This document shows, piece after piece, positions 1 to 52,310 of a DNA stretch of 52,310 bases. The stretch spans positions 1 through 52,310 of IMG/VR virus record IMGVR_UViG_3300013113_000097. One strand, written 5' to 3'. Positions within the stretch are counted from its first letter, which is position 1; each line of letters begins with the position of its first letter. The notes beneath the pieces were generated by a model that was given only the letters and a program-made list of their open reading frames with translations, was not told the DNA's origin and made no database searches. The translations under genes and the position numbers were made by a program. This stretch comes from a virus.

Positions 1-198
1 CAAACTGAACCAACACAGAGCGAGATAGACGCAGAGGTTACAAGACTTCAAGGTGTCTATGATGGTAACAAGTATCAGCGAGATAGAGCAGCAGAATATC
101 CAAGCATTGCTGACCAACTTGATGATATATATCATAATGGTGTTGCTGGTTGGAAAACTACAATCAAAGCAACTAAAGACAAATATCCAAAGGGGTAA
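1..198 (+). CDS. Tail-associated protein, C-terminal part (cut by window edge)
   Basis: An open frame runs in from the left edge and stops at 196-198, leaving 65 residues and no start codon. The segment with YQRDRAAEYPSIADQLDDIY followed by a GVAGWKTTIK stretch is a common ending in phage proteins encoded beside tail fibre genes; I recognise the pattern but not a biochemical function. The next gene starts 4 bases after the stop, so the two are probably co-transcribed. It is most likely a virion or tail accessory protein. The missing N-terminus lies outside the window. Confidence 0.7.
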   Translation, partial: QTEPTQSEIDAEVTRLQGVYDGNKYQRDRAAEYPSIADQLDDIYHNGVAGWKTTIKATKDKYPKG

Positions 199-201
199 AT
201 A

Positions 202-741
202 ATGCCTACAGAGATTAGTGGCTCAACTGGAGTCAACAAAATACAAGACGGAACAGTTGTAAATGCTGACATAAACAGTAGTGCGGCTATTGCTGGTTCT
301 AAATTGGTAATGCCTACTGGTAGTGTATTGCAAGTAGTACAATTTTCAGGCACAGCAAGTAGAACTGTGATTTCGAGTACAGGTTCTTGGACAAGTCATT
401 TTTCACTAGCAATAACACCAAGTTCAACAAGTAGTAAAATTTTAATTCACGCAACTGTACCTGCTATGGTTTCTGGTAGTAGTAATTTAAACAGAGGTGG
501 TTTTCGATTACAAAGAGGTTCAACTACGATTTGGAATACTGACAGTTTTAGAGAGCATTTGCAATTTAGGAATGCAGACACTGAAGGTAATTCAATTCAA
601 AATGTTATGTATTTAGATAGTCCAAGTACTACTTCAGCAACTACTTATACTTTTCAAGGTCATTTAATGACGGGTAGTGGGTTATATATGTTTAGTAAAG
701 CAGAAGGTTCTAATATGATACTTATGGAGATAGCGGGATGA
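202..741 (+). CDS. Putative tail fibre or receptor-binding tip protein
   Basis: A 179-residue protein rich in Ser, Thr and Gly with alternating beta-type sequence. Its N-terminus (ISGSTGVNKIQDGTVVNADI) resembles the short linker seen in tail-tip proteins of aquatic phages, followed by GSVLQVVQFSGTASRTV and a jelly-roll-like body. It has no signal peptide or membrane segment. It follows a tail-associated gene and precedes lysis-like genes, which fits the end of a tail module. The protein is short for a whole fibre and may be a tip or trimer subunit. Adhesin function is inferred from composition and position. Confidence 0.55.
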   Translation: MPTEISGSTGVNKIQDGTVVNADINSSAAIAGSKLVMPTGSVLQVVQFSGTASRTVISSTGSWTSHFSLAITPSSTSSKILIHATVPAMVSGSSNLNRGGFRLQRGSTTIWNTDSFREHLQFRNADTEGNSIQNVMYLDSPSTTSATTYTFQGHLMTGSGLYMFSKAEGSNMILMEIAG

Positions 742-926
742 CGGCTAAGCAACAAGTACAAATAGATAAACATGAAAAACAAATAGTAGATTTATATAAA
801 GATGTTAGAGAAATTAAAAATATGCATCTAAAATTTATGTCAATGGGTAAAGGTCTGTTAATTGGTTTTGGTTTAATGATCGCAACAGATTTTGGTTTAG
901 GAGAGTTGTTACTTAAATTATTATAA
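738..926 (+). CDS. Small single-span membrane protein (lysis-region)
   Basis: A 62-residue protein whose ATG overlaps the stop of the upstream gene (ATGA), which suggests translational coupling. Residues 1-30 form a charged helix (DKHEKQIVDLYKDVREIKNM), and residues 36-62 form one hydrophobic segment rich in Gly, Leu and Ile. This layout fits a small anchored coiled-coil protein such as an antiholin or holin partner. A more clearly holin-like gene follows 127 bases downstream. No family is recognised, and the lysis role is inferred from neighbours only. Confidence 0.6.
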   Translation: MTAKQQVQIDKHEKQIVDLYKDVREIKNMHLKFMSMGKGLLIGFGLMIATDFGLGELLLKLL

Positions 927-937
927 AGGAGAATATA

Positions 938-1051
938 ATGCAACCAAAGAACAAGAAAGGACAATATATAAAACAAACGTTTTCAAACAAAGTTAAATAC
1001 GTTTTTAACGTAATTATTTGGAAAGTAGAGAAATGGGTAAAGCCAAGCTAA
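938..1051 (+). CDS. Tiny basic protein of the lysis region, 37 aa
   Basis: A 37-codon frame starts at ATG 938, seven bases after a good AAAGGAG ribosome binding site, and stops one base before the holin-like gene. The product is Lys-rich, with an amphipathic aromatic middle (VKYVFNVIIWKVEKWV). The strong ribosome binding site and tight packing between two real genes support translation. Function is unknown. It could be a membrane-active peptide or a regulator of lysis timing. Confidence 0.6.
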   Translation: MQPKNKKGQYIKQTFSNKVKYVFNVIIWKVEKWVKPS

Positions 1052-1052
1052 T

Positions 1053-1484
1053 ATGATAGCTTTTATAACAAGTATAGCTCCAATAGCGTTAGGCTTTGTT
1101 GCTAAACTTATAGCTTTAAAGAGTCAAGCAGCATCTGAACAACAGAAGTTGATGATAGAGTCAATGCAAGCACGCAATGACGCTATTAATCAAACTAGGG
1201 CTTGGGCAGATAAAGAAAGCCCTATGGCTGCTTGGAATAGACGAATTATTATATTAACTATACTAGGACTAATAATATTCACACAGATAGCACCCGTATG
1301 GTTTAATATACCAACAGCAATACCAATAGTTCATAAAGGATTTAGCTTCTTTGGACTTGATATAACGCAAGATGTAATTGAATATCAAGTAATAAATGGC
1401 TTAATTAAGTATGACGAAATATTTGCCTGGGCAAGTATGATTATAGAGTTTTATTTTGGTGCACAATTAGCAAAGGGGAAGTGA
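1053..1484 (+). CDS. Putative holin (three-transmembrane type)
   Basis: A 143-residue protein with hydrophobic segments at about residues 2-21, 65-88 and 120-138. A charged helix (ASEQQKLMIESMQARNDAIN) and the motif SPMAAWNRRIIILTILGL lie between the first two. That pattern, one N-terminal span, a polar helix and a WNRR-type entry into the second span, resembles the 3TM holin family found in gene transfer agents and many phages. Holins form inner-membrane lesions that release endolysin and set lysis time. The gene sits among small membrane genes and directly before a DUF1353-like gene, supporting a lysis module. No endolysin was recognised in the window. Confidence 0.6.
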   Translation: MIAFITSIAPIALGFVAKLIALKSQAASEQQKLMIESMQARNDAINQTRAWADKESPMAAWNRRIIILTILGLIIFTQIAPVWFNIPTAIPIVHKGFSFFGLDITQDVIEYQVINGLIKYDEIFAWASMIIEFYFGAQLAKGK

Positions 1485-1485
1485 T

Positions 1486-2070
1486 ATGGAAACATTAACG
1501 ACTTACGCATTACAGTTTTGGCAGTTTAGTTTAGTAATTGTATTAATAATTATTGGAGGTCTTTGGAAGTTCTTAGATAGACATGTAGAACCTAATCTAA
1601 AGTTTAAAGCAATAGACATGCCTCATATGAGACCTATTCCTATACCTACTAAAGGTAAAGGGTTTTGGGGAGGACTTAAAGTCTGGTTATTTGTATCACG
1701 TAAGTGGGAAATAGTTAAAGACTATCATTATATTGTTGATGGGCAAGAACTAGTAATACCAAAAGGCTTTGTATTTGATGGAGCATCAGTTCCTAAGTTT
1801 TTACATACCTGGTTATCACCAATGGGTGTACTATTAGTTGGAGGTTTGATACACGATTACGGTTACAAATATCAAACATTACTATGTAAAGGTAAAAAGA
1901 AGACTATTGGTTTAAGAAATCAAAAACAATTAGACATAATATTTAGAGACGTAAACATAATACAAAATGGGTTCAGGTTAATTAACTACTTAGCTTATTA
2001 CGGACTAAGATTAGGTGGATTTGCAGCTTGGAATAAACATCGTAAAGTAAACGCTAAATGGAATAAATAA
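1486..2070 (+). CDS. DUF1353-like membrane-anchored protein
   Basis: A 194-residue protein with a hydrophobic segment at residues 8-28 and a soluble domain from about residue 70. The soluble part contains IPKGFVFDGASVPKFL followed about 25 residues later by GGLIHDYGYKY. The pair of short motifs (FDGASVP and HDxxY) is typical of the DUF1353 family, which is common in phages and has been suggested to be cell-wall related without firm proof. The gene starts one base after the holin-like stop. A role in host lysis or envelope modification is plausible from position. The metal-ligand-like His-Asp pair makes hydrolase activity possible but unproven. Confidence 0.6.
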   Translation: METLTTYALQFWQFSLVIVLIIIGGLWKFLDRHVEPNLKFKAIDMPHMRPIPIPTKGKGFWGGLKVWLFVSRKWEIVKDYHYIVDGQELVIPKGFVFDGASVPKFLHTWLSPMGVLLVGGLIHDYGYKYQTLLCKGKKKTIGLRNQKQLDIIFRDVNIIQNGFRLINYLAYYGLRLGGFAAWNKHRKVNAKWNK

Positions 2071-2071
2071 A

Positions 2072-3517
2072 ATGGCAGCAAGCAAAGAACATTTAAAAGA
2101 GATTAATAAAGATTATAAGCTTAAGAGAACTGATGAAGTAACTTCAGCAGGTAACCGAGTTTATCTAAATACTAAAACAGGAGAGAAACATTCTGAGATT
2201 GTTATAACTATAGAATATCCTGAAGGAAGTGGAAATTGGGTTAATGTTCCTAGCTTAATTAATGGTAAAGTTTATACTACTAAAGGTGTTATTAGAATGC
2301 TTGATACAGGCAGAGTAAGACCTAATAGTAGTCATATAAGTGAAAATGACGCTATTGAAGCTGCAGTATATCGTAGTAATAATCTACAATCTAATACTGG
2401 AGAAACTTTAAAACCAAATAATGAATTAGCTGATTTTGATCCAGTTAGACAAGCTTTTATAGATGAAAATGTAAATGCATTTGCAAGTACTTTTCCAACT
2501 AGAGAAGAAAATCCTAATGGATTATTTAGAGTACCAACAGAACTTGAAGAACGACTTAATCAACAAATTCTTGGTACAGATACAGCTTCGATGGAAGAAA
2601 CTGTTGCTAATAATAACAATCTTAAACAATTAGCAGCAATTATGGACAGAGCAGAAGCTGAAAAAGATGATAGCAATAACAATGTAAATTTAGTGCGTAG
2701 TCAAACAGAAAGAATAACTGGGCAAGAAAATCAAGGTGAATTAGATGCAGAAGCTGCAAGTAAAAGAGCAAGTCTTGAAAGAATGTATCAAATAATGGAT
2801 AGAGCACAAAATGAAAAAGATGATAGTTATTTTTATAATCCTGATAATCCAGATTTGAATACTCCTTGGAAAAACTGGAATGCTAAATACCGTATGGAAG
2901 ATATACTTAGAGGAACTGGATTAAAAGGTGCTGAAAACCCTACAATGAATCGCTATACACAAACACCAGTATCAGCAGCAGATCAAGCTATGTTTGATAA
3001 AGCTAAAGAAGAAAGAAGACTTTTACATATGGGTAGGGCTATGTCATCTTATGAACCAAGATATACACCCCCTATAGATACAGGAAAAAGAGTGAGAAAA
3101 GAATTACTTCCTCCTATGCCATTAGGTAACGCTCCTGCTATGGATGATACTGCAGATATTGAAGCAGGTATGAAAACTAAGTATACATTTTCAGAAGGTC
3201 CAAGTACTAGAGGACGAAAAAGAAAAAAGCCTATATTTAGCTTTAATATGTCTCCTGATGAAAAAATGAAAGATAACAGAAGTTTAAAAGGATTAGCTCC
3301 TAAATACGGAGAAATGCCAGGATTTAAAAAAGCAGAAAATGGTAATTACTGGAGTGCAGATGAAAACTCTGAATTTTGGAAAACAGATGCTGGATATGAA
3401 AAAGCAATGGAAACTTGGGGTGCTAGTGGAAATCCATTACCTACATTTGTAAAAAGACCTGCTAGAAAAGAATTAGATGTACAAGCAATTAAAAACTTTT
3501 TTAAACCTAATAGATAA
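2072..3517 (+). CDS. Hypothetical virion-associated protein with internal repeat
   Basis: A 481-residue soluble, charged protein. Residues about 35-110 contain a module (GSGNWVNVPSLINGKVY, then an Ala- and Glu-rich helix ending in a YRS-type motif) that recurs in large phage structural and tape-measure-like proteins. Two related copies of an LKQLAAIMDRAEAEKDDS-type helix occur near residues 183-202 and 233-252. The rest is low in hydrophobic residues and probably extended. It lies between lysis-like genes and the portal, overlapping the next gene by one base. A structural or ejected role is inferred; no enzyme motif was found. Confidence 0.55.
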   Translation: MAASKEHLKEINKDYKLKRTDEVTSAGNRVYLNTKTGEKHSEIVITIEYPEGSGNWVNVPSLINGKVYTTKGVIRMLDTGRVRPNSSHISENDAIEAAVYRSNNLQSNTGETLKPNNELADFDPVRQAFIDENVNAFASTFPTREENPNGLFRVPTELEERLNQQILGTDTASMEETVANNNNLKQLAAIMDRAEAEKDDSNNNVNLVRSQTERITGQENQGELDAEAASKRASLERMYQIMDRAQNEKDDSYFYNPDNPDLNTPWKNWNAKYRMEDILRGTGLKGAENPTMNRYTQTPVSAADQAMFDKAKEERRLLHMGRAMSSYEPRYTPPIDTGKRVRKELLPPMPLGNAPAMDDTADIEAGMKTKYTFSEGPSTRGRKRKKPIFSFNMSPDEKMKDNRSLKGLAPKYGEMPGFKKAENGNYWSADENSEFWKTDAGYEKAMETWGASGNPLPTFVKRPARKELDVQAIKNFFKPNR

Positions 3518-3834
3518 TGGATATTAAGTTTCATAGATGTACAGTTTTACAAAATGGCAATGCTTATCTATACTATAGGCATGATAAGCGTATTAATGGA
3601 TACTTAGCTTTAACAATAGCAATTGGAGATAATTTCAAAGATAAAAAGAATTTTGCAAAATTATTAAAATACTTTTTTAATGAAATTATTATTAATGATG
3701 ATCTTTATGTAAGTTTTGCAGATAATGATAAGGGTTACTTTAAATATATTGATAAAACTCCAATAGAGTTTGAGAACCATATCATTTATAAAGTTAAACG
3801 ATATAATAATGGACAATTTGAGGAAGAAGCATAA
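3517..3834 (+). CDS. Hypothetical protein, 105 aa
   Basis: A 105-residue mixed alpha/beta protein rich in Tyr, Asn and Lys, with no signal peptide, membrane segment or recognised motif. Its start overlaps the stop of the preceding gene (TAATGG), and its stop overlaps the portal start in the same way, so the three genes look translationally coupled. Because it directly precedes the portal in a tightly packed late operon, it may be a small connector or packaging accessory protein, but the sequence alone does not show this. Confidence 0.6.
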   Translation: MDIKFHRCTVLQNGNAYLYYRHDKRINGYLALTIAIGDNFKDKKNFAKLLKYFFNEIIINDDLYVSFADNDKGYFKYIDKTPIEFENHIIYKVKRYNNGQFEEEA

Positions 3835-5963
3835 TGGCAAAACAACATGATTTAGATGTAGATTTAAGTGAACCAAAGAAGCTTGTAGATTGGAAGAATC
3901 CACCTGATTTATTAGAACTTAAAGCTGATTATGATGAAGCTCAGTCATCACATACATCACATGTATTAGATGTTGATAATTGGATAAGTGCTTTAAATGG
4001 TGAGCAAACAATTAATAATAAGAAAGGTAGATCAAAAATTGTCCCTAAACTTATTAGAAAACAAGCTGAATGGCGTTATGCTGCATTAAGTGAACCTTTT
4101 TTATCAACAGATGATTTATTCAATACGTCTCCAATGACATTTGAAGATAAAGAGTCTGCTATACAAAATGGTTTATTATTAAATTATCAAATCAATTGCA
4201 AAATAGATAAAACTGCTTTTATTGATGAGTATGTGCGTACAGCTGTAGATGAAGGTACTGTTATTGTTAAAGTAGGATGGACATACGAAGATGAGACTAT
4301 AGAAGTTGAAGTTCCTGATTTTGAATATCAGCCATCACCAGAATCAGCACAAATGCATGAACAGCTACATCAAATGATGGAAGCTGACCCTCAAAAATAT
4401 AAACAAGATATTGCACCAGAAATACAAGAAGCTCATAGATTAACTATGGAAACAGGTGTTCCAATGATGGGTGTACAAGTAGGCTCTCACATAGAAGAAC
4501 AAATAAAAGTTCTTAAAAATCAACCTGATTTAGAAGTATGTGATTATAACAATGTAATCATTGACCCGACTTGTTTAGGTGATTTAGATAAAGCTAATTT
4601 TATTATTTATAGTTTTGAAACATCTATGGCTGAACTTAAAAAAGATGGTAGATACTCAAATCTAGAACATGTTATTTTAGAAAATGCTGCCCCATTAGCA
4701 CAACCAGACCATAATTTAGAAGATGAAACTAACTTTAAGTTTAAAGATGATCCACGTAAAAAGATTATTGTTTATGAATATTGGGGATACTGGGACATTA
4801 ATGATACTGGTGAAGTAGAACCATTTATTGCTACGTGGGTAGGTGATGTACTAATTAGGATGGAAAGTAATCCATTTCCTGATAAAAAGTTACCTTTTGT
4901 AGCAGTTCAATATTTACCTGTACGTAGACATATATACGGAGAACCTGATGGTGCATTATTAGAAGATAATCAAAAGATTATTGGTGCTGTAACACGAGGT
5001 ATGATTGATATTATTGGTAGGTCTGCTAATGGTCAAATGGGTATTCGTAAAGATGCATTAGATGTTACTAATGCTCGTAAATTTGAACAAGGAGCTGATT
5101 ATAAGTTTAATTCTAATGTAGACCCTAGACAAGCATTTCATATGGATACTTATCCTGAAATACCTAACAGTGCTCTTAACATGCTTAATCTTCAAAACAA
5201 TGAAGCTGAGTCTTTGACAGGTGTTAAAGCATTTAATAGTGGTATTAGTGGCTCAGCATTAGGTAATACAGCTACTGGTATTAGAAGTGCATTAGATGCA
5301 GCGTCTAAACGTGAGTTAGGAATACTTAGAAGATTAGCAGACGGTATTAATCAAATTGGTCGTAAGATTATATCTATGAATGCAGAGTTTTTATCTGACC
5401 AAGAAATAATAAGAGTAACTAATGAAGAGTTTGTTGCTATTAATCGTGAAGACTTAGGTGGTATGTATGATATTAAATTAAATATATCTACAGCTGAGGC
5501 TGATAACGAAAAAGCACAAGAACTATCTTTTATGTTACAAACAATGGGTAATAATATGGACCCATCTATGTCACAGATAATATTATCTGATATTGCTAGA
5601 TTACGTAAAATGCCTGATTTAGCAAAACAAATTAAAGAATATCAGCCACAACCTAATCCAATGGCTGAACAAAAAGCACAACTTGAATTACAATTACTAC
5701 AAGCTCAAATACAAAATGAAAGTGCAAAAGCAGCTGAGAATGCAGTAGATGTAGAATACAAGAAAGCTAAGACACAAACAGAAATATCTAAATCTAGAAA
5801 CTTAAATAGTAAGTCTGATTTAGAAGACTTGAATTTTGTTGAACAAGAGTCTGGAGTTGGCAGACAACATGAAGAAAATATGAAAAAAGTAGATCAACAA
5901 AATACAATGGATAATAAATTTGCAGATGCAATAATTAACGATCCAATGTTAAATCGGCAGTAA
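3834..5963 (+). CDS. Portal protein (N4 gp59-like)
   Basis: A 709-residue protein, close to the roughly 760 residues of the N4 portal. The N-terminal region (residues about 15-140) has the pattern of N4-like portals: an acidic start, then GRSKIVPKLIRKQAEWRYA and a helix with DEYVRTAVDEGTVIVKVGW. The middle contains LPFVAVQYLPVRRHIYGEPD and GNTATGIRSALDAASKRELG, typical of the wing and clip parts of podoviral portals. The C-terminal 110 residues are a Gln-, Lys- and Glu-rich helix, fitting a barrel. Portals form the dodecameric ring through which DNA is packaged and ejected. Its place upstream of scaffold and capsid genes supports the call. Confidence 0.9.
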   Translation: MAKQHDLDVDLSEPKKLVDWKNPPDLLELKADYDEAQSSHTSHVLDVDNWISALNGEQTINNKKGRSKIVPKLIRKQAEWRYAALSEPFLSTDDLFNTSPMTFEDKESAIQNGLLLNYQINCKIDKTAFIDEYVRTAVDEGTVIVKVGWTYEDETIEVEVPDFEYQPSPESAQMHEQLHQMMEADPQKYKQDIAPEIQEAHRLTMETGVPMMGVQVGSHIEEQIKVLKNQPDLEVCDYNNVIIDPTCLGDLDKANFIIYSFETSMAELKKDGRYSNLEHVILENAAPLAQPDHNLEDETNFKFKDDPRKKIIVYEYWGYWDINDTGEVEPFIATWVGDVLIRMESNPFPDKKLPFVAVQYLPVRRHIYGEPDGALLEDNQKIIGAVTRGMIDIIGRSANGQMGIRKDALDVTNARKFEQGADYKFNSNVDPRQAFHMDTYPEIPNSALNMLNLQNNEAESLTGVKAFNSGISGSALGNTATGIRSALDAASKRELGILRRLADGINQIGRKIISMNAEFLSDQEIIRVTNEEFVAINREDLGGMYDIKLNISTAEADNEKAQELSFMLQTMGNNMDPSMSQIILSDIARLRKMPDLAKQIKEYQPQPNPMAEQKAQLELQLLQAQIQNESAKAAENAVDVEYKKAKTQTEISKSRNLNSKSDLEDLNFVEQESGVGRQHEENMKKVDQQNTMDNKFADAIINDPMLNRQ

Positions 5964-5977
5964 TTTTGAAAAAAGAG

Positions 5978-5986
5978 TGATATAAT
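5978..5986 (+). promoter_or_regulatory. Extended -10 promoter candidate for the capsid operon
   Basis: The gap between the portal stop (5963) and the next start (6041) contains TGATATAAT, a perfect extended -10 element for host sigma-70 polymerase. There is no good -35 at the matching distance, as expected for extended -10 promoters. N4 late genes are transcribed by host sigma-70 polymerase with help from phage SSB, so the location before the scaffold and capsid genes is sensible. In AT-rich DNA such matches arise by chance, so confidence is moderate. Confidence 0.5.
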
Positions 5987-6040
5987 CGCGAAAAAGGAGA
6001 ATTTTACTACTTTGTTTTTATCTCAATAAGAGGACACACG

Positions 6041-6385
6041 ATGAGCACAGAAGAACAATTGCAAGAGTTAGAAGATAATATGCAGCAAGCTAAGCATTTT
6101 ATCGAAGTCAAAAATAGTTGCGTAAAACTTTTTAAAAATAGAGAATTTAAAAAAGTCATACTAGATTACTATTTCAAAGAAGAAGCAGCTAGATTGGTTA
6201 TGGCAAAAGCTAGTTCTTTAAATAAAGAACAACAAGCTGTTATAGATAATATGATATATGGAATTGGAGCATTAAGTAATTTCTTTGATAGTGTACTGAC
6301 TAGAGGTACACAAGCAGAACAAGCTTATAAAGAAGATGAAGATGCTAGAACTCAAATATTACAGGAGGACTTAAGCAATGGCTGA
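6041..6385 (+). CDS. Small structural protein upstream of scaffold
   Basis: A 114-residue, largely helical, acidic protein. The central stretch NREFKKVILDYYFKEEAARLV matches a pattern common in a small protein encoded between portal and scaffold genes of many podoviruses, where it is usually annotated as hypothetical or structural. The start at 6041 follows AAGAGGA. The stop overlaps the next gene by eight bases. Its N- and C-termini are Glu- and Gln-rich, suggesting coiled coil. Role in head assembly is inferred from position. Confidence 0.65.
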   Translation: MSTEEQLQELEDNMQQAKHFIEVKNSCVKLFKNREFKKVILDYYFKEEAARLVMAKASSLNKEQQAVIDNMIYGIGALSNFFDSVLTRGTQAEQAYKEDEDARTQILQEDLSNG

Positions 6386-7598
6386 AGTAAATAGTCCTCT
6401 AGGAATGGATGATGAAGAATTCCTAAAACAAGATTTAGGTGAACTTGAAGCTCAATTAATTGCAGCGGAAGAAGCAGAAGAAACAAAAGCTCAAGAAAAC
6501 ACTGAAGAAATTGATACTCCTGAAGAAGAGCAAACTTCTGAAGAGGTAACAAGTGAAGACGAAGAAGTAACTCCTGATGGGGTCGACCCCTATGAGGAAA
6601 CGGATGAGTCTGAAAGTAATACGGAAGAATCTGATGAAGAGATATTAGAAGATGAAGTAGCTGACCTAGATGAGGATACTCAACTAGAAGACGAAACATT
6701 AGAAGATGCTATAGAGTTAGAGTCGGAAGATACAGATGCTACTGAAGATACCAATGCAGCTAAAAACGAGAAGGATACTTCTCAAGCTGAAATTGATTAC
6801 GAAGCAGCATATAAGCGGATAATGGCACCATTTAAAGCTAGCAAACGAATGATGCAAGTCGATAATATTGACGATGCAATAGCGTTAATGCAAAAAGGAG
6901 CTGACTATCATAATAAGATGAAAAGATTAAGTCCTAATCTTAAGATAGTAAGTATGTTAGAAAAAGAAGGATTGTTAGAACAAAGTAAACTTAACAATCT
7001 AATTGATATTTCTAAAAAAGACCCTAAAGCAATTGCTCAGCTTATAAAAGAAAGTGGCATTGATCCGTTAGATATAGATACTGATGAGGAAACAACATAT
7101 AAACCTAATAACTATGGTGTATCTGATAAAGAATTTAAGATAAATCAGGCAATTGATGATATTAGAGATACCCCATCTTTTGATAAAACTATAAACATTT
7201 TAGCTAAAGAGTGGGATAACGAAAGTAAAAATCTAATATCAGATAATCCAGAGATTATATCTATTATTAATGACCACGTATTTAACGGAGTCTTTGATAA
7301 AGTTCAATCAGTTGTTGATACTGAACGTGCATTAGGACGATTAAATGTACCTGATGTTGTTGCTTATAGACAAGTAGCAGAACACTTACAGTCTCAAGGA
7401 ACACTACAAAGTCAACAGGAATCTGTTGTACCTCCTCCTGCATCTGTACCGAAGGCTAAAGCAAAGGACCCTGCTGTTGTAAAACAAAAACGTAAAGCTG
7501 CAGCAGGAACAAGAAAGACTGCAGGCAAAACTGAATCAGTTGGAACTAATTACTTAGGTATGACTGACGAAGAATTTATGAAGTTAGCCGATGTATAG
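6378..7598 (+). CDS. Scaffold-like acidic protein preceding the capsid gene
   Basis: A 406-residue protein with an extremely Glu- and Asp-rich first 135 residues, then a helical middle (about 135-330), a Pro, Ala and Lys stretch (about 350-385) and the terminal motif GMTDEEFMKLAD. The N-terminus carries a matching short motif, GMDDEEFLKQDL, so the two ends echo each other. Acidic, helical proteins encoded directly before the capsid gene usually act as scaffolds in procapsid assembly; the N4 equivalent is gp57. An AGGAGG ribosome binding site precedes the start. There is no protease motif, so scaffold release would need another mechanism. Confidence 0.7.
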   Translation: MAEVNSPLGMDDEEFLKQDLGELEAQLIAAEEAEETKAQENTEEIDTPEEEQTSEEVTSEDEEVTPDGVDPYEETDESESNTEESDEEILEDEVADLDEDTQLEDETLEDAIELESEDTDATEDTNAAKNEKDTSQAEIDYEAAYKRIMAPFKASKRMMQVDNIDDAIALMQKGADYHNKMKRLSPNLKIVSMLEKEGLLEQSKLNNLIDISKKDPKAIAQLIKESGIDPLDIDTDEETTYKPNNYGVSDKEFKINQAIDDIRDTPSFDKTINILAKEWDNESKNLISDNPEIISIINDHVFNGVFDKVQSVVDTERALGRLNVPDVVAYRQVAEHLQSQGTLQSQQESVVPPPASVPKAKAKDPAVVKQKRKAAAGTRKTAGKTESVGTNYLGMTDEEFMKLADV

Positions 7599-7634
7599 TC
7601 TTTCTCTTTTAATATACAGCTATAGGAGAATAAT

Positions 7635-8921
7635 ATGGCTTTAGAATACGGCACAGGCGCAAATGGCGCCAGTAATGTAGGTGCACAAGCGCGCACTGAC
7701 TTTTATTTTAAGAAAGCGCTCATTAAAGTACGTGACATTCAGTACTTTATGCCATTGGCAGATGTTAGGGCTATGCCTAAGCATCATGGTAAGACAATCA
7801 AGCAAGATGTATATCAACCATTACTAGATGATTTGAATACAACAGACCAAGGTATTGATGCTGACGGTCTAATTCAAACTAGTACTAAGTTCATGGCTTG
7901 GGATAAAGCAGGTACATTACAATCAGGTGGTACTGGTTGGACAGCAGCAACTGCAACTCATGCTGGTTATTATGCAACTCAAGCTAATGCAACTACTGCA
8001 GCTGGTACTGGTGGTAGTACTAAGCAAATGTATGGTAACCTTTACGGTTCATCAAAAGATGTTGGTGTAATCGCTGATCGTCTACCAGCATTAACTGAGA
8101 ATGGTGGAAGAGTTAACCGTGTAGGTTTCAAGCGTACACAAATTACTGGTTCACTTATCAAGCAAGGTTTCTTCACTGAGTACACTCAAGAGTCTCTAGA
8201 TTTTGATTCAGACTCTGAGTTGTTGTCTCACATCACTGAAGAGATGATGGTTGGTGCAACAGAAATGACTGAAGCACAATTGCAGAAAGATCTAATCAAT
8301 ACTGCTACTTCTAGCGGTACTGCTTATTTCATTGGTGGAGCAGCAAAAGCTAACGTTAATGCTGTAGCAACTTACAATGACTTGATGACATTGTCTATTG
8401 CGCTAGATAACAACAAGACACCTAAGCAAACTAAGATTATTTCAGGTTCTCGTATGACAGATACTAAAACTGTTAACGGTGGACGTGTTATGTACATTGG
8501 TCCAGATTTAATTCCAATGGTACGTAAGATGACTGATATATCTGGTTCAGGTGTTGGTTCAGGATTTGTTGGTGTAGAGAAATACGCTGACGCTTCTACA
8601 ATCCTTAACGGTGAGATTGGTTCAGTAGACCAGTTCCGTTTTGTTGTAGTTCCTGAAATGCAGTATGATTCAGGTGCGGGTGCATCTAATGCAGACATTT
8701 ACCCTATGCTTTGTGTAGGTGACGGTTCATTTACTACTATCGGTTTCCAAACTGATGGTAAGAGCCTTAAGTTCACTACTACTCACAAGAAGCCAGGTAA
8801 AGAGACTGCTGACGTGAACGACCCTTACGGTGAAAAGGGTTTTTACTCAATCAAGTGGTACTATGGGTTCATGGCTCTACGTCCTGAGCGTCTAGGAATC
8901 ATTTGGTGTAAAAAAGCTTAA
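7635..8921 (+). CDS. Major capsid protein (N4 gp56-like)
   Basis: A 428-residue protein, near the roughly 400 residues of the N4 major capsid protein. The N-terminal pattern ([20 protein letters not shown], then [16 protein letters not shown]) and the C-terminal [19 protein letters not shown] are characteristic of N4-type capsid proteins. Gly- and Thr-rich loops occupy residues 90-135, and a long helix with [20 protein letters not shown] follows. A clean AGGAG ribosome binding site lies seven bases before the start. Base use is visibly less AT-rich than in the neighbours (more GGT, ACT, CGT and GTA), as expected for a very highly translated gene. A strong hairpin follows the stop. Confidence 0.93.
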
Positions 8922-8929
8922 TTAAGCTT
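8914..8929. repeat. Perfect 16-bp palindrome over the capsid stop codon
   Basis: AAGCTTAATTAAGCTT reads the same on both strands and contains the capsid stop codon. It abuts the larger hairpin just downstream. It may be part of the same 3-prime structure, for example protecting or processing the capsid mRNA, or it may be a protein-binding site. Confidence 0.6.
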
Positions 8930-8962
8930 GTCTTCCTCACATACTACGTATGTGGGGAAGAC
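8930..8962 (+). terminator. Strong hairpin after the capsid gene
   Basis: A 14-bp stem with one G-U pair (5-prime arm 8930-8943, 3-prime arm 8949-8962) closes a five-base loop, CTACG. It lies between the capsid stop and the next ribosome binding site. The following bases are only moderately T-rich (TTAATATA), so it may be a partial terminator or an mRNA-stabilising element that lowers expression of downstream genes relative to capsid. Confidence 0.65.
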
Positions 8963-8979
8963 TTAATATAGGAGATATT

Positions 8980-9597
8980 ATGAACATAGACGAAATGACA
9001 TCCAAACAAATTAGTGATGAGTTACGTAATCACGGTGTAAATATGCACTTTAACAGTAAAAGAGAAAAGTTAGTGCAAGCACTAGAAAATATTAATAATA
9101 GCGATGAAATAAATATAACTATGAATACAAAACAATCAACTGCTAAAACAGATGAAGAAATAGCTGCTGAAATGGGAGTTACTATTCTTACTGATGATAT
9201 GATAGATAATTACACTTATAACGGCATTGAGTTAGAAGGTTTACAAGCTGCAGAAGGATTAAGTTTAATTAGAGTTATAGTTAGACCAAATGATCCATTA
9301 AAAGTAGATGCTGTAGGTGATATATTTACAGTAGGTAGTAATGTTATTAATGATGGTCAAGCTGTTAAAAAATATATTCCGTATAACAATGATGAAGGTT
9401 GGCATATACCTAAGATTTTATATAATCATCTTAAAGCAGCAGAATGCCAAATCTTTGCAAGAACAACTCGTAATGGTCAAGAAGTTATGGAGCCTAAAAA
9501 TATTAAAGCATACAATGTTGAAGTGTTACCTCCATTAACACCAGAAGAAATTGACAAGTTACGTGTTAAACAAAAAGCAACAGGATCAGTAGGATAA
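8980..9597 (+). CDS. Hypothetical virion-region protein with SAP-like N-terminus
   Basis: A 205-residue protein. I chose ATG 8980, which has AGGAG six bases upstream, rather than ATG 8950, which lies inside the preceding hairpin. Residues 3-35 (MTSKQISDELRNHGVNMHF, then a Lys-rich helix) look like a SAP or HeH helix-extended-loop-helix, a fold often used for nucleic acid contact. The remainder is mixed alpha/beta with several RVIVRPNDPLKV-type strands. It sits between the capsid gene and a neck-like gene, suggesting a head-completion or decoration role. No family is confirmed. Confidence 0.6.
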   Translation: MNIDEMTSKQISDELRNHGVNMHFNSKREKLVQALENINNSDEINITMNTKQSTAKTDEEIAAEMGVTILTDDMIDNYTYNGIELEGLQAAEGLSLIRVIVRPNDPLKVDAVGDIFTVGSNVINDGQAVKKYIPYNNDEGWHIPKILYNHLKAAECQIFARTTRNGQEVMEPKNIKAYNVEVLPPLTPEEIDKLRVKQKATGSVG

Positions 9598-9601
9598 TAT
9601 T

Positions 9602-10132
9602 ATGGCATTAACCCAAGCAAACTTAACACAAGGCAGTGGCTTAACAGTTACTAATAACGTAGTCACAGGTACTGGTGTATTTGATGATCTGATGGAAGCT
9701 GTTACTACACACTTAGAAGCACAATATCAGTTAGGTAGAATAACAGGTTCAGATTTTGCAACAGTTTACTTGGGAGCAATGCAATCAGCACTACAACAAT
9801 CAGTAGCATATACAATAGGACAAGAAAAAACAAATGCAGAAGTTGCTTTGTTAACGCAAAAACAAACAACTGAATTTGCTCAAACTCTTGTAACAGGTAA
9901 CACTACACCTAATGCTAATAGTGTAATGGGTAAAGACATTACATTAAAAGCTGAACAAGCTAAAGGATTTAAGTGGAATGCTGACCAGAAGTATCTTAAA
10001 ACTTTATTAGATGCTTGGGCTATTAATACTAATGTAGCTGGTACACCAGTAACAACAGTTACTGCTCTTAATTCTGGAGGAGTAGGAACTGATCTAAATG
10101 CTCAAATTGCTAACGCAGAACCTACAGGGTAA
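9602..10132 (+). CDS. Neck or head-tail connector-like protein (N4 gp54 region)
   Basis: A 176-residue protein with an N-terminal pattern (GVFDDLMEAVTTHLEAQYQL, then GRITGSDFATVYLGAMQSAL) widely shared by small virion proteins encoded after the capsid gene in N4-like and other podoviruses. The second half contains a long Lys- and Gln-rich helix (residues about 75-140) and a Thr- and Gly-rich end. There is no membrane segment or signal peptide. Its stop overlaps the next start (TAATG), so translation is probably coupled. A virion structural role is well supported by pattern and place; the exact location in the particle is not. Confidence 0.7.
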   Translation: MALTQANLTQGSGLTVTNNVVTGTGVFDDLMEAVTTHLEAQYQLGRITGSDFATVYLGAMQSALQQSVAYTIGQEKTNAEVALLTQKQTTEFAQTLVTGNTTPNANSVMGKDITLKAEQAKGFKWNADQKYLKTLLDAWAINTNVAGTPVTTVTALNSGGVGTDLNAQIANAEPTG

Positions 10133-10704
10133 TGTCTAACAGATTGCGCAACAATGTTATAGCTTTAGGTATTGTTGCGTGTTTTTGGGTTATCTTTGTA
10201 TTGCCTGTAATGGCAGTAGATGAAAGTTCAATAACACAAAATACTACGTCTACTGTAACAACTACAGGTACAAATGAGACTACAGTTAAGTCTCCACCAC
10301 CTTCAGCTATATCTCCTAATGTAGGTGGTAACAATTCAGATTTGTGTACGATATCTTCTAGTGGTGCTTTAGGCACACAGATATTATCTTTAAGCTTAGG
10401 TGCTACATACACCGAAGCAAATTGTCTTAGATTAAAAAAAGCAGGTAGATTATATGATATGGGTATGAAAGTAGCCGCTGTATCTATAATGTGCCAAGAT
10501 AAAGATGTATGGCAAGCGATGATGGATGCAGGTACACCCTGTCCTATTGATGGCTTGATTGGTGAAGAAGCTAAACGAGCATGGGAAGTTAGAACTGATT
10601 TAGTACCTATGCCAGAGGATGAAGATGAACTTACTGCACAAGAAAAACGTGATAAGGTACTTAGCATCATGGGTGCTACTGCTGCTGCCTTTATCTTCTT
10701 TTAG
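10132..10704 (+). CDS. Conserved exported phage protein (signal peptide, four Cys)
   Basis: A 190-residue protein with a clear export signal (residues about 8-28, ALGIVACFWVIFVLPVMAVD). A Thr-, Ser- and Pro-rich linker follows, then a conserved core with SSGALGTQILSLSLGA, GRLYDMGMKVAAVSIMCQDK and AGTPCPIDG. Cys residues in the mature part suggest disulfides formed outside the cytoplasm. I recognise this core from other virulent phages, where its function is not known to me. The last 17 residues are hydrophobic and could be a second membrane anchor. Its 3-prime end overlaps the next gene by 86 bases. It opens a cassette of exported or membrane-anchored proteins inside the virion gene block. 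Confidence 0.7.
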   Translation: MSNRLRNNVIALGIVACFWVIFVLPVMAVDESSITQNTTSTVTTTGTNETTVKSPPPSAISPNVGGNNSDLCTISSSGALGTQILSLSLGATYTEANCLRLKKAGRLYDMGMKVAAVSIMCQDKDVWQAMMDAGTPCPIDGLIGEEAKRAWEVRTDLVPMPEDEDELTAQEKRDKVLSIMGATAAAFIFF

Positions 10705-11512
10705 CTACACATTCGGCTACACACCTAACGCAGCAATCAACGGCTTACAGTGGTCAATGACTCCTATCTATTTAGGTACTAATGCTATTGGCGGAATGGA
10801 TATCTCAGGAGTAACTTACAAATACACACCTATTAAAGTTAAAGAAGATGATTATATTGTAACGCTTGAAAACGATAAAGTAGGTGGTGGTTATGTATTT
10901 CAAGATGTACAGGATTGGTCACAAAGAGAAGGTGGTGTAGAAGTCAGAAGAACAATTGCTTTACCATACACACCTATTGCAGTGTTTGGTGATGGTAGGC
11001 TTAAACAAGAAGGAACAGGTAGTATAGAAAATCCTGAAGTTAGATACATATATAGATTTGACCCTTGTTTTGATCCACAGAGTGACCCTAACTGTCCAGG
11101 TTATAAAAAACCTGAACCACCTAAATTACCTGAAATACCAGATTATGATGCATTACAAGATGAATCAGTTCAACTAGCGCAAGCAGAAGTTGATAAAGAA
11201 TTGTTAAAGGAGGAAGACGAAGAAGCTAAAGAAGAAGATGAAGAAGAAGAAAAAGAGCAAGAGTTAGAAATGCTTTTGGCTACTGCAGAAAATGCATTAA
11301 CTATTGCAAATGACATATCACAATCTGCTTTATTACAATCTATAAATCAAGCAACAAACATTAACACTTACTATGTCGCAACCATACCAGGTAAGATATA
11401 TAAAGAAGCTATTGTTTTACAAGATAAAGATATAGTGGATAATAGAAAAGCTTTAAGAAGTCTAGGACAAGATAAACTAATGAATACAATGATAGAGGAG
11501 CAATATCGATGA
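10619..11512 (+). CDS. Exported acidic coiled-coil protein
   Basis: A 297-residue protein. Its signal peptide (a Lys-rich start, then YLASWVLLLLPLSSFS) is encoded entirely within the out-of-phase overlap with the preceding gene. Without this start the protein would lack an export signal, which supports ATG 10619, preceded by AGAGG. The mature part has a beta-rich domain (to about residue 160) and a Pro-rich hinge. A very acidic helix at about 190-222 is dominated by Glu, Asp and Lys. Then comes a helical end. No enzyme motif is seen. The neighbouring genes also encode exported proteins, so it probably acts in the periplasm or at the cell surface, or enters the virion there. Confidence 0.6.
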   Translation: MKMNLLHKKNVIRYLASWVLLLLPLSSFSYTFGYTPNAAINGLQWSMTPIYLGTNAIGGMDISGVTYKYTPIKVKEDDYIVTLENDKVGGGYVFQDVQDWSQREGGVEVRRTIALPYTPIAVFGDGRLKQEGTGSIENPEVRYIYRFDPCFDPQSDPNCPGYKKPEPPKLPEIPDYDALQDESVQLAQAEVDKELLKEEDEEAKEEDEEEEKEQELEMLLATAENALTIANDISQSALLQSINQATNINTYYVATIPGKIYKEAIVLQDKDIVDNRKALRSLGQDKLMNTMIEEQYR

Positions 11513-12000
11513 AGAAATTATTAATAGCATTAAGTTTAATAATTGGAGCTACTCCAATTTTAGCAATAGACATAGATGGAAGTGTTCAAAGTAGATGTAC
11601 TGTTGCAGATGTAACACCAGGTAAATATGGTAACCCTAACGCATACACTTTAACAACAGACCCTTCAAGCGCAGGTCAAGTTCCTGTGGTGCGTTTTGAT
11701 ACTACGTTAGCTAACGCATACTATGCACAAGTAAGTTATCCTACTAGCTTTAGTTCAAGTCCTTCATTGTCTGACAATGTAACGTGGACTGGTGCTGTAA
11801 CTGTAAAAGCTACGGGTGAAAGTGGTATGAGTGGATATCAGTCTGCATCAACTACAACAGGTGCAATGCGTCAATATGGACTTAGCGTAGCAGGTAGTGT
11901 TTGGATACAGTCAACATCAGTAGCTACTTATGGTGGTAACCGTGCATTCCCAGGTGGTACGTATAAAGCAGTAGTATTAGCTGAATGCGTAGCTCAATAG
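11509..12000 (+). CDS. Exported beta-rich protein, 163 aa
   Basis: Starts at ATG 11509 after GAGGAG, overlapping the previous stop. It has a textbook signal peptide (MKKLLIALSLIIGATPILA, cleavage near residue 19) and a mature domain of about 144 residues rich in Ser, Thr, Gly and Tyr. The two mature Cys residues, one near the start (SRC) and one near the end (AEC), could form a disulfide closing a beta-sandwich. This is a general layout of pilin-like or coat-like secreted proteins, but I see no donor-strand motif and do not assign a family. Confidence 0.65.
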   Translation: MKKLLIALSLIIGATPILAIDIDGSVQSRCTVADVTPGKYGNPNAYTLTTDPSSAGQVPVVRFDTTLANAYYAQVSYPTSFSSSPSLSDNVTWTGAVTVKATGESGMSGYQSASTTTGAMRQYGLSVAGSVWIQSTSVATYGGNRAFPGGTYKAVVLAECVAQ

Positions 12001-12359
12001 GATTATGTTTACTGCTGCTAAGCGGAGCAGTACTAAGTCATGAAATGACACCTACATATCCTAAGTGGGGAGTTAGTGGTATAGACGATGTAAAAAAGAC
12101 AACTATGCGGTTATGGAATGCAAGAGAAGATGTGCAGTATTATGAAATAGGAGTGTTTACAGAAAAGTGGAAACCAATTCCTTTTGTTACTGCATATCGC
12201 ATTCTTTCTATAGATTATTTAAAAGAAGTAAATTTTGATGTATACATAAAAGAAGAACATGTAGATAAAGCTAGATACATATGTTCATTATCTAAATTAA
12301 GAAGTAAGAACGAAAGTAAAACTTTATTAGCTACTAGAATATGCTCAAAATTCAAATAA
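11985..12359 (+). CDS. Exported protein with Ig or chaperone-like pattern, 124 aa
   Basis: The start overlaps the preceding gene by 16 bases. Residues 1-18 form a signal peptide (RSSIGLCLLLLSGAVLS, cleaved before HEM). The mature part contains DDVKKTTMRLWNAREDVQYYEIGVFTEKW followed by strands and two Cys residues. The stretch running from a basic strand through WNxRxDVQYYEI resembles the first domain of pilus-assembly-chaperone-like Ig folds, but the protein is only half their length. It is one of four consecutive genes with export signals. The chaperone idea is weak inference. Confidence 0.55.
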   Translation: MRSSIGLCLLLLSGAVLSHEMTPTYPKWGVSGIDDVKKTTMRLWNAREDVQYYEIGVFTEKWKPIPFVTAYRILSIDYLKEVNFDVYIKEEHVDKARYICSLSKLRSKNESKTLLATRICSKFK

Positions 12360-12769
12360 AATGTTTACTGTTAATTTTGTTAAGCACACAAGCTGTAGCT
12401 ACTAGTACATCTCTTAATTTACAATTGCCAGGTAGTACTGCTAGTCACGGTACAGATAGTGTTAAAGCTGGCGACATAGACTGTTCTAATAGCATAGGCG
12501 GGAGTACTAATTTTGAATTTGGTTTGACAGGTATTGTGAATAACGCAATAGCACCTATTATTGGTAAAAAAGATCCAGATAACCCACAAACAAAAGACTT
12601 AGGTATTTATGCTAGAATAATAATACCGCTAGATGCACCAAAAGAAAGAATTAACTGTAATACGCTTTATCAATTAGAATTGCAACGTAGAAGACTAGAA
12701 GTAGAAAAGTTACGGCAAGAAATTGAATTGTTAAAAGCATTACAAGAAACAGGGGAGTTCGACAACTAA
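12341..12769 (+). CDS. Exported protein with C-terminal coiled coil, 142 aa
   Basis: Begins within the preceding gene (19-base overlap). It has an N-terminal signal peptide (KIQIKCLLLILLSTQAVATS) and a Gly- and Ser-rich mature start. A middle part has two Cys residues and a GLTGIVNNAIAPIIGK helix. The last 40 residues form a heptad-rich helix (LQRRRLEVEKLRQEIELLKAL). The coiled coil suggests it pairs with the next gene product, which is also a coiled-coil protein but carries a membrane anchor. The next ATG overlaps the stop. Function is unknown; a trans-envelope complex is possible. Confidence 0.6.
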   Translation: MLKIQIKCLLLILLSTQAVATSTSLNLQLPGSTASHGTDSVKAGDIDCSNSIGGSTNFEFGLTGIVNNAIAPIIGKKDPDNPQTKDLGIYARIIIPLDAPKERINCNTLYQLELQRRRLEVEKLRQEIELLKALQETGEFDN

Positions 12770-13236
12770 TGGATGATTTAGAAAAGAAAATTAAAGAAGT
12801 TGAAGACTTACGTACTAAACAAGTCAAAGTAAAAGGCTTTAGATTTAGTTGGGCTAGTATTATGGCACTGTTTGCTTTAATTTCTACAATCTTAGGTTCA
12901 TTGTATGGAGGCTTTCTTTTATATCAAAAAGTCGAAGCATTAGCAAATTTGGACTTAGGAGACATTAGTGCTTCTATGGCAAAGACTTCTGCTGATGTAT
13001 TACGTATTGAAGAACATGCTAATGCAATTAAAATAGAACTTAAAAAAGATATGACTGATTTACGCAACAGTCAGTGGAATCTTGAATCTAAAGTGGATAC
13101 AAAGTTACAATCTGTAGATACTAAACTTACTAATTACGATACTAAGTTAGATAGGTTTGAAATTAAAGTCGATAATACTAAAGAAGACTTAATGAAACGC
13201 ATACAACAAAGCCTTGATAATCCTTTAGCTAATTAA
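12769..13236 (+). CDS. Membrane-anchored coiled-coil protein, 155 aa
   Basis: A short charged N-terminal helix (residues 1-25) is followed by one transmembrane segment (about 28-52, SWASIMALFALISTILGSLY). A long coiled coil of about 100 residues then contains repeated DTKL-type heptads (VDTKLQSVDTKLTNYDTKLD). The layout predicts a cytoplasmic tip, one span and an extended periplasmic or virion-internal rod. It lacks a cleavable signal and closes the cassette of exported proteins. The arrangement resembles inner-membrane spanins in outline, but it is not in the lysis region and no outer-membrane lipoprotein partner is evident. Confidence 0.6.
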   Translation: MDDLEKKIKEVEDLRTKQVKVKGFRFSWASIMALFALISTILGSLYGGFLLYQKVEALANLDLGDISASMAKTSADVLRIEEHANAIKIELKKDMTDLRNSQWNLESKVDTKLQSVDTKLTNYDTKLDRFEIKVDNTKEDLMKRIQQSLDNPLAN

Positions 13237-13238
13237 AA

Positions 13239-16200
13239 ATGGGTTTATGTGATGTAATTGAAGATGCTATTGAAGACATTGTCGATGCAATCGTTGATGT
13301 CGTAGATACTATTGTCGATGCTGTAGTAGGTGTTATAGATGCAGTACTATCTCCTGTTGCTAATCTATTAGGATATGAAGATGGTGAAACAGATAGTGAT
13401 GATGTAGAACTATTTGAAATACATAACCAAGCTTTATTTGCAGACCCTGATAAAAAAGCTTCTGCAGAAACTGTTGTAAAAGCTATTACTCAAGGACAAG
13501 ATATAGCTGAAGCTTTAAGATTTGCTACACTATTTCAAAATGGCAAACAAAACATTAGAAAATTTATCAAGTATATTGATGATGGTGATTATTTTGAAGA
13601 CTTTCCAACTCTAAAAGGAAATGTAATGACTGTCGACTATGATGAAGTCGATTCTGTGTTAACTACTCTTAATAGCGCTCCGTGCACAATATCTAATGCT
13701 AAATTAGGTACATTGTTTGTAAACCCTTGGCAAAAATATTGGCTTCAAGAAAATAAAGCATATGTACACGAGACTAGTACATTTACACATAGTGGAACTA
13801 GTTACACTGTTAACGTTGCTAATTCTGTATATAACAGTAGTAGTAATGATTACACATTACGTACAGGAAGTCCTTTAGCAAACTTTACTGCATTTAATAT
13901 ACCTAGCAAACCTACGGGACTACATTACATAGTAAATTACTATTTAGACAGTGCTCCTAGCGTAAATAAATTATTTGTATATAAAGTCGGTGCTGGTACT
14001 TATAGTGGTTTAGATGATCCAAATACTCAAATTACTACTACTGGTACAGAAACACTCAGTGTATTACCTGCAATACCTTTACGTTTAAATAATACTAATT
14101 TTAATGCTTCAGGACAAAGTACTAGTAAACGCGATAGCATAATAGGATTAGCTGATACTGTAGGTTTAGACGCTGAAAATATTATTGACGAAGTTATGGC
14201 AGATGTTGCTGCTACTAACATTGCTAACTATCAAAATAAAGTAGACCATGTTTATTTAAATTTTGGTGTTAGAGTCTGGGATACATCACAAATAGCGATG
14301 AATTATGGCTTTAGATTTTTAAGTACGTTATTCCCTGGTCAAGGTGTAACTAAAGCTATTTATGATAGTACACCAAGCTCGGATGACAAACCTTATAATA
14401 CTATTCTTGTAACACAAGGTGATTATAAGTTAGCATTTACCTGGGCTTACATTACATATGCTAATTACACTGTAGCACAGATTAATAGTGCAGGTGCTGG
14501 TTCAGATATATATGATAAATATTATTCAGACGCAAGCAGATTTGATAGTAGCAATAATTTATTAAGTACTTATTACGTTTCATCAGGTATAAAAAGCTAT
14601 AACGTAGGTTATTTTGTTTCTAATGCTACTGAGTTAGCAGCGTTTATTGCAGGTACTCTTACTCAAGAATCTTCTTATTCTTCGGAAGCAGCCAATTGGA
14701 TGCAACCTACACAAGGAATTAGTTTTTCAGGAACAATAATAAATTCAGACAATAGTATTAGTACTTCTGGCGAAGTTAAACCATCTGAAATATATGAACG
14801 TGTACCTACTCCTACTACTCAAGTAATAACAAACAATACGACTTATTACCCAGTTGCTACTTCTGCAACGTTAAAAATCGAAATATCTGGTGGTGGAGGT
14901 GGGGGAGGTAGTGCTGAAAGAGGAGGTAGTGGTAGTAATGGACATAGTGGAGGAACAACTTACGCAAGAGTATATAATGCAGGAGGCACACTATTAAACA
15001 CTTATTCTGCTTCAGGTGGAAGCGGAGGAGGAGGAAATAGTATGGGTGAAACTTCTGTTGGAGATCCTGGAGATAATTTTGGTGGTCCTGGCAGCAATGG
15101 AGTACCTTCAGGAGCTCATTCCTCATTTTCAGGAAGTGGAGGACAAAACTATAATGATTCAGCTGGTGGTCATGCTTCAGGTTATTCAGCAGGTGGAGCA
15201 GGAGCTGGTGACGATGGTGGATGGTTCTATCAAGATGATTCTGGAGCAGGAGGCAATAGAGGCGCTTACTATACTGTAAATCACACATTAGCTAATTCTA
15301 CTGATTATGTTGTAGTTAGTATTGGGGGTGGAGGTGCAGGTGGACAAAGTGGAAATGATGGTGGAAATGGTAGTGCAGGACTTTGTGTATTAACACCATT
15401 ATCAATTACATCTGGAGTAAAAAAGATTAGTAAAGCTAACGAACCTACTACTGTAGGTACATCATTTACTTACTATCAAAATGTAGTTAACGGTATGAAC
15501 ACATACACTGTGCACTCACCTAAAAGTATGTTACGAGTAATTGATTCACAAACTAGTAAGTTTAAGATGGTTAACTTTGATTTAACTGACCCTACTGGTT
15601 TGATGATACCGTTTTCATACGAAGTTATTAAAACCTTACCTAATGACCATGTGTCTAGTTTGTTTGTAGCAAGTGCGCATATATCGTTATATGTAGCTGA
15701 TGTACAAATAATTGAACAACCTGTATGGTCAGGGTTATTAAAAATAGTACAAGTTGTATTATTCTTAATGGCAATCATATCAGGTCAGTTTGCTGCAGCT
15801 CAAGCTATTGCAGCTATGATTAAACAAATAGTAATTAATTTAGTTATAGAAAAGATCATTATTACTATTGCTAAAGAAGTAAGTCCTGAATTAGCATTTG
15901 CAGTAGCTATCTTTATTGGATATACAGTTAGTGGTGGAAAAGGAATAAACTTTAGGGCATTTGAAGATGTAGCAACTTTAATAGGTAATACAGCTGATTT
16001 AATATCAACAGTAATAGAAACTACAGTAGAAGGCTTACAAGAAGATTTAACACTTGAATGGAATGCAGAAAAAGAAAGACAAGAGAGTTTAGAAGACCAA
16101 TTAGCTGAATTAAATGAAGAATATAGTCCTAACACTATAAGACATTTAAGTAACTTAGTTAATGTAAATATGCAATCTACTATTAATCCTATGATGCCTA

Positions 16201-16307
16201 CAGAATACTTAGCTTACTATAACAATTTCCATGTTTTAGGATTTGAAGATTACAATTATGATAATACTTGGGATGTTTTATATGAAACTCAAGTAATGCA
16301 GACTTAA
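13239..16307 (+). CDS. Large virion or tail protein with glycine-rich domain and hydrophobic segment
   Basis: A 1022-residue protein. Residues 1-45 are an Asp-, Val- and Ile-rich repeat (VDAIVDVVDTIVDAVVGVID), likely amphipathic and able to contact membrane. Residues about 150-540 are beta-rich with many aromatic and Asn residues. Residues about 550-717 are glycine-rich, with runs of five or more Gly separated by Ser and Asn, as in some tail-fibre and tail-spike tips. Residues about 830-905 contain strongly hydrophobic helices (IVQVVLFLMAIISGQFAAAQ and following), and the end is helical and acidic. Terminal amphipathic and central hydrophobic parts suggest a membrane-penetrating tail component. 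It sits among internal-virion genes rather than at the main tail locus, so its site in the particle is uncertain. Confidence 0.6.
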   Translation: MGLCDVIEDAIEDIVDAIVDVVDTIVDAVVGVIDAVLSPVANLLGYEDGETDSDDVELFEIHNQALFADPDKKASAETVVKAITQGQDIAEALRFATLFQNGKQNIRKFIKYIDDGDYFEDFPTLKGNVMTVDYDEVDSVLTTLNSAPCTISNAKLGTLFVNPWQKYWLQENKAYVHETSTFTHSGTSYTVNVANSVYNSSSNDYTLRTGSPLANFTAFNIPSKPTGLHYIVNYYLDSAPSVNKLFVYKVGAGTYSGLDDPNTQITTTGTETLSVLPAIPLRLNNTNFNASGQSTSKRDSIIGLADTVGLDAENIIDEVMADVAATNIANYQNKVDHVYLNFGVRVWDTSQIAMNYGFRFLSTLFPGQGVTKAIYDSTPSSDDKPYNTILVTQGDYKLAFTWAYITYANYTVAQINSAGAGSDIYDKYYSDASRFDSSNNLLSTYYVSSGIKSYNVGYFVSNATELAAFIAGTLTQESSYSSEAANWMQPTQGISFSGTIINSDNSISTSGEVKPSEIYERVPTPTTQVITNNTTYYPVATSATLKIEISGGGGGGGSAERGGSGSNGHSGGTTYARVYNAGGTLLNTYSASGGSGGGGNSMGETSVGDPGDNFGGPGSNGVPSGAHSSFSGSGGQNYNDSAGGHASGYSAGGAGAGDDGGWFYQDDSGAGGNRGAYYTVNHTLANSTDYVVVSIGGGGAGGQSGNDGGNGSAGLCVLTPLSITSGVKKISKANEPTTVGTSFTYYQNVVNGMNTYTVHSPKSMLRVIDSQTSKFKMVNFDLTDPTGLMIPFSYEVIKTLPNDHVSSLFVASAHISLYVADVQIIEQPVWSGLLKIVQVVLFLMAIISGQFAAAQAIAAMIKQIVINLVIEKIIITIAKEVSPELAFAVAIFIGYTVSGGKGINFRAFEDVATLIGNTADLISTVIETTVEGLQEDLTLEWNAEKERQESLEDQLAELNEEYSPNTIRHLSNLVNVNMQSTINPMMPTEYLAYYNNFHVLGFEDYNYDNTWDVLYETQVMQT

Positions 16308-16327
16308 TAAAAAGAACTATACAAGGC

Positions 16328-16333
16328 TATAAT
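16328..16333 (+). promoter_or_regulatory. Possible -10 element before the internal-virion and vRNAP genes
   Basis: The 78-base gap between the 1022-residue protein and the next gene contains TATAAT at 16328, with no convincing -35 and no extended TG. It precedes the genes for the two internal proteins and the giant polymerase, where a late promoter would be useful. The match alone in AT-rich DNA is weak. Confidence 0.25.
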
Positions 16334-16385
16334 TATGATGTATGATTATAACAACTTTATTTGTAAACTCTAATCGGAGAGAATA

Positions 16386-16865
16386 ATGGCAATTAATTGG
16401 GAAGAACAATACCCTTCTATATATGGAAATGTAAATAAAGTTCAAGGCTTTAATAATTCAGGAGCTGCTACATTTGATGGGATTCCTAGTTTTGGTAATG
16501 CAGGTATGGACATGGGTTTTGGTGGTCAAGATGTACAACGAGCTTTATTAAATAATAGTGGTTACAATTTTTCAAATAATCTTGATAGAACAGTTTTGAA
16601 TCCTTCAGGTTCAGGTTTAGGTAAATACTTTACTGCTGATAACATGAATGCTTTTGGAAGTGCTATAAGTGGATTAGGTCAATTAGCATCTGGATGGGCT
16701 GCATTAAAAAACATAGGTCTACAGAGAGATGCTTACGATACAATGAAAGACCAATGGGAGCGTAATTACGCAGACCAAGCTAAAGTAACTAACAATATGA
16801 TTCAAAGAAGAAATGATTGGGCAGCTGCACAAGGTATGCCTACTTCAGATAATTACGTAGGTTAA
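16386..16865 (+). CDS. Putative internal virion protein, 159 aa
   Basis: A 159-residue protein: a Gly-, Asn- and Phe-rich first half followed by a helix with GLGQLASGWAALKNIGLQRD and a charged end (MKDQWERNYADQAKVTNNMI). This ending resembles small virion proteins encoded just upstream of the vRNAP gene in N4-like phages. The start follows CGGAGAG. It is followed within 14 bases by another such gene, and then by the polymerase, so it probably assembles with the virion polymerase inside the head or tail tube. The role is inferred from location. Confidence 0.6.
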   Translation: MAINWEEQYPSIYGNVNKVQGFNNSGAATFDGIPSFGNAGMDMGFGGQDVQRALLNNSGYNFSNNLDRTVLNPSGSGLGKYFTADNMNAFGSAISGLGQLASGWAALKNIGLQRDAYDTMKDQWERNYADQAKVTNNMIQRRNDWAAAQGMPTSDNYVG

Positions 16866-16878
16866 TTAGGAGAATAAC

Positions 16879-18012
16879 ATGGCTGCAGTAACTTGGAAAA
16901 ACATAGCTCCTATGAATCCTTCAGGGATTCTAAATTCAATGAACCAATCAGCTCGACAAATTGGTGAAGCAGGTACAGGCATACAAGAAGCTATATCAGG
17001 ATACGTTGACGATAGACAAAAAAGTGAAACAGATGCTTTTGTAGCTGATTTAATGAATGCTGGTAGTCAAGAAGAACGTGATGCTATGATTGGTGCAGCT
17101 AATCAATCTTGGTTAAATTTAGATCAAGTTAATAAAACTAATTATGAGTTAGGTGCTCCTGATAGAGAACAAGCTGCTTATGAAAAACAATTAGCTACTC
17201 AACATTATTTTAATAAATTAATGCAAGGAATAGAGCATGAAGATGCTATGGAATTGGCAGCAGTGCCAAAAACATCAACAAGGAGTAGTAGCAGTTCATC
17301 TAACATAAGTGCATCTGATGCACAAAATCCTGGTGACCCTAAAAATGAATTATTTGAAGATTTAGAAGATGAAAATCAAGGTGGATTTTTATGGATGAAT
17401 GCTTGGACACCTTTTGGAAGTGACTTTGGTGAAAAAGAACAAAAACAAATTGTACGTTATTCAAATAAATTCTTAGATAAATATGGAAGTGAAATTAGTC
17501 GTGATGAATTAAATAAAGCATTTAATACACAAACTATTGAATGGGCAGATAGACCATTTGATGATGACATGACATTTACATTAGACGGTAAACAGTGGGA
17601 TTTTGCTGAAAAAGGTTCTCAAGATGCTTTATATGAAAAACTTATGCAAGTTAAACGTAATGAAGCGTTAGAACAAGGTAAAGATGCAAGTAAATTTATA
17701 ACAAGTAAATCTATTGTTAAAAGTTTATATTTTGATGAATTTGTTGAAAATAATCCTAAACTTGATAAAGGTCAATTAGAAAAAGTATTCTTTAAAATTT
17801 GGAATGAAAACGAAGGACAAAAAATTGATAAAAATGATTTTAAAGAAAAAAGCGCTGAAACAATCTTTGGAGATGTAAGTAACAAAGAAGATTTAAGAAA
17901 ATATGGTTACGGTGGTGAGTGGGATGGTGGCTGGTATACAGGTCCTGGTAGCGGTTATATGGATTTCATTAAAGAAAGAGAAGAAATACAAAACCGTGAC
18001 TTAAATAAATAA
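16879..18012 (+). CDS. Putative internal virion protein, 377 aa
   Basis: Starts at ATG 16879 after AGGAG. The N-terminal 60 residues are an Ala- and Gln-rich helical region (NPSGILNSMNQSARQIGEAG). A Ser-rich linker (about 132-145) follows, and the C-terminal 230 residues are highly charged and Lys-, Asp- and Phe-rich. There are no membrane segments or enzyme motifs. The gene stops four bases before the virion polymerase gene. Proteins in this position in N4-like phages are virion components, probably co-ejected. Function here is inferred. Confidence 0.6.
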   Translation: MAAVTWKNIAPMNPSGILNSMNQSARQIGEAGTGIQEAISGYVDDRQKSETDAFVADLMNAGSQEERDAMIGAANQSWLNLDQVNKTNYELGAPDREQAAYEKQLATQHYFNKLMQGIEHEDAMELAAVPKTSTRSSSSSSNISASDAQNPGDPKNELFEDLEDENQGGFLWMNAWTPFGSDFGEKEQKQIVRYSNKFLDKYGSEISRDELNKAFNTQTIEWADRPFDDDMTFTLDGKQWDFAEKGSQDALYEKLMQVKRNEALEQGKDASKFITSKSIVKSLYFDEFVENNPKLDKGQLEKVFFKIWNENEGQKIDKNDFKEKSAETIFGDVSNKEDLRKYGYGGEWDGGWYTGPGSGYMDFIKEREEIQNRDLNK

Positions 18013-18016
18013 ACAA

Positions 18017-21000
18017 ATGGCAACAAATAACGCCATAGATGAAGCTTACTTACAAAGTTTAGCAAATCAACAAAGTACTGTATTAGATAAGGTACTATCA
18101 GAACAAACTGAAAGTTTAGATCAGTTAGTTAATCGTAAAAAAGAAGAGTTAGGTCTTAAATCAGAAGAAAAGACTAATGACTTTATATCTCAAAATATAA
18201 ATATTGATGATATCACAGATGCTGATACTTTACGTAATTTTGGACGTTTATACGGTGGTGGCAAAGGATTTAGTTTAGATGCATATGAAACAGCTAAATA
18301 TGATGAAAATAATGAACTAATACCTTATCTTGGAAGTATAGAACCTACTGATGGCAGTAAACGTAGTAAAAAGTGGGATCTACATCGTATATCTTATGCT
18401 AAAAGAAATGGCATAAAAGATTACACAATGGTGTCTCAGAGAATGTTAAATGAAGAGGCAGCTAAACAAACTGAAGAATTTAAACGTCTTTTACTCGAAG
18501 GACAAAATACTAGTAGTGGTCAAATAGCCGTAGACATCCGCCAGGATGGCGAAGGCTATTATGGTAGACCTTTAATTACTGTACGTAATCCTGAAACAGG
18601 CAAAATCATTAATGAAGTAATGAATACGCCTAAAACTAATGCTATGTTTTATAGTCAATATAATGTAGATTCTTATATTGATGGTGTACAAAAATTAGAA
18701 GAAGCTACAAGAAGTTTTAATGAAAAAACTTATAGTGGTGAAGGATTTTGGATAAGTGCTGGTAAAGGTTTAAGCCAAGGTATAGATGGGTTGCAAGCTA
18801 CTGGTTGGGGAATGGCAGCTTTAATTGCTGATTCAATACCAGGTAAAAGAGGTGAAGCTACTGCTACTTGGTTTATTGAACAGTATTTACGCAACTTAGA
18901 AGAAGCACAAGCAAATGGAGCACAACTTCCTAAAGTAGAGGATGTAGATTGGTCAAATCCAAATGAAGCTTTATCTAAATTTGGAGCTTTACTTGGTGAA
19001 GCTATGCCATCTATTGCATTAATGATAGGTACTGGTGGATTAGGTGGGTTAGTTGCTAAACAAGCAATTAGTGCTGGAGTAAAAGGTGCATTAAAAAATA
19101 CAACAAGCAGTAAATTTAGAAACTGGATGACTAAAACGCTTATACCTAGCGTACAAACAGGTAGAGCAGCTGGTGCTTATCTTGGTGCTACAGGTTTAGA
19201 AACAGGTAGTATATATGGAGATGTAGCTGCAGCTGGTAAAAGAGATTCAAGAGCACGATTAGGCTCATTAGCAGGTGGTACTATAGCAGGAGCTTTAGAA
19301 GCTTTTTATCCTATTAAACTAATGCGTAAATTAGGAATGGGTAAAGCTGCTAAAAGTCAAACTAATAGTTCTCTTAATAAAGTTCTTAAAAATAATTTAG
19401 GTGATAACGCTAAAGGTATAGCAGCAGGTATTCTAACTGGTGGTTCTCAAGAAGGTACAACTGAATTTTTACAGTTCATTGTAGAAGAAGTAACTCAAGA
19501 TTTAATTAAAGAAGGTCATCTACCTGACATGAATAGTGCAGAGTTTAGGTCAGGGCTATTAAATTCTTTTGTAGCAGGTTTAGTTCCTGGTTCTACGTTA
19601 AGTGGTGGAGCTAATTTAATAAATGAAGTACAAAATAGACTTGCAGGCGATCAAGGAGCTACTGCTAGAGCTTATCAAAATATCCAAAGACAAGTACAAG
19701 AAGCAACAAATCAAGAAGCTACAGGAGGCAAAGACCAAAAATCTGAAGAGATATTAGTAGATACAGTTAGTGATATAGAAAAAGTTAGTCAAGACTTAGG
19801 TGTTACTTTACCTGACGATTATGCTAAGAAAGTACCTATTGAAAAAGCTGTATTCCTTGCAGACGCTTTAAACAGGCTTGAAATTCAACAAAAAGACTCA
19901 AGTGGTGGTACAGCCGACTCAAACGTAATTAACGCTAAAAACACTATTAATGAAGCTCTAGACCAACTTAATACAGGTGAAGTACAGATTGATATTAAGC
20001 AAAGAGCAAAAAGAATTGATGATAGTGCTCAAGCAAGAATAGATAGAATAAATGCACGTACTGAGCAAAGAATAAACGAAACAACACCAAGTGGAAAACC
20101 AAAAAGTGCAAAAGCAATAAAAACTATTAAAGATAAAGCAGCTGTACAGATTGCTAATATAGAAAAAGCTAGAGATAATGCAATCAATCGATTAGGTAGT
20201 AAAAAAAGAGCAGCTAAAAAAGGAAGTGCACCAGCTCGTAGTAGTATTGTTTCAGCTGCTAAAAGAATACGAGCAATCAATAAGATTCTTAATAATAAAC
20301 AATCTAATTTATCTAAAGCTAAAAGAAAAGAATTAAATAGAGAGCGTAATCAATTAGGCGTACTCATTAATAACTTAACTAAAAAGAATGAAGTTAATTT
20401 AACTAAAGGAGTTATTAAAGCAGGACAAGATGCAATAGGAAGTTTTAAGTTTCAAAAGAAAGTAACTCAAACACAGACTAATGAAGAATTATCTGATTTA
20501 ATTGATGTAGCGCAAGCCGCTTATGACGACTACATTAATACAAAAGAAGATAATTTATCTGTTAAAGATCGCGAAGAGAAGAAATCTAATCTATTAGGTG
20601 CTTATAGTGAAATAAACAAAGCAATAAAAGAATTACAAAAAGATAAAAAAGAAACTACTGATAAAGAAGCTTTAAAAGAAATTGATGTAAAACTTTCTGG
20701 TTTTGTACAATTAAGAGAGAATATTGTAAGTGAATTAAATAAACTTAATAAAGAAGAAACTAAAAAACAAGAAACAACTACTGAACAAGATACTGATTCT
20801 TTAGATATAGATATATTAAACGAAGGAGTTGATAATGCTACATTAGGTAGCTTACAAGGAGCCCAAAAAGAACAAGCTGAAAGAAAAAATAAAGTTAGAG
20901 ATAGTTTTAGAGCAATAAAGAAAAGACTGAAAAATGCTAAAAAGACTTTATTAGATGTACATGATGAAATCACAAATGGTCGTAAAGGTAAATTTAAAGG

Positions 21001-24000
21001 TTTAGAAACTTATTTAGAAAATGCTAAAAACAATGTATTTGAAGAAACTCAATTTGATGATTTTGTATTAGGGTTAGAACTTAAATATAAAGCTTGGCAA
21101 AAAGCTAAAGCTATATTTAATAGAAAGAAAAACAAAACTGACGTATATGTAGATAAGAATACTTATAAAGTATATTCAAGCCGTAAGCAATTACCTGATT
21201 CTGATTTAAATAATTATTGGTACATCAATGATAAGAGTGATGTGTTAATTGAACTATTAGAATTAGAAATTGAATATGCAAAAAATATAAAAGCAGTTAT
21301 CGCTGATGTACTTAATAATGTAGATAGCAAGGTTAAAAATAAAGAATTAAATGATACTATCATTGCTAATCAAAAGAAGATTGATGAGATTATCGCTAAG
21401 AATCAAGAAGATACAGGAAGTCTTGATGATATAAAGAAACCTAAAGCTAAGCCTAAAAGTAAACCTAAAGCTAAACCTAAAAAAGAAGCAAAAGATTCAG
21501 ATAGCGCGACTGCTCAAGAAATTGAAGATATTATCTTAGAAGCTGAAGAAATTATAGACGAAGATGTATCTACTGATGAATTAGCAAATCCTAAAGAGCA
21601 GACTAGAGCTAATCGTAATAAACGTTTAAAAGCTTATCAAACTAGAGTTATAAATCTTATAAAAAAATTAAGTGCTGAAAGAGATACTCTTAAAGATATA
21701 TTAAAAAATAAAAAACCTTTTAACAGAGTTGAAATACAAGATAAAGTAGATGCATTAAATTACAAAATTGCTAATCATAAATTAGAGCTTAAAAATTTTA
21801 TAGCGGCAGAACTTAGGCAAAAGTCAGCAAATCATTTTTTAACTAAATTTGCTAATACTTTTGCAAAACTAAGAGATACAGTATTAAGTGTTACTGATTT
21901 GTTTAGAATTAAAGATATAGAGCGTGATTCTTTCTTCTCATTTAATCAAAACAAAAACTTAGATGAAAAATCTATTAAGCTTTTATTAGAAAAAGTCAAA
22001 GTAGACCCAGAAAGTGATTACGGAAAAGCACTAGTAAGTCAATTTATTGAGTTTAAAAAAGCATTTAACTCAATTAACTCAGGTTTAAATAAAACAGATC
22101 TTGCAAATGGTTTGTTAGCAAAACAAGCTTTTAAACTGTTTTCCGATAAAGATGGAAATTTACCAGATGAAGTAATTTTTGCAATGATGCTTAGCACTAT
22201 GCATTATGCAGCAGTAAATGTAGGACATAGTAAATTTAGGGCTATGTTTGAAATAGCTGATTTACTTTATGGAGACGCTAAACAAACAGATAGATTAGGC
22301 AAAGAAGAGATTGCTATTTGGGGTAATGCAGGTATTTTTACTAGAAATGCTAGTAAAGATATAGGTTTAGAGATGTTTGATCTATTAAATGTTAAATTTG
22401 AAAAAGACTCTGAAAAAGAGTTTTTGAAGAACATTGCTAAAATTGAAGAAGATTCATCCTTTAGAGGCGTAGTAATTAGAGATTCTAACTTTAGAAATGT
22501 AGCTAGTACATCTTTAGGATTATTAGCAATACAAACTGCCAGGAAAGTAAATTCTAACGGAAAAAAAGATAAAGGTTTATTTAGATTAAGACGTGGTAGT
22601 TACCCAATTAAACATTTTGATAATCCTAATCTTGCTTATATAAATGAATTACAAGAAGATGGTGAGCAATTTATACAGTGGAACACAATACAAATTAAGG
22701 ATTCTGATTTATTAAAGTTATTTAAAGACAATACTGATGAACTTCAAAAAATTAAAGGTGCTGATAGCAATATAAAAGATATATCTTTTAGTGTTCCTAA
22801 AAATGTACAAGAAAGAACAGATAATAGCTTTTTTAAACTTGGTAAAAAAGTAAAAAATCTTATTAAAAAGTTACAAAATGTTGAGTGGATAGGAAAAGAA
22901 TCTGAATTAGATTTATTTATCAGTTTAATGAATCTAGATAAAAATGGTAACTTAATTAAAGATGAAGAAGGTAATTTAGTAATTAATGACGCTTTAAAAG
23001 AGTTAATAGGCTACAAAGAACTTAGTGAACAGCATTCAGAAAATAGAGAAGCTGTTGACTCTGCAAATAAAGAGAAGCTAAAAGATATTGAATATATCTT
23101 TGATTACTATAACAATAGAGAAAAAGGTGGTTTAAGAGGCTTTTATTTTCGATATAAAGCTCAAAGTCAACACAGACTGCGTATAGACAGTAATACTATC
23201 AATCCACAACGTAGTAAGATAATGCGAGCTCTGTTTAATCCAGTAAATTCTGAATCTAAGATAGAAACAGATTCTGATAGAGCGATGTTTAAGTTAGGTG
23301 TTGTGCAAGCATTTGGTTACAACATTAAAACATTAGAAGAAGGTATTAATATATTTAATGCTATTAATCAGAACGAAGCTGTTAAAAATGCTATAAACGC
23401 AACCCCTGAAAACTTTTCTAATGCTTTAACTGAGTTAATGAAAGAAGATATTGTTGATGGGGCAAGTACACACTTAATTGAAGCAGTAGTTGCTTTAAAA
23501 AATTATGATGATAAAGAAGCATTTACAACTACATTAGGTGTTGAAACTGATGGTATTACAAACGGTTATGCAATTGGATTATTACAATTTTTAGATGGTA
23601 CACCTGAAGAACTAAAAGAAGCTTTAGAAAGAATTGGTGTATTTGTCGATCAAAAAGATGCTATTAATACTTACGAAAAATTCATTGCAAGTGGTAAAGA
23701 TGATGTTTATCAAGCATTTTCTAGAAAAATTGTAGAAGCTATACAAGAATTATCAGTTATTGAATCAAATGCTGTAAATGCATTACATGGTCAATTGTTA
23801 GAAAAAGATGGAAGTCTCAGTAAATTTGCAAGAGATTTAGCTAAAAATCCAGTAATGATTAGTAACTATGGTGCAGGTGTAGAAAAAGTTATTAATGCAG
23901 TAATAGGAAAAATTGTCCCTGACTTATATGATACTTTAGCTAAACACCAAACTGCGTATAACAAAGCAACTAATAAAGCAGAACGTGATGCTGTTATGGA

Positions 24001-27000
24001 TGAAATTTCAACTATTAAAGCTGCTTTACTTGCAAGTACAGGTATTGATATTAATTTTGCAGAAAAACTTGCAAACAATAAATTATATGATTTTAAATTT
24101 AGTCCAAAAAGAAAAGCTAAGATAGAAAACTATTTTAGGTCAATATATGCAAATGAAAAGACTAAATTATTTAAAAACGCTTTAGAAACTTTATTAAAAC
24201 CTATCAAAGAATCAAGAGAGATTCTTGTAAAAATAGTAGAAGCAGAATTTTTTATATTCTATTCTGAATTTCAAAAACGTACTTCTGAATTTCCAAAAGG
24301 AAGTTTAACTAATTCAGCTATAAGAATGCATATTGCTGCAGAGCTTGCAGATGACCTTATGCCAAGAATGAATAGTCCTTGGAGTGAAAATGAAGGAGAA
24401 CTATTACAGTTAATTAAACAAGTTGATACTATTGGAACACGTGTAGAAGTTCAAACTGAAGAGTTTGACAATGTTATTTGGGATAAAAGTTCTCGTGAAT
24501 TTAAATTTATTAAAAGTGAATCAGAAGCTCGTATTGGCAGCAATACTGGAACTACTGACCTTGCTGAACCTGGTGTATCCGCAGTAATAAATATGATTCA
24601 AAACATGGATTCAGTAGTATTAGGTGATTTGCTAGAACAAAAACAACAAGTATTACCTATCTATGATGCAGTCATATCTCCAATTAAAGATGCTATTAGT
24701 AATGCTCAAAAATATAATGAAAGCTTTATAAAACGTAACATTGAGCATGTAATGTTAGAAGAAACATTAGCTCAATATAAAAAAGTAGTAGCTAATGCAA
24801 GTAAATATGGAATTGATTTACAAATAATTGATAAGCAATTAAAAACAGAATCTTTTAGAGGAAAACAAATTGTTAAAGAACTTACAGAATTAAATGAAGA
24901 TATTGAAAAAATCGAAATTGATATTGATAAGTTAAAAAACAAAAAGAAACTTACACAAAAACAAGAAAATTTCTTAAGAATACAGAGATTAAGATTAGAT
25001 ACTTTATTAGAAAATAAAGTAAATTTAGAAGAAGAACAAGCTACGTTAACTATAAAAGGCTTAGAAGAAGTATTAGAAGATAAAATTTTACAAAGACAAA
25101 CTAATTTAGAAGCTTTAATAGAAAAATATGGTGATATAGATACATGGGTTATATCGCAAATGTTTTTACCTGAATCATTAGTTGATCCAAAATCTAAACC
25201 TAAACGAGAAGTAAAACCTACTAGACCACCTGTGAGAGTTGGACTTAGAGGTACTAATTTAAGTGAAGAAGTTATTGATGGTTTTAAAGGAGCAAAAGAT
25301 GCTGCTATTCAATTATCTAAATCTAAAAATCAAACAGCTTACGTAAGAAAAATAGCTAAATTGTTAATACCGCTATTATCTGATACAACTGTAGTAAGTT
25401 ATGATTTTGAAAGATATGGAAGAAGTTCTGAAGCAGTAGATGGCACAGAAAGGTCATATCATCATACAAGTGGTCAGCCTATGCGACCTAATGTAATTTT
25501 AATAGAACCTAAAGCAGGTTCAACAGTTTTATTACATGAACTTATACATGCAGCAAGCCAAAGAATTTTAAAAACAGATGCTAAAGATAGAACTTTACGC
25601 CAAAATAATGCTGTTAAAAAAATGTGGAAAGTTCGAGAAGCAATTAAAAAAGAGTATGAACGCGATATGGGTTTAGATGGTAAACCTGCCAGAGGAGATA
25701 TTACAGGAGAAGAAGAAAACAGTATTAAATATTTAATTTATGGTGGTATTGAAAATTGGGATATATCTCAAATAAATGCTCGTAAACGTATGAGTAAAGC
25801 ATTTGGAAACCCTGAAGGTTTAAGAGATAGTGAAGCATTAGCTGAATTCTTAACACAAACTTTAACTAGTGCATATGCACAACAATATTTAAAACGTAAA
25901 AAAATTACAAATAAATCAGTTTGGACAAGACTAGTAGAAACTGTACGAGATTTATTAGGAATTAAAGATGATTCATTGTTAGATGAAGCTTTAAGTATAA
26001 GCATAGAAGGCATTGAAGCACTTAAAGAAGATGACCAACGAAGCCAAGTTGATTTGTTTGATAATGAAGATAAGATTGATGAAATCAAAGTTGATGAAAT
26101 AATTGCAGATGCTAAACGAAAAGAAAAAGAAAATAAAGAAGCAGATGATACTAGTTTTATAGATGTAGATATTTTAAGCCAAATAGAAAATGATAGTAGA
26201 TACCAAGATTTAGTTGATAAAGACAAAAAATTAGTTAAAGATTTATTAGTTGTTAAAGCACAGCTAATAGATAAAATAAATGAATTGGGTGTAGATATTG
26301 TATTTGGTTTAAGTGATCCGTCTCAAGTAGAACAAGAAAGAAAGCAACTACAAAAAGAATTAAAAGAAAATACTAAAAATATTGAATCAATTCTTGATAA
26401 CAAAGAAGAAGATGATTTTTTATTTACAGAACATTTAAACTCAATAGATAATATTGTTGATAATGATTTAAAAGAAATTTATAAAACAAATTCTTTAAGA
26501 GAAAATTTACAATCAATATTTGAAACATTAGGTTTAAGTGGAAGAGATTCTTATCTTAATAAAGGCGATCAACAACGTCAAGAAGGTCATTTACAACGTG
26601 TTTTAACAGAAATTATTAGTGAAGCAGGCATAATCTTAGATGATACTACTTTAACTTTAAATGAAAGCACTATAAAAGCTCATGGAGAAGCTAACATTGG
26701 TGAATCTTCAGTAACAGTCAACTTTAATAAATTTAGACCTGAAACACACTCTGAGCAAACTGCACAAGAGGTTTACGTGCACGAGTTGCTACATATACTA
26801 ACTAGATTTGCATTAACAAAAGATTCACGAATAAAAGAAAAAGTAGAACGTATTCGTAATGAAGTTAAAGCAGAGCTAGAAAAATCTGATAAACCTTACG
26901 AATTATTTTTACGTAAAGATGCTGAAGGCAACATTATTTATTTAACTGATAAACAGTTAGAAATAGAAGCAGCCCAGGCACAATATAACTATCTATTTGG

Positions 27001-29977
27001 TGATGCTGTGCCAGCAGATGCAGTTTTAGATGAGTTTTTAGCTTATTCATTAAGTAATAAGTTTATGGTTGAAAAACTCAATACAATGGATTCTCAAGTA
27101 ATTCCATTATGGAGCAAAGATGAAAATACTACTGTAGTTGAAAAACTTGTACAATTCTTTACAGAAATTTTAGACAGGATTAGGGGTGTACTATCAGGTA
27201 AAACTAAGCCTCTTAATCTTGAAGAACAAATTTTTGAGTTAGCTAAAGATATTGTTGTAGTAAATCAATCTAAAAGAGATGAATTAGCACGAGCACTTAA
27301 GTTAAACAAAGCAGCTGGTGTAATAGATAGTGGTAATGAAGCAATTAGAAAATTTGCTAATGATGTTGCAATTGGTGCAATAAAGAAAGGAAGTGACGCT
27401 TATATTGCAGCAATAGATAAACTAACTAAAAATGGTAAAGTAAAAGGATTTTTTGCAGATGTTTTATATGATAGTAAATTAATAGCATATTTTGGATCAT
27501 CATACAAAGACTTTGTAGATAACCATCCTGCAGTACAAGAAAAACTAAATGTAATTTTCCGTAACTTCAAACCAAATACTCTAAAGAATTTAAGTTCGCT
27601 TAAATCAGATTTGTTTGGCGGAGTTAATCAAGATTTTATTAAGTTACTATATAGATCGCATAATGAAATTGATTCTAATCGTAGACAATATAAAGAATTA
27701 ACTAAAGAATCTTTGCAAAAAGTATTTAAAGATTATGATTCTTTAACAAATATAGAAAAAGAAAGTTTAACAAAGGTTTTCTTAAAAACTGATTTATCAA
27801 CATTAGTAGCAAGTGGTGAATTTACTACAGAAGAAGTAATTGAATTGATAAAAGATAATAGTGTTTTAGATGATTTAATTCTTAAATATCGTAAACAATT
27901 AAAAATTAATAAAAATAGTCATTATAGATTACAGACAAGTCAATTAGCTAAATACATGATAACGGGTAAAAATAAAAGCTATAACCAAATGTTAAATGCT
28001 GCCAATATTTACCAACATGGTTCTAAAAAGAAAAGAACGTATTCAAAAGAAGAAGCTGATAATGAAATACGCGATTTAGACATTTATATCAGTTTATTAG
28101 CTTTACGAGATCAGAATCTTCTAAATGCTAAAAATGAAGTAAATGCAGTAATTCAAAGAGAATTCGATGCAGACCCTACACATAATGGTATTCATGGATT
28201 AATTAACTTACATATATCATTTAAAGCAGAATCTTTAAAAGACGGATTTGATAATAATCCAAGTTTAATGACTAAAGGTTATATAGCAACAATAACTGAC
28301 CCAGATACACAAATAGTTATTGAACCTGATGACCCTGCAACAAATGCAGAAATGGAAAGAAGAGGTTATACATTTATATCTAAAGTTGATGGAGTAGGTG
28401 CAGAACCTTGGTCTTTATGGATAGTTAAAAATAATCCTGAATTAACAAGAACTAAAGGAATTATTTCAATGACTTCTAAACAATTTAAAGGTACGTCATT
28501 AAAAGAAATCTTTAGTAGAAACCAAACAACTAAAAGAGGCATTATGGATGCCTTGAATAAATTTAATAGGCAACAAACAAAAAGAGCAAACAAAGGAATG
28601 CTTTCACAAAAATACACAGCAATTCCTGTTGTAGATGGGTTTGGGAGAATTGTTGATTACAGAATAACAATAAATCATGCATTATCAGAAAAACATTTAC
28701 AACAAGAATTATCTTTTGATGAAGTATTGCCGACAATGTTTAGCCAACTTCAAGATAAAATTAAATCTGAACAGATAAATAAAGAAGCAATAAAGTTACT
28801 ATACACTTACGGTAAAGAGAATCGTGAAACTAACCCAAGTAAATTTATTAATATACTTGACGCAAGATATAGTGATGAATACTATCAACCTTTACCAAAA
28901 CAAGCTAAGTTTGAAATAGAAAATTTTGCAACAATAAACAAAAAAACAAGAAAACCAGAATTTTGGGTTGAAAGAGGTTATTTAGATACTGTATTTGGTT
29001 ATGTTAATCCATCAGTAGCAAATATATCGTTTTTTAATAATAAACCTAAAACACAGCGATACGTTAAAGTAACAGAAAAACTTGTTAAAGAAATGGTGTC
29101 TTTAGCAGTTGTTAACGTTGTAATTAAGATTCCTATTGTTCCTGCAGTTAACTTTGCAAGTAACTTTGTAACATCAATGTTATATGGGGTTCCACCTACT
29201 TATTTGATTAAGAAGTGGCGAGAAGGTATTCTCGAATTGAATAACTATAAACAAGACGCTAAAGAGCTCAAGTTATTAGATATTGAGATTTTGAGTAATC
29301 CTGCATTAGAAAATGATGCAAAAACTCAAAAGAAAAGAGAAATTTTAGTTAAAAAGATTAATAAAAATCCAGTATCAGGGTTTGTTGATGCTGGTTTATT
29401 TACTTCAATTACTGAAGATATTAACCAAAATGAATTTACTTATAGAAATAAATCTTTCAATAAGCTTAAAGAAAAAGGAAATAAATTAATATCAGGAAAA
29501 TTATTTGATGTAGCTAATCACGCTTATTTAGGTGAACATACTGCTATATTTAAAGCATCAATGCATTTTTTACAAATGAGTGATTTTATTGCACGATATG
29601 CTTTATATAAACATCAAGTAGAAGTAAAAGGAATAGATAAAGATAAAGCTTGGAAGACAATGGTTGAAACATTTGTAAACTACGATCAACCTTTAAATAG
29701 ATTTGTAGCTTATGGAAATGATATGGGTGCAATACTATTTGTTAAATACTGGTTACGTATTCAACGTGCAGGTATTAATTTAATAAAAGAAAAACCATTA
29801 AATGTAGGATTACTCTGGGCAAGTACTGGTTTATTAAATATGGATATAGAGACCATACTTGATTCTAGCTTGCTTACAGGTAACTTTATGCCTACATTAG
29901 GTGGTTTTGAAAAGATATTTGAAGAAGTTGTAATTCCTCCAGGACTAGAAATACTAGCTGGTGAAGGATTTAGTTAA
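18017..29977 (+). CDS. Virion-encapsidated RNA polymerase (N4 vRNAP-like) with two metallopeptidase-like modules
   Basis: A 3986-residue protein, longer than N4 vRNAP (about 3500). Single-subunit RNA polymerase motifs are visible. A T/DxxGR-like region at 1709-1738 includes R1712 and SNTINPQRSK. Motif A is DGITNGYA with D1845. A DVYQAFSRKIVEAI helix follows. Motif B is KNPVMISNY with R1939, K1943 and Y1951. Motif C is IYDAVISP with D2217. Spacing (98 from A to B, 274 from B to C) is close to N4 (111 and 281). A Lys- and Pro-rich linker lies near residue 1140, before the polymerase. Two HExxH sites follow: HELIH (2507-2511) with SEALAEFL near 2605-2612, and HELLH (2922-2926) with LDEFLAYS near 3004-3011. 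In N4 this protein is ejected with the DNA and transcribes early genes. The ribosome binding site is weak; translation may be coupled to the gene ending four bases upstream. Confidence 0.93.
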   Translation: MATNNAIDEAYLQSLANQQSTVLDKVLSEQTESLDQLVNRKKEELGLKSEEKTNDFISQNINIDDITDADTLRNFGRLYGGGKGFSLDAYETAKYDENNELIPYLGSIEPTDGSKRSKKWDLHRISYAKRNGIKDYTMVSQRMLNEEAAKQTEEFKRLLLEGQNTSSGQIAVDIRQDGEGYYGRPLITVRNPETGKIINEVMNTPKTNAMFYSQYNVDSYIDGVQKLEEATRSFNEKTYSGEGFWISAGKGLSQGIDGLQATGWGMAALIADSIPGKRGEATATWFIEQYLRNLEEAQANGAQLPKVEDVDWSNPNEALSKFGALLGEAMPSIALMIGTGGLGGLVAKQAISAGVKGALKNTTSSKFRNWMTKTLIPSVQTGRAAGAYLGATGLETGSIYGDVAAAGKRDSRARLGSLAGGTIAGALEAFYPIKLMRKLGMGKAAKSQTNSSLNKVLKNNLGDNAKGIAAGILTGGSQEGTTEFLQFIVEEVTQDLIKEGHLPDMNSAEFRSGLLNSFVAGLVPGSTLSGGANLINEVQNRLAGDQGATARAYQNIQRQVQEATNQEATGGKDQKSEEILVDTVSDIEKVSQDLGVTLPDDYAKKVPIEKAVFLADALNRLEIQQKDSSGGTADSNVINAKNTINEALDQLNTGEVQIDIKQRAKRIDDSAQARIDRINARTEQRINETTPSGKPKSAKAIKTIKDKAAVQIANIEKARDNAINRLGSKKRAAKKGSAPARSSIVSAAKRIRAINKILNNKQSNLSKAKRKELNRERNQLGVLINNLTKKNEVNLTKGVIKAGQDAIGSFKFQKKVTQTQTNEELSDLIDVAQAAYDDYINTKEDNLSVKDREEKKSNLLGAYSEINKAIKELQKDKKETTDKEALKEIDVKLSGFVQLRENIVSELNKLNKEETKKQETTTEQDTDSLDIDILNEGVDNATLGSLQGAQKEQAERKNKVRDSFRAIKKRLKNAKKTLLDVHDEITNGRKGKFKGLETYLENAKNNVFEETQFDDFVLGLELKYKAWQKAKAIFNRKKNKTDVYVDKNTYKVYSSRKQLPDSDLNNYWYINDKSDVLIELLELEIEYAKNIKAVIADVLNNVDSKVKNKELNDTIIANQKKIDEIIAKNQEDTGSLDDIKKPKAKPKSKPKAKPKKEAKDSDSATAQEIEDIILEAEEIIDEDVSTDELANPKEQTRANRNKRLKAYQTRVINLIKKLSAERDTLKDILKNKKPFNRVEIQDKVDALNYKIANHKLELKNFIAAELRQKSANHFLTKFANTFAKLRDTVLSVTDLFRIKDIERDSFFSFNQNKNLDEKSIKLLLEKVKVDPESDYGKALVSQFIEFKKAFNSINSGLNKTDLANGLLAKQAFKLFSDKDGNLPDEVIFAMMLSTMHYAAVNVGHSKFRAMFEIADLLYGDAKQTDRLGKEEIAIWGNAGIFTRNASKDIGLEMFDLLNVKFEKDSEKEFLKNIAKIEEDSSFRGVVIRDSNFRNVASTSLGLLAIQTARKVNSNGKKDKGLFRLRRGSYPIKHFDNPNLAYINELQEDGEQFIQWNTIQIKDSDLLKLFKDNTDELQKIKGADSNIKDISFSVPKNVQERTDNSFFKLGKKVKNLIKKLQNVEWIGKESELDLFISLMNLDKNGNLIKDEEGNLVINDALKELIGYKELSEQHSENREAVDSANKEKLKDIEYIFDYYNNREKGGLRGFYFRYKAQSQHRLRIDSNTINPQRSKIMRALFNPVNSESKIETDSDRAMFKLGVVQAFGYNIKTLEEGINIFNAINQNEAVKNAINATPENFSNALTELMKEDIVDGASTHLIEAVVALKNYDDKEAFTTTLGVETDGITNGYAIGLLQFLDGTPEELKEALERIGVFVDQKDAINTYEKFIASGKDDVYQAFSRKIVEAIQELSVIESNAVNALHGQLLEKDGSLSKFARDLAKNPVMISNYGAGVEKVINAVIGKIVPDLYDTLAKHQTAYNKATNKAERDAVMDEISTIKAALLASTGIDINFAEKLANNKLYDFKFSPKRKAKIENYFRSIYANEKTKLFKNALETLLKPIKESREILVKIVEAEFFIFYSEFQKRTSEFPKGSLTNSAIRMHIAAELADDLMPRMNSPWSENEGELLQLIKQVDTIGTRVEVQTEEFDNVIWDKSSREFKFIKSESEARIGSNTGTTDLAEPGVSAVINMIQNMDSVVLGDLLEQKQQVLPIYDAVISPIKDAISNAQKYNESFIKRNIEHVMLEETLAQYKKVVANASKYGIDLQIIDKQLKTESFRGKQIVKELTELNEDIEKIEIDIDKLKNKKKLTQKQENFLRIQRLRLDTLLENKVNLEEEQATLTIKGLEEVLEDKILQRQTNLEALIEKYGDIDTWVISQMFLPESLVDPKSKPKREVKPTRPPVRVGLRGTNLSEEVIDGFKGAKDAAIQLSKSKNQTAYVRKIAKLLIPLLSDTTVVSYDFERYGRSSEAVDGTERSYHHTSGQPMRPNVILIEPKAGSTVLLHELIHAASQRILKTDAKDRTLRQNNAVKKMWKVREAIKKEYERDMGLDGKPARGDITGEEENSIKYLIYGGIENWDISQINARKRMSKAFGNPEGLRDSEALAEFLTQTLTSAYAQQYLKRKKITNKSVWTRLVETVRDLLGIKDDSLLDEALSISIEGIEALKEDDQRSQVDLFDNEDKIDEIKVDEIIADAKRKEKENKEADDTSFIDVDILSQIENDSRYQDLVDKDKKLVKDLLVVKAQLIDKINELGVDIVFGLSDPSQVEQERKQLQKELKENTKNIESILDNKEEDDFLFTEHLNSIDNIVDNDLKEIYKTNSLRENLQSIFETLGLSGRDSYLNKGDQQRQEGHLQRVLTEIISEAGIILDDTTLTLNESTIKAHGEANIGESSVTVNFNKFRPETHSEQTAQEVYVHELLHILTRFALTKDSRIKEKVERIRNEVKAELEKSDKPYELFLRKDAEGNIIYLTDKQLEIEAAQAQYNYLFGDAVPADAVLDEFLAYSLSNKFMVEKLNTMDSQVIPLWSKDENTTVVEKLVQFFTEILDRIRGVLSGKTKPLNLEEQIFELAKDIVVVNQSKRDELARALKLNKAAGVIDSGNEAIRKFANDVAIGAIKKGSDAYIAAIDKLTKNGKVKGFFADVLYDSKLIAYFGSSYKDFVDNHPAVQEKLNVIFRNFKPNTLKNLSSLKSDLFGGVNQDFIKLLYRSHNEIDSNRRQYKELTKESLQKVFKDYDSLTNIEKESLTKVFLKTDLSTLVASGEFTTEEVIELIKDNSVLDDLILKYRKQLKINKNSHYRLQTSQLAKYMITGKNKSYNQMLNAANIYQHGSKKKRTYSKEEADNEIRDLDIYISLLALRDQNLLNAKNEVNAVIQREFDADPTHNGIHGLINLHISFKAESLKDGFDNNPSLMTKGYIATITDPDTQIVIEPDDPATNAEMERRGYTFISKVDGVGAEPWSLWIVKNNPELTRTKGIISMTSKQFKGTSLKEIFSRNQTTKRGIMDALNKFNRQQTKRANKGMLSQKYTAIPVVDGFGRIVDYRITINHALSEKHLQQELSFDEVLPTMFSQLQDKIKSEQINKEAIKLLYTYGKENRETNPSKFINILDARYSDEYYQPLPKQAKFEIENFATINKKTRKPEFWVERGYLDTVFGYVNPSVANISFFNNKPKTQRYVKVTEKLVKEMVSLAVVNVVIKIPIVPAVNFASNFVTSMLYGVPPTYLIKKWREGILELNNYKQDAKELKLLDIEILSNPALENDAKTQKKREILVKKINKNPVSGFVDAGLFTSITEDINQNEFTYRNKSFNKLKEKGNKLISGKLFDVANHAYLGEHTAIFKASMHFLQMSDFIARYALYKHQVEVKGIDKDKAWKTMVETFVNYDQPLNRFVAYGNDMGAILFVKYWLRIQRAGINLIKEKPLNVGLLWASTGLLNMDIETILDSSLLTGNFMPTLGGFEKIFEEVVIPPGLEILAGEGFS

Positions 29978-30182
29978 ACAAATCATCAACATCTTTTTTA
30001 TTGTCATCTTCATCTAAATCATATAGCATAAGTCTTACAACAAAATATACTACAAACATAATAAATATGACTGCTAGTATAGGTATTGCAATAACCGACA
30101 GGGCTAAAATTGCAATAATAAGCACTGTAAACCCTGTCGTACCAGCTATTAGTTTAAGATTCTTCGGAAACTTCCACTTCAT
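29970..30182 (-). CDS. Small two-span membrane protein, 70 aa
   Basis: I start it at ATG 30182, giving a Lys-rich start (KWKFPKNLKLIAG) and two closely spaced hydrophobic segments at about residues 13-50. An acidic tail follows (DLDEDDNKKDVDDLFN). An upstream in-frame start at 30260 would overlap the preceding gene far more. The stop overlaps the end of the convergent vRNAP gene by eight bases, so the two operons meet without a spacer or visible terminator. Its function is unknown; a holin-like or membrane-modifying role cannot be excluded. Confidence 0.55.
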   Translation of the reverse strand: MKWKFPKNLKLIAGTTGFTVLIIAILALSVIAIPILAVIFIMFVVYFVVRLMLYDLDEDDNKKDVDDLFN

Positions 30183-30411
30183 CGTTAAATAAAGCACTAG
30201 GTGGTTTAATACTTGATGCTTTCTTATCCGTAGTTTCAGTAGATGATTCCGCATTATCAATTATCATGACTTCTGCAGTAACTCCTGCATTAGCACCTCT
30301 GCCTACTGTTATAGTAGTTTCTATATCAGTATAGCTATCGATAATGTTTTTATCTTGTAGAAGCCCTCTAATGGCACCATGAATATCATTGTTGTTTAAT
30401 TTAATAATCAT
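30154..30411 (-). CDS. Hypothetical protein downstream of SSB, 85 aa
   Basis: Starts at ATG 30411 after a good AAGGAG. The first 55 residues look like a compact mixed fold (NNNDIHGAIRGLLQDKNIID, then strands TTITVGRG and AEVMIID), and the last 30 are Ser-, Glu- and Lys-rich. It lies eight bases after the SSB gene and overlaps the following small membrane gene by 29 bases, so it belongs to the SSB operon. It has no recognised family or catalytic motif. Confidence 0.6.
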   Translation of the reverse strand: MIIKLNNNDIHGAIRGLLQDKNIIDSYTDIETTITVGRGANAGVTAEVMIIDNAESSTETTDKKASSIKPPSALFNDEVEVSEES

Positions 30412-30419
30412 AGTACTCC

Positions 30420-31121
30420 TTAATTAAATAGCTTCTTACCTGCTGGCTTTGCAGCTGCAGATGTAGTAGCTGTAACATCTTTAACTCTATTTAGAGTTTT
30501 ACCAGTGTTACGTTCTGCCCACTTAGGCATCATGACTGCCTCTTTAGCATCTTTAGCCTTTTCAACTACAGTTAAATCAGAATCTGGGAAATAAAATTCT
30601 TTGATCTGATTCTCATCTCTAGTCTCAGCAGAATCTACATAGTTACCCGTGCCATCATTGACACGCTTGTTGACAGTTTGTTTAAGGACTGCAACTTTAA
30701 CTTGTTTACCAAGCAAAGAAGTAGCTACGCTCTTCTCTGTAGGTTTTTCTTTCTTCTCGTTAAAGTCATAGACGTTAACCATTTTCTTCTCACTACTTTC
30801 AAATGCCTCATTGAGGTCTTCTCCTGTAATGATTAGAGCCAGATTATTAGCTAGTGTATAGCCAGGTAAGTAGTCTTTCTCACCTTTTTGGTTTATAAAG
30901 TGAACTTCTTCCTTGCGATTAGTAAACCAAACAGTTTGTTTTAGCTTCTTACCATCTTCGCCTAGCAAAGTTACATTCAAAGAATGAGCTCCGCCTTTTG
31001 ATTGGTCAAAGTATGCCATATCTACTATTGTTTTATATACGCCAGAGTCCCACAAATATGAGCCTCCACCTAGTGAAGTTTCTTTTAATTTTATATCATC
31101 GTGCATACTGAACTTGCCCAT
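30420..31121 (-). CDS. Single-stranded DNA-binding protein (N4 gp45-like)
   Basis: A 233-residue protein, close to N4 SSB (about 265 residues), at the conserved position between the replication genes and the convergent vRNAP gene. The N-terminal two thirds has beta-strand patterns (GGAHSLNVTLLGEDGKKL, KQTVWFTNRK) and Lys- and aromatic-rich surfaces. The tail is Ala- and Thr-rich, ending in KPAGKKLFN. In N4 the SSB coats replicating DNA, helps recombination and activates late transcription by host sigma-70 polymerase. The assignment rests on synteny, length and pattern rather than a decisive motif. A vRNAP-type promoter hairpin lies 78 bases upstream. Confidence 0.75.
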   Translation of the reverse strand: MGKFSMHDDIKLKETSLGGGSYLWDSGVYKTIVDMAYFDQSKGGAHSLNVTLLGEDGKKLKQTVWFTNRKEEVHFINQKGEKDYLPGYTLANNLALIITGEDLNEAFESSEKKMVNVYDFNEKKEKPTEKSVATSLLGKQVKVAVLKQTVNKRVNDGTGNYVDSAETRDENQIKEFYFPDSDLTVVEKAKDAKEAVMMPKWAERNTGKTLNRVKDVTATTSAAAKPAGKKLFN

Positions 31122-31198
31122 AATACAAATCTCCCTTAGTTACTGTGAATAAAAATCTATAAAGGTAGTAACAGAACCCTCTATAAATTGGTTAAATA

Positions 31199-31213
31199 CG
31201 GTGCGGAGCACCG
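31199..31213 (-). promoter_or_regulatory. vRNAP-type promoter hairpin upstream of SSB
   Basis: CGGTGC-GGA-GCACCG forms a perfect 6-bp stem with a three-base loop. N4 vRNAP recognises single-stranded hairpins with stems of about 5-7 bp, three-base loops and a purine at the loop centre on the template strand. The plus strand, where the loop reads GGA, would be the template for leftward transcription of SSB. A second hairpin with the same loop and stem length lies before the replication operon at 46591. Confidence 0.6.
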
Positions 31214-31299
31214 CTATAGAATAAGATATAAGCACTTTTTATATAGACTATTTAGCTTACTCAGGCTGTAGCCTTGCTAGCCTCTAGGACTAGCGTCTC

Positions 31300-31371
31300 C
31301 ATAAGTTAGGATACTCTTCTAATAGTAAAGCACTACCTATAGTATTAAAAAAATAAGTATCCTAGCTTATG
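31300..31371 (-). terminator. Long hairpin with internal T-tract, candidate terminator
   Basis: Arms 31300-31315 and 31356-31371 pair over 16 bp with one G-U. On the minus strand it begins right after the stop of the 51-residue basic protein gene. Its loop has a run of seven T directly after the first arm, which also allows a short local hairpin before the T run. It probably ends transcription of the upstream operon before the SSB promoter. Two smaller stems (AGGC/GCCT near 31263 and GCTAG/CTAGC near 31276) follow. Confidence 0.5.
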
Positions 31372-31375
31372 AAGA

Positions 31376-31531
31376 CTATTTTTTCTTACGTCTTCTACCT
31401 GCGGCTGCAAGTTTTTGAAATTTAGCTTTACCGTGTTTCTTTCGACCTATGTGTGCTGCAAGTGCTGCACTGCCTACTTTTTTCTTTAAAGCTTTGAATC
31501 TTTTACCACTTCCTAACTTTGCTTTTGTCAT
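31376..31531 (-). CDS. Very basic small protein, 51 aa
   Basis: ATG 31531 overlaps the stop of the preceding gene (ATGA). More than a third of the 51 residues are Lys or Arg, with an Ala-rich helix in the middle (VGSAALAAHIGRKKHGK) and a C-terminal run of basic residues (GRRRKKK). It has no membrane segment. Such composition fits nucleic acid binding or neutralisation, as in protamine-like virion or nucleoid proteins. The immediate upstream gene is also basic, so the two may act together. Function is inferred from composition only. Confidence 0.6.
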   Translation of the reverse strand: MTKAKLGSGKRFKALKKKVGSAALAAHIGRKKHGKAKFQKLAAAGRRRKKK

Positions 31532-31776
31532 CTTTTTCTTTTTTTCTTTTCTGCAGCTACACTTGCTGCTGTTTCTGCATATGCAGGACGACTAGCTTTT
31601 TCTTTTACGTTAGATCTCATATCTGAAATACTACCAGTACCTACTCTTGTATTATATTTTTTCTGATTTTTTACAACAGCTTTACCAAGTCTTCTTTTAG
31701 GTGTTGCAGGAAATTCTTTATCATTATTTCGTTGAGTATTGCCCATCATTGTATTTTTTCTTGCTGCTCTTGCCAT
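31528..31776 (-). CDS. Basic small protein, 82 aa
   Basis: I start it at ATG 31776, seven bases after AGGAG, rather than the longer in-frame extension. The protein is rich in Lys, Arg, Asn and Thr (MARAARKNTMMGNTQRNNDK at the start, AAEKKKRKR at the end) and is probably mostly disordered. It overlaps the following 51-residue basic gene by four bases. It may bind DNA or RNA or be packaged. No family was recognised. Confidence 0.6.
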   Translation of the reverse strand: MARAARKNTMMGNTQRNNDKEFPATPKRRLGKAVVKNQKKYNTRVGTGSISDMRSNVKEKASRPAYAETAASVAAEKKKRKR

Positions 31777-31945
31777 AATAATTTCTCCTAAATTTAAAGA
31801 ATGGCTACGTGTGTATACGATAGTAGCCGTACCGTTGAAAAATTTGACTAGGAACAAGTTTAGGTAGAAATCCGTAACTACCTATCAAAAAACTAGTCAA
31901 ATCTGAAATACACTTTCAGGGAGACGAGTTAATTCTATCATAAAA

Positions 31946-32116
31946 TTAACTGAGTCCCTGTACTTTATATTGTTGTTCTAGCTCTTCTAATGATCTTTGT
32001 TCACATCTAGACATATAACGCTCATAAGCGTCATCATAATTTAAGCCCCCTCTACTTGCTCTATCTGCATAATCTAGAGCTAATGCTTCGCATAATTGTT
32101 CTTTTGTTAATTTCAT
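31946..32116 (-). CDS. Hypothetical small acidic helical protein, 56 aa
   Basis: ATG 32116 shares a base with the stop codon of the RusA-like gene (TAATG). The 56-residue product is helical and charged (TKEQLCEALALDYADRASRG, then a Glu- and Gln-rich helix). Close coupling to the nuclease gene and conserved-looking codon use support it as real. Function is unknown. A structured stretch with inverted repeats (31911-31965) overlaps its 3-prime end. Confidence 0.55.
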   Translation of the reverse strand: MKLTKEQLCEALALDYADRASRGGLNYDDAYERYMSRCEQRSLEELEQQYKVQGLS

Positions 32117-32556
32117 TAATTATCTCCAAATGGACTCATGGGTGGCATAGGTGCAGGTCTAGCTTTACTATCTAGTTCTGTAAATGTGCAATCAATACTA
32201 GGCTCTGTTGCCCATAACATTGTAGCTTTAAGCATTACGATCTGCTTGTCATCATCATAATAAATATTATTAAGTGAATCTAATATAGCTTTACAATAGT
32301 TATCAATATCAGCATGATTGTCACAATATGCCCCATTTTTAGCTTCTTTCTTTTTCTTTGACCAAGACTTAGGTATTGGTACATTAAACTGTAATTCAGC
32401 AAATATGTTGCCTGTCATAGGTATAGTTTTAATATCTGCAGTCATAACAGCCATATCTTTTTTAAACTGAGTGTATTTTTTACCGTAATAAGTAGACCAT
32501 CTAGTAACTCTAGGTCTACTAGCAGGAACAGGTATTATGTTAAATTTGACATGCAT
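32116..32556 (-). CDS. RusA-like Holliday junction resolvase
   Basis: A 146-residue protein from ATG 32556, which follows TGGGGA and gives the usual RusA-type start (VKFNIIPVPASRPRVTR). An upstream in-frame ATG at 32577 is possible. The family signature is clear: a central Lys-rich segment (PIPKSWSKKKKEAK), then HADIDNYCKAILDSLNNIYY and DDDKQIV, carrying the Asp residues that bind metal in RusA. RusA resolves four-way junctions by paired nicks. In a phage it would debranch replicating or concatemeric DNA before packaging. It lies next to an SNase-like gene, giving a two-nuclease block. The Pro-rich tail is not part of the core fold. Confidence 0.85.
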   Translation of the reverse strand: MHVKFNIIPVPASRPRVTRWSTYYGKKYTQFKKDMAVMTADIKTIPMTGNIFAELQFNVPIPKSWSKKKKEAKNGAYCDNHADIDNYCKAILDSLNNIYYDDDKQIVMLKATMLWATEPSIDCTFTELDSKARPAPMPPMSPFGDN

Positions 32557-32557
32557 A

Positions 32558-32947
32558 CTATCCCCAAGTTCCATCATCTCTAACTTGGGCTGTTTTCTTA
32601 CCTCCCCAATACTCTACAGCATGACCTTCACTAATAAGTGTTGCACACATATCTACATCGTCTTCTGTATAAGGTACTGCTAATATTCTGCCGTATTTCC
32701 CTTTACCTAATGACTTAATAGTTATAGAACCTGAACAAAGTTCTATTAAGCGTTCTTTAGCTTTTAAGCCTAAAGCTTTCTCAGCTAAGTTCCTGGTACG
32801 AGATTCAGGTGTATCAATACCTGCTAGTCTACATCTTTGTTTATGTAACTTAACATCAAATCCTAGATCAAGTGTTACATCAATAGTATCACCATCTACA
32901 ACTCGTTCTAATGTAGCTTTGTATACAAACGGTGTGACTTCAGCCAT
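32558..32947 (-). CDS. SNase-like (thermonuclease family) nuclease
   Basis: A 129-residue protein with the staphylococcal nuclease pattern: RVVDGDTIDVTLDLGF, then KQRCRLAGIDTPESR with the catalytic Arg and Asp, and a later GKGKYGRILAVPY segment carrying the second Arg. The length matches a single OB-fold domain. It has no signal peptide, so it probably acts in the cytoplasm, for example in breaking down host DNA or trimming intermediates. The start follows AAGGAG located inside the end of the upstream gene. It overlaps none of the RusA-like gene if the latter starts at 32556. Confidence 0.88.
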   Translation of the reverse strand: MAEVTPFVYKATLERVVDGDTIDVTLDLGFDVKLHKQRCRLAGIDTPESRTRNLAEKALGLKAKERLIELCSGSITIKSLGKGKYGRILAVPYTEDDVDMCATLISEGHAVEYWGGKKTAQVRDDGTWG

Positions 32948-32948
32948 G

Positions 32949-33101
32949 TTATTTCTCCTTAAAAGCGTTATTAAAGATTTTCCAAAAGTCCTGGTTATTC
33001 TTTAAAGTTTTCTTTATACGAGGTGTAACACGATTTTGTCTTTCTTTACGCTGTTGTTCAAAATTTTTACTTAATTTTGCTTTTCTTCTCGTATCAGGCA
33101 T
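32949..33101 (-). CDS. Basic small protein, 50 aa
   Basis: ATG 33101 lies in an eight-base overlap with the winged-helix gene. The 50-residue product is Lys-, Arg-, Gln- and Asn-rich (PDTRRKAKLSKNFEQQRKER at the start), ending in an aromatic helix (DFWKIFNNAFKEK). Its stop lies one base before the SNase-like start, and its last codons carry that gene's ribosome binding site, so translation is probably coupled. Nucleic acid binding is plausible from charge; no family was recognised. Confidence 0.6.
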   Translation of the reverse strand: MPDTRRKAKLSKNFEQQRKERQNRVTPRIKKTLKNNQDFWKIFNNAFKEK

Positions 33102-33411
33102 TAGTACTATGTTCGTTCACAGTTAACCAAACAACTCTTTTATCATCTTGTAAATAGTTTAAATCACTCTCAACAAGTAATTTTTTTCCTTTTAACTCTA
33201 ATACAGCTCGTTTTATTGTTGATAACGACTTGTCAGCAAAGTGGCTATGATTTACTATATTAGTAATACAAGTACTATGTGCTGCAGCAGTAAAAACATA
33301 AATATCTTTAGCTGTACTTGTTAAATTATAACCCTGTAAAGCATCATTAATCTTTCTTTGTGCTAATTCTTTTTTACGCCACATAGATGCAAAGCTTTTA
33401 ATAGATTTCAT
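33094..33411 (-). CDS. Winged-helix DNA-binding protein, 105 aa
   Basis: A 105-residue protein with a basic N-terminal helix and a winged helix-turn-helix from about residue 35. The helices include AAHSTCITNIVNHSHFADKS and STIKRAVLELKGKKLLV, and the wing includes NYLQDDKRVVWLTV. The order (sensor helix, recognition helix with STIKRAV, beta wing) matches MarR-like or replication-initiator-like domains. GGAGAG precedes the start. It may regulate the middle operon or load replication proteins. The short length leaves no room for an effector domain. Confidence 0.65.
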   Translation of the reverse strand: MKSIKSFASMWRKKELAQRKINDALQGYNLTSTAKDIYVFTAAAHSTCITNIVNHSHFADKSLSTIKRAVLELKGKKLLVESDLNYLQDDKRVVWLTVNEHSTNA

Positions 33412-33421
33412 ATAGTCTCTC

Positions 33422-33667
33422 CTAAACTAATTTAACATATTTAACGTTTATTTCCTGATTAGGCTTACTACTAGTAGGATAATCATTTAATAAATAAGAT
33501 GGCACTGTACCAATTTCGTTTAATAAATCTTGTAGACCAAAAGTAACATCTTGATTTACAATGTTTAAAAACATTGGAGATACAAAAGCTGCAATCTGTT
33601 CTTTACTTCTACTTTTAAAATAGTAAGTAAAAAAAGTATGCCTGTTTATGCTGTAGATTTTATCCAT
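33422..33667 (-). CDS. Hypothetical protein, 81 aa
   Basis: Started at ATG 33667, with AAGGAG ten bases upstream, rather than at the longer alternative at 33691. The product has a basic aromatic N-terminus (MDKIYSINRHTFFTYYFKSR), a helical middle with FVSPMFLNIVNQDV and a short strand at the end. It overlaps the preceding gene by eight bases. No motif, signal or membrane segment was recognised. Confidence 0.55.
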   Translation of the reverse strand: MDKIYSINRHTFFTYYFKSRSKEQIAAFVSPMFLNIVNQDVTFGLQDLLNEIGTVPSYLLNDYPTSSKPNQEINVKYVKLV

Positions 33668-33848
33668 TAGCAAACTCCTTAACTTCAACAACTACCTCGA
33701 TTTCTTCAGGAAAACCTACTGTTCTTCCTGCTGCATCAATAACTCTATGTAATTTATAGATTTTAGTTGTATCAGGCATATTGTCTGGATCTGGGACACT
33801 ACTTGGACTTTCAATTAAATCTTTTAATTTTAAAACTTGTAAACTCAT
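33660..33848 (-). CDS. Hypothetical protein, 62 aa
   Basis: A 62-residue protein starting after AGGAGA. It reads as a short helix (LQVLKLKDLIESP), a Pro- and Asp-rich turn (SSVPDPDNMPDTT) and a beta-hairpin (KIYKLHRVIDAAGRTVGFP and EIEVVVEVKEF). It is co-directional and overlapped with its neighbours. It is probably a small regulator or inhibitor made in the middle phase, but no family is recognised. Confidence 0.55.
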   Translation of the reverse strand: MSLQVLKLKDLIESPSSVPDPDNMPDTTKIYKLHRVIDAAGRTVGFPEEIEVVVEVKEFANG

Positions 33849-33856
33849 AGTATCTC

Positions 33857-33973
33857 CTAAATTATGTAACGTTCGTATTGTTCAAACCATAGTGCTATAT
33901 ACACAACACTAACTGTAGTTATGCTTAGTAATAAAAAATTAAGCACAGTAAATAGTAATTTTAAAGCTGACAT
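33857..33973 (-). CDS. Tiny membrane protein, 38 aa
   Basis: A 38-residue frame with AGGAGAC just before ATG 33973. Nearly all of residues 5-30 is hydrophobic (LLFTVLNFLLLSITTVSVVY), forming one transmembrane helix. A short charged end follows (WFEQYERYII). The gene fills the space between two others, and its end overlaps the next ribosome binding site. It is one of several tiny single-span proteins in the early and middle regions. Confidence 0.6.
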   Translation of the reverse strand: MSALKLLFTVLNFLLLSITTVSVVYIALWFEQYERYII

Positions 33974-33981
33974 ATTGTCTC

Positions 33982-34182
33982 CTAATTTAATAAATTTAAT
34001 AATAGTGTGTTACCTTTCTTAGTGAGTATGTCACGTGTGTCGGCATACACCTTAAGACGCTGTTTTAAATCTTCATTACCAGCAAGTACCTCACTCATAA
34101 TATCTATTGACAGTGAACTATCGTGTAGCTCACCGTCAACAAATTTCATTAAATCTTCATCTGAGAATTTTTTAGTCGTCAT
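33982..34182 (-). CDS. Anti-sigma-factor-like small protein, 66 aa
   Basis: A 66-residue protein that overlaps the end of the RecA-like ATPase gene. Residues 6-50 (SDEDLMKFVDGELHDSSLSI, then SEVLAGNEDLKQRLKVYADT) match the general pattern of the N-terminal sigma-binding region of anti-ECF sigma factors: an LMxFVDGEL start, a helix with a short acidic turn, then LxxxxDLxxRLxxY. It lacks the zinc ligands and membrane span of cellular anti-sigma factors. If the resemblance is real, it could sequester a host sigma factor or modulate host polymerase during the switch to phage polymerases. It is short, so convergence is possible. Confidence 0.5.
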   Translation of the reverse strand: MTTKKFSDEDLMKFVDGELHDSSLSIDIMSEVLAGNEDLKQRLKVYADTRDILTKKGNTLLLNLLN

Positions 34183-34891
34183 AATATTCGTGCAACCTAT
34201 CTAATATATGCTGTAGGTTGTTATCAATAAATGTTTCTTGTGTGTCCCACATTCTCATAGGACTTCTAATACGCTCATTAACAGTATCTTTAGTCAACTT
34301 AGTTTGATATACATACTTGTATTCCAATAGCTTTTCTTCATCATTATAAGACAGCATTGGTGATTTGTAATCTTCTAAGTTTTTAAGAGGTACTTTCTTG
34401 CAAGCAATGACAGTACTAAAATAACTTTCTACGCCAGTGTTCATAAGCGAACCTTTGACTTTAACCATAGTCTCATTGACCATTTCAGCCTCATTGAATA
34501 TGTCTGAAGTGTGGGCGATAAAGATAATGTTTTTGTTAGAATTAGCTACATTTTGTGCCATCATGTTTTTCATGAACTGTGCGTATTGACCCCATGCTTT
34601 CATTGTATTTGTAGATGTAAGTACTTTAGTACTTTCATACATATCCATTAAGTATGTAAGACTGTCAATGACAATAGTATGTATCTTGTCATTATCTTGT
34701 ACTGAATCAATAGCATCAGGTACATCAGTAGGGTCAGTAATTGTATATTCTTTAAACTTAGATTTAAAAGGCAACTTTTTGTTGTTTTCACAGTTCAAAT
34801 ACATTACACCCTCTGGGTTTTTTAACATTTGTAAGCTTGCAGACTTACCTGTAGCGGATTTACCACATAACAAAACTAGATTGTTATTCAT
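34172..34891 (-). CDS. RecA-fold ATPase of the replication operon (N4 gp44 position)
   Basis: A 239-residue protein with a Walker A motif at residues 10-17 (GKSATGKS), a Walker B strand ending at D76 (IHTIVIDSLTYLMD) and a later sensor-like strand (NKNIIFIAHTSD). The short RecA core and lack of additional domains resemble the Sak4 and AAA_24 group of phage ATPases that work with SSB in recombination. In N4 the gene after the primase encodes a comparable ATPase. AAGGAG precedes the start, and the stop overlaps the next gene. It may load or remodel SSB or the primase; the partner is not shown by the sequence. Confidence 0.75.
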   Translation of the reverse strand: MNNNLVLLCGKSATGKSASLQMLKNPEGVMYLNCENNKKLPFKSKFKEYTITDPTDVPDAIDSVQDNDKIHTIVIDSLTYLMDMYESTKVLTSTNTMKAWGQYAQFMKNMMAQNVANSNKNIIFIAHTSDIFNEAEMVNETMVKVKGSLMNTGVESYFSTVIACKKVPLKNLEDYKSPMLSYNDEEKLLEYKYVYQTKLTKDTVNERIRSPMRMWDTQETFIDNNLQHILDRLHEYYDD

Positions 34892-37035
34892 TATTTATTC
34901 TCCTTCTGAAGTATTTTTTTATCAATTGATCTCATAATCTTTGAATGAATTTCTTCTTGACTAATAGGGTCAGCAATCTGTTCATTAAAAGTTATAAGTT
35001 TGTTTGCAATAGCATCTCTTGGATAGCCATTGTCCATTAGCATAAAGCCGTATCTAATAATCATAGATGCTCTGTTACCTACTTCGATACGGTCAGAGAA
35101 CCATCGCTCCATATTACTCATGCCTTGAGCATCGAGAATTTTTTGTTCTTGCTCGATAGCTTTTTTAGTTTGAGGTATAAATAAAGTAGCATCTAATAGT
35201 TCTCCATCATTGTAAAAGTAATGACCATCATGTGACATCCACTTGCGTGCAATGTCTTTTGTTGCTGTATCGCAATCAAATGGTAACCAGTTAAAGACAT
35301 TCTCCATAAACTTAGAGTAATCTCTTGGTTTAAGTTTTAGATAATGTGACATAGGAAAGATAATCCTAAATCTATTTTCTTTCTCAGTATGTCGTTTAGT
35401 TGTAGCAAATAGTACTTTGTATTCACTTAGTAACTCTTTAGCAGAGTTCAAACTACACTCACCGTCAATGTCTAGTATTAGTAGATTAAAGCCTGGTATA
35501 GCTTTTTCACTACTACGATAGCCATCTAAGAAATTATGAGCAGTATAGTGATAGCCTGCAGTACTAACAAGTTCATGCAAGCGACTAAATTTAGTTACTG
35601 CACCTTCATAATCTTTAGTTATGTCAGTACTGTAAGCTACTTGTATTTTATCTAGATCGGTTTCTTTCAAAGCTTCGCCAGATAAAAACTCAATATCATC
35701 AATATAACTTTTACGAATAATGATATTATTTTTGTAGCCCCAAGCAATAGCCAGTGACAACATATCTTTCTTTTGTGCCTCTGCTCCTCGATAGAATGGT
35801 AACTCTTCAATCAAATCTACTTGAGTAAGCTCTTTGCCTACATCTGCAATATATCTTGCAAGACGGGCATATGAACCTTCTTTGTTAATGATTTTATGAA
35901 ATTGTTTACCTGAGTCTTCTACAAGTTGTATAGCACTATCTAGATGATATTGTGTAATTGACTTGCTACCCTCAACAAATGCGTAAGCACCTGCTAGTTT
36001 CAATGCTTTGTAATAGCGATGTGATAACTCAGCTTTCTTAATATCTTCATGTACTTTTAACTTAGAAGCTCTACCTTCACAATTAATTTTGTATTGAAGT
36101 AAATGAATTGTGTCTTCTTTAGTTAAAGTTAGTACAGTATTAAACTTGTTTCTATCTGCTAAGTTAGTAATAACTTGGCTAATACGTTGTGTGTCTTTAA
36201 CAATATTAGTAGATGTCAAAGCATCATACAACTCTTCTGCTGTTTGTTTCTTAAAGTCATTTAGAGTATTTGTATAACCAAATAGCATTCTACGAGCATA
36301 GCCTGTCTCAAGCATTTGCTTAAACTCTTCTTCTGTTTTGCTACCATCTAATAACTTAGTTGGTGTACCGAACAGCATAAGATTTGTTGGTGTTTTGCCT
36401 ATAAGTTCTTCACCACGCTTGTTGTCAGATGTATTCTTAGTAAGTTTTTGTTTGACTTTACCTACATCATACAACTCTAAGAAAGTATTAAGCATTTCTA
36501 CATTGCTAGTAAGGTTTGAACCTACCTCATCTAACTCTAGATTCATAGAACCTGCGTTAGACATTAGCAATTTAAGTCTCATCTGTTTGACTGCTGGTGC
36601 AGTACCACTGTCAAAACTAAATGCTAGTGTACCTAGAGCATCATATTCTTTTTGTACTTCAGCCATAGCCTCATCAGAAGATAGATTAGGATTAGTCATT
36701 TGACGTCTAGCTGCAATTTGTAGTAATTCTGCATTACTCTCACCAGGCAATACATCTCTCAAAAATCTTGTTCTGAAGCCATCAATGATGTCTTCTTCCA
36801 TAATATTAGTTGAGAAACCTTTGCCTGTACCTGACGGCATTAGATTTAAAACATATGAGTTAACAGGTATAACCCCCCTATCACGTGTTTCAATATTACA
36901 TCGCATCATAGAAGTTACTTTAGATAAGTAATAAGCTACGAGTAATCTAAAAAAGTGACGATTCTGTGATTGTGTTTTAGCGACAAGTATGTCTACAATC
37001 TCTTCAGAGAATTTAAAGTAAGTAGGTTTTGACAT
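34891..37035 (-). CDS. Primase with N-terminal ATPase domain (N4 gp43-like)
   Basis: A 714-residue protein from ATG 37035, preceded by GAGGAA. An upstream alternative start would extend it into the neighbouring gene. Length and place match N4 gp43, the primase. The N-terminal half has a Walker A (MPSGTGKG, about residues 66-73) and an acidic Walker B (LELDEVGS, about 167-174), like DUF3987-type ATPases. The C-terminal half shows three elements of archaeo-eukaryotic-type primases: LILDIDGE with Asp pair 522/524, then TTKRHTEKENRFRIIFP with His about 549, then FDCDTATKDIARKW. The enzyme would make RNA primers, perhaps coupled to DNA unwinding. Confidence 0.82.
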   Translation of the reverse strand: MSKPTYFKFSEEIVDILVAKTQSQNRHFFRLLVAYYLSKVTSMMRCNIETRDRGVIPVNSYVLNLMPSGTGKGFSTNIMEEDIIDGFRTRFLRDVLPGESNAELLQIAARRQMTNPNLSSDEAMAEVQKEYDALGTLAFSFDSGTAPAVKQMRLKLLMSNAGSMNLELDEVGSNLTSNVEMLNTFLELYDVGKVKQKLTKNTSDNKRGEELIGKTPTNLMLFGTPTKLLDGSKTEEEFKQMLETGYARRMLFGYTNTLNDFKKQTAEELYDALTSTNIVKDTQRISQVITNLADRNKFNTVLTLTKEDTIHLLQYKINCEGRASKLKVHEDIKKAELSHRYYKALKLAGAYAFVEGSKSITQYHLDSAIQLVEDSGKQFHKIINKEGSYARLARYIADVGKELTQVDLIEELPFYRGAEAQKKDMLSLAIAWGYKNNIIIRKSYIDDIEFLSGEALKETDLDKIQVAYSTDITKDYEGAVTKFSRLHELVSTAGYHYTAHNFLDGYRSSEKAIPGFNLLILDIDGECSLNSAKELLSEYKVLFATTKRHTEKENRFRIIFPMSHYLKLKPRDYSKFMENVFNWLPFDCDTATKDIARKWMSHDGHYFYNDGELLDATLFIPQTKKAIEQEQKILDAQGMSNMERWFSDRIEVGNRASMIIRYGFMLMDNGYPRDAIANKLITFNEQIADPISQEEIHSKIMRSIDKKILQKENK

Positions 37036-37036
37036 G

Positions 37037-37312
37037 TTATTCCTCGTAAGCACCTTGTTTGCTAACAATACGGTGATAGACACTTCTACTTTTGTTAAGG
37101 TCTAATTTATTATTGCAAAACTTTGTAAATTCAGAATAAGTTTTAACTCCATACTCTTCTTTAAGAGCATATAGTTTTTGAATTTGATCGATTTGTTTAT
37201 CTGTGAGTGGATAATTATCTCGTTTTTTACGAGTTTTAATTTTAGGTATTAGTATCTCTTTGGATTTTTTGGGTTTACTAAACCAATTTTTTATGTAGTA
37301 CCAGGTGTTCAT
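37037..37312 (-). CDS. Small basic protein between nuclease and primase, 91 aa
   Basis: A 91-residue basic protein that overlaps the nuclease gene upstream by four bases. The N-terminal part is a Lys-rich stretch after an aromatic start (TWYYIKNWFSKPKKSKEIL). The remainder is a helix-turn-helix-like pair (LTDKQIDQIQKLYALKEEYG and TYSEFTKFCNNKLDLNKSRS). The latter resembles a homeodomain-like or resolvase-type DNA-binding motif in outline. It could help load the primase. No family is certain. Confidence 0.55.
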   Translation of the reverse strand: MNTWYYIKNWFSKPKKSKEILIPKIKTRKKRDNYPLTDKQIDQIQKLYALKEEYGVKTYSEFTKFCNNKLDLNKSRSVYHRIVSKQGAYEE

Positions 37313-38289
37313 AAAACTAGTCTCCCTTGTTGTATTAAATTTTTAGCTTGCGTACAGATTTCTGATACTTCACAGTATCTGCAAGCTTTTACTTCGCCTC
37401 GTACAGTAACAACTGTACCTACTCCACCATCATTAGCTAGTCTTAAATTAGCCTCATCTAAACTGTCGTAGTTTTTAGTGGCTCTAGCCATTTTGGCAGG
37501 GTTCTTGTAATATTTATAAACAGTTTCAGATTCCCACAAATCATCTTTGTCACACTCTGGTAACTCTTCTTGTGGTTTATCCAAGTAACTTGTTAATAAA
37601 TCTAATTTCTCAGAAATAAAATGTTCTGTTTGTTCTGTTGACCAAATAGGATATTCTTTTGTTATCACTCTAGTTTGAGGATAACTTGGATCTCTAGCAG
37701 CTTGTGCTGCTGACCAATCAGTAAATATGTATTGGATGTGTACAGCATTGTCTGTAATTCTGTCAGGTGCTAACCATTTGTAGATACTAGCTTGCTGTGT
37801 ATATTTAAGTGCGTTAGAATCAAAGATAAACGACCATACAGACGTACTTTTGTAATCAGATACAGTACCATCTACAACTAAGTCATATTTACCAGAAATA
37901 ATGTAATCTTTTATTTCTTTTTCATGACGTTGTTCTATGTAAATAGGTATTTGACCATCTTCTACCTTATCTGGATTTATAACAATCTTTTCATCTAAGT
38001 TAGATACTTGTAATGCTTGCAATGCCTTACTGATATTGCCTCTATTACTCCAAGCTTTTTCTGCAATAGCATGTATAGCAGAGCCCATTCTAGAACTTAC
38101 TAAGTCCATAATGTCTACAGTCTTATCTAAACCTTTGTTCTGATGAGACAGTATCAATGCTCGTAATGGCTTAAGTAAAGATGTAGCACTAATAACATTG
38201 TCACGTTTGTCGTAATCATAATCGTCATGCATTAGCCATACAGCTAACGGCATAGACACATTGTTTTTGTTGGTATATTTAAATGCCAT
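37309..38289 (-). CDS. PD-(D/E)XK nuclease with C-terminal Cys cluster (N4 gp42-like)
   Basis: A 326-residue protein from ATG 38289, after AAGGAG. The nuclease core shows His 73 in GSAIHAIAE, KYDLVVDGTVSDYKST with Asp about 136, Asp about 145 and Lys about 147, then the QASIYKW helix, the usual RecB-family order. The C-terminus carries CRYCEVSEIC, a C-x2-C-x5-C arrangement (303, 306, 312). This is the same spacing as the C-terminal iron-sulfur ligands of AddB and Cas4-type nucleases, with a further Cys about 58 residues upstream. It probably processes DNA ends during replication or recombination. Its place next to DNA polymerase matches N4. Confidence 0.82.
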   Translation of the reverse strand: MAFKYTNKNNVSMPLAVWLMHDDYDYDKRDNVISATSLLKPLRALILSHQNKGLDKTVDIMDLVSSRMGSAIHAIAEKAWSNRGNISKALQALQVSNLDEKIVINPDKVEDGQIPIYIEQRHEKEIKDYIISGKYDLVVDGTVSDYKSTSVWSFIFDSNALKYTQQASIYKWLAPDRITDNAVHIQYIFTDWSAAQAARDPSYPQTRVITKEYPIWSTEQTEHFISEKLDLLTSYLDKPQEELPECDKDDLWESETVYKYYKNPAKMARATKNYDSLDEANLRLANDGGVGTVVTVRGEVKACRYCEVSEICTQAKNLIQQGRLVL

Positions 38290-40765
38290 CAATAATCTCC
38301 TTTATTTTTTCAATACTTGCGTTGTTGGGTAAAGTAAATTGTTTATCCCAAGACTTACCTATTTCTAGGTTAGCCTCCATCTTCACTTCATTTGAAAAAA
38401 TGCTCGGATGAGCATTCCATTGCATCTCTTTAATCAAAGTATCATTAAGAAACTTCACAGACATTGGATCATCCTTGACTAAAAAGTAGGCTGCATCATG
38501 AATTGTGTTGATTGGATATATATCATACACCATATCAGACTGCTCCAAGATATTATTTGTAGCAATAAGAGCCCTATTTATGAGCATTCCCCAGGACTGT
38601 GTTACAGCGTTGTTTGCGCTTCTAGCCTCTGCTACAGCAGCATATGGTGTTAATGTAGTGTTATGTACAGTTGTAGCTAATAATGGACACTTTATTCGTA
38701 GTCCAAATGCACACTCCATGTAGCCATGTTTACCTGCAAAATCTATGTTTTTCTGGGTAAATATGTCAGAAACAGAGTACAAATCATGATACTGTCGTTC
38801 TATGAGTTGAGCTTCTTTTTTCTCGATACCAATGTTAGTAACAAGAGTATGCCATGTACCACTGTAAGTTAGTGCAAAAGTAGGACCTTTTGATTTTTGC
38901 CTAAGTTCTGGATACTTATCTTCAATAGAATTAATGCTTTCGACAGTGTCTTTAATGTCAGGCATTTGATCTTTGAAATAAGTATAAGCTCTTAGACTGT
39001 GACCATCATAGCCATCTGTATACACTTTAATTTTATTTGGGTCTTTAGTTAGCAAAGCATTGACTCTGTCTTCTAGACTACTAAAGTCTGCACCAGCCCA
39101 TAAGTAGCCTTCTGGTGCTTTAAAGCAAGACTTAATAGCTTTACCATAGATACTATTACTAGGCAGATTCTGTAAATTAGGGTCACTAGAACTTAGTCGT
39201 CCTGATTGTGTACCACCTAGTTTTAGACTGCCATGTAAGTAACCATCTTTTGTGTAAGATTTAAATGCTTTGATAAATGTACTTAATATCTTACTAGTTT
39301 GATTAATGCCTATAAGATGTTGTAGTATCTCTTTATGTGATTCTTCTTTAGCTACATGTACCAGTTTCTTAAGAGTTTTAGATCCAGTTGCTGGTTGTTT
39401 AGTATCTGTAAAGTCAATTGGTTCATACTCTAATTGTGTGTAAAACAATTCTCTAATGTTATTATTAGATTTAGGATTGAACTCTAGATCCATAAAGTCA
39501 CTGTAAGGTCTACACTTACGTTTAAGCTTACTATTAACTTCTGTCATTGTTCTATGTCTAAATGCCCAGTTAAACTTTATTATTTCTGGATATTTAGCAA
39601 TAGCTGATACGTGACTATCATGTTTATCTTGTAATTCTTTTTCAACTTCTAGAACTTTACTATCATCGATAGGTAAGCCTACAAGCATCATCTTGAGTAA
39701 TACTTCAATAGATGGTTGAAAGATAGTTGTGTAAGGCTCAAGTAAATCTTCTGCAATAACAATATCACGATATTTGTCATAGACATACCATGTAGCTAAA
39801 CAGTCTTTTAGATTGTATTCTAGTAAGATATCTACAGGTAATTTACTAGCGTCTTTAACATCTACACCATAATTACCAGCAAACTCTAGAGAATTAGACT
39901 TTAGATCTAATTTAACCTCTGTTCTGCTGTTTTTAGCAATGTAGGTATACAACATGCTGTCTTCAACATTTTTAAACGCATATAAGCCTTTATGCATTTC
40001 AACACGAGAACCTGGCTTGTCTGGAAAAAACTGATGAATAATATGTTTGCAGTCAAACAATGCATTATGAAATATCATTGTTCCTGCATACAGTATAAAA
40101 AACTGTCTCAATAAAGTTTTATCTACATCTTTCATGTAGATTACACCACCATTATGTTTATCCCAGGCAAAAGCAATACTAAGAATTTCACTACCTAGAT
40201 GTAATCCTGTAGTTTCTATATCTATAGTCAGTGCAGGTTTCCCCATAAGTTCTACTATGAAATCTTCAGCATCTTCTGATGTCATTACATATCTAGAACT
40301 GTGAATAATGTTTGGTTTTTTAAAACCTGTAATAGCTGTAAGACCTTCTTTAATAAGTTCTTCATTGCTAGGATTGTAGAATAGTGATTTGTAATTAGGT
40401 ACTACAACAGCTTTAAAGTTCTCATAGCCATCAAATTTAGGTTTAAATGTCTCACCATAGCAATCTGTTATCTTAGGTTTTTTGATAAGCCATTTAAAGT
40501 AGCTAGTATCAGCAACAATAAGATTTTCAACAGTCCCTATTTTATTAATCTTAGATAATAGCATTCTAAGATAGTTCTTACCTAGATCTGCTTTTATCTT
40601 ACTATCTTCGTATAATAGACCATAAACTGCAATATTATCTTGATTTAAACCTCTATTTTCTAAAGGCGTAATATAGTGTTTTCTAAGATCACTTTCTACA
40701 ATAGCATCTTCTTTAATTAAGATGAGCGTAGTAATCTCTCCACTACCAAAATGGATATTTCGCAT
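38279..40765 (-). CDS. Family A DNA polymerase with 3-5 exonuclease (N4 gp39-like)
   Basis: An 828-residue replicative polymerase, near the roughly 870 of N4. The exonuclease motifs are ExoI IDIETTGL with D182/E184, ExoII FHNALFDCK with D238 and ExoIII YNLKDCLATW with D321. The polymerase motifs are A, WAGADFSSLEDR with D560; B, RQKSKGPTFALTYSG with R622, K626 and Y634; and C, NTIHDAAYF with D757. F630 aligns with E. coli Pol I Phe762. Motif B has YSG where most enzymes have YG. The first 170 residues are an N-terminal extension without 5-3 exonuclease motifs. ATG 40765 follows AAGGA. The 3-prime end overlaps the nuclease gene by 11 bases. Confidence 0.95.
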   Translation of the reverse strand: MRNIHFGSGEITTLILIKEDAIVESDLRKHYITPLENRGLNQDNIAVYGLLYEDSKIKADLGKNYLRMLLSKINKIGTVENLIVADTSYFKWLIKKPKITDCYGETFKPKFDGYENFKAVVVPNYKSLFYNPSNEELIKEGLTAITGFKKPNIIHSSRYVMTSEDAEDFIVELMGKPALTIDIETTGLHLGSEILSIAFAWDKHNGGVIYMKDVDKTLLRQFFILYAGTMIFHNALFDCKHIIHQFFPDKPGSRVEMHKGLYAFKNVEDSMLYTYIAKNSRTEVKLDLKSNSLEFAGNYGVDVKDASKLPVDILLEYNLKDCLATWYVYDKYRDIVIAEDLLEPYTTIFQPSIEVLLKMMLVGLPIDDSKVLEVEKELQDKHDSHVSAIAKYPEIIKFNWAFRHRTMTEVNSKLKRKCRPYSDFMDLEFNPKSNNNIRELFYTQLEYEPIDFTDTKQPATGSKTLKKLVHVAKEESHKEILQHLIGINQTSKILSTFIKAFKSYTKDGYLHGSLKLGGTQSGRLSSSDPNLQNLPSNSIYGKAIKSCFKAPEGYLWAGADFSSLEDRVNALLTKDPNKIKVYTDGYDGHSLRAYTYFKDQMPDIKDTVESINSIEDKYPELRQKSKGPTFALTYSGTWHTLVTNIGIEKKEAQLIERQYHDLYSVSDIFTQKNIDFAGKHGYMECAFGLRIKCPLLATTVHNTTLTPYAAVAEARSANNAVTQSWGMLINRALIATNNILEQSDMVYDIYPINTIHDAAYFLVKDDPMSVKFLNDTLIKEMQWNAHPSIFSNEVKMEANLEIGKSWDKQFTLPNNASIEKIKEIIDGI

Positions 40766-40778
40766 AATAAGTCCTTAA

Positions 40779-41006
40779 TTAATGAATAGTATCTTTAATA
40801 GTTTCTGAATCTTCAAAGTCATGAAACATACTTAAAAGTTCAAGAGATTTATGCATATACAACTCTGAGCGTTCTTCATAGTAAGCTACTGCATCTTCAG
40901 TATCTACACTGTCAAAGTCTTCGATATTGTTAACTGCTACGTATTTTTCAAAACATAGCGCCTTAGCAAGAGTTTCTACTAAGTATTCTAAAGGTATTTT
41001 ATCCAT
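40779..41006 (-). CDS. Hypothetical acidic helical protein, 75 aa
   Basis: A 75-residue acidic protein made of helices (PLEYLVETLAKALCFEKYVA, then a Glu-rich helix AVAYYEERSELYMHKSLELL). It lies between the VWA gene, which it overlaps by eight bases, and DNA polymerase. No motif is recognised. Its acidity could fit a DNA mimic or a small polymerase-associated factor, but this is speculation. Confidence 0.55.
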   Translation of the reverse strand: MDKIPLEYLVETLAKALCFEKYVAVNNIEDFDSVDTEDAVAYYEERSELYMHKSLELLSMFHDFEDSETIKDTIH

Positions 41007-42114
41007 TGTTTAGATAGATCGTCTCGCCTACAGGTTGTACATCAGGGTTATCATCTGTACATATCCATATAATTGGGTAATCTCCTACATCACGAACAGT
41101 GTTTGCATATAAATCAGTAAAATAGATTAATAGATCAGGATTAATTTGATTACAGTGTTCAATTACAGGCTGAAAATCTGTGCCTCCATATCCATGAAAT
41201 TCTAATTCTAAGATGTTATCATACTTTTCTACATCATAAATATTATGTATTTCTGCATCACAATCTATAATAGTTAGTTTTTCAGGTCTGAAAGTTTCAC
41301 GGATATTTTCGATTTCAGTAAGCATTTCAGTTAAATCTTCTTGGCTTACACTACCACTAGTATCAATAGCCACTACAACTTCACCTAAAGTGTAAGAATG
41401 CTGACTAGGTAAGTAGTAATCAGGATAAAAGCGCTTACTAGGTCTAGACCAAGAATAATCATCTTTTGCTAAATCAGACATAAACCTTTGTAATATCTCA
41501 TACCAAGGTAGTTTAGGATTTATTAGATCATCTATAGCTCTTGCTATTTCTCCTGGTATTTCACCTTTGTCTTTATTAGCTATTTTAGACTGTAGATGAG
41601 CTTTAATAACCATATCAGTTATTTTGTCAGATACATCACCTTCATCTAAACCTGGTGGTGGCTCAAGCAAATCTACATCAAAATCACCACCTGGACCTCC
41701 TTCAGGTTCTTCATCTTTAATAATGTTGTAAACTTCTTCAGTGCTCATTTCTGCAAACCTAGGGTCTAGTAAACCTCCTCTTGGGACAGTAATGCCACTT
41801 TTTTCTAACATGTAATTAATAACGTAATCACCTGCTTTATTCCACAGTACTTTATCTCTGTCACCAAGTCTGGTTAAATGATTAAAGGCTACATGCCACA
41901 CTTCGTGTGCCAGTAGCCCAGTACGTTCTTGTGGTGAAAGCTTATCAAGAAATTCTGGATTGTATAGAATAGATATTCCATTAGTACCAGCAGTAGGTAA
42001 CTTGTCAGTAAACTCATGTTTTAGACTTAGACAAATAGTAGATAAGAAGACTGATTTAGTCATCAAATCTATCTTAGCATGTCTAAGTTGAGTATCTGCT
42101 TGTTCGTGTTCCAT
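40999..42114 (-). CDS. VWA-domain protein with metallopeptidase-like N-terminus (N4 gp25-like)
   Basis: I favour ATG 42114; an in-frame TTG at 42126 would add four residues. The N-terminal domain contains GLLAHEVWHVAFNHL, an HExxH zinc-binding motif near residues 70-74, typical of the DUF2201 metallopeptidase-like domain. A Gly-, Glu- and Pro-rich acidic linker follows. The C-terminal VWA domain begins at VVVAIDTSGSVS, where D-x-S-x-S is the MIDAS metal site. N4 gp25 is a vWFA-type protein encoded beside the ATPase gp24. By analogy with MoxR/VWA pairs the two remodel some protein complex. Neither the target nor peptidase activity is known. Confidence 0.85.
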   Translation of the reverse strand: MEHEQADTQLRHAKIDLMTKSVFLSTICLSLKHEFTDKLPTAGTNGISILYNPEFLDKLSPQERTGLLAHEVWHVAFNHLTRLGDRDKVLWNKAGDYVINYMLEKSGITVPRGGLLDPRFAEMSTEEVYNIIKDEEPEGGPGGDFDVDLLEPPPGLDEGDVSDKITDMVIKAHLQSKIANKDKGEIPGEIARAIDDLINPKLPWYEILQRFMSDLAKDDYSWSRPSKRFYPDYYLPSQHSYTLGEVVVAIDTSGSVSQEDLTEMLTEIENIRETFRPEKLTIIDCDAEIHNIYDVEKYDNILELEFHGYGGTDFQPVIEHCNQINPDLLIYFTDLYANTVRDVGDYPIIWICTDDNPDVQPVGETIYLNNG

Positions 42115-42118
42115 TGTA

Positions 42119-43147
42119 TTAACCAAATAGTTTGTCTGCGTTTTTACTAATCCAATCTTGAATAATAGGATTTTGTTTTAACTCAGGTGCTATAGAATAA
42201 ATATCTTTTAATACAACTACTTGAAACTCAATTGGTAATTTCTTAATAACTATCATAAGAGGTTCAATTGTATCATCATTACAATGATGACTGATAAGAG
42301 TAGTCATTGCATATTGATGTCCTGGTTCATTAGGAATAGTAACCATTGTTGGATTTTCAATCATATCTTCGATAGTAGGTAAATCCTTGTAAACATCACA
42401 GAATGCTCTAAATTCAGTAGCTGGACCTTCACCTACAGTACCTGTAAGAACTGCATGGTCTGTTTTACTAAATTTAACCTTATCTTTAATAATTTTAGAT
42501 AAGAATTCCCATGTACGTGGTGAAGCAAACGTATCGTCTGCATGACTAGGATTAAATTTATGAAGAAGCTCAGGTCTAAACTTAATAAATGATATGACTC
42601 TGTGGTCAATATCTGCTGCATTAGCCCAATCTAGCCAAGCTTCAGGGTCTACCATAAGATTCAAATGAATCATTCTGGATTGCATAGCAGTAGATAGTCT
42701 ATTTACAATAGCTTTATCTGTTGATTTATTACCTGCACATACAATAGCTACACGCTTATGTAAGTTATGAGCACCAATTTGTCTATCTAAGACTAGCTTG
42801 TATGCTGCTGCTTGTATAGATGGTGGAGCTGCATTGATTTCATCTAGAAATAGTAACCAGCCTTCATATCCATCTGGAATTTGGTCTAGTTTTTCTAATG
42901 GAAATGTAGTTGGTGGTGCATAATCCATACGTTGTCCATCACTTTGCAATGTAGGAAAGCCATTCAAATCTGTTGGATCTGATTGTGCTAACCTCATGTC
43001 AATTAGCTTTAGATTATGTTTTTTAGCAACTAGCTTAACAATGTCAGACTTACCAATGCCTGGTGAGCCTACTAGCATAGGTGTTAGTTTTGATAGTAAT
43101 ACACTGTCTAGTGCTTCTACCATTGCAGAAGATGAGATTTCAATCAT
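42119..43147 (-). CDS. MoxR-like AAA+ ATPase (N4 gp24-like)
   Basis: A 342-residue AAA+ protein: Walker A GSPGIGKS at residues 27-34, Walker B LLFLDEINAAPPS with D102/E103, a sensor-1-type strand (KRVAIVCAGNKSTDKA) and an arginine-rich SRMIHLNLMVDPE segment. These match the MoxR subgroup, which works as a chaperone with VWA proteins, here the next gene in the operon with a six-base gap. The start follows AAGGAG. In N4 the equivalent gene lies ahead of DNA polymerase. The likely role is remodelling or metal loading during replication or host takeover; the substrate is unknown. Confidence 0.88.
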   Translation of the reverse strand: MIEISSSAMVEALDSVLLSKLTPMLVGSPGIGKSDIVKLVAKKHNLKLIDMRLAQSDPTDLNGFPTLQSDGQRMDYAPPTTFPLEKLDQIPDGYEGWLLFLDEINAAPPSIQAAAYKLVLDRQIGAHNLHKRVAIVCAGNKSTDKAIVNRLSTAMQSRMIHLNLMVDPEAWLDWANAADIDHRVISFIKFRPELLHKFNPSHADDTFASPRTWEFLSKIIKDKVKFSKTDHAVLTGTVGEGPATEFRAFCDVYKDLPTIEDMIENPTMVTIPNEPGHQYAMTTLISHHCNDDTIEPLMIVIKKLPIEFQVVVLKDIYSIAPELKQNPIIQDWISKNADKLFG

Positions 43148-43156
43148 TAGTGCTCC

Positions 43157-43804
43157 TTAATTATTCAATAAGTTTTCAGTTAGTCGTTGTTTAAGATTAC
43201 CTGGTACAGCCACTTCATCTGGCAGTTCTACTGGCAACCTAGTTTGTTTAGGCTTCCTAGGTGGCTCTGGTGGTATGTATTTTTGTAAAGTACTAGGAAA
43301 TACTTTACGCAACTTAGTTGTTGTATTATGGATTTCCATAGTAGTTTCTAAGTATTTACGCATTTGCTTTTTTTCTTGTTGAATTTGATATTCTTCAAGT
43401 CTCAAAGCAAGAACTTCTTCACGCATACCATCTTGTAATGGAATATCAAGCTCTTGAGAATTCCAACCAGTACCTTTTGTCATAACAGGTAATTTAGCAT
43501 CTGCATACTGTGTCCAAGTAGTTTTTGCACAAGTATTATCCCAATTTTCTTCAGCTGTTGTTATTTGTGCTAATTCTCTTGCTTCAAGAGTTAGCTCAGG
43601 AACTTCAAGTCTGATAGTATCACTTGATACAACCATACCATCAGGCAACTGATTGATAATTGGCATTAAAGGTTTAATCCATTCAGAATGGTTACGTAAA
43701 ACTAATGCACCTTTTTTATCAGCAATTTTTTGCATAGGTGCATCATATAAATCTTTAAGAACAGCATCTTTAAGTTCATGCTGTTTTTGATGTGACATTC
43801 TCAT
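43157..43804 (-). CDS. Hypothetical coiled-coil protein upstream of the ATPase, 215 aa
   Basis: A 215-residue protein starting after AAGGAGAC. The first 100 residues are mixed (QPLPDGMVVSSDTIRLEVPE-like strands) and residues about 120-180 form a long Glu-, Gln- and Lys-rich helix (EEVLALRLEEYQIQQEKKQM). The end is Pro-rich and basic (YIPPEPPRKPKQTRLPVELP). The gene overlaps its upstream neighbour by four bases and lies nine bases before the MoxR-like gene. It may be an adaptor or substrate of the MoxR/VWA pair. No family was recognised. Confidence 0.55.
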   Translation of the reverse strand: MRMSHQKQHELKDAVLKDLYDAPMQKIADKKGALVLRNHSEWIKPLMPIINQLPDGMVVSSDTIRLEVPELTLEARELAQITTAEENWDNTCAKTTWTQYADAKLPVMTKGTGWNSQELDIPLQDGMREEVLALRLEEYQIQQEKKQMRKYLETTMEIHNTTTKLRKVFPSTLQKYIPPEPPRKPKQTRLPVELPDEVAVPGNLKQRLTENLLNN

Positions 43805-43998
43805 GTTGTCTCCTTGGGTTTATTAATAAAGTTAGTTAAATGGCTGGAAGCCATATTTGATCTACGTTGTTTATCACGCACTTTTACAAACTCATCTACA
43901 TAATCCATACTATTAGCTTTTGGATTAATAGGTTCGTAATTATCATTTAAGTAGCCTTTGTCTTTAGCCCACTCAGCATATGCTTTCATTTGTCCCAC
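43801..43998 (-). CDS. Hypothetical protein, 65 aa (GTG start likely)
   Basis: A GTG at 43998 lies seven bases after TAGGAG, a better placement than the in-frame ATG at 43989, so a GTG start is likely. The 65-residue product is charged and helical (MKAYAEWAKDKGYLNDNYEP, later DEFVKVRDKQRRSNMASSHL). Nothing in it identifies a function. It is translationally coupled to the next gene by a four-base overlap. Confidence 0.5.
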   Translation of the reverse strand: MGQMKAYAEWAKDKGYLNDNYEPINPKANSMDYVDEFVKVRDKQRRSNMASSHLTNFINKPKETT

Positions 43999-44007
43999 GA
44001 TATTCTC

Positions 44008-44214
44008 CTAATCGTTTAGTTTTAAAAATTTTCGCCAGATTTCATTGACGATTGTGTAATCAGATGGTGATAATCCTTTCCACCAATTACCATTGACGTT
44101 TAGTAATGTCTTACTATTAGTATCATCAACATTACCATTTTTAGTAACTCCGTATAAATTGCCATCAAAGTCAATATATTCGTCTTTACTTTTTAAAAAA
44201 ATATATTTGCTCAT
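44008..44214 (-). CDS. Hypothetical protein, 68 aa
   Basis: Started at ATG 44214, after GGAG and overlapping the preceding stop (TAATG). The product has a strand-rich N-terminus (YIFLKSKDEYIDFDGNLYGV), a middle with GNWWKGLSPSDYTIV and a basic helical end. The Trp pair and Gly-rich turns suggest a small folded domain. No family was recognised. Confidence 0.55.
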   Translation of the reverse strand: MSKYIFLKSKDEYIDFDGNLYGVTKNGNVDDTNSKTLLNVNGNWWKGLSPSDYTIVNEIWRKFLKLND

Positions 44215-44639
44215 TACATCTCCGCTGTAAAGTGACAATCCTGACCAGGATTCTCATTGAAATAAAGTAATATCTGTGTGCCAAGATTTAATCTTGCATA
44301 GATTGTAAGTAATTCTCTTAAAAAACCTTCATTGATATGAATACCCCATTTTTCTTTATAAAATTCGATAATCATGTCATCGTTGTAACCAGCATTTTGT
44401 AAAAAGAATTCGTTTAAATGTTCGTAATTACCTCTTAATTGACGTTTACAAAGATCAATACCTTCTTTCACCTTGTCAATATCAGAAAAATAAATAACAT
44501 AATCAGTAAAACCTTCATGATAATCACTGTCTGTGTTCTCCTCTGTAATGTCTATTGCACCAAAGTATTCACCATCATCGCTAGACTGTACAGCAAACCA
44601 GAATTTGCCTTCTATGTCGCCATCATAATGTCTACCCAT
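44214..44639 (-). CDS. Hypothetical acidic protein, 141 aa
   Basis: A 141-residue acidic protein starting after GGAGA. It looks like a compact alpha/beta domain: strands WFAVQSSDDGEYFGAIDI, a helical middle with EGIDLCKRQLRGNYEHLNEF and a C-terminal helix with LLTIYARLNLGTQILLYF. It is net negative and of a size that could fit a host-interacting or DNA-mimic protein, but there is no motif to prove it. It is coupled to neighbours on both sides. Confidence 0.55.
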   Translation of the reverse strand: MGRHYDGDIEGKFWFAVQSSDDGEYFGAIDITEENTDSDYHEGFTDYVIYFSDIDKVKEGIDLCKRQLRGNYEHLNEFFLQNAGYNDDMIIEFYKEKWGIHINEGFLRELLTIYARLNLGTQILLYFNENPGQDCHFTAEM

Positions 44640-44938
44640 TAGTCTTCTCCTAGATTTGGAAATATTTCGATATCCTCTAACAGTAACTGTGTACGGTTTT
44701 GAGGATTGTCTTTGTACAACAACGCTGGTAAGGTTTTAACTGTAATTGCATCAGATTTTAAAAAGTTATCTGCTGAATATATAAGTTCAAAACCTCCTTG
44801 TAATCTAACCATTTGAATACCAGGATGTCCTTTAGATGTAGAAATAACAGAAGTAGTAAAGAATTCGTGACTATCTTCTTTCATTTTATATAGAACCTTC
44901 ATACCAGGCTCTATTTCATCAAATTGTAAGAGTTCCAT
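44639..44938 (-). CDS. Hypothetical small beta-rich protein, 99 aa
   Basis: A 99-residue protein beginning at the stop of the helicase gene and ending at the start of the next gene, so it is tightly coupled. The sequence reads as a beta-barrel (IEPGMKVLYKMKEDSHEFFT, then HPGIQMVRLQGGFELIYS), similar in general shape to OB- or SH3-like folds. It may be a helicase accessory. No family was recognised. Confidence 0.55.
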   Translation of the reverse strand: MELLQFDEIEPGMKVLYKMKEDSHEFFTTSVISTSKGHPGIQMVRLQGGFELIYSADNFLKSDAITVKTLPALLYKDNPQNRTQLLLEDIEIFPNLGED

Positions 44939-46317
44939 TATTTTACAAATACAAGTTTATCAAGTGCTCTTGTACAAGCAACATAATAAAGATTGTCTTC
45001 TTGTTGCCTTTCCCACTGTACATTTGTTTTTTGCTTAAAATAATCACAAGTATCAGCTTTTATAAAATAAACTGTGGGCGATTCAAGACCTTTAGATGCA
45101 TGAATAGTCATTAGTTTTCTACAACTAGCACTATCTGAGTGCATACCTAAATTTTTAACAAATTGAGCAATATCATTAGGACTAGTAGCTACATTAATAA
45201 TAGCTAATAGAGTGTCATATTTATTTTCTATGCTAGCAATGCTCCATTTAAGACCTTTTGCTCTAGTAATTTCTTTTTCATACTGATTAACAACATTTTC
45301 TCTCATGCCAGTAAGGCTCTGAGCTCCATTAAATACTCTATTTAGGTCTCTTTTAAGTTGATTAATAAAAGTACCGCCAATAGAGAAATGTTTGTTTTCT
45401 TGAATGAATTTGTAAGCAAGCTTAACTAAATTACTATTTGTTCTACTAATAATAAAACATTCATCTGGAAAATCTATTTCAGCGTTTCCATTGACTGAAT
45501 CAACTTGTCCTCCTGTTTTATTACTAGTAATAGCAGGTACTATGTGTTTAACAGTAGAAATGATTTCAGTAGGACATCTGAAACTTTCAGTTAATTCATA
45601 CTCAACAGGATTATAGTGTTCTCTAATCTTGTCCATAGCATATGGATCACTGCCTCTGAAACCATAAATAGCTTGATTAGTGTCACCTACAAACACAATG
45701 CGTTTAGTAGGAATACACGTTAAAAATGCTATTTGTTGTGGATTTAGATCCTGGCACTCATCAATAAGAACAATTTCATATTCTTCTGATTTCCAGCCAT
45801 TATCAATAGGGTATTGAAGCATGTCATTACCACTAATAACAGTAGTATTTTCTTGACCTCGTGCTAATATCTCTTTTGCTTCATCAATATAATTGTGACT
45901 AATTTTAAATCTAGCACAAGTTTCTTTCCAAGAATCTCTAGAAATATTACCATTCATATCCATATGTTTACTAACTAATGAGCTAGAACTAGGATGTGCA
46001 AAGCCAAATTTACCATATTTGTTAAAATCAACTTTTGCATAAGGGTAATGTTTTTTGACCATTGCTAAACCAAAAGCATTAAATGTTTTGCATTGCCAAC
46101 CTAAAGGTAATTTAGGCACTACATCTTTAACAATAGCTTTGTTAAAAGCTAGATAAATGCCTTTTTTGTATCTTGTAGCTAGATGCATAAGCGTAGCAGT
46201 CTTACCACTACCAGCTACAGCATTTACTATCACTGTAGGTTCGTTACTATCTACAACAGCCTGTTGTTGAACAGTTAAATTATGTTGCTGATTTCCTGAA
46301 AGAGTGAATTTTTTCAT
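44938..46317 (-). CDS. SF1 DNA helicase (UvrD/Dda-like, N4 gp37 position)
   Basis: A 459-residue helicase with the full superfamily 1 set: Walker A AVAGSGKT at residues 33-40, motif Ia with YLAFNKAIV, motif II VLIDECQD at 183-190, motif III VGDTNQAIYGFRG, motif IV ESFRCPTEI, motif V MTIHASKGLESPTV and motif VI DNLYYVACTRALDKL. It is about the size of N4 and T4 Dda-type helicases. It would unwind duplex DNA at the replication fork or strip proteins from it. It is the second gene of an operon that starts after the vRNAP-type hairpin at 46591. Confidence 0.93.
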   Translation of the reverse strand: MKKFTLSGNQQHNLTVQQQAVVDSNEPTVIVNAVAGSGKTATLMHLATRYKKGIYLAFNKAIVKDVVPKLPLGWQCKTFNAFGLAMVKKHYPYAKVDFNKYGKFGFAHPSSSSLVSKHMDMNGNISRDSWKETCARFKISHNYIDEAKEILARGQENTTVISGNDMLQYPIDNGWKSEEYEIVLIDECQDLNPQQIAFLTCIPTKRIVFVGDTNQAIYGFRGSDPYAMDKIREHYNPVEYELTESFRCPTEIISTVKHIVPAITSNKTGGQVDSVNGNAEIDFPDECFIISRTNSNLVKLAYKFIQENKHFSIGGTFINQLKRDLNRVFNGAQSLTGMRENVVNQYEKEITRAKGLKWSIASIENKYDTLLAIINVATSPNDIAQFVKNLGMHSDSASCRKLMTIHASKGLESPTVYFIKADTCDYFKQKTNVQWERQQEDNLYYVACTRALDKLVFVK

Positions 46318-46508
46318 TGTTTGTTCTCAATTAAATTTTCTGTACGATATACATTTATCTGTTGTCTAACCTGGCAAACACTAGCATCTTGAAAGTAAGC
46401 TAGAGGTACTGCAAATACTTCTACAGCCATCTTATCAAGTGAGCATGTACCTTTATGATTATTAAGGCAACCTTTGAGCTCACAAGTATCAATTTTAAAA
46501 AATTGCAT
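46314..46508 (-). CDS. Small Cys-containing protein, 64 aa
   Basis: The first gene of the replication operon, overlapping the helicase start by four bases. Four Cys residues occur (C9, C14, C22 and C45) with a His at 18, a pattern that could bind zinc (IDTCELKGCLNNHKGTCSLD). The ribosome binding site is an unusual run of six G (AGGGGGGA). It may be an early regulator. There is no known family, and zinc binding is inferred from spacing only. Confidence 0.55.
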   Translation of the reverse strand: MQFFKIDTCELKGCLNNHKGTCSLDKMAVEVFAVPLAYFQDASVCQVRQQINVYRTENLIENKQ

Positions 46509-46590
46509 AGTCCCCCCTAGGGTTTAGATAAATTTAGTAAAAAGTATATCAAATCAATAGTACAGAGTTAAGTTTGATATATTTGAAACA

Positions 46591-46605
46591 CCGTTCGGAG
46601 AACGG
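46591..46605 (-). promoter_or_regulatory. vRNAP-type promoter hairpin before the replication operon
   Basis: CCGTTC-GGA-GAACGG is a perfect 6-bp stem with a three-base GGA loop, located 83 bases upstream of the first gene of the replication operon and just past the RNAP II terminator. Stem length, triloop and central purine match what is known of N4 vRNAP promoters. The identical loop orientation at 31199 supports a shared function. The plus strand would be template for leftward transcription. Confidence 0.6.
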
Positions 46606-46617
46606 GTACGGACTAAG

Positions 46618-46659
46618 AAAAAAATGACAGACTCATCTCGCAATTGAGACAAGTCTGTC
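46618..46659 (-). terminator. Intrinsic terminator of the RNAP II gene
   Basis: On the minus strand, 21 bases after the RNAP II stop, an 8-bp outer stem (46626-46633 with 46652-46659) encloses a 4-bp inner stem. It is followed by A and seven T (plus-strand A run 46618-46624). This is a convincing Rho-independent-type terminator separating the RNAP II gene from the replication operon. Confidence 0.75.
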
Positions 46660-46680
46660 GAACTAACTAAATATGATTCA

Positions 46681-48462
46681 TTATGACAGCATATATTCGC
46701 TATTTAGAATCTCTTTAGCTAAATTAGTAGAATGTTTTGTAACAGGTACATAATTACCACTAATTTCACTAAGTATGTCAGATAACAGATCACTATTAGC
46801 AATCTCTGCTAGTATTTCTCTGTATGTTTGACACACTATTTGTAGATAATCTGGACTAAATACGAAACAATCATGGATATGGACAAGTTGGATTTTGAGA
46901 GCATGGCATCGTCTAACCATTTCTCTAGCTACATAGCCATCAACACTATGTACTATATTAGCAACTAAACTTCTATAGTTCTCAGAAGGTTGTTGCTTGT
47001 TATATCTATATGTGAATGTACGATGATTAAGCTCATCAACTTCAATACGGATATTGGTCATTTCAGTAACTGGTACTTTAGCTACATGACCATCTGGTAA
47101 TGTCCACATATGCACATCAGAGTCAAAATCCCAATATTCATTGATAGCCTCCATAACATCTAACGCACCTGGTAAAGTATCGTCTAATGACGCGTAAAAT
47201 GCCTCTAATTGAGGTTCTGTGAATGTTTCTTTGGGATTAGCTTCTGAGTTATAGAATGTAGTCATAACAGGTTTCTTGACATCGCTACGTGTTACTTGGT
47301 CTATAGGTTTTAGTAGCTTATTCATTTTGTCTGTAACAGATTGATAGATATCTTCTCTATTACCTGTATTAACCATATTACAGGCTTTAGCAGTCACTTT
47401 ACAACCTGATAATGCAGACATAACTTGTAAACCTGATGCAGTTGCGTCAATACTCATAACATAACCAGTAGGAATACCTTTCTTACTGTCTAAGTATGCT
47501 TGTATTGCTTTAGAACCTAGTATTGGTTCGTCAAATGTATCAATATCAAAGTTTAGTTGTTGATTAAACCAATTGATACGCTCTGACCAAGTTAGTTTGT
47601 CTTGTCCAGCATGACCAGCAATAGCAATTTTAAGGTTATCCAGGTTGTTAACTACTTTCTTATTGAATAACGATAGTAATGCTTTGCCATACTCGTTAGA
47701 TTGCACATTTAGGTCATAACCTGATGAGTATGATCTACCTCGTTTGTCATAACGCCATACGAAATAGAATGGTTTACCAAAGTAATCACGAACTACACGC
47801 TCGAATTGCTCACTATCCATAGCTTCATTAGTATTAACGAAGTTAGTATAGGTTGGTATGTCTATTGTCCAAGCAACTGATTGTAATAGATTGAGTGCAT
47901 CATAAGCTTGAGGCTTGTTGTGATGAGTGCCTTTGCCTAGAATAATAGATTTACGCTCCCATAACCATCCACCGTCTGTATTGGATATCCAATCATTAGG
48001 TTTCTGTAGCATTGGTGGCAAGTATTGTAATACATTTAGTTTATCAACAGTGTCACGTGTCAATTGATATTTCGGTACTATCTCAGTACTATCGTCATTT
48101 AACTTAATATCATATAATTTACCATGACATATAGATAGTATTTCAGCACCTGTTTTAACTGCATTGATTTGATTACGATAACCTAGCGTCATACCTAATT
48201 CAGTAGCTATACCTTGAATAGGTTTTGGTCTAGGTGATGATAGTACTATAGCTAATATACTATTTACTATCTCAGCAGTTTCAGGTAGGTTGTTGACACG
48301 GTCTTGTTTAGACTGATAATAAGTATTTGATCTATACTTATGTATTGCTAAACTAAGTGCTTGAGTAATTTTTGTCGGTATTTCATCTAATACATCATGT
48401 AGTATTAGGTTGTTACGCATTCTCTTTGAGTATTCCAACTCGTTGTGTAATTGAATATTCAT
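46681..48462 (-). CDS. Single-chain phage RNA polymerase (N4 RNAP II-like)
   Basis: A 593-residue T7-superfamily RNA polymerase from ATG 48462, preceded by GGAG. A longer in-frame start at 48498 is less likely. Motifs in order: T/DxxGR as DKRGRSYSSGYDLN with R243; motif A SIDATASGLQVMSAL with D339; REDIYQSVTDKM; motif B RSDVKKPVMTTFYN with K396 and Y404; and motif C HIHDCFVF with D531. N4 makes RNAP II from two separate polypeptides, genes 15 and 16, totalling about 670 residues; here the whole enzyme is one shorter chain. It probably transcribes middle genes. A structured 322-base leader lies upstream and a terminator downstream. Confidence 0.93.
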   Translation of the reverse strand: MNIQLHNELEYSKRMRNNLILHDVLDEIPTKITQALSLAIHKYRSNTYYQSKQDRVNNLPETAEIVNSILAIVLSSPRPKPIQGIATELGMTLGYRNQINAVKTGAEILSICHGKLYDIKLNDDSTEIVPKYQLTRDTVDKLNVLQYLPPMLQKPNDWISNTDGGWLWERKSIILGKGTHHNKPQAYDALNLLQSVAWTIDIPTYTNFVNTNEAMDSEQFERVVRDYFGKPFYFVWRYDKRGRSYSSGYDLNVQSNEYGKALLSLFNKKVVNNLDNLKIAIAGHAGQDKLTWSERINWFNQQLNFDIDTFDEPILGSKAIQAYLDSKKGIPTGYVMSIDATASGLQVMSALSGCKVTAKACNMVNTGNREDIYQSVTDKMNKLLKPIDQVTRSDVKKPVMTTFYNSEANPKETFTEPQLEAFYASLDDTLPGALDVMEAINEYWDFDSDVHMWTLPDGHVAKVPVTEMTNIRIEVDELNHRTFTYRYNKQQPSENYRSLVANIVHSVDGYVAREMVRRCHALKIQLVHIHDCFVFSPDYLQIVCQTYREILAEIANSDLLSDILSEISGNYVPVTKHSTNLAKEILNSEYMLS

Positions 48463-48784
48463 AGTGTCTCCGTTAATAAGTGAATAATACATAGACATAC
48501 TCCAACTAGTATCGGCATGCCTATGTATTAGTTTTGTTAGGGTTGGTTACCTAACTCTTCGGGTTTAGTTTCGGACACCGCAATATATGTTTACGGAACT
48601 AGCAGTAAGTGCTTCGCAATGGTATCCTATTTGAGGTTTAGCGTCTTAGATATCTATTAGACTACTTTCGATTACTATCTTGGTACTATCTACAGATATA
48701 AGCGTTATTGAAGTGACGCTTACACTTAGTACAGGTCATGCATTAACTCAATACTACATGACCTGCACATATGATTATAAACTA
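48463..48784 (-). promoter_or_regulatory. Structured 322-base leader upstream of RNAP II
   Basis: No credible gene lies here. The stretch holds several stems: a 9-bp pair 48486-48494 with 48521-48529 enclosing a 5-bp stem; GTTAGG/CCTAAC near 48536-48555; TAAGCGT/ACGCTTA at 48699-48722; and a 9-bp pair 48732-48740 with 48757-48765, just after the stop of the upstream 135-residue gene. The last may terminate or process that transcript. The others would be in the RNAP II leader mRNA or act as promoter structures. None has the exact triloop form of the two vRNAP-type hairpins. Confidence 0.5.
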
Positions 48785-49192
48785 TTATAAGTCATCAATC
48801 ATACTGTCAGCTTCACTCGCTGTCATTGGTAGCGAAATGTCACTTAGCTTAACTTTACGCAAAGTAGCTTTTAGTGATTTAAGCTCTTGTTTAACTTCGG
48901 ATGCTTCTGACTCATCATCTAAGTCATTCTCCCAGTAGTTAATAAAGCCTGCATTACGCACAACTCCTTCCTTGTTACTAATAGCAAGTTTGAAGTTAAC
49001 ATGACCTTGATTATTTTCAGCAGTGACATCTACCTCTGCTTTAGTTATAATCTTTAGTACTTGTTTTGCATTTATGTGAGCAAATGTACTAGTTGGTCTG
49101 AACTCAACACTATCTGAGTCATTGATGGCTATATAGAACTTAGATACACCATTAGTTCTAGTCTTACGGTTTGTGGATTTAACGATACTCAT
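48785..49192 (-). CDS. Early protein upstream of RNAP II, 135 aa
   Basis: A 135-residue protein starting after AGGAGA. It has a basic N-terminus (MSIVKSTNRKTRTNGVSKFY) and several strands with an alternating pattern (NAKQVLKIITKAEVDVTAEN, VNFKLAISNKEG). A highly acidic tail includes DLDDESEASEVKQELKSLKA and DSMIDDL. A basic beta-rich body with an acidic tail is common in ssDNA-binding proteins. In N4 an ssDNA-binding early protein, gp2, recruits RNAP II to promoters. Its place directly upstream of RNAP II makes a similar job possible, but homology is not visible. Confidence 0.6.
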   Translation of the reverse strand: MSIVKSTNRKTRTNGVSKFYIAINDSDSVEFRPTSTFAHINAKQVLKIITKAEVDVTAENNQGHVNFKLAISNKEGVVRNAGFINYWENDLDDESEASEVKQELKSLKATLRKVKLSDISLPMTASEADSMIDDL

Positions 49193-49342
49193 ATATTTCT
49201 CCTATATGGATTTGCTAGCATTAAAGGAATATCAGTCATACGCTAGCAATACGACTGACATGGATTGAAATACTTTCTACGAACTATCAAAGATGCCAAG
49301 TTTTAGACTCACAACTGATAAAGTCATGAGTCATAAATTTGA

Positions 49343-49453
49343 CTAGTGATATTTTCTAAACATGACAAACATAACAGCTAATGCAATTGCACTAACTGTT
49401 AGGAATGCCATAATTAGCATATCTTGAACCAGTATGATTGAATCATATGACAT
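49343..49453 (-). CDS. Tiny membrane protein, 36 aa
   Basis: A 36-residue frame with AAGGAG six bases before ATG 49453. Residues 6-32 are continuously hydrophobic (ILVQDMLIMAFLTVSAIALA) and end in a basic FRKYH tail, so it should be a single-span inner-membrane peptide. It is in the early region between structured non-coding stretches (49193-49342 and 49454-49645), each with inverted repeats such as AACTGCTA/TAGCAGTT at 49469-49529. A role in superinfection exclusion or membrane modification is possible but unproven. Confidence 0.55.
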   Translation of the reverse strand: MSYDSIILVQDMLIMAFLTVSAIALAVMFVMFRKYH

Positions 49454-49645
49454 GATAGCTCCTTGGTTATAACTGCTATATCTTCACGCGTTGTGAGATT
49501 TGCGACCTACTTAGGTTTAGTTAGCAGTTCTTTCTATAATTACATTCCTAGCTCGACAGCGTTTAGGTGGTACTCGTGGCGAATGCCTCTTATAGAGTTA
49601 GTTAATAAGGTAGGGCTGTTTACTTGCACCCTAACAAGTCACTCA

Positions 49646-49729
49646 TCATGAAGAAACTAATAGAAATAACATGAACGATACAGCAATGAAGGTTATGAAT
49701 ATTACCGCTTCATATATTTTGTACATCAT
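49646..49729 (-). CDS. Tiny membrane protein, 27 aa
   Basis: ATG 49729 overlaps the stop of the upstream gene (ATGATG context), suggesting coupled translation. The product is almost wholly hydrophobic after a short start (IYEAVIFITFIAVSFMLFLL). It is very short, and the case rests on coupling and on the presence of similar tiny membrane genes nearby, so I hold it with less confidence. Confidence 0.4.
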   Translation of the reverse strand: MMYKIYEAVIFITFIAVSFMLFLLVSS

Positions 49730-49977
49730 GCTTTCTTCTTAGGTCGACCAGCTTTCTTAAGAGCATGGGTCTTTCTGAACTCGTTTAAGTTATACTCTGT
49801 TTCTAATAGAGCAATCTCAACTGATTCGTCTAAAGCAGTATTAATAATTTTAAATGACTGCCTAGTCGTATGCTTAAGACCTTCATCACCAACTGTTAGA
49901 CTAACTAATTCAGCTGAATCTTGGACTGTCTGACCTAAAGCTCCGATGGTATTACCAATGACTTTAAATATTTGCAT
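49726..49977 (-). CDS. Early small protein with basic C-terminus, 83 aa
   Basis: An 83-residue protein starting after ACAGGAG. It is mostly helical (GNTIGALGQTVQDSAELVSL, then SFKIINTALDESVEIALLET), ending in a basic AT-hook-like sequence (KKAGRPKKKA). The GRP core flanked by Lys is the minor-groove-binding element of AT-hooks, which would suit an AT-rich genome. It probably binds DNA early in infection; the function is otherwise unknown. The gene ends by overlapping a tiny membrane gene. Confidence 0.6.
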   Translation of the reverse strand: MQIFKVIGNTIGALGQTVQDSAELVSLTVGDEGLKHTTRQSFKIINTALDESVEIALLETEYNLNEFRKTHALKKAGRPKKKA

Positions 49978-50090
49978 TTTATTCTCCTGTGATTAAATTG
50001 ATAAATGATAAATCTCATATGAGACCACAACTGCGACCGCAGAGGATGACAGTGACTATCATGTGACTACTGTGTAATGTGTAAAAGTGT

Positions 50091-50132
50091 AAAAAATAAA
50101 CAAGGGAAACCCCGTTGTTTGGGGTTCCCTTG
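50091..50132 (-). terminator. Intrinsic terminator of the first leftward early gene
   Basis: A 12-bp stem with one bulged A (50101-50113 with 50121-50132) and loop GTTGTTT is followed on the minus strand by TTTATTTTTT (plus-strand A-rich 50091-50100). It lies 15 bases after the stop of the leftmost-reading early gene. GC-rich stem and T tract make it a clear Rho-independent terminator. Confidence 0.85.
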
Positions 50133-50146
50133 GTAACGATGGATCG

Positions 50147-50386
50147 TTAGACTTTAATGTCAAACTCTGAATCCTCGTCATCCTCAGCATCTGGATCATA
50201 CGCAGGTCTTTGTGACATCGTTACCTGGTTGGTCGCGATAAGATGCAAGATGTTATCTTCGATTTGGCGGTATTTCTTTGCATTCAATTCATCAAGTGCA
50301 TTAAAGTGACCAACCAGTTGATTACCTAAGAAAACTTCATTGACTTTTAGGCGTTCATTATTGCGTTCATAAGCTTTACGTTTCAT
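50147..50386 (-). CDS. First leftward early gene, 79 aa
   Basis: I start it at ATG 50386, after TGGAGA; an in-frame start at 50398 is possible. The 79-residue product has a very basic N-terminus (MKRKAYERNNERLKVNEVFL), a helical middle (QLVGHFNALDELNAKKYRQI) and an acidic tail (DPDAEDDEDSEFDIKV). It is the first gene leftward from the divergent control region and has its own terminator, so it is probably expressed strongly and immediately on infection. Host-takeover function is plausible but nothing in the sequence identifies it. Confidence 0.65.
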   Translation of the reverse strand: MKRKAYERNNERLKVNEVFLGNQLVGHFNALDELNAKKYRQIEDNILHLIATNQVTMSQRPAYDPDAEDDEDSEFDIKV

Positions 50387-50454
50387 ATTATTCTCCATTG
50401 ATTATAAAAGTTTTATTTGGTAACAAGTACCACAATGACGCCAGTCATCATAAG

Positions 50455-50546
50455 TTTGACTGCGATATAGTGAACGGACACACTGAATACGATAAAAAAT
50501 AAAGATAGTTAATGACAGTACATAGGGGGGGTATATCGCAGTCAAA
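50455..50546. repeat. 15-bp perfect inverted repeat
   Basis: TTTGACTGCGATATA at 50455-50469 is repeated in inverted form at 50532-50546, with 62 bases between. The second arm follows directly on the seven-G run. The exact match over 15 bases is unlikely by chance. It may be a regulator-binding pair, an origin element or a cruciform. Confidence 0.7.
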
Positions 50547-50659
50547 GTCTGACAACCTAAGTTTACTTGACTCGTAGTAAATTATGTAATTTTTCTATAG
50601 GCAAAAATAGCACACTTAGTCCCTGGGATCTTTAACGCTATTCTATGCGACAAGCTGTA

Positions 50660-50675
50660 GTTGGCGGTAGCCAAC
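50660..50675 (+). other. Hairpin with GGTA loop in control region
   Basis: GTTGGC-GGTA-GCCAAC forms a 6-bp stem. It is flanked at longer range by CTGTAG (50655-50660) and CTACAG (50722-50727), which could close a larger fold and would share one base with the inner stem. It may be part of a short structured RNA or a variant promoter hairpin, but the four-base loop differs from the GGA triloops elsewhere. Confidence 0.4.
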
Positions 50676-50759
50676 GGAGGCTTGGAGCTATATAAAAAGA
50701 TATCTCTTAAGAAGGGAAGCGCTACAGACCCTATTCCAACAACACCGAGGTTGACCTGA

Positions 50760-50806
50760 GAGTTAACTTTTGTAGTTTAAAAGTTATCTGTGGAGTTAAC
50801 TTTTGT
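50760..50806 (+). repeat. Two 14-base direct repeats, operator candidates
   Basis: GAGTTAACTTTTGT occurs at 50760-50773 and again at 50793-50806, a 33-base period that is close to three helical turns, so both copies face the same side of the helix. They lie just upstream of a promoter and of a winged-helix gene. They are probably operator or iteron sites for that protein. Confidence 0.65.
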
Positions 50807-50813
50807 TAATTAG

Positions 50814-50843
50814 TTTACTTGCTAGGGGATATTGTGTTATACT
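50814..50843 (+). promoter_or_regulatory. Host sigma-70-type promoter for the winged-helix gene
   Basis: TTTACT (50814-50819), an 18-base spacer and TATACT (50838-50843), with TGT before it giving an extended -10. The -10 region is flanked by AGGGGA (50824-50829) and TCCCCT (50844-50849), a 6-bp inverted repeat that could be an operator covering the -10. The start codon follows 32 bases later. The promoter would be read by host polymerase and overlaps the possible regulatory repeats. Confidence 0.65.
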
Positions 50844-50875
50844 TCCCCTGTTGAGTGTACTTTTCAGGGAGAACA

Positions 50876-51241
50876 ATGCAGACACCGTATACTGCAGGCT
50901 GGGCAAAGATACCTTTAGACAATCTGTTGATAGTTAACGAGCTAATCGGCTCGTCTTCTATCTTCAGTGTTTACTGTTGCATGTTTAGGAAGTTACCGTT
51001 GAACGGGGACAATATATGCAATATAACACAAGCAGAGATATGCGAGACGTTGGGCATTAAAAAGAGCTATGCGTCACGTTCTGTTAAAAGGTTAATCGAT
51101 TTAAAGGTCATAGCTAAACATTCAAGTAAACACTATATGCTGAATCCTCAGTATACAATCCGTAATAGTAACGATGACTATTTTAGTTTAATGAACAAGT
51201 TTGAGAAGTTGGTCAAGGAGGACGAACATGCAGACAGCTGA
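50876..51241 (+). CDS. RepL-like winged-helix DNA-binding protein, 121 aa
   Basis: Started at ATG 50876, after CAGGGAG. The domain begins with a helical segment (FSVYCCMFRKLPLNGDNICN). A helix-turn-helix follows (ITQAEICETLGIKKSYASRS, VKRLIDLKVIAKHSS), and then a wing with the HYMLNPQYTI motif. The final hYxxNPxh element after a winged helix is typical of RepL-type plasmid replication proteins and related phage regulators. Its promoter carries direct repeats and an inverted repeat, suggesting autoregulation. It could be a transcription regulator or a replication initiator for the adjacent control region. The end overlaps the next gene by 14 bases. Confidence 0.7.
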   Translation: MQTPYTAGWAKIPLDNLLIVNELIGSSSIFSVYCCMFRKLPLNGDNICNITQAEICETLGIKKSYASRSVKRLIDLKVIAKHSSKHYMLNPQYTIRNSNDDYFSLMNKFEKLVKEDEHADS

Positions 51242-51551
51242 TAAACAACACTTTATTATTGTAGGCTACGAGCTGGGGGCGGGGTTGTCGGAGGGCAACC
51301 TGCACGAGACTGTAGATATAGTATGTGACTGTCTCCATCCAGATAACACTGTTGATGATGCAATTGAAGATAGAATGTCTAAAAAAGACATTAAAGAACT
51401 AATAGATCAACAATTTATAAAACGAAGAGATGATTGCTATATTGCCAACCCTTTGTTACTATACTGCGTTGATGACGATTATTTTTTAGATGAAAAGCGA
51501 TACGCTGCGCAAATTAAAGCGGCAAAGCTATATTACGGGATTGAGCGATAA
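51228..51551 (+). CDS. Second winged-helix protein, related to its upstream neighbour, 107 aa
   Basis: Started at ATG 51228, after a strong AAGGAGG. The C-terminal half aligns with the preceding protein: ELIDQQFIKRRDD, then CYIANPLLLY, then DDDYF, against RLIDLKVIAKHSS, HYMLNPQYTI and NDDYF. The pair therefore probably arose by duplication. The first codons include a GC-rich patch (51265-51312) unlike the surrounding DNA. The N-terminus has a GAGLSEGNLHETVDI stretch. It is probably a DNA-binding partner or antagonist of the first protein. Confidence 0.6.
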   Translation: MQTADKQHFIIVGYELGAGLSEGNLHETVDIVCDCLHPDNTVDDAIEDRMSKKDIKELIDQQFIKRRDDCYIANPLLLYCVDDDYFLDEKRYAAQIKAAKLYYGIER

Positions 51552-52291
51552 TGGATTTAGTTAAGAAAGATAATGGGGCAGTACTAACAAAAGAACAGCT
51601 ACAAGCTAGCATGCCTAAGAAGTTTCGTCACAATGTGACAGATGAGATGATAGATTTCATTAATAGTACAGAAGGCGATGAGTTTAGAGACATCTACAAA
51701 GAAAACCTGGTTGGGTTTGCTGATGTGATTGAAAGCGGGCGTTATAAGATGTTAGATTATGTTAACGCTGTTAAGTTTGTTAGTTATAAGTTAATCGGGG
51801 ACTCTAATACGATAGCTTACGCTAAAACGTTTCCTGACCGTTATCAGAGATTAGTAGATAAGAATACGCCTATGAAAACGATTGCATCGTTTTCTACGGC
51901 TTATAACAAGGGAGACCTTGTACATAAGATTTTAGAAAGGACTTTGGTGCCTGTTCATATTCTTAATATGGATATACATCAAGAGGCGATTAATACTCAG
52001 GCAGAGCTCATGCGCACTGCTAAAAGCGAGACCGTGCGTCAAAAGGCTGCCGAGTGCTTAATCACACAACTGAAAGCGCCAGAGGCTGCAAAGATAGAAG
52101 TTGACGTTAGTTATAGCAATTCATCTATCGATGAGCTCCGTGAGACTACTAGGGCGTTAGCGCAACAACAATTGAAGATGATACAAAGTGGTGCAGTAAC
52201 AGCAGAGCACGTTGCGCAGAGTGACATTATTGCTAGGAAACAGAATAGTGTCGAAACTGAATATGAGGAGATATCGAATGAAAATTCTTAA
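51551..52291 (+). CDS. Putative small terminase subunit
   Basis: A 246-residue protein overlapping the preceding stop (TAATGG). The middle shows RYKMLDYVNAVKFVSYKLIG, then AYAKTFPDRYQRLVDKN, TAYNKGDLVHKILERTLVPV and MRTAKSETVRQKAAECLITQ. I recognise this order from proteins annotated as small terminase or DNA maturase subunits beside large terminase in podoviruses. Small terminases bind viral DNA and recruit the large motor subunit. The C-terminus is a Gln- and Glu-rich helix. The large subunit is not in the window and should follow to the right, consistent with N4-like order. Confidence 0.6.
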   Translation: MDLVKKDNGAVLTKEQLQASMPKKFRHNVTDEMIDFINSTEGDEFRDIYKENLVGFADVIESGRYKMLDYVNAVKFVSYKLIGDSNTIAYAKTFPDRYQRLVDKNTPMKTIASFSTAYNKGDLVHKILERTLVPVHILNMDIHQEAINTQAELMRTAKSETVRQKAAECLITQLKAPEAAKIEVDVSYSNSSIDELRETTRALAQQQLKMIQSGAVTAEHVAQSDIIARKQNSVETEYEEISNENS

Positions 52292-52310
52292 TATAGTATT
52301 ACTAGCACTG
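52278..52310 (+). CDS. Start of a gene cut by the window edge
   Basis: ATG 52278 follows GAGGAGATATCG and overlaps the end of the preceding gene by 14 bases. Only 11 codons are visible (MKILNIVLLAL), reading like the beginning of a signal peptide or membrane anchor. It could encode a small exported protein. Too little is present to say more. Confidence 0.5.
   Translation, partial: MKILNIVLLAL

Follow-up and report, generated by a model that had tools for sequence, protein, structure and literature searches.

The virion RNA polymerase (vRNAP) of phage N4 is ejected into the cell and possesses a large, conserved C-terminal domain that lowers polymerase activity through allosteric autoinhibition and was reported to adopt a new fold (2025 cryo-EM preprint, PMC12633501). 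A zincin-like metallopeptidase (MPTase) domain of this vRNAP and of other polyvalent proteins was described by Iyer et al. in 2017 (PMC5512222) and shown again for N4 and Cbunavirus in a 2021 review (PMC8472413). The 2025 preprint identified the HExxH domain of N4 gp50 as subdomain C1 (residues 2124–2375) and reported that the structure of subdomain C2 (residues 2376–3500) resembles that of no known protein to a significant degree. Given these three publications, the preliminary description of the locus analyzed here was wrong to treat such a domain as undescribed for the N4 vRNAP.

Here, we analyze a vRNAP encoded in IMG/VR virus record IMGVR_UViG_3300013113_000097, positions 1–52,310; this whole stretch of 52,310 nucleotides is referred to as the window. 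It is probable that the C-terminal domain of vRNAPs starts with an ancient pair of zincin-like modules, M1 and M2, of which M2 is a pseudo-zincin in the N4-type proteins and both retain their motifs in the window. The window follows the N4 gene plan, with portal, major head protein, primase, DNA polymerase, and phage RNA polymerase genes, and its gene order is that of Schitoviridae. The giant open reading frame matches the PHROG vRNAP family phrog_2206 over its full length (E = 0, 1111 bits), along with a match to the Pfam N4_RNAP_helical family below the cut-off of that family (E = 4e-5). Residues D1845, R1939, K1943, Y1951, and D2217, aligned to the catalytic residues D1556, R1663, K1667, Y1675, and D1948 of N4, are all intact, bearing out the fusion of the modules to a virion RNA polymerase. 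The C-terminal domain matches that of the N4 vRNAP (phmmer, E = 4e-25), and residues 2807–3982 share 41.6% identity with a vRNAP from another contig (L001). The linker that separates the two modules (residues ~2660–2814) is without any family match. Elsewhere in the window, positions 13239–16307 encode a 1022-aa protein with three stretches matching PHROG family 2220 (unknown function) and a start that weakly resembles a membrane protein; judging from where it lies, it is perhaps an N4 gp53-like virion protein. The features of the vRNAP gene are as follows.

18017..29977, + strand: N4-type virion RNA polymerase (gp50-like), 3986 aa (phrog_2206, Schitoviridae gene order)
22619..24808, + strand: single-subunit RNA polymerase domain, residues ~1535–2264 (aligned to N4)
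25292..25951, + strand: zincin-like module M1, residues 2426–2645 (N4-type M1 profile, trees)
25535..25549, + strand: HELIH of M1, residues 2507–2511
25844..25846, + strand: E2610 within SEALAEFL, putative third ligand of the M1 zinc site
25994..26458, + strand: charged linker joining the two modules, residues ~2660–2814 (acidic/lysine-rich sequence)
26468..27118, + strand: predicted zincin module M2, residues 2818–3034 (orthologous to the first part of N4 C2)
26780..26794, + strand: HELLH of M2, residues 2922–2926
27032..27034, + strand: E3006 within LDEFLAYS, putative third ligand of the M2 zinc site
27314..29974, + strand: rest of the conserved C-terminal domain (the part of N4 C2 that follows M2)

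HELIH and HELLH are the only HExxH motifs in the entire 3986-aa protein. The preliminary description had placed them at residues 2507 and 2922, about 415 residues apart, each with an acidic-Phe-Leu helix and a similar helical end behind it, and all these observations hold. A chance origin of the motifs was ruled out, with 0.03 HExxH expected from the composition and two found in only 3 of 5000 shuffled sequences. SEALAEFL begins at residue 2605 and LDEFLAYS at residue 3004, so that the candidate glutamates E2610 and E3006 lie 99 and 80 residues, respectively, behind the last histidine of the motif; both are on predicted helices in AF2 models. Across the 46 rows of the M1 alignment, invariance is limited to the H, E, and H of the motif and E2610; E3006 is invariant in the 12 rows with an intact M2 and is replaced by Arg in N4-type M2. 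Because the rows were chosen by the presence of HExxH, the third glutamate is the sole independent observation in these alignments.

The assignment of M2 to the zincins is well supported. The AF2 model of the window M2 is confident (pLDDT 91.4, pTM 0.90) and follows the published zincin plan, with N-terminal helices, three strands (model residues 64–70, 75–79, and 84–90), a helix that includes HExxH (102–121), and then the helix with E3006. A Foldseek search of the PDB placed zincins and zinc peptidases in the top ranks, albeit weakly (E ≥ 0.17), and a search of the predicted viral structures in BFVD retrieved vRNAPs, internal core proteins, and polyvalent proteins (best E = 9.6e-7, prob 1.0). 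When scored with an M2 profile from which it had been left out, the window M2 reached 237 bits, and it belongs firmly to the M2 clade.

The case for M1 as a zincin rests on profiles, with no fold match, and is less firm. The AF2 model obtained for M1 is of moderate confidence (pLDDT 79.9, pTM 0.78), with three short strands (model residues 65–67, 86–89, and 99–102) followed by a helix (108–125); the HExxH motif is on a helix, and E2610 is on helix 210–223. Foldseek searches of the PDB with the M1 model yielded no zincin, only nonspecific helical proteins, and the N4 vRNAP entries were absent from the matches of both the M1 and the M2 models. Of the two zincin domains anticipated in the preliminary description, M2 is the one whose topology was recovered with confidence. 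The expected similarity to peptidase families was found in part, as M91 was matched by M1 (E = 0.088) and SprT-like by M2 (E = 0.17), although neither window module reached the Pfam cut-off; relatives of M2 match SprT-like with E values as low as 4e-6, and weak matches to the zincin families SprT-like, M91, M76, M85, and Tox-MPTase3 recur among the relatives.

Profile comparisons indicate that the window M1 is the counterpart of the HExxH-bearing C1 domain of N4, although the window M1 is matched weakly. The M1 profile of N4-type phages scored 17.2 bits against the full window protein and 24.6 bits against the M1 segment, compared with at most 8.4 bits in 5000 shuffles, and in trees the window M1 groups with other M1 sequences. 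Among PDB chains, the M1 profile matched N4 residues 2143–2374 (C1; E = 4e-12), residues 413–558 of the internal virion protein 9sfn_G, which possess HEAVH and a downstream Glu (E = 6e-14), and two more phage proteins. A direct search of viral contigs with the window M1 sequence retrieved no relatives; the M1 of contig L017 is about 40–47% identical.

To place the modules among vRNAPs, 80 vRNAP loci were collected from viral contigs, and further loci were taken from annotated phages. The contig search employed a four-row alignment of the far C-terminus, outside the modules, as the query, so that the sampling was not steered by them. No vRNAP relatives were found in the contigs of GTDB genomes. 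The HExxH motif occurs at two positions, about 1300 residues from the C-terminus in N4 and most others, and about 1020–1100 residues from it in the window M2 and in Vibrio phages (MS02 and phi50-12, among others).

An M2-type profile that excluded the window was applied to 58 vRNAPs with the N4-type HExxH position, and its best match fell just behind this motif (about +150 to +460, E values down to 2e-26); with a profile restricted to the zincin portion of M2, the best placement was the same segment in 53 of the 58 proteins. In the N4-type segment, QEVYVHELIHAITRSGL aligns with, for example, QEAFVLEQVEATVRAAL: HExxH is mostly changed to LExxE, LDEF to L[SA]RF, and the ligand Glu to Arg, so that neither histidine nor the third-ligand Glu is present. 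The kinship of the intact and N4-type M2 was evident in profile–profile comparison (hhalign, Prob 99.0, E = 3e-18), and a search of all PDB chains with the intact-M2 profile retrieved the N4 vRNAP (11fw_A 1436–1624, corresponding to N4 2443–2631; E = 8e-7). In a shuffle control with the longer profile, N4 M2 scored 54 bits (its shuffles, at most 8.3) and others 57–61, compared with at most 8.5 bits for shuffled sequences overall. Accordingly, the N4-type vRNAPs carry two modules, namely, an intact M1 (the published C1) and an inactive M2 (the start of the published C2). In the tree, the inactive M2 rows are interspersed with the intact ones, although the deeper forks have only moderate support; this placement fits a site that was lost in N4-type phages. 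M2 is not clear in the roseophages DSS3phi2 and RPP1.

Altogether, 74 vRNAPs were scored, and one (L079), which ends inside M2, was excluded from the count. An HExxH motif in M1 or M2 was identified in 72 of the remaining 73 (56 in M1 only, 14 in M2 only, and 2 in both), a count that includes a few near-identical rows and for which most loci had been retrieved with a query that did not cover the modules; the remaining protein (L035) contains HExxH only at an unrelated place N-terminal to the polymerase. The comparison of C-termini across Schitoviridae proposed in the preliminary description thus yielded the motif in nearly all cases. The window-type and Vibrio-type vRNAPs have an intact M2 and, as a rule, no M1. 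Both motifs are kept in the window, in contig L017, and, in addition to these two, in the cultured Vibrio phage 1.245.O (HELDH at 2286 and HELSH at 2609), the M1 of which was assigned by profile score (22.7 versus 11.9 bits) and is not placed with the other M1 in one of the trees (tree 2). A single intact site, located in either M1 or M2, is thus the common state of vRNAPs, and the presence of both in one vRNAP is rare.

Several vRNAPs carry additional HExxH domains. L033 lacks M1 at its customary place and instead has an M1-like zincin (HEVVH, residue 1131) on the N-terminal side of the polymerase, as though the module had been relocated; this protein was counted under M1. An HEYAH-bearing domain occupies the place of M1 in L001 (residue 2385) and L019 (residue 2366), the nearest relatives without M1; no family was found for it, and in L001 it was rejected as an M1 counterpart because it scores nothing with the M1 and M2 profiles. 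An accessory HExxH domain with the lead-in YINFxxEHExxH (YIEFIFQHELGH in L021) appears at differing places, between the polymerase and M2 in L014 (about residue 1000) and L016 (about residue 643) and before the polymerase end in L021 (about residue 1504); it does not belong to the M1/M2 set, and neither of the two examples tested gave a Pfam peptidase match. Finally, the roseophage proteins of DSS3phi2 (L009, residue 1178) and RPP1 (L013, residue 1291) possess a different HExxH domain N-terminal to the polymerase; the two domains are alike (E = 3e-13) and fall outside the M1/M2 family.

The two modules belong to one family (hhalign of M1 against intact M2: Prob 97.1, E = 7.6e-11). Such kinship, together with the identical order of motif and Glu helix, would be expected if one module had been copied from the other within the phage lineage. 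A recent tandem duplication of this kind is, however, very improbable and was rejected on the strength of both profiles and trees. The window M1 and M2 have no BLAST match to each other (E < 0.5), which indicates that the duplication was not recent; the window M1 scores higher with the N4-type M1 profile (17.2 bits; 40.7 for L017) than with the intact M2 profile (11.2 and 8.7 bits, respectively); and the modules form separate clades in the trees (support 99/98 in one and 98/96 in another), the copies not being each other's closest relatives. The "duplicated zincin" of the preliminary description accordingly stands as deep paralogy and not as a recent copy. M1 and M2 appear to be ancient paralogous modules, with clades common across Schitoviridae, and the tandem is real. 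An unlikely alternative is that M1 was gained sideways by an M2-only lineage from another ejection protein, for example, one of crAss-like phages: the best matches of M1 among phage records are crAssphage zincin fusions (E = 1e-3), one tree joins the M1 of the window and L017 with crAss (96/88), and M1 is patchy among close relatives. The crAss row is, however, a long branch (2.43), the group still falls inside the vRNAP M1 clade, and the 43–47% identity between the M1 of the window and L017 is what a common vRNAP ancestor would give.

Under the interpretation of M1 and M2 as ancient paralogs, it is likely, if somewhat less so than the existence of the pair itself, that the Schitoviridae C-terminal domain was shaped by reciprocal decay, with the second site lost in N4-type phages, the first module lost in window-type and Vibrio-type phages, and both kept in a few, such that an entry protease is near-universal and part of N4 C2 is a dead peptidase. 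That nearly every vRNAP has kept one complete site, with the general-base Glu, points to catalysis. We consider it quite unlikely that the modules serve a structural or zinc-binding role only, given that 72 of the 73 vRNAPs keep the whole HExxH with the Glu that would be superfluous for pure metal binding. Points consistent with that view are the persistence of N4-type M2 without its site, the allosteric inhibition of the polymerase by the C-terminal domain (PMC12633501), and the lack of cleavage reports in the open-access literature. The survival of the dead M2 copies suggests that the zincin fold also has a structural job, and the M2 copy of N4-type phages probably keeps such a role in the C-terminal domain.

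As an entry protease, M1 or M2 would be carried into the cell with the ejected vRNAP, bind zinc, and cut a peptide bond, acting after ejection. The most likely target, proposed tentatively, would be the assembly that is ejected, for instance, at a flexible linker beside the autoinhibitory C-terminal domain or flanking the polymerase. Recombinant N4 vRNAP showed no degradation (PMC12633501) and the N4 protein is packaged whole and unprocessed (PMC5512222), so autocleavage was not seen under those conditions; the latter observation argues against trimming before or during packaging, one of the roles suggested in the preliminary description. In the open-access literature searched, no reports of cleavage or of a proteolysis test for the vRNAP zincin were found. 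Host proteins as targets of injected effectors, in place of a processing function, are a strong rival to the assembly and a possible if not the favored explanation: zincins act as effectors in many conflict systems, as proposed in PMC5512222, the weak Pfam matches include the effector families M91, M85, and Tox-MPTase3, and accessory unrelated HExxH domains come and go among related vRNAPs. The retention of a site in nearly all vRNAPs, across many hosts, better fits a core entry step than a target specific to one host.

The retention of one intact site in either module suggests a catalytic step in phage entry, and the presence of the same module in crAss-like and other ejection proteins suggests that this step may be shared. 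If the proposed architecture is correct, the first ~500 residues of the C-terminal domain are a zincin pair, one member of which is usually inactive, and part of the "new fold" of N4 C2 is a dead peptidase.

Comparison with the known systems brings out both the common and the distinct features of the window vRNAP. The N4 MPTase of PMC5512222 is in the same protein, in the same post-polymerase position, and with the same HExxH and downstream Glu; the M1–M2 pair, the inactive N4 M2, and the reciprocal loss are not described in the part of that article available. The C1 subdomain of N4 gp50 (PMC12633501; PDB 9pnr and 11gp) is the counterpart of the window M1; in contrast to the window, only a single site is intact in N4, where the M2 counterpart (2443–2631) is inactive and was assigned to C2, for which structural homology was reported to be lacking. 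The vRNAP of the Pectobacterium Cbunavirus (PMC8472413) resembles that of the window in the location of the zincin between the polymerase and the C-terminal domain, but a single zincin was reported. The crAssphage "RNAP associated protein/zincin protease fusion" (L010, MT006214, 3706–9579) contains a zincin similar to the window M1 (37.6% identity over 93 aa around the third-ligand helix), a link between proteins of crAss-like and N4-like phages, although it comes from another phage order with another type of polymerase, and the zincin is in a separate protein beside the polymerase subunit. Among the internal core and ejection proteins of other phages (PDB 9sfn_G, 8vb2, and 23sg), 9sfn_G shares with the window M1 the match to the M1 profile, HExxH, and a downstream Glu, and differs in that its entry names no RNA polymerase and one stretch only is matched. 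Against this background of open-access literature, the paired, reciprocally decayed architecture and the inactive second module of N4 appear to be new.
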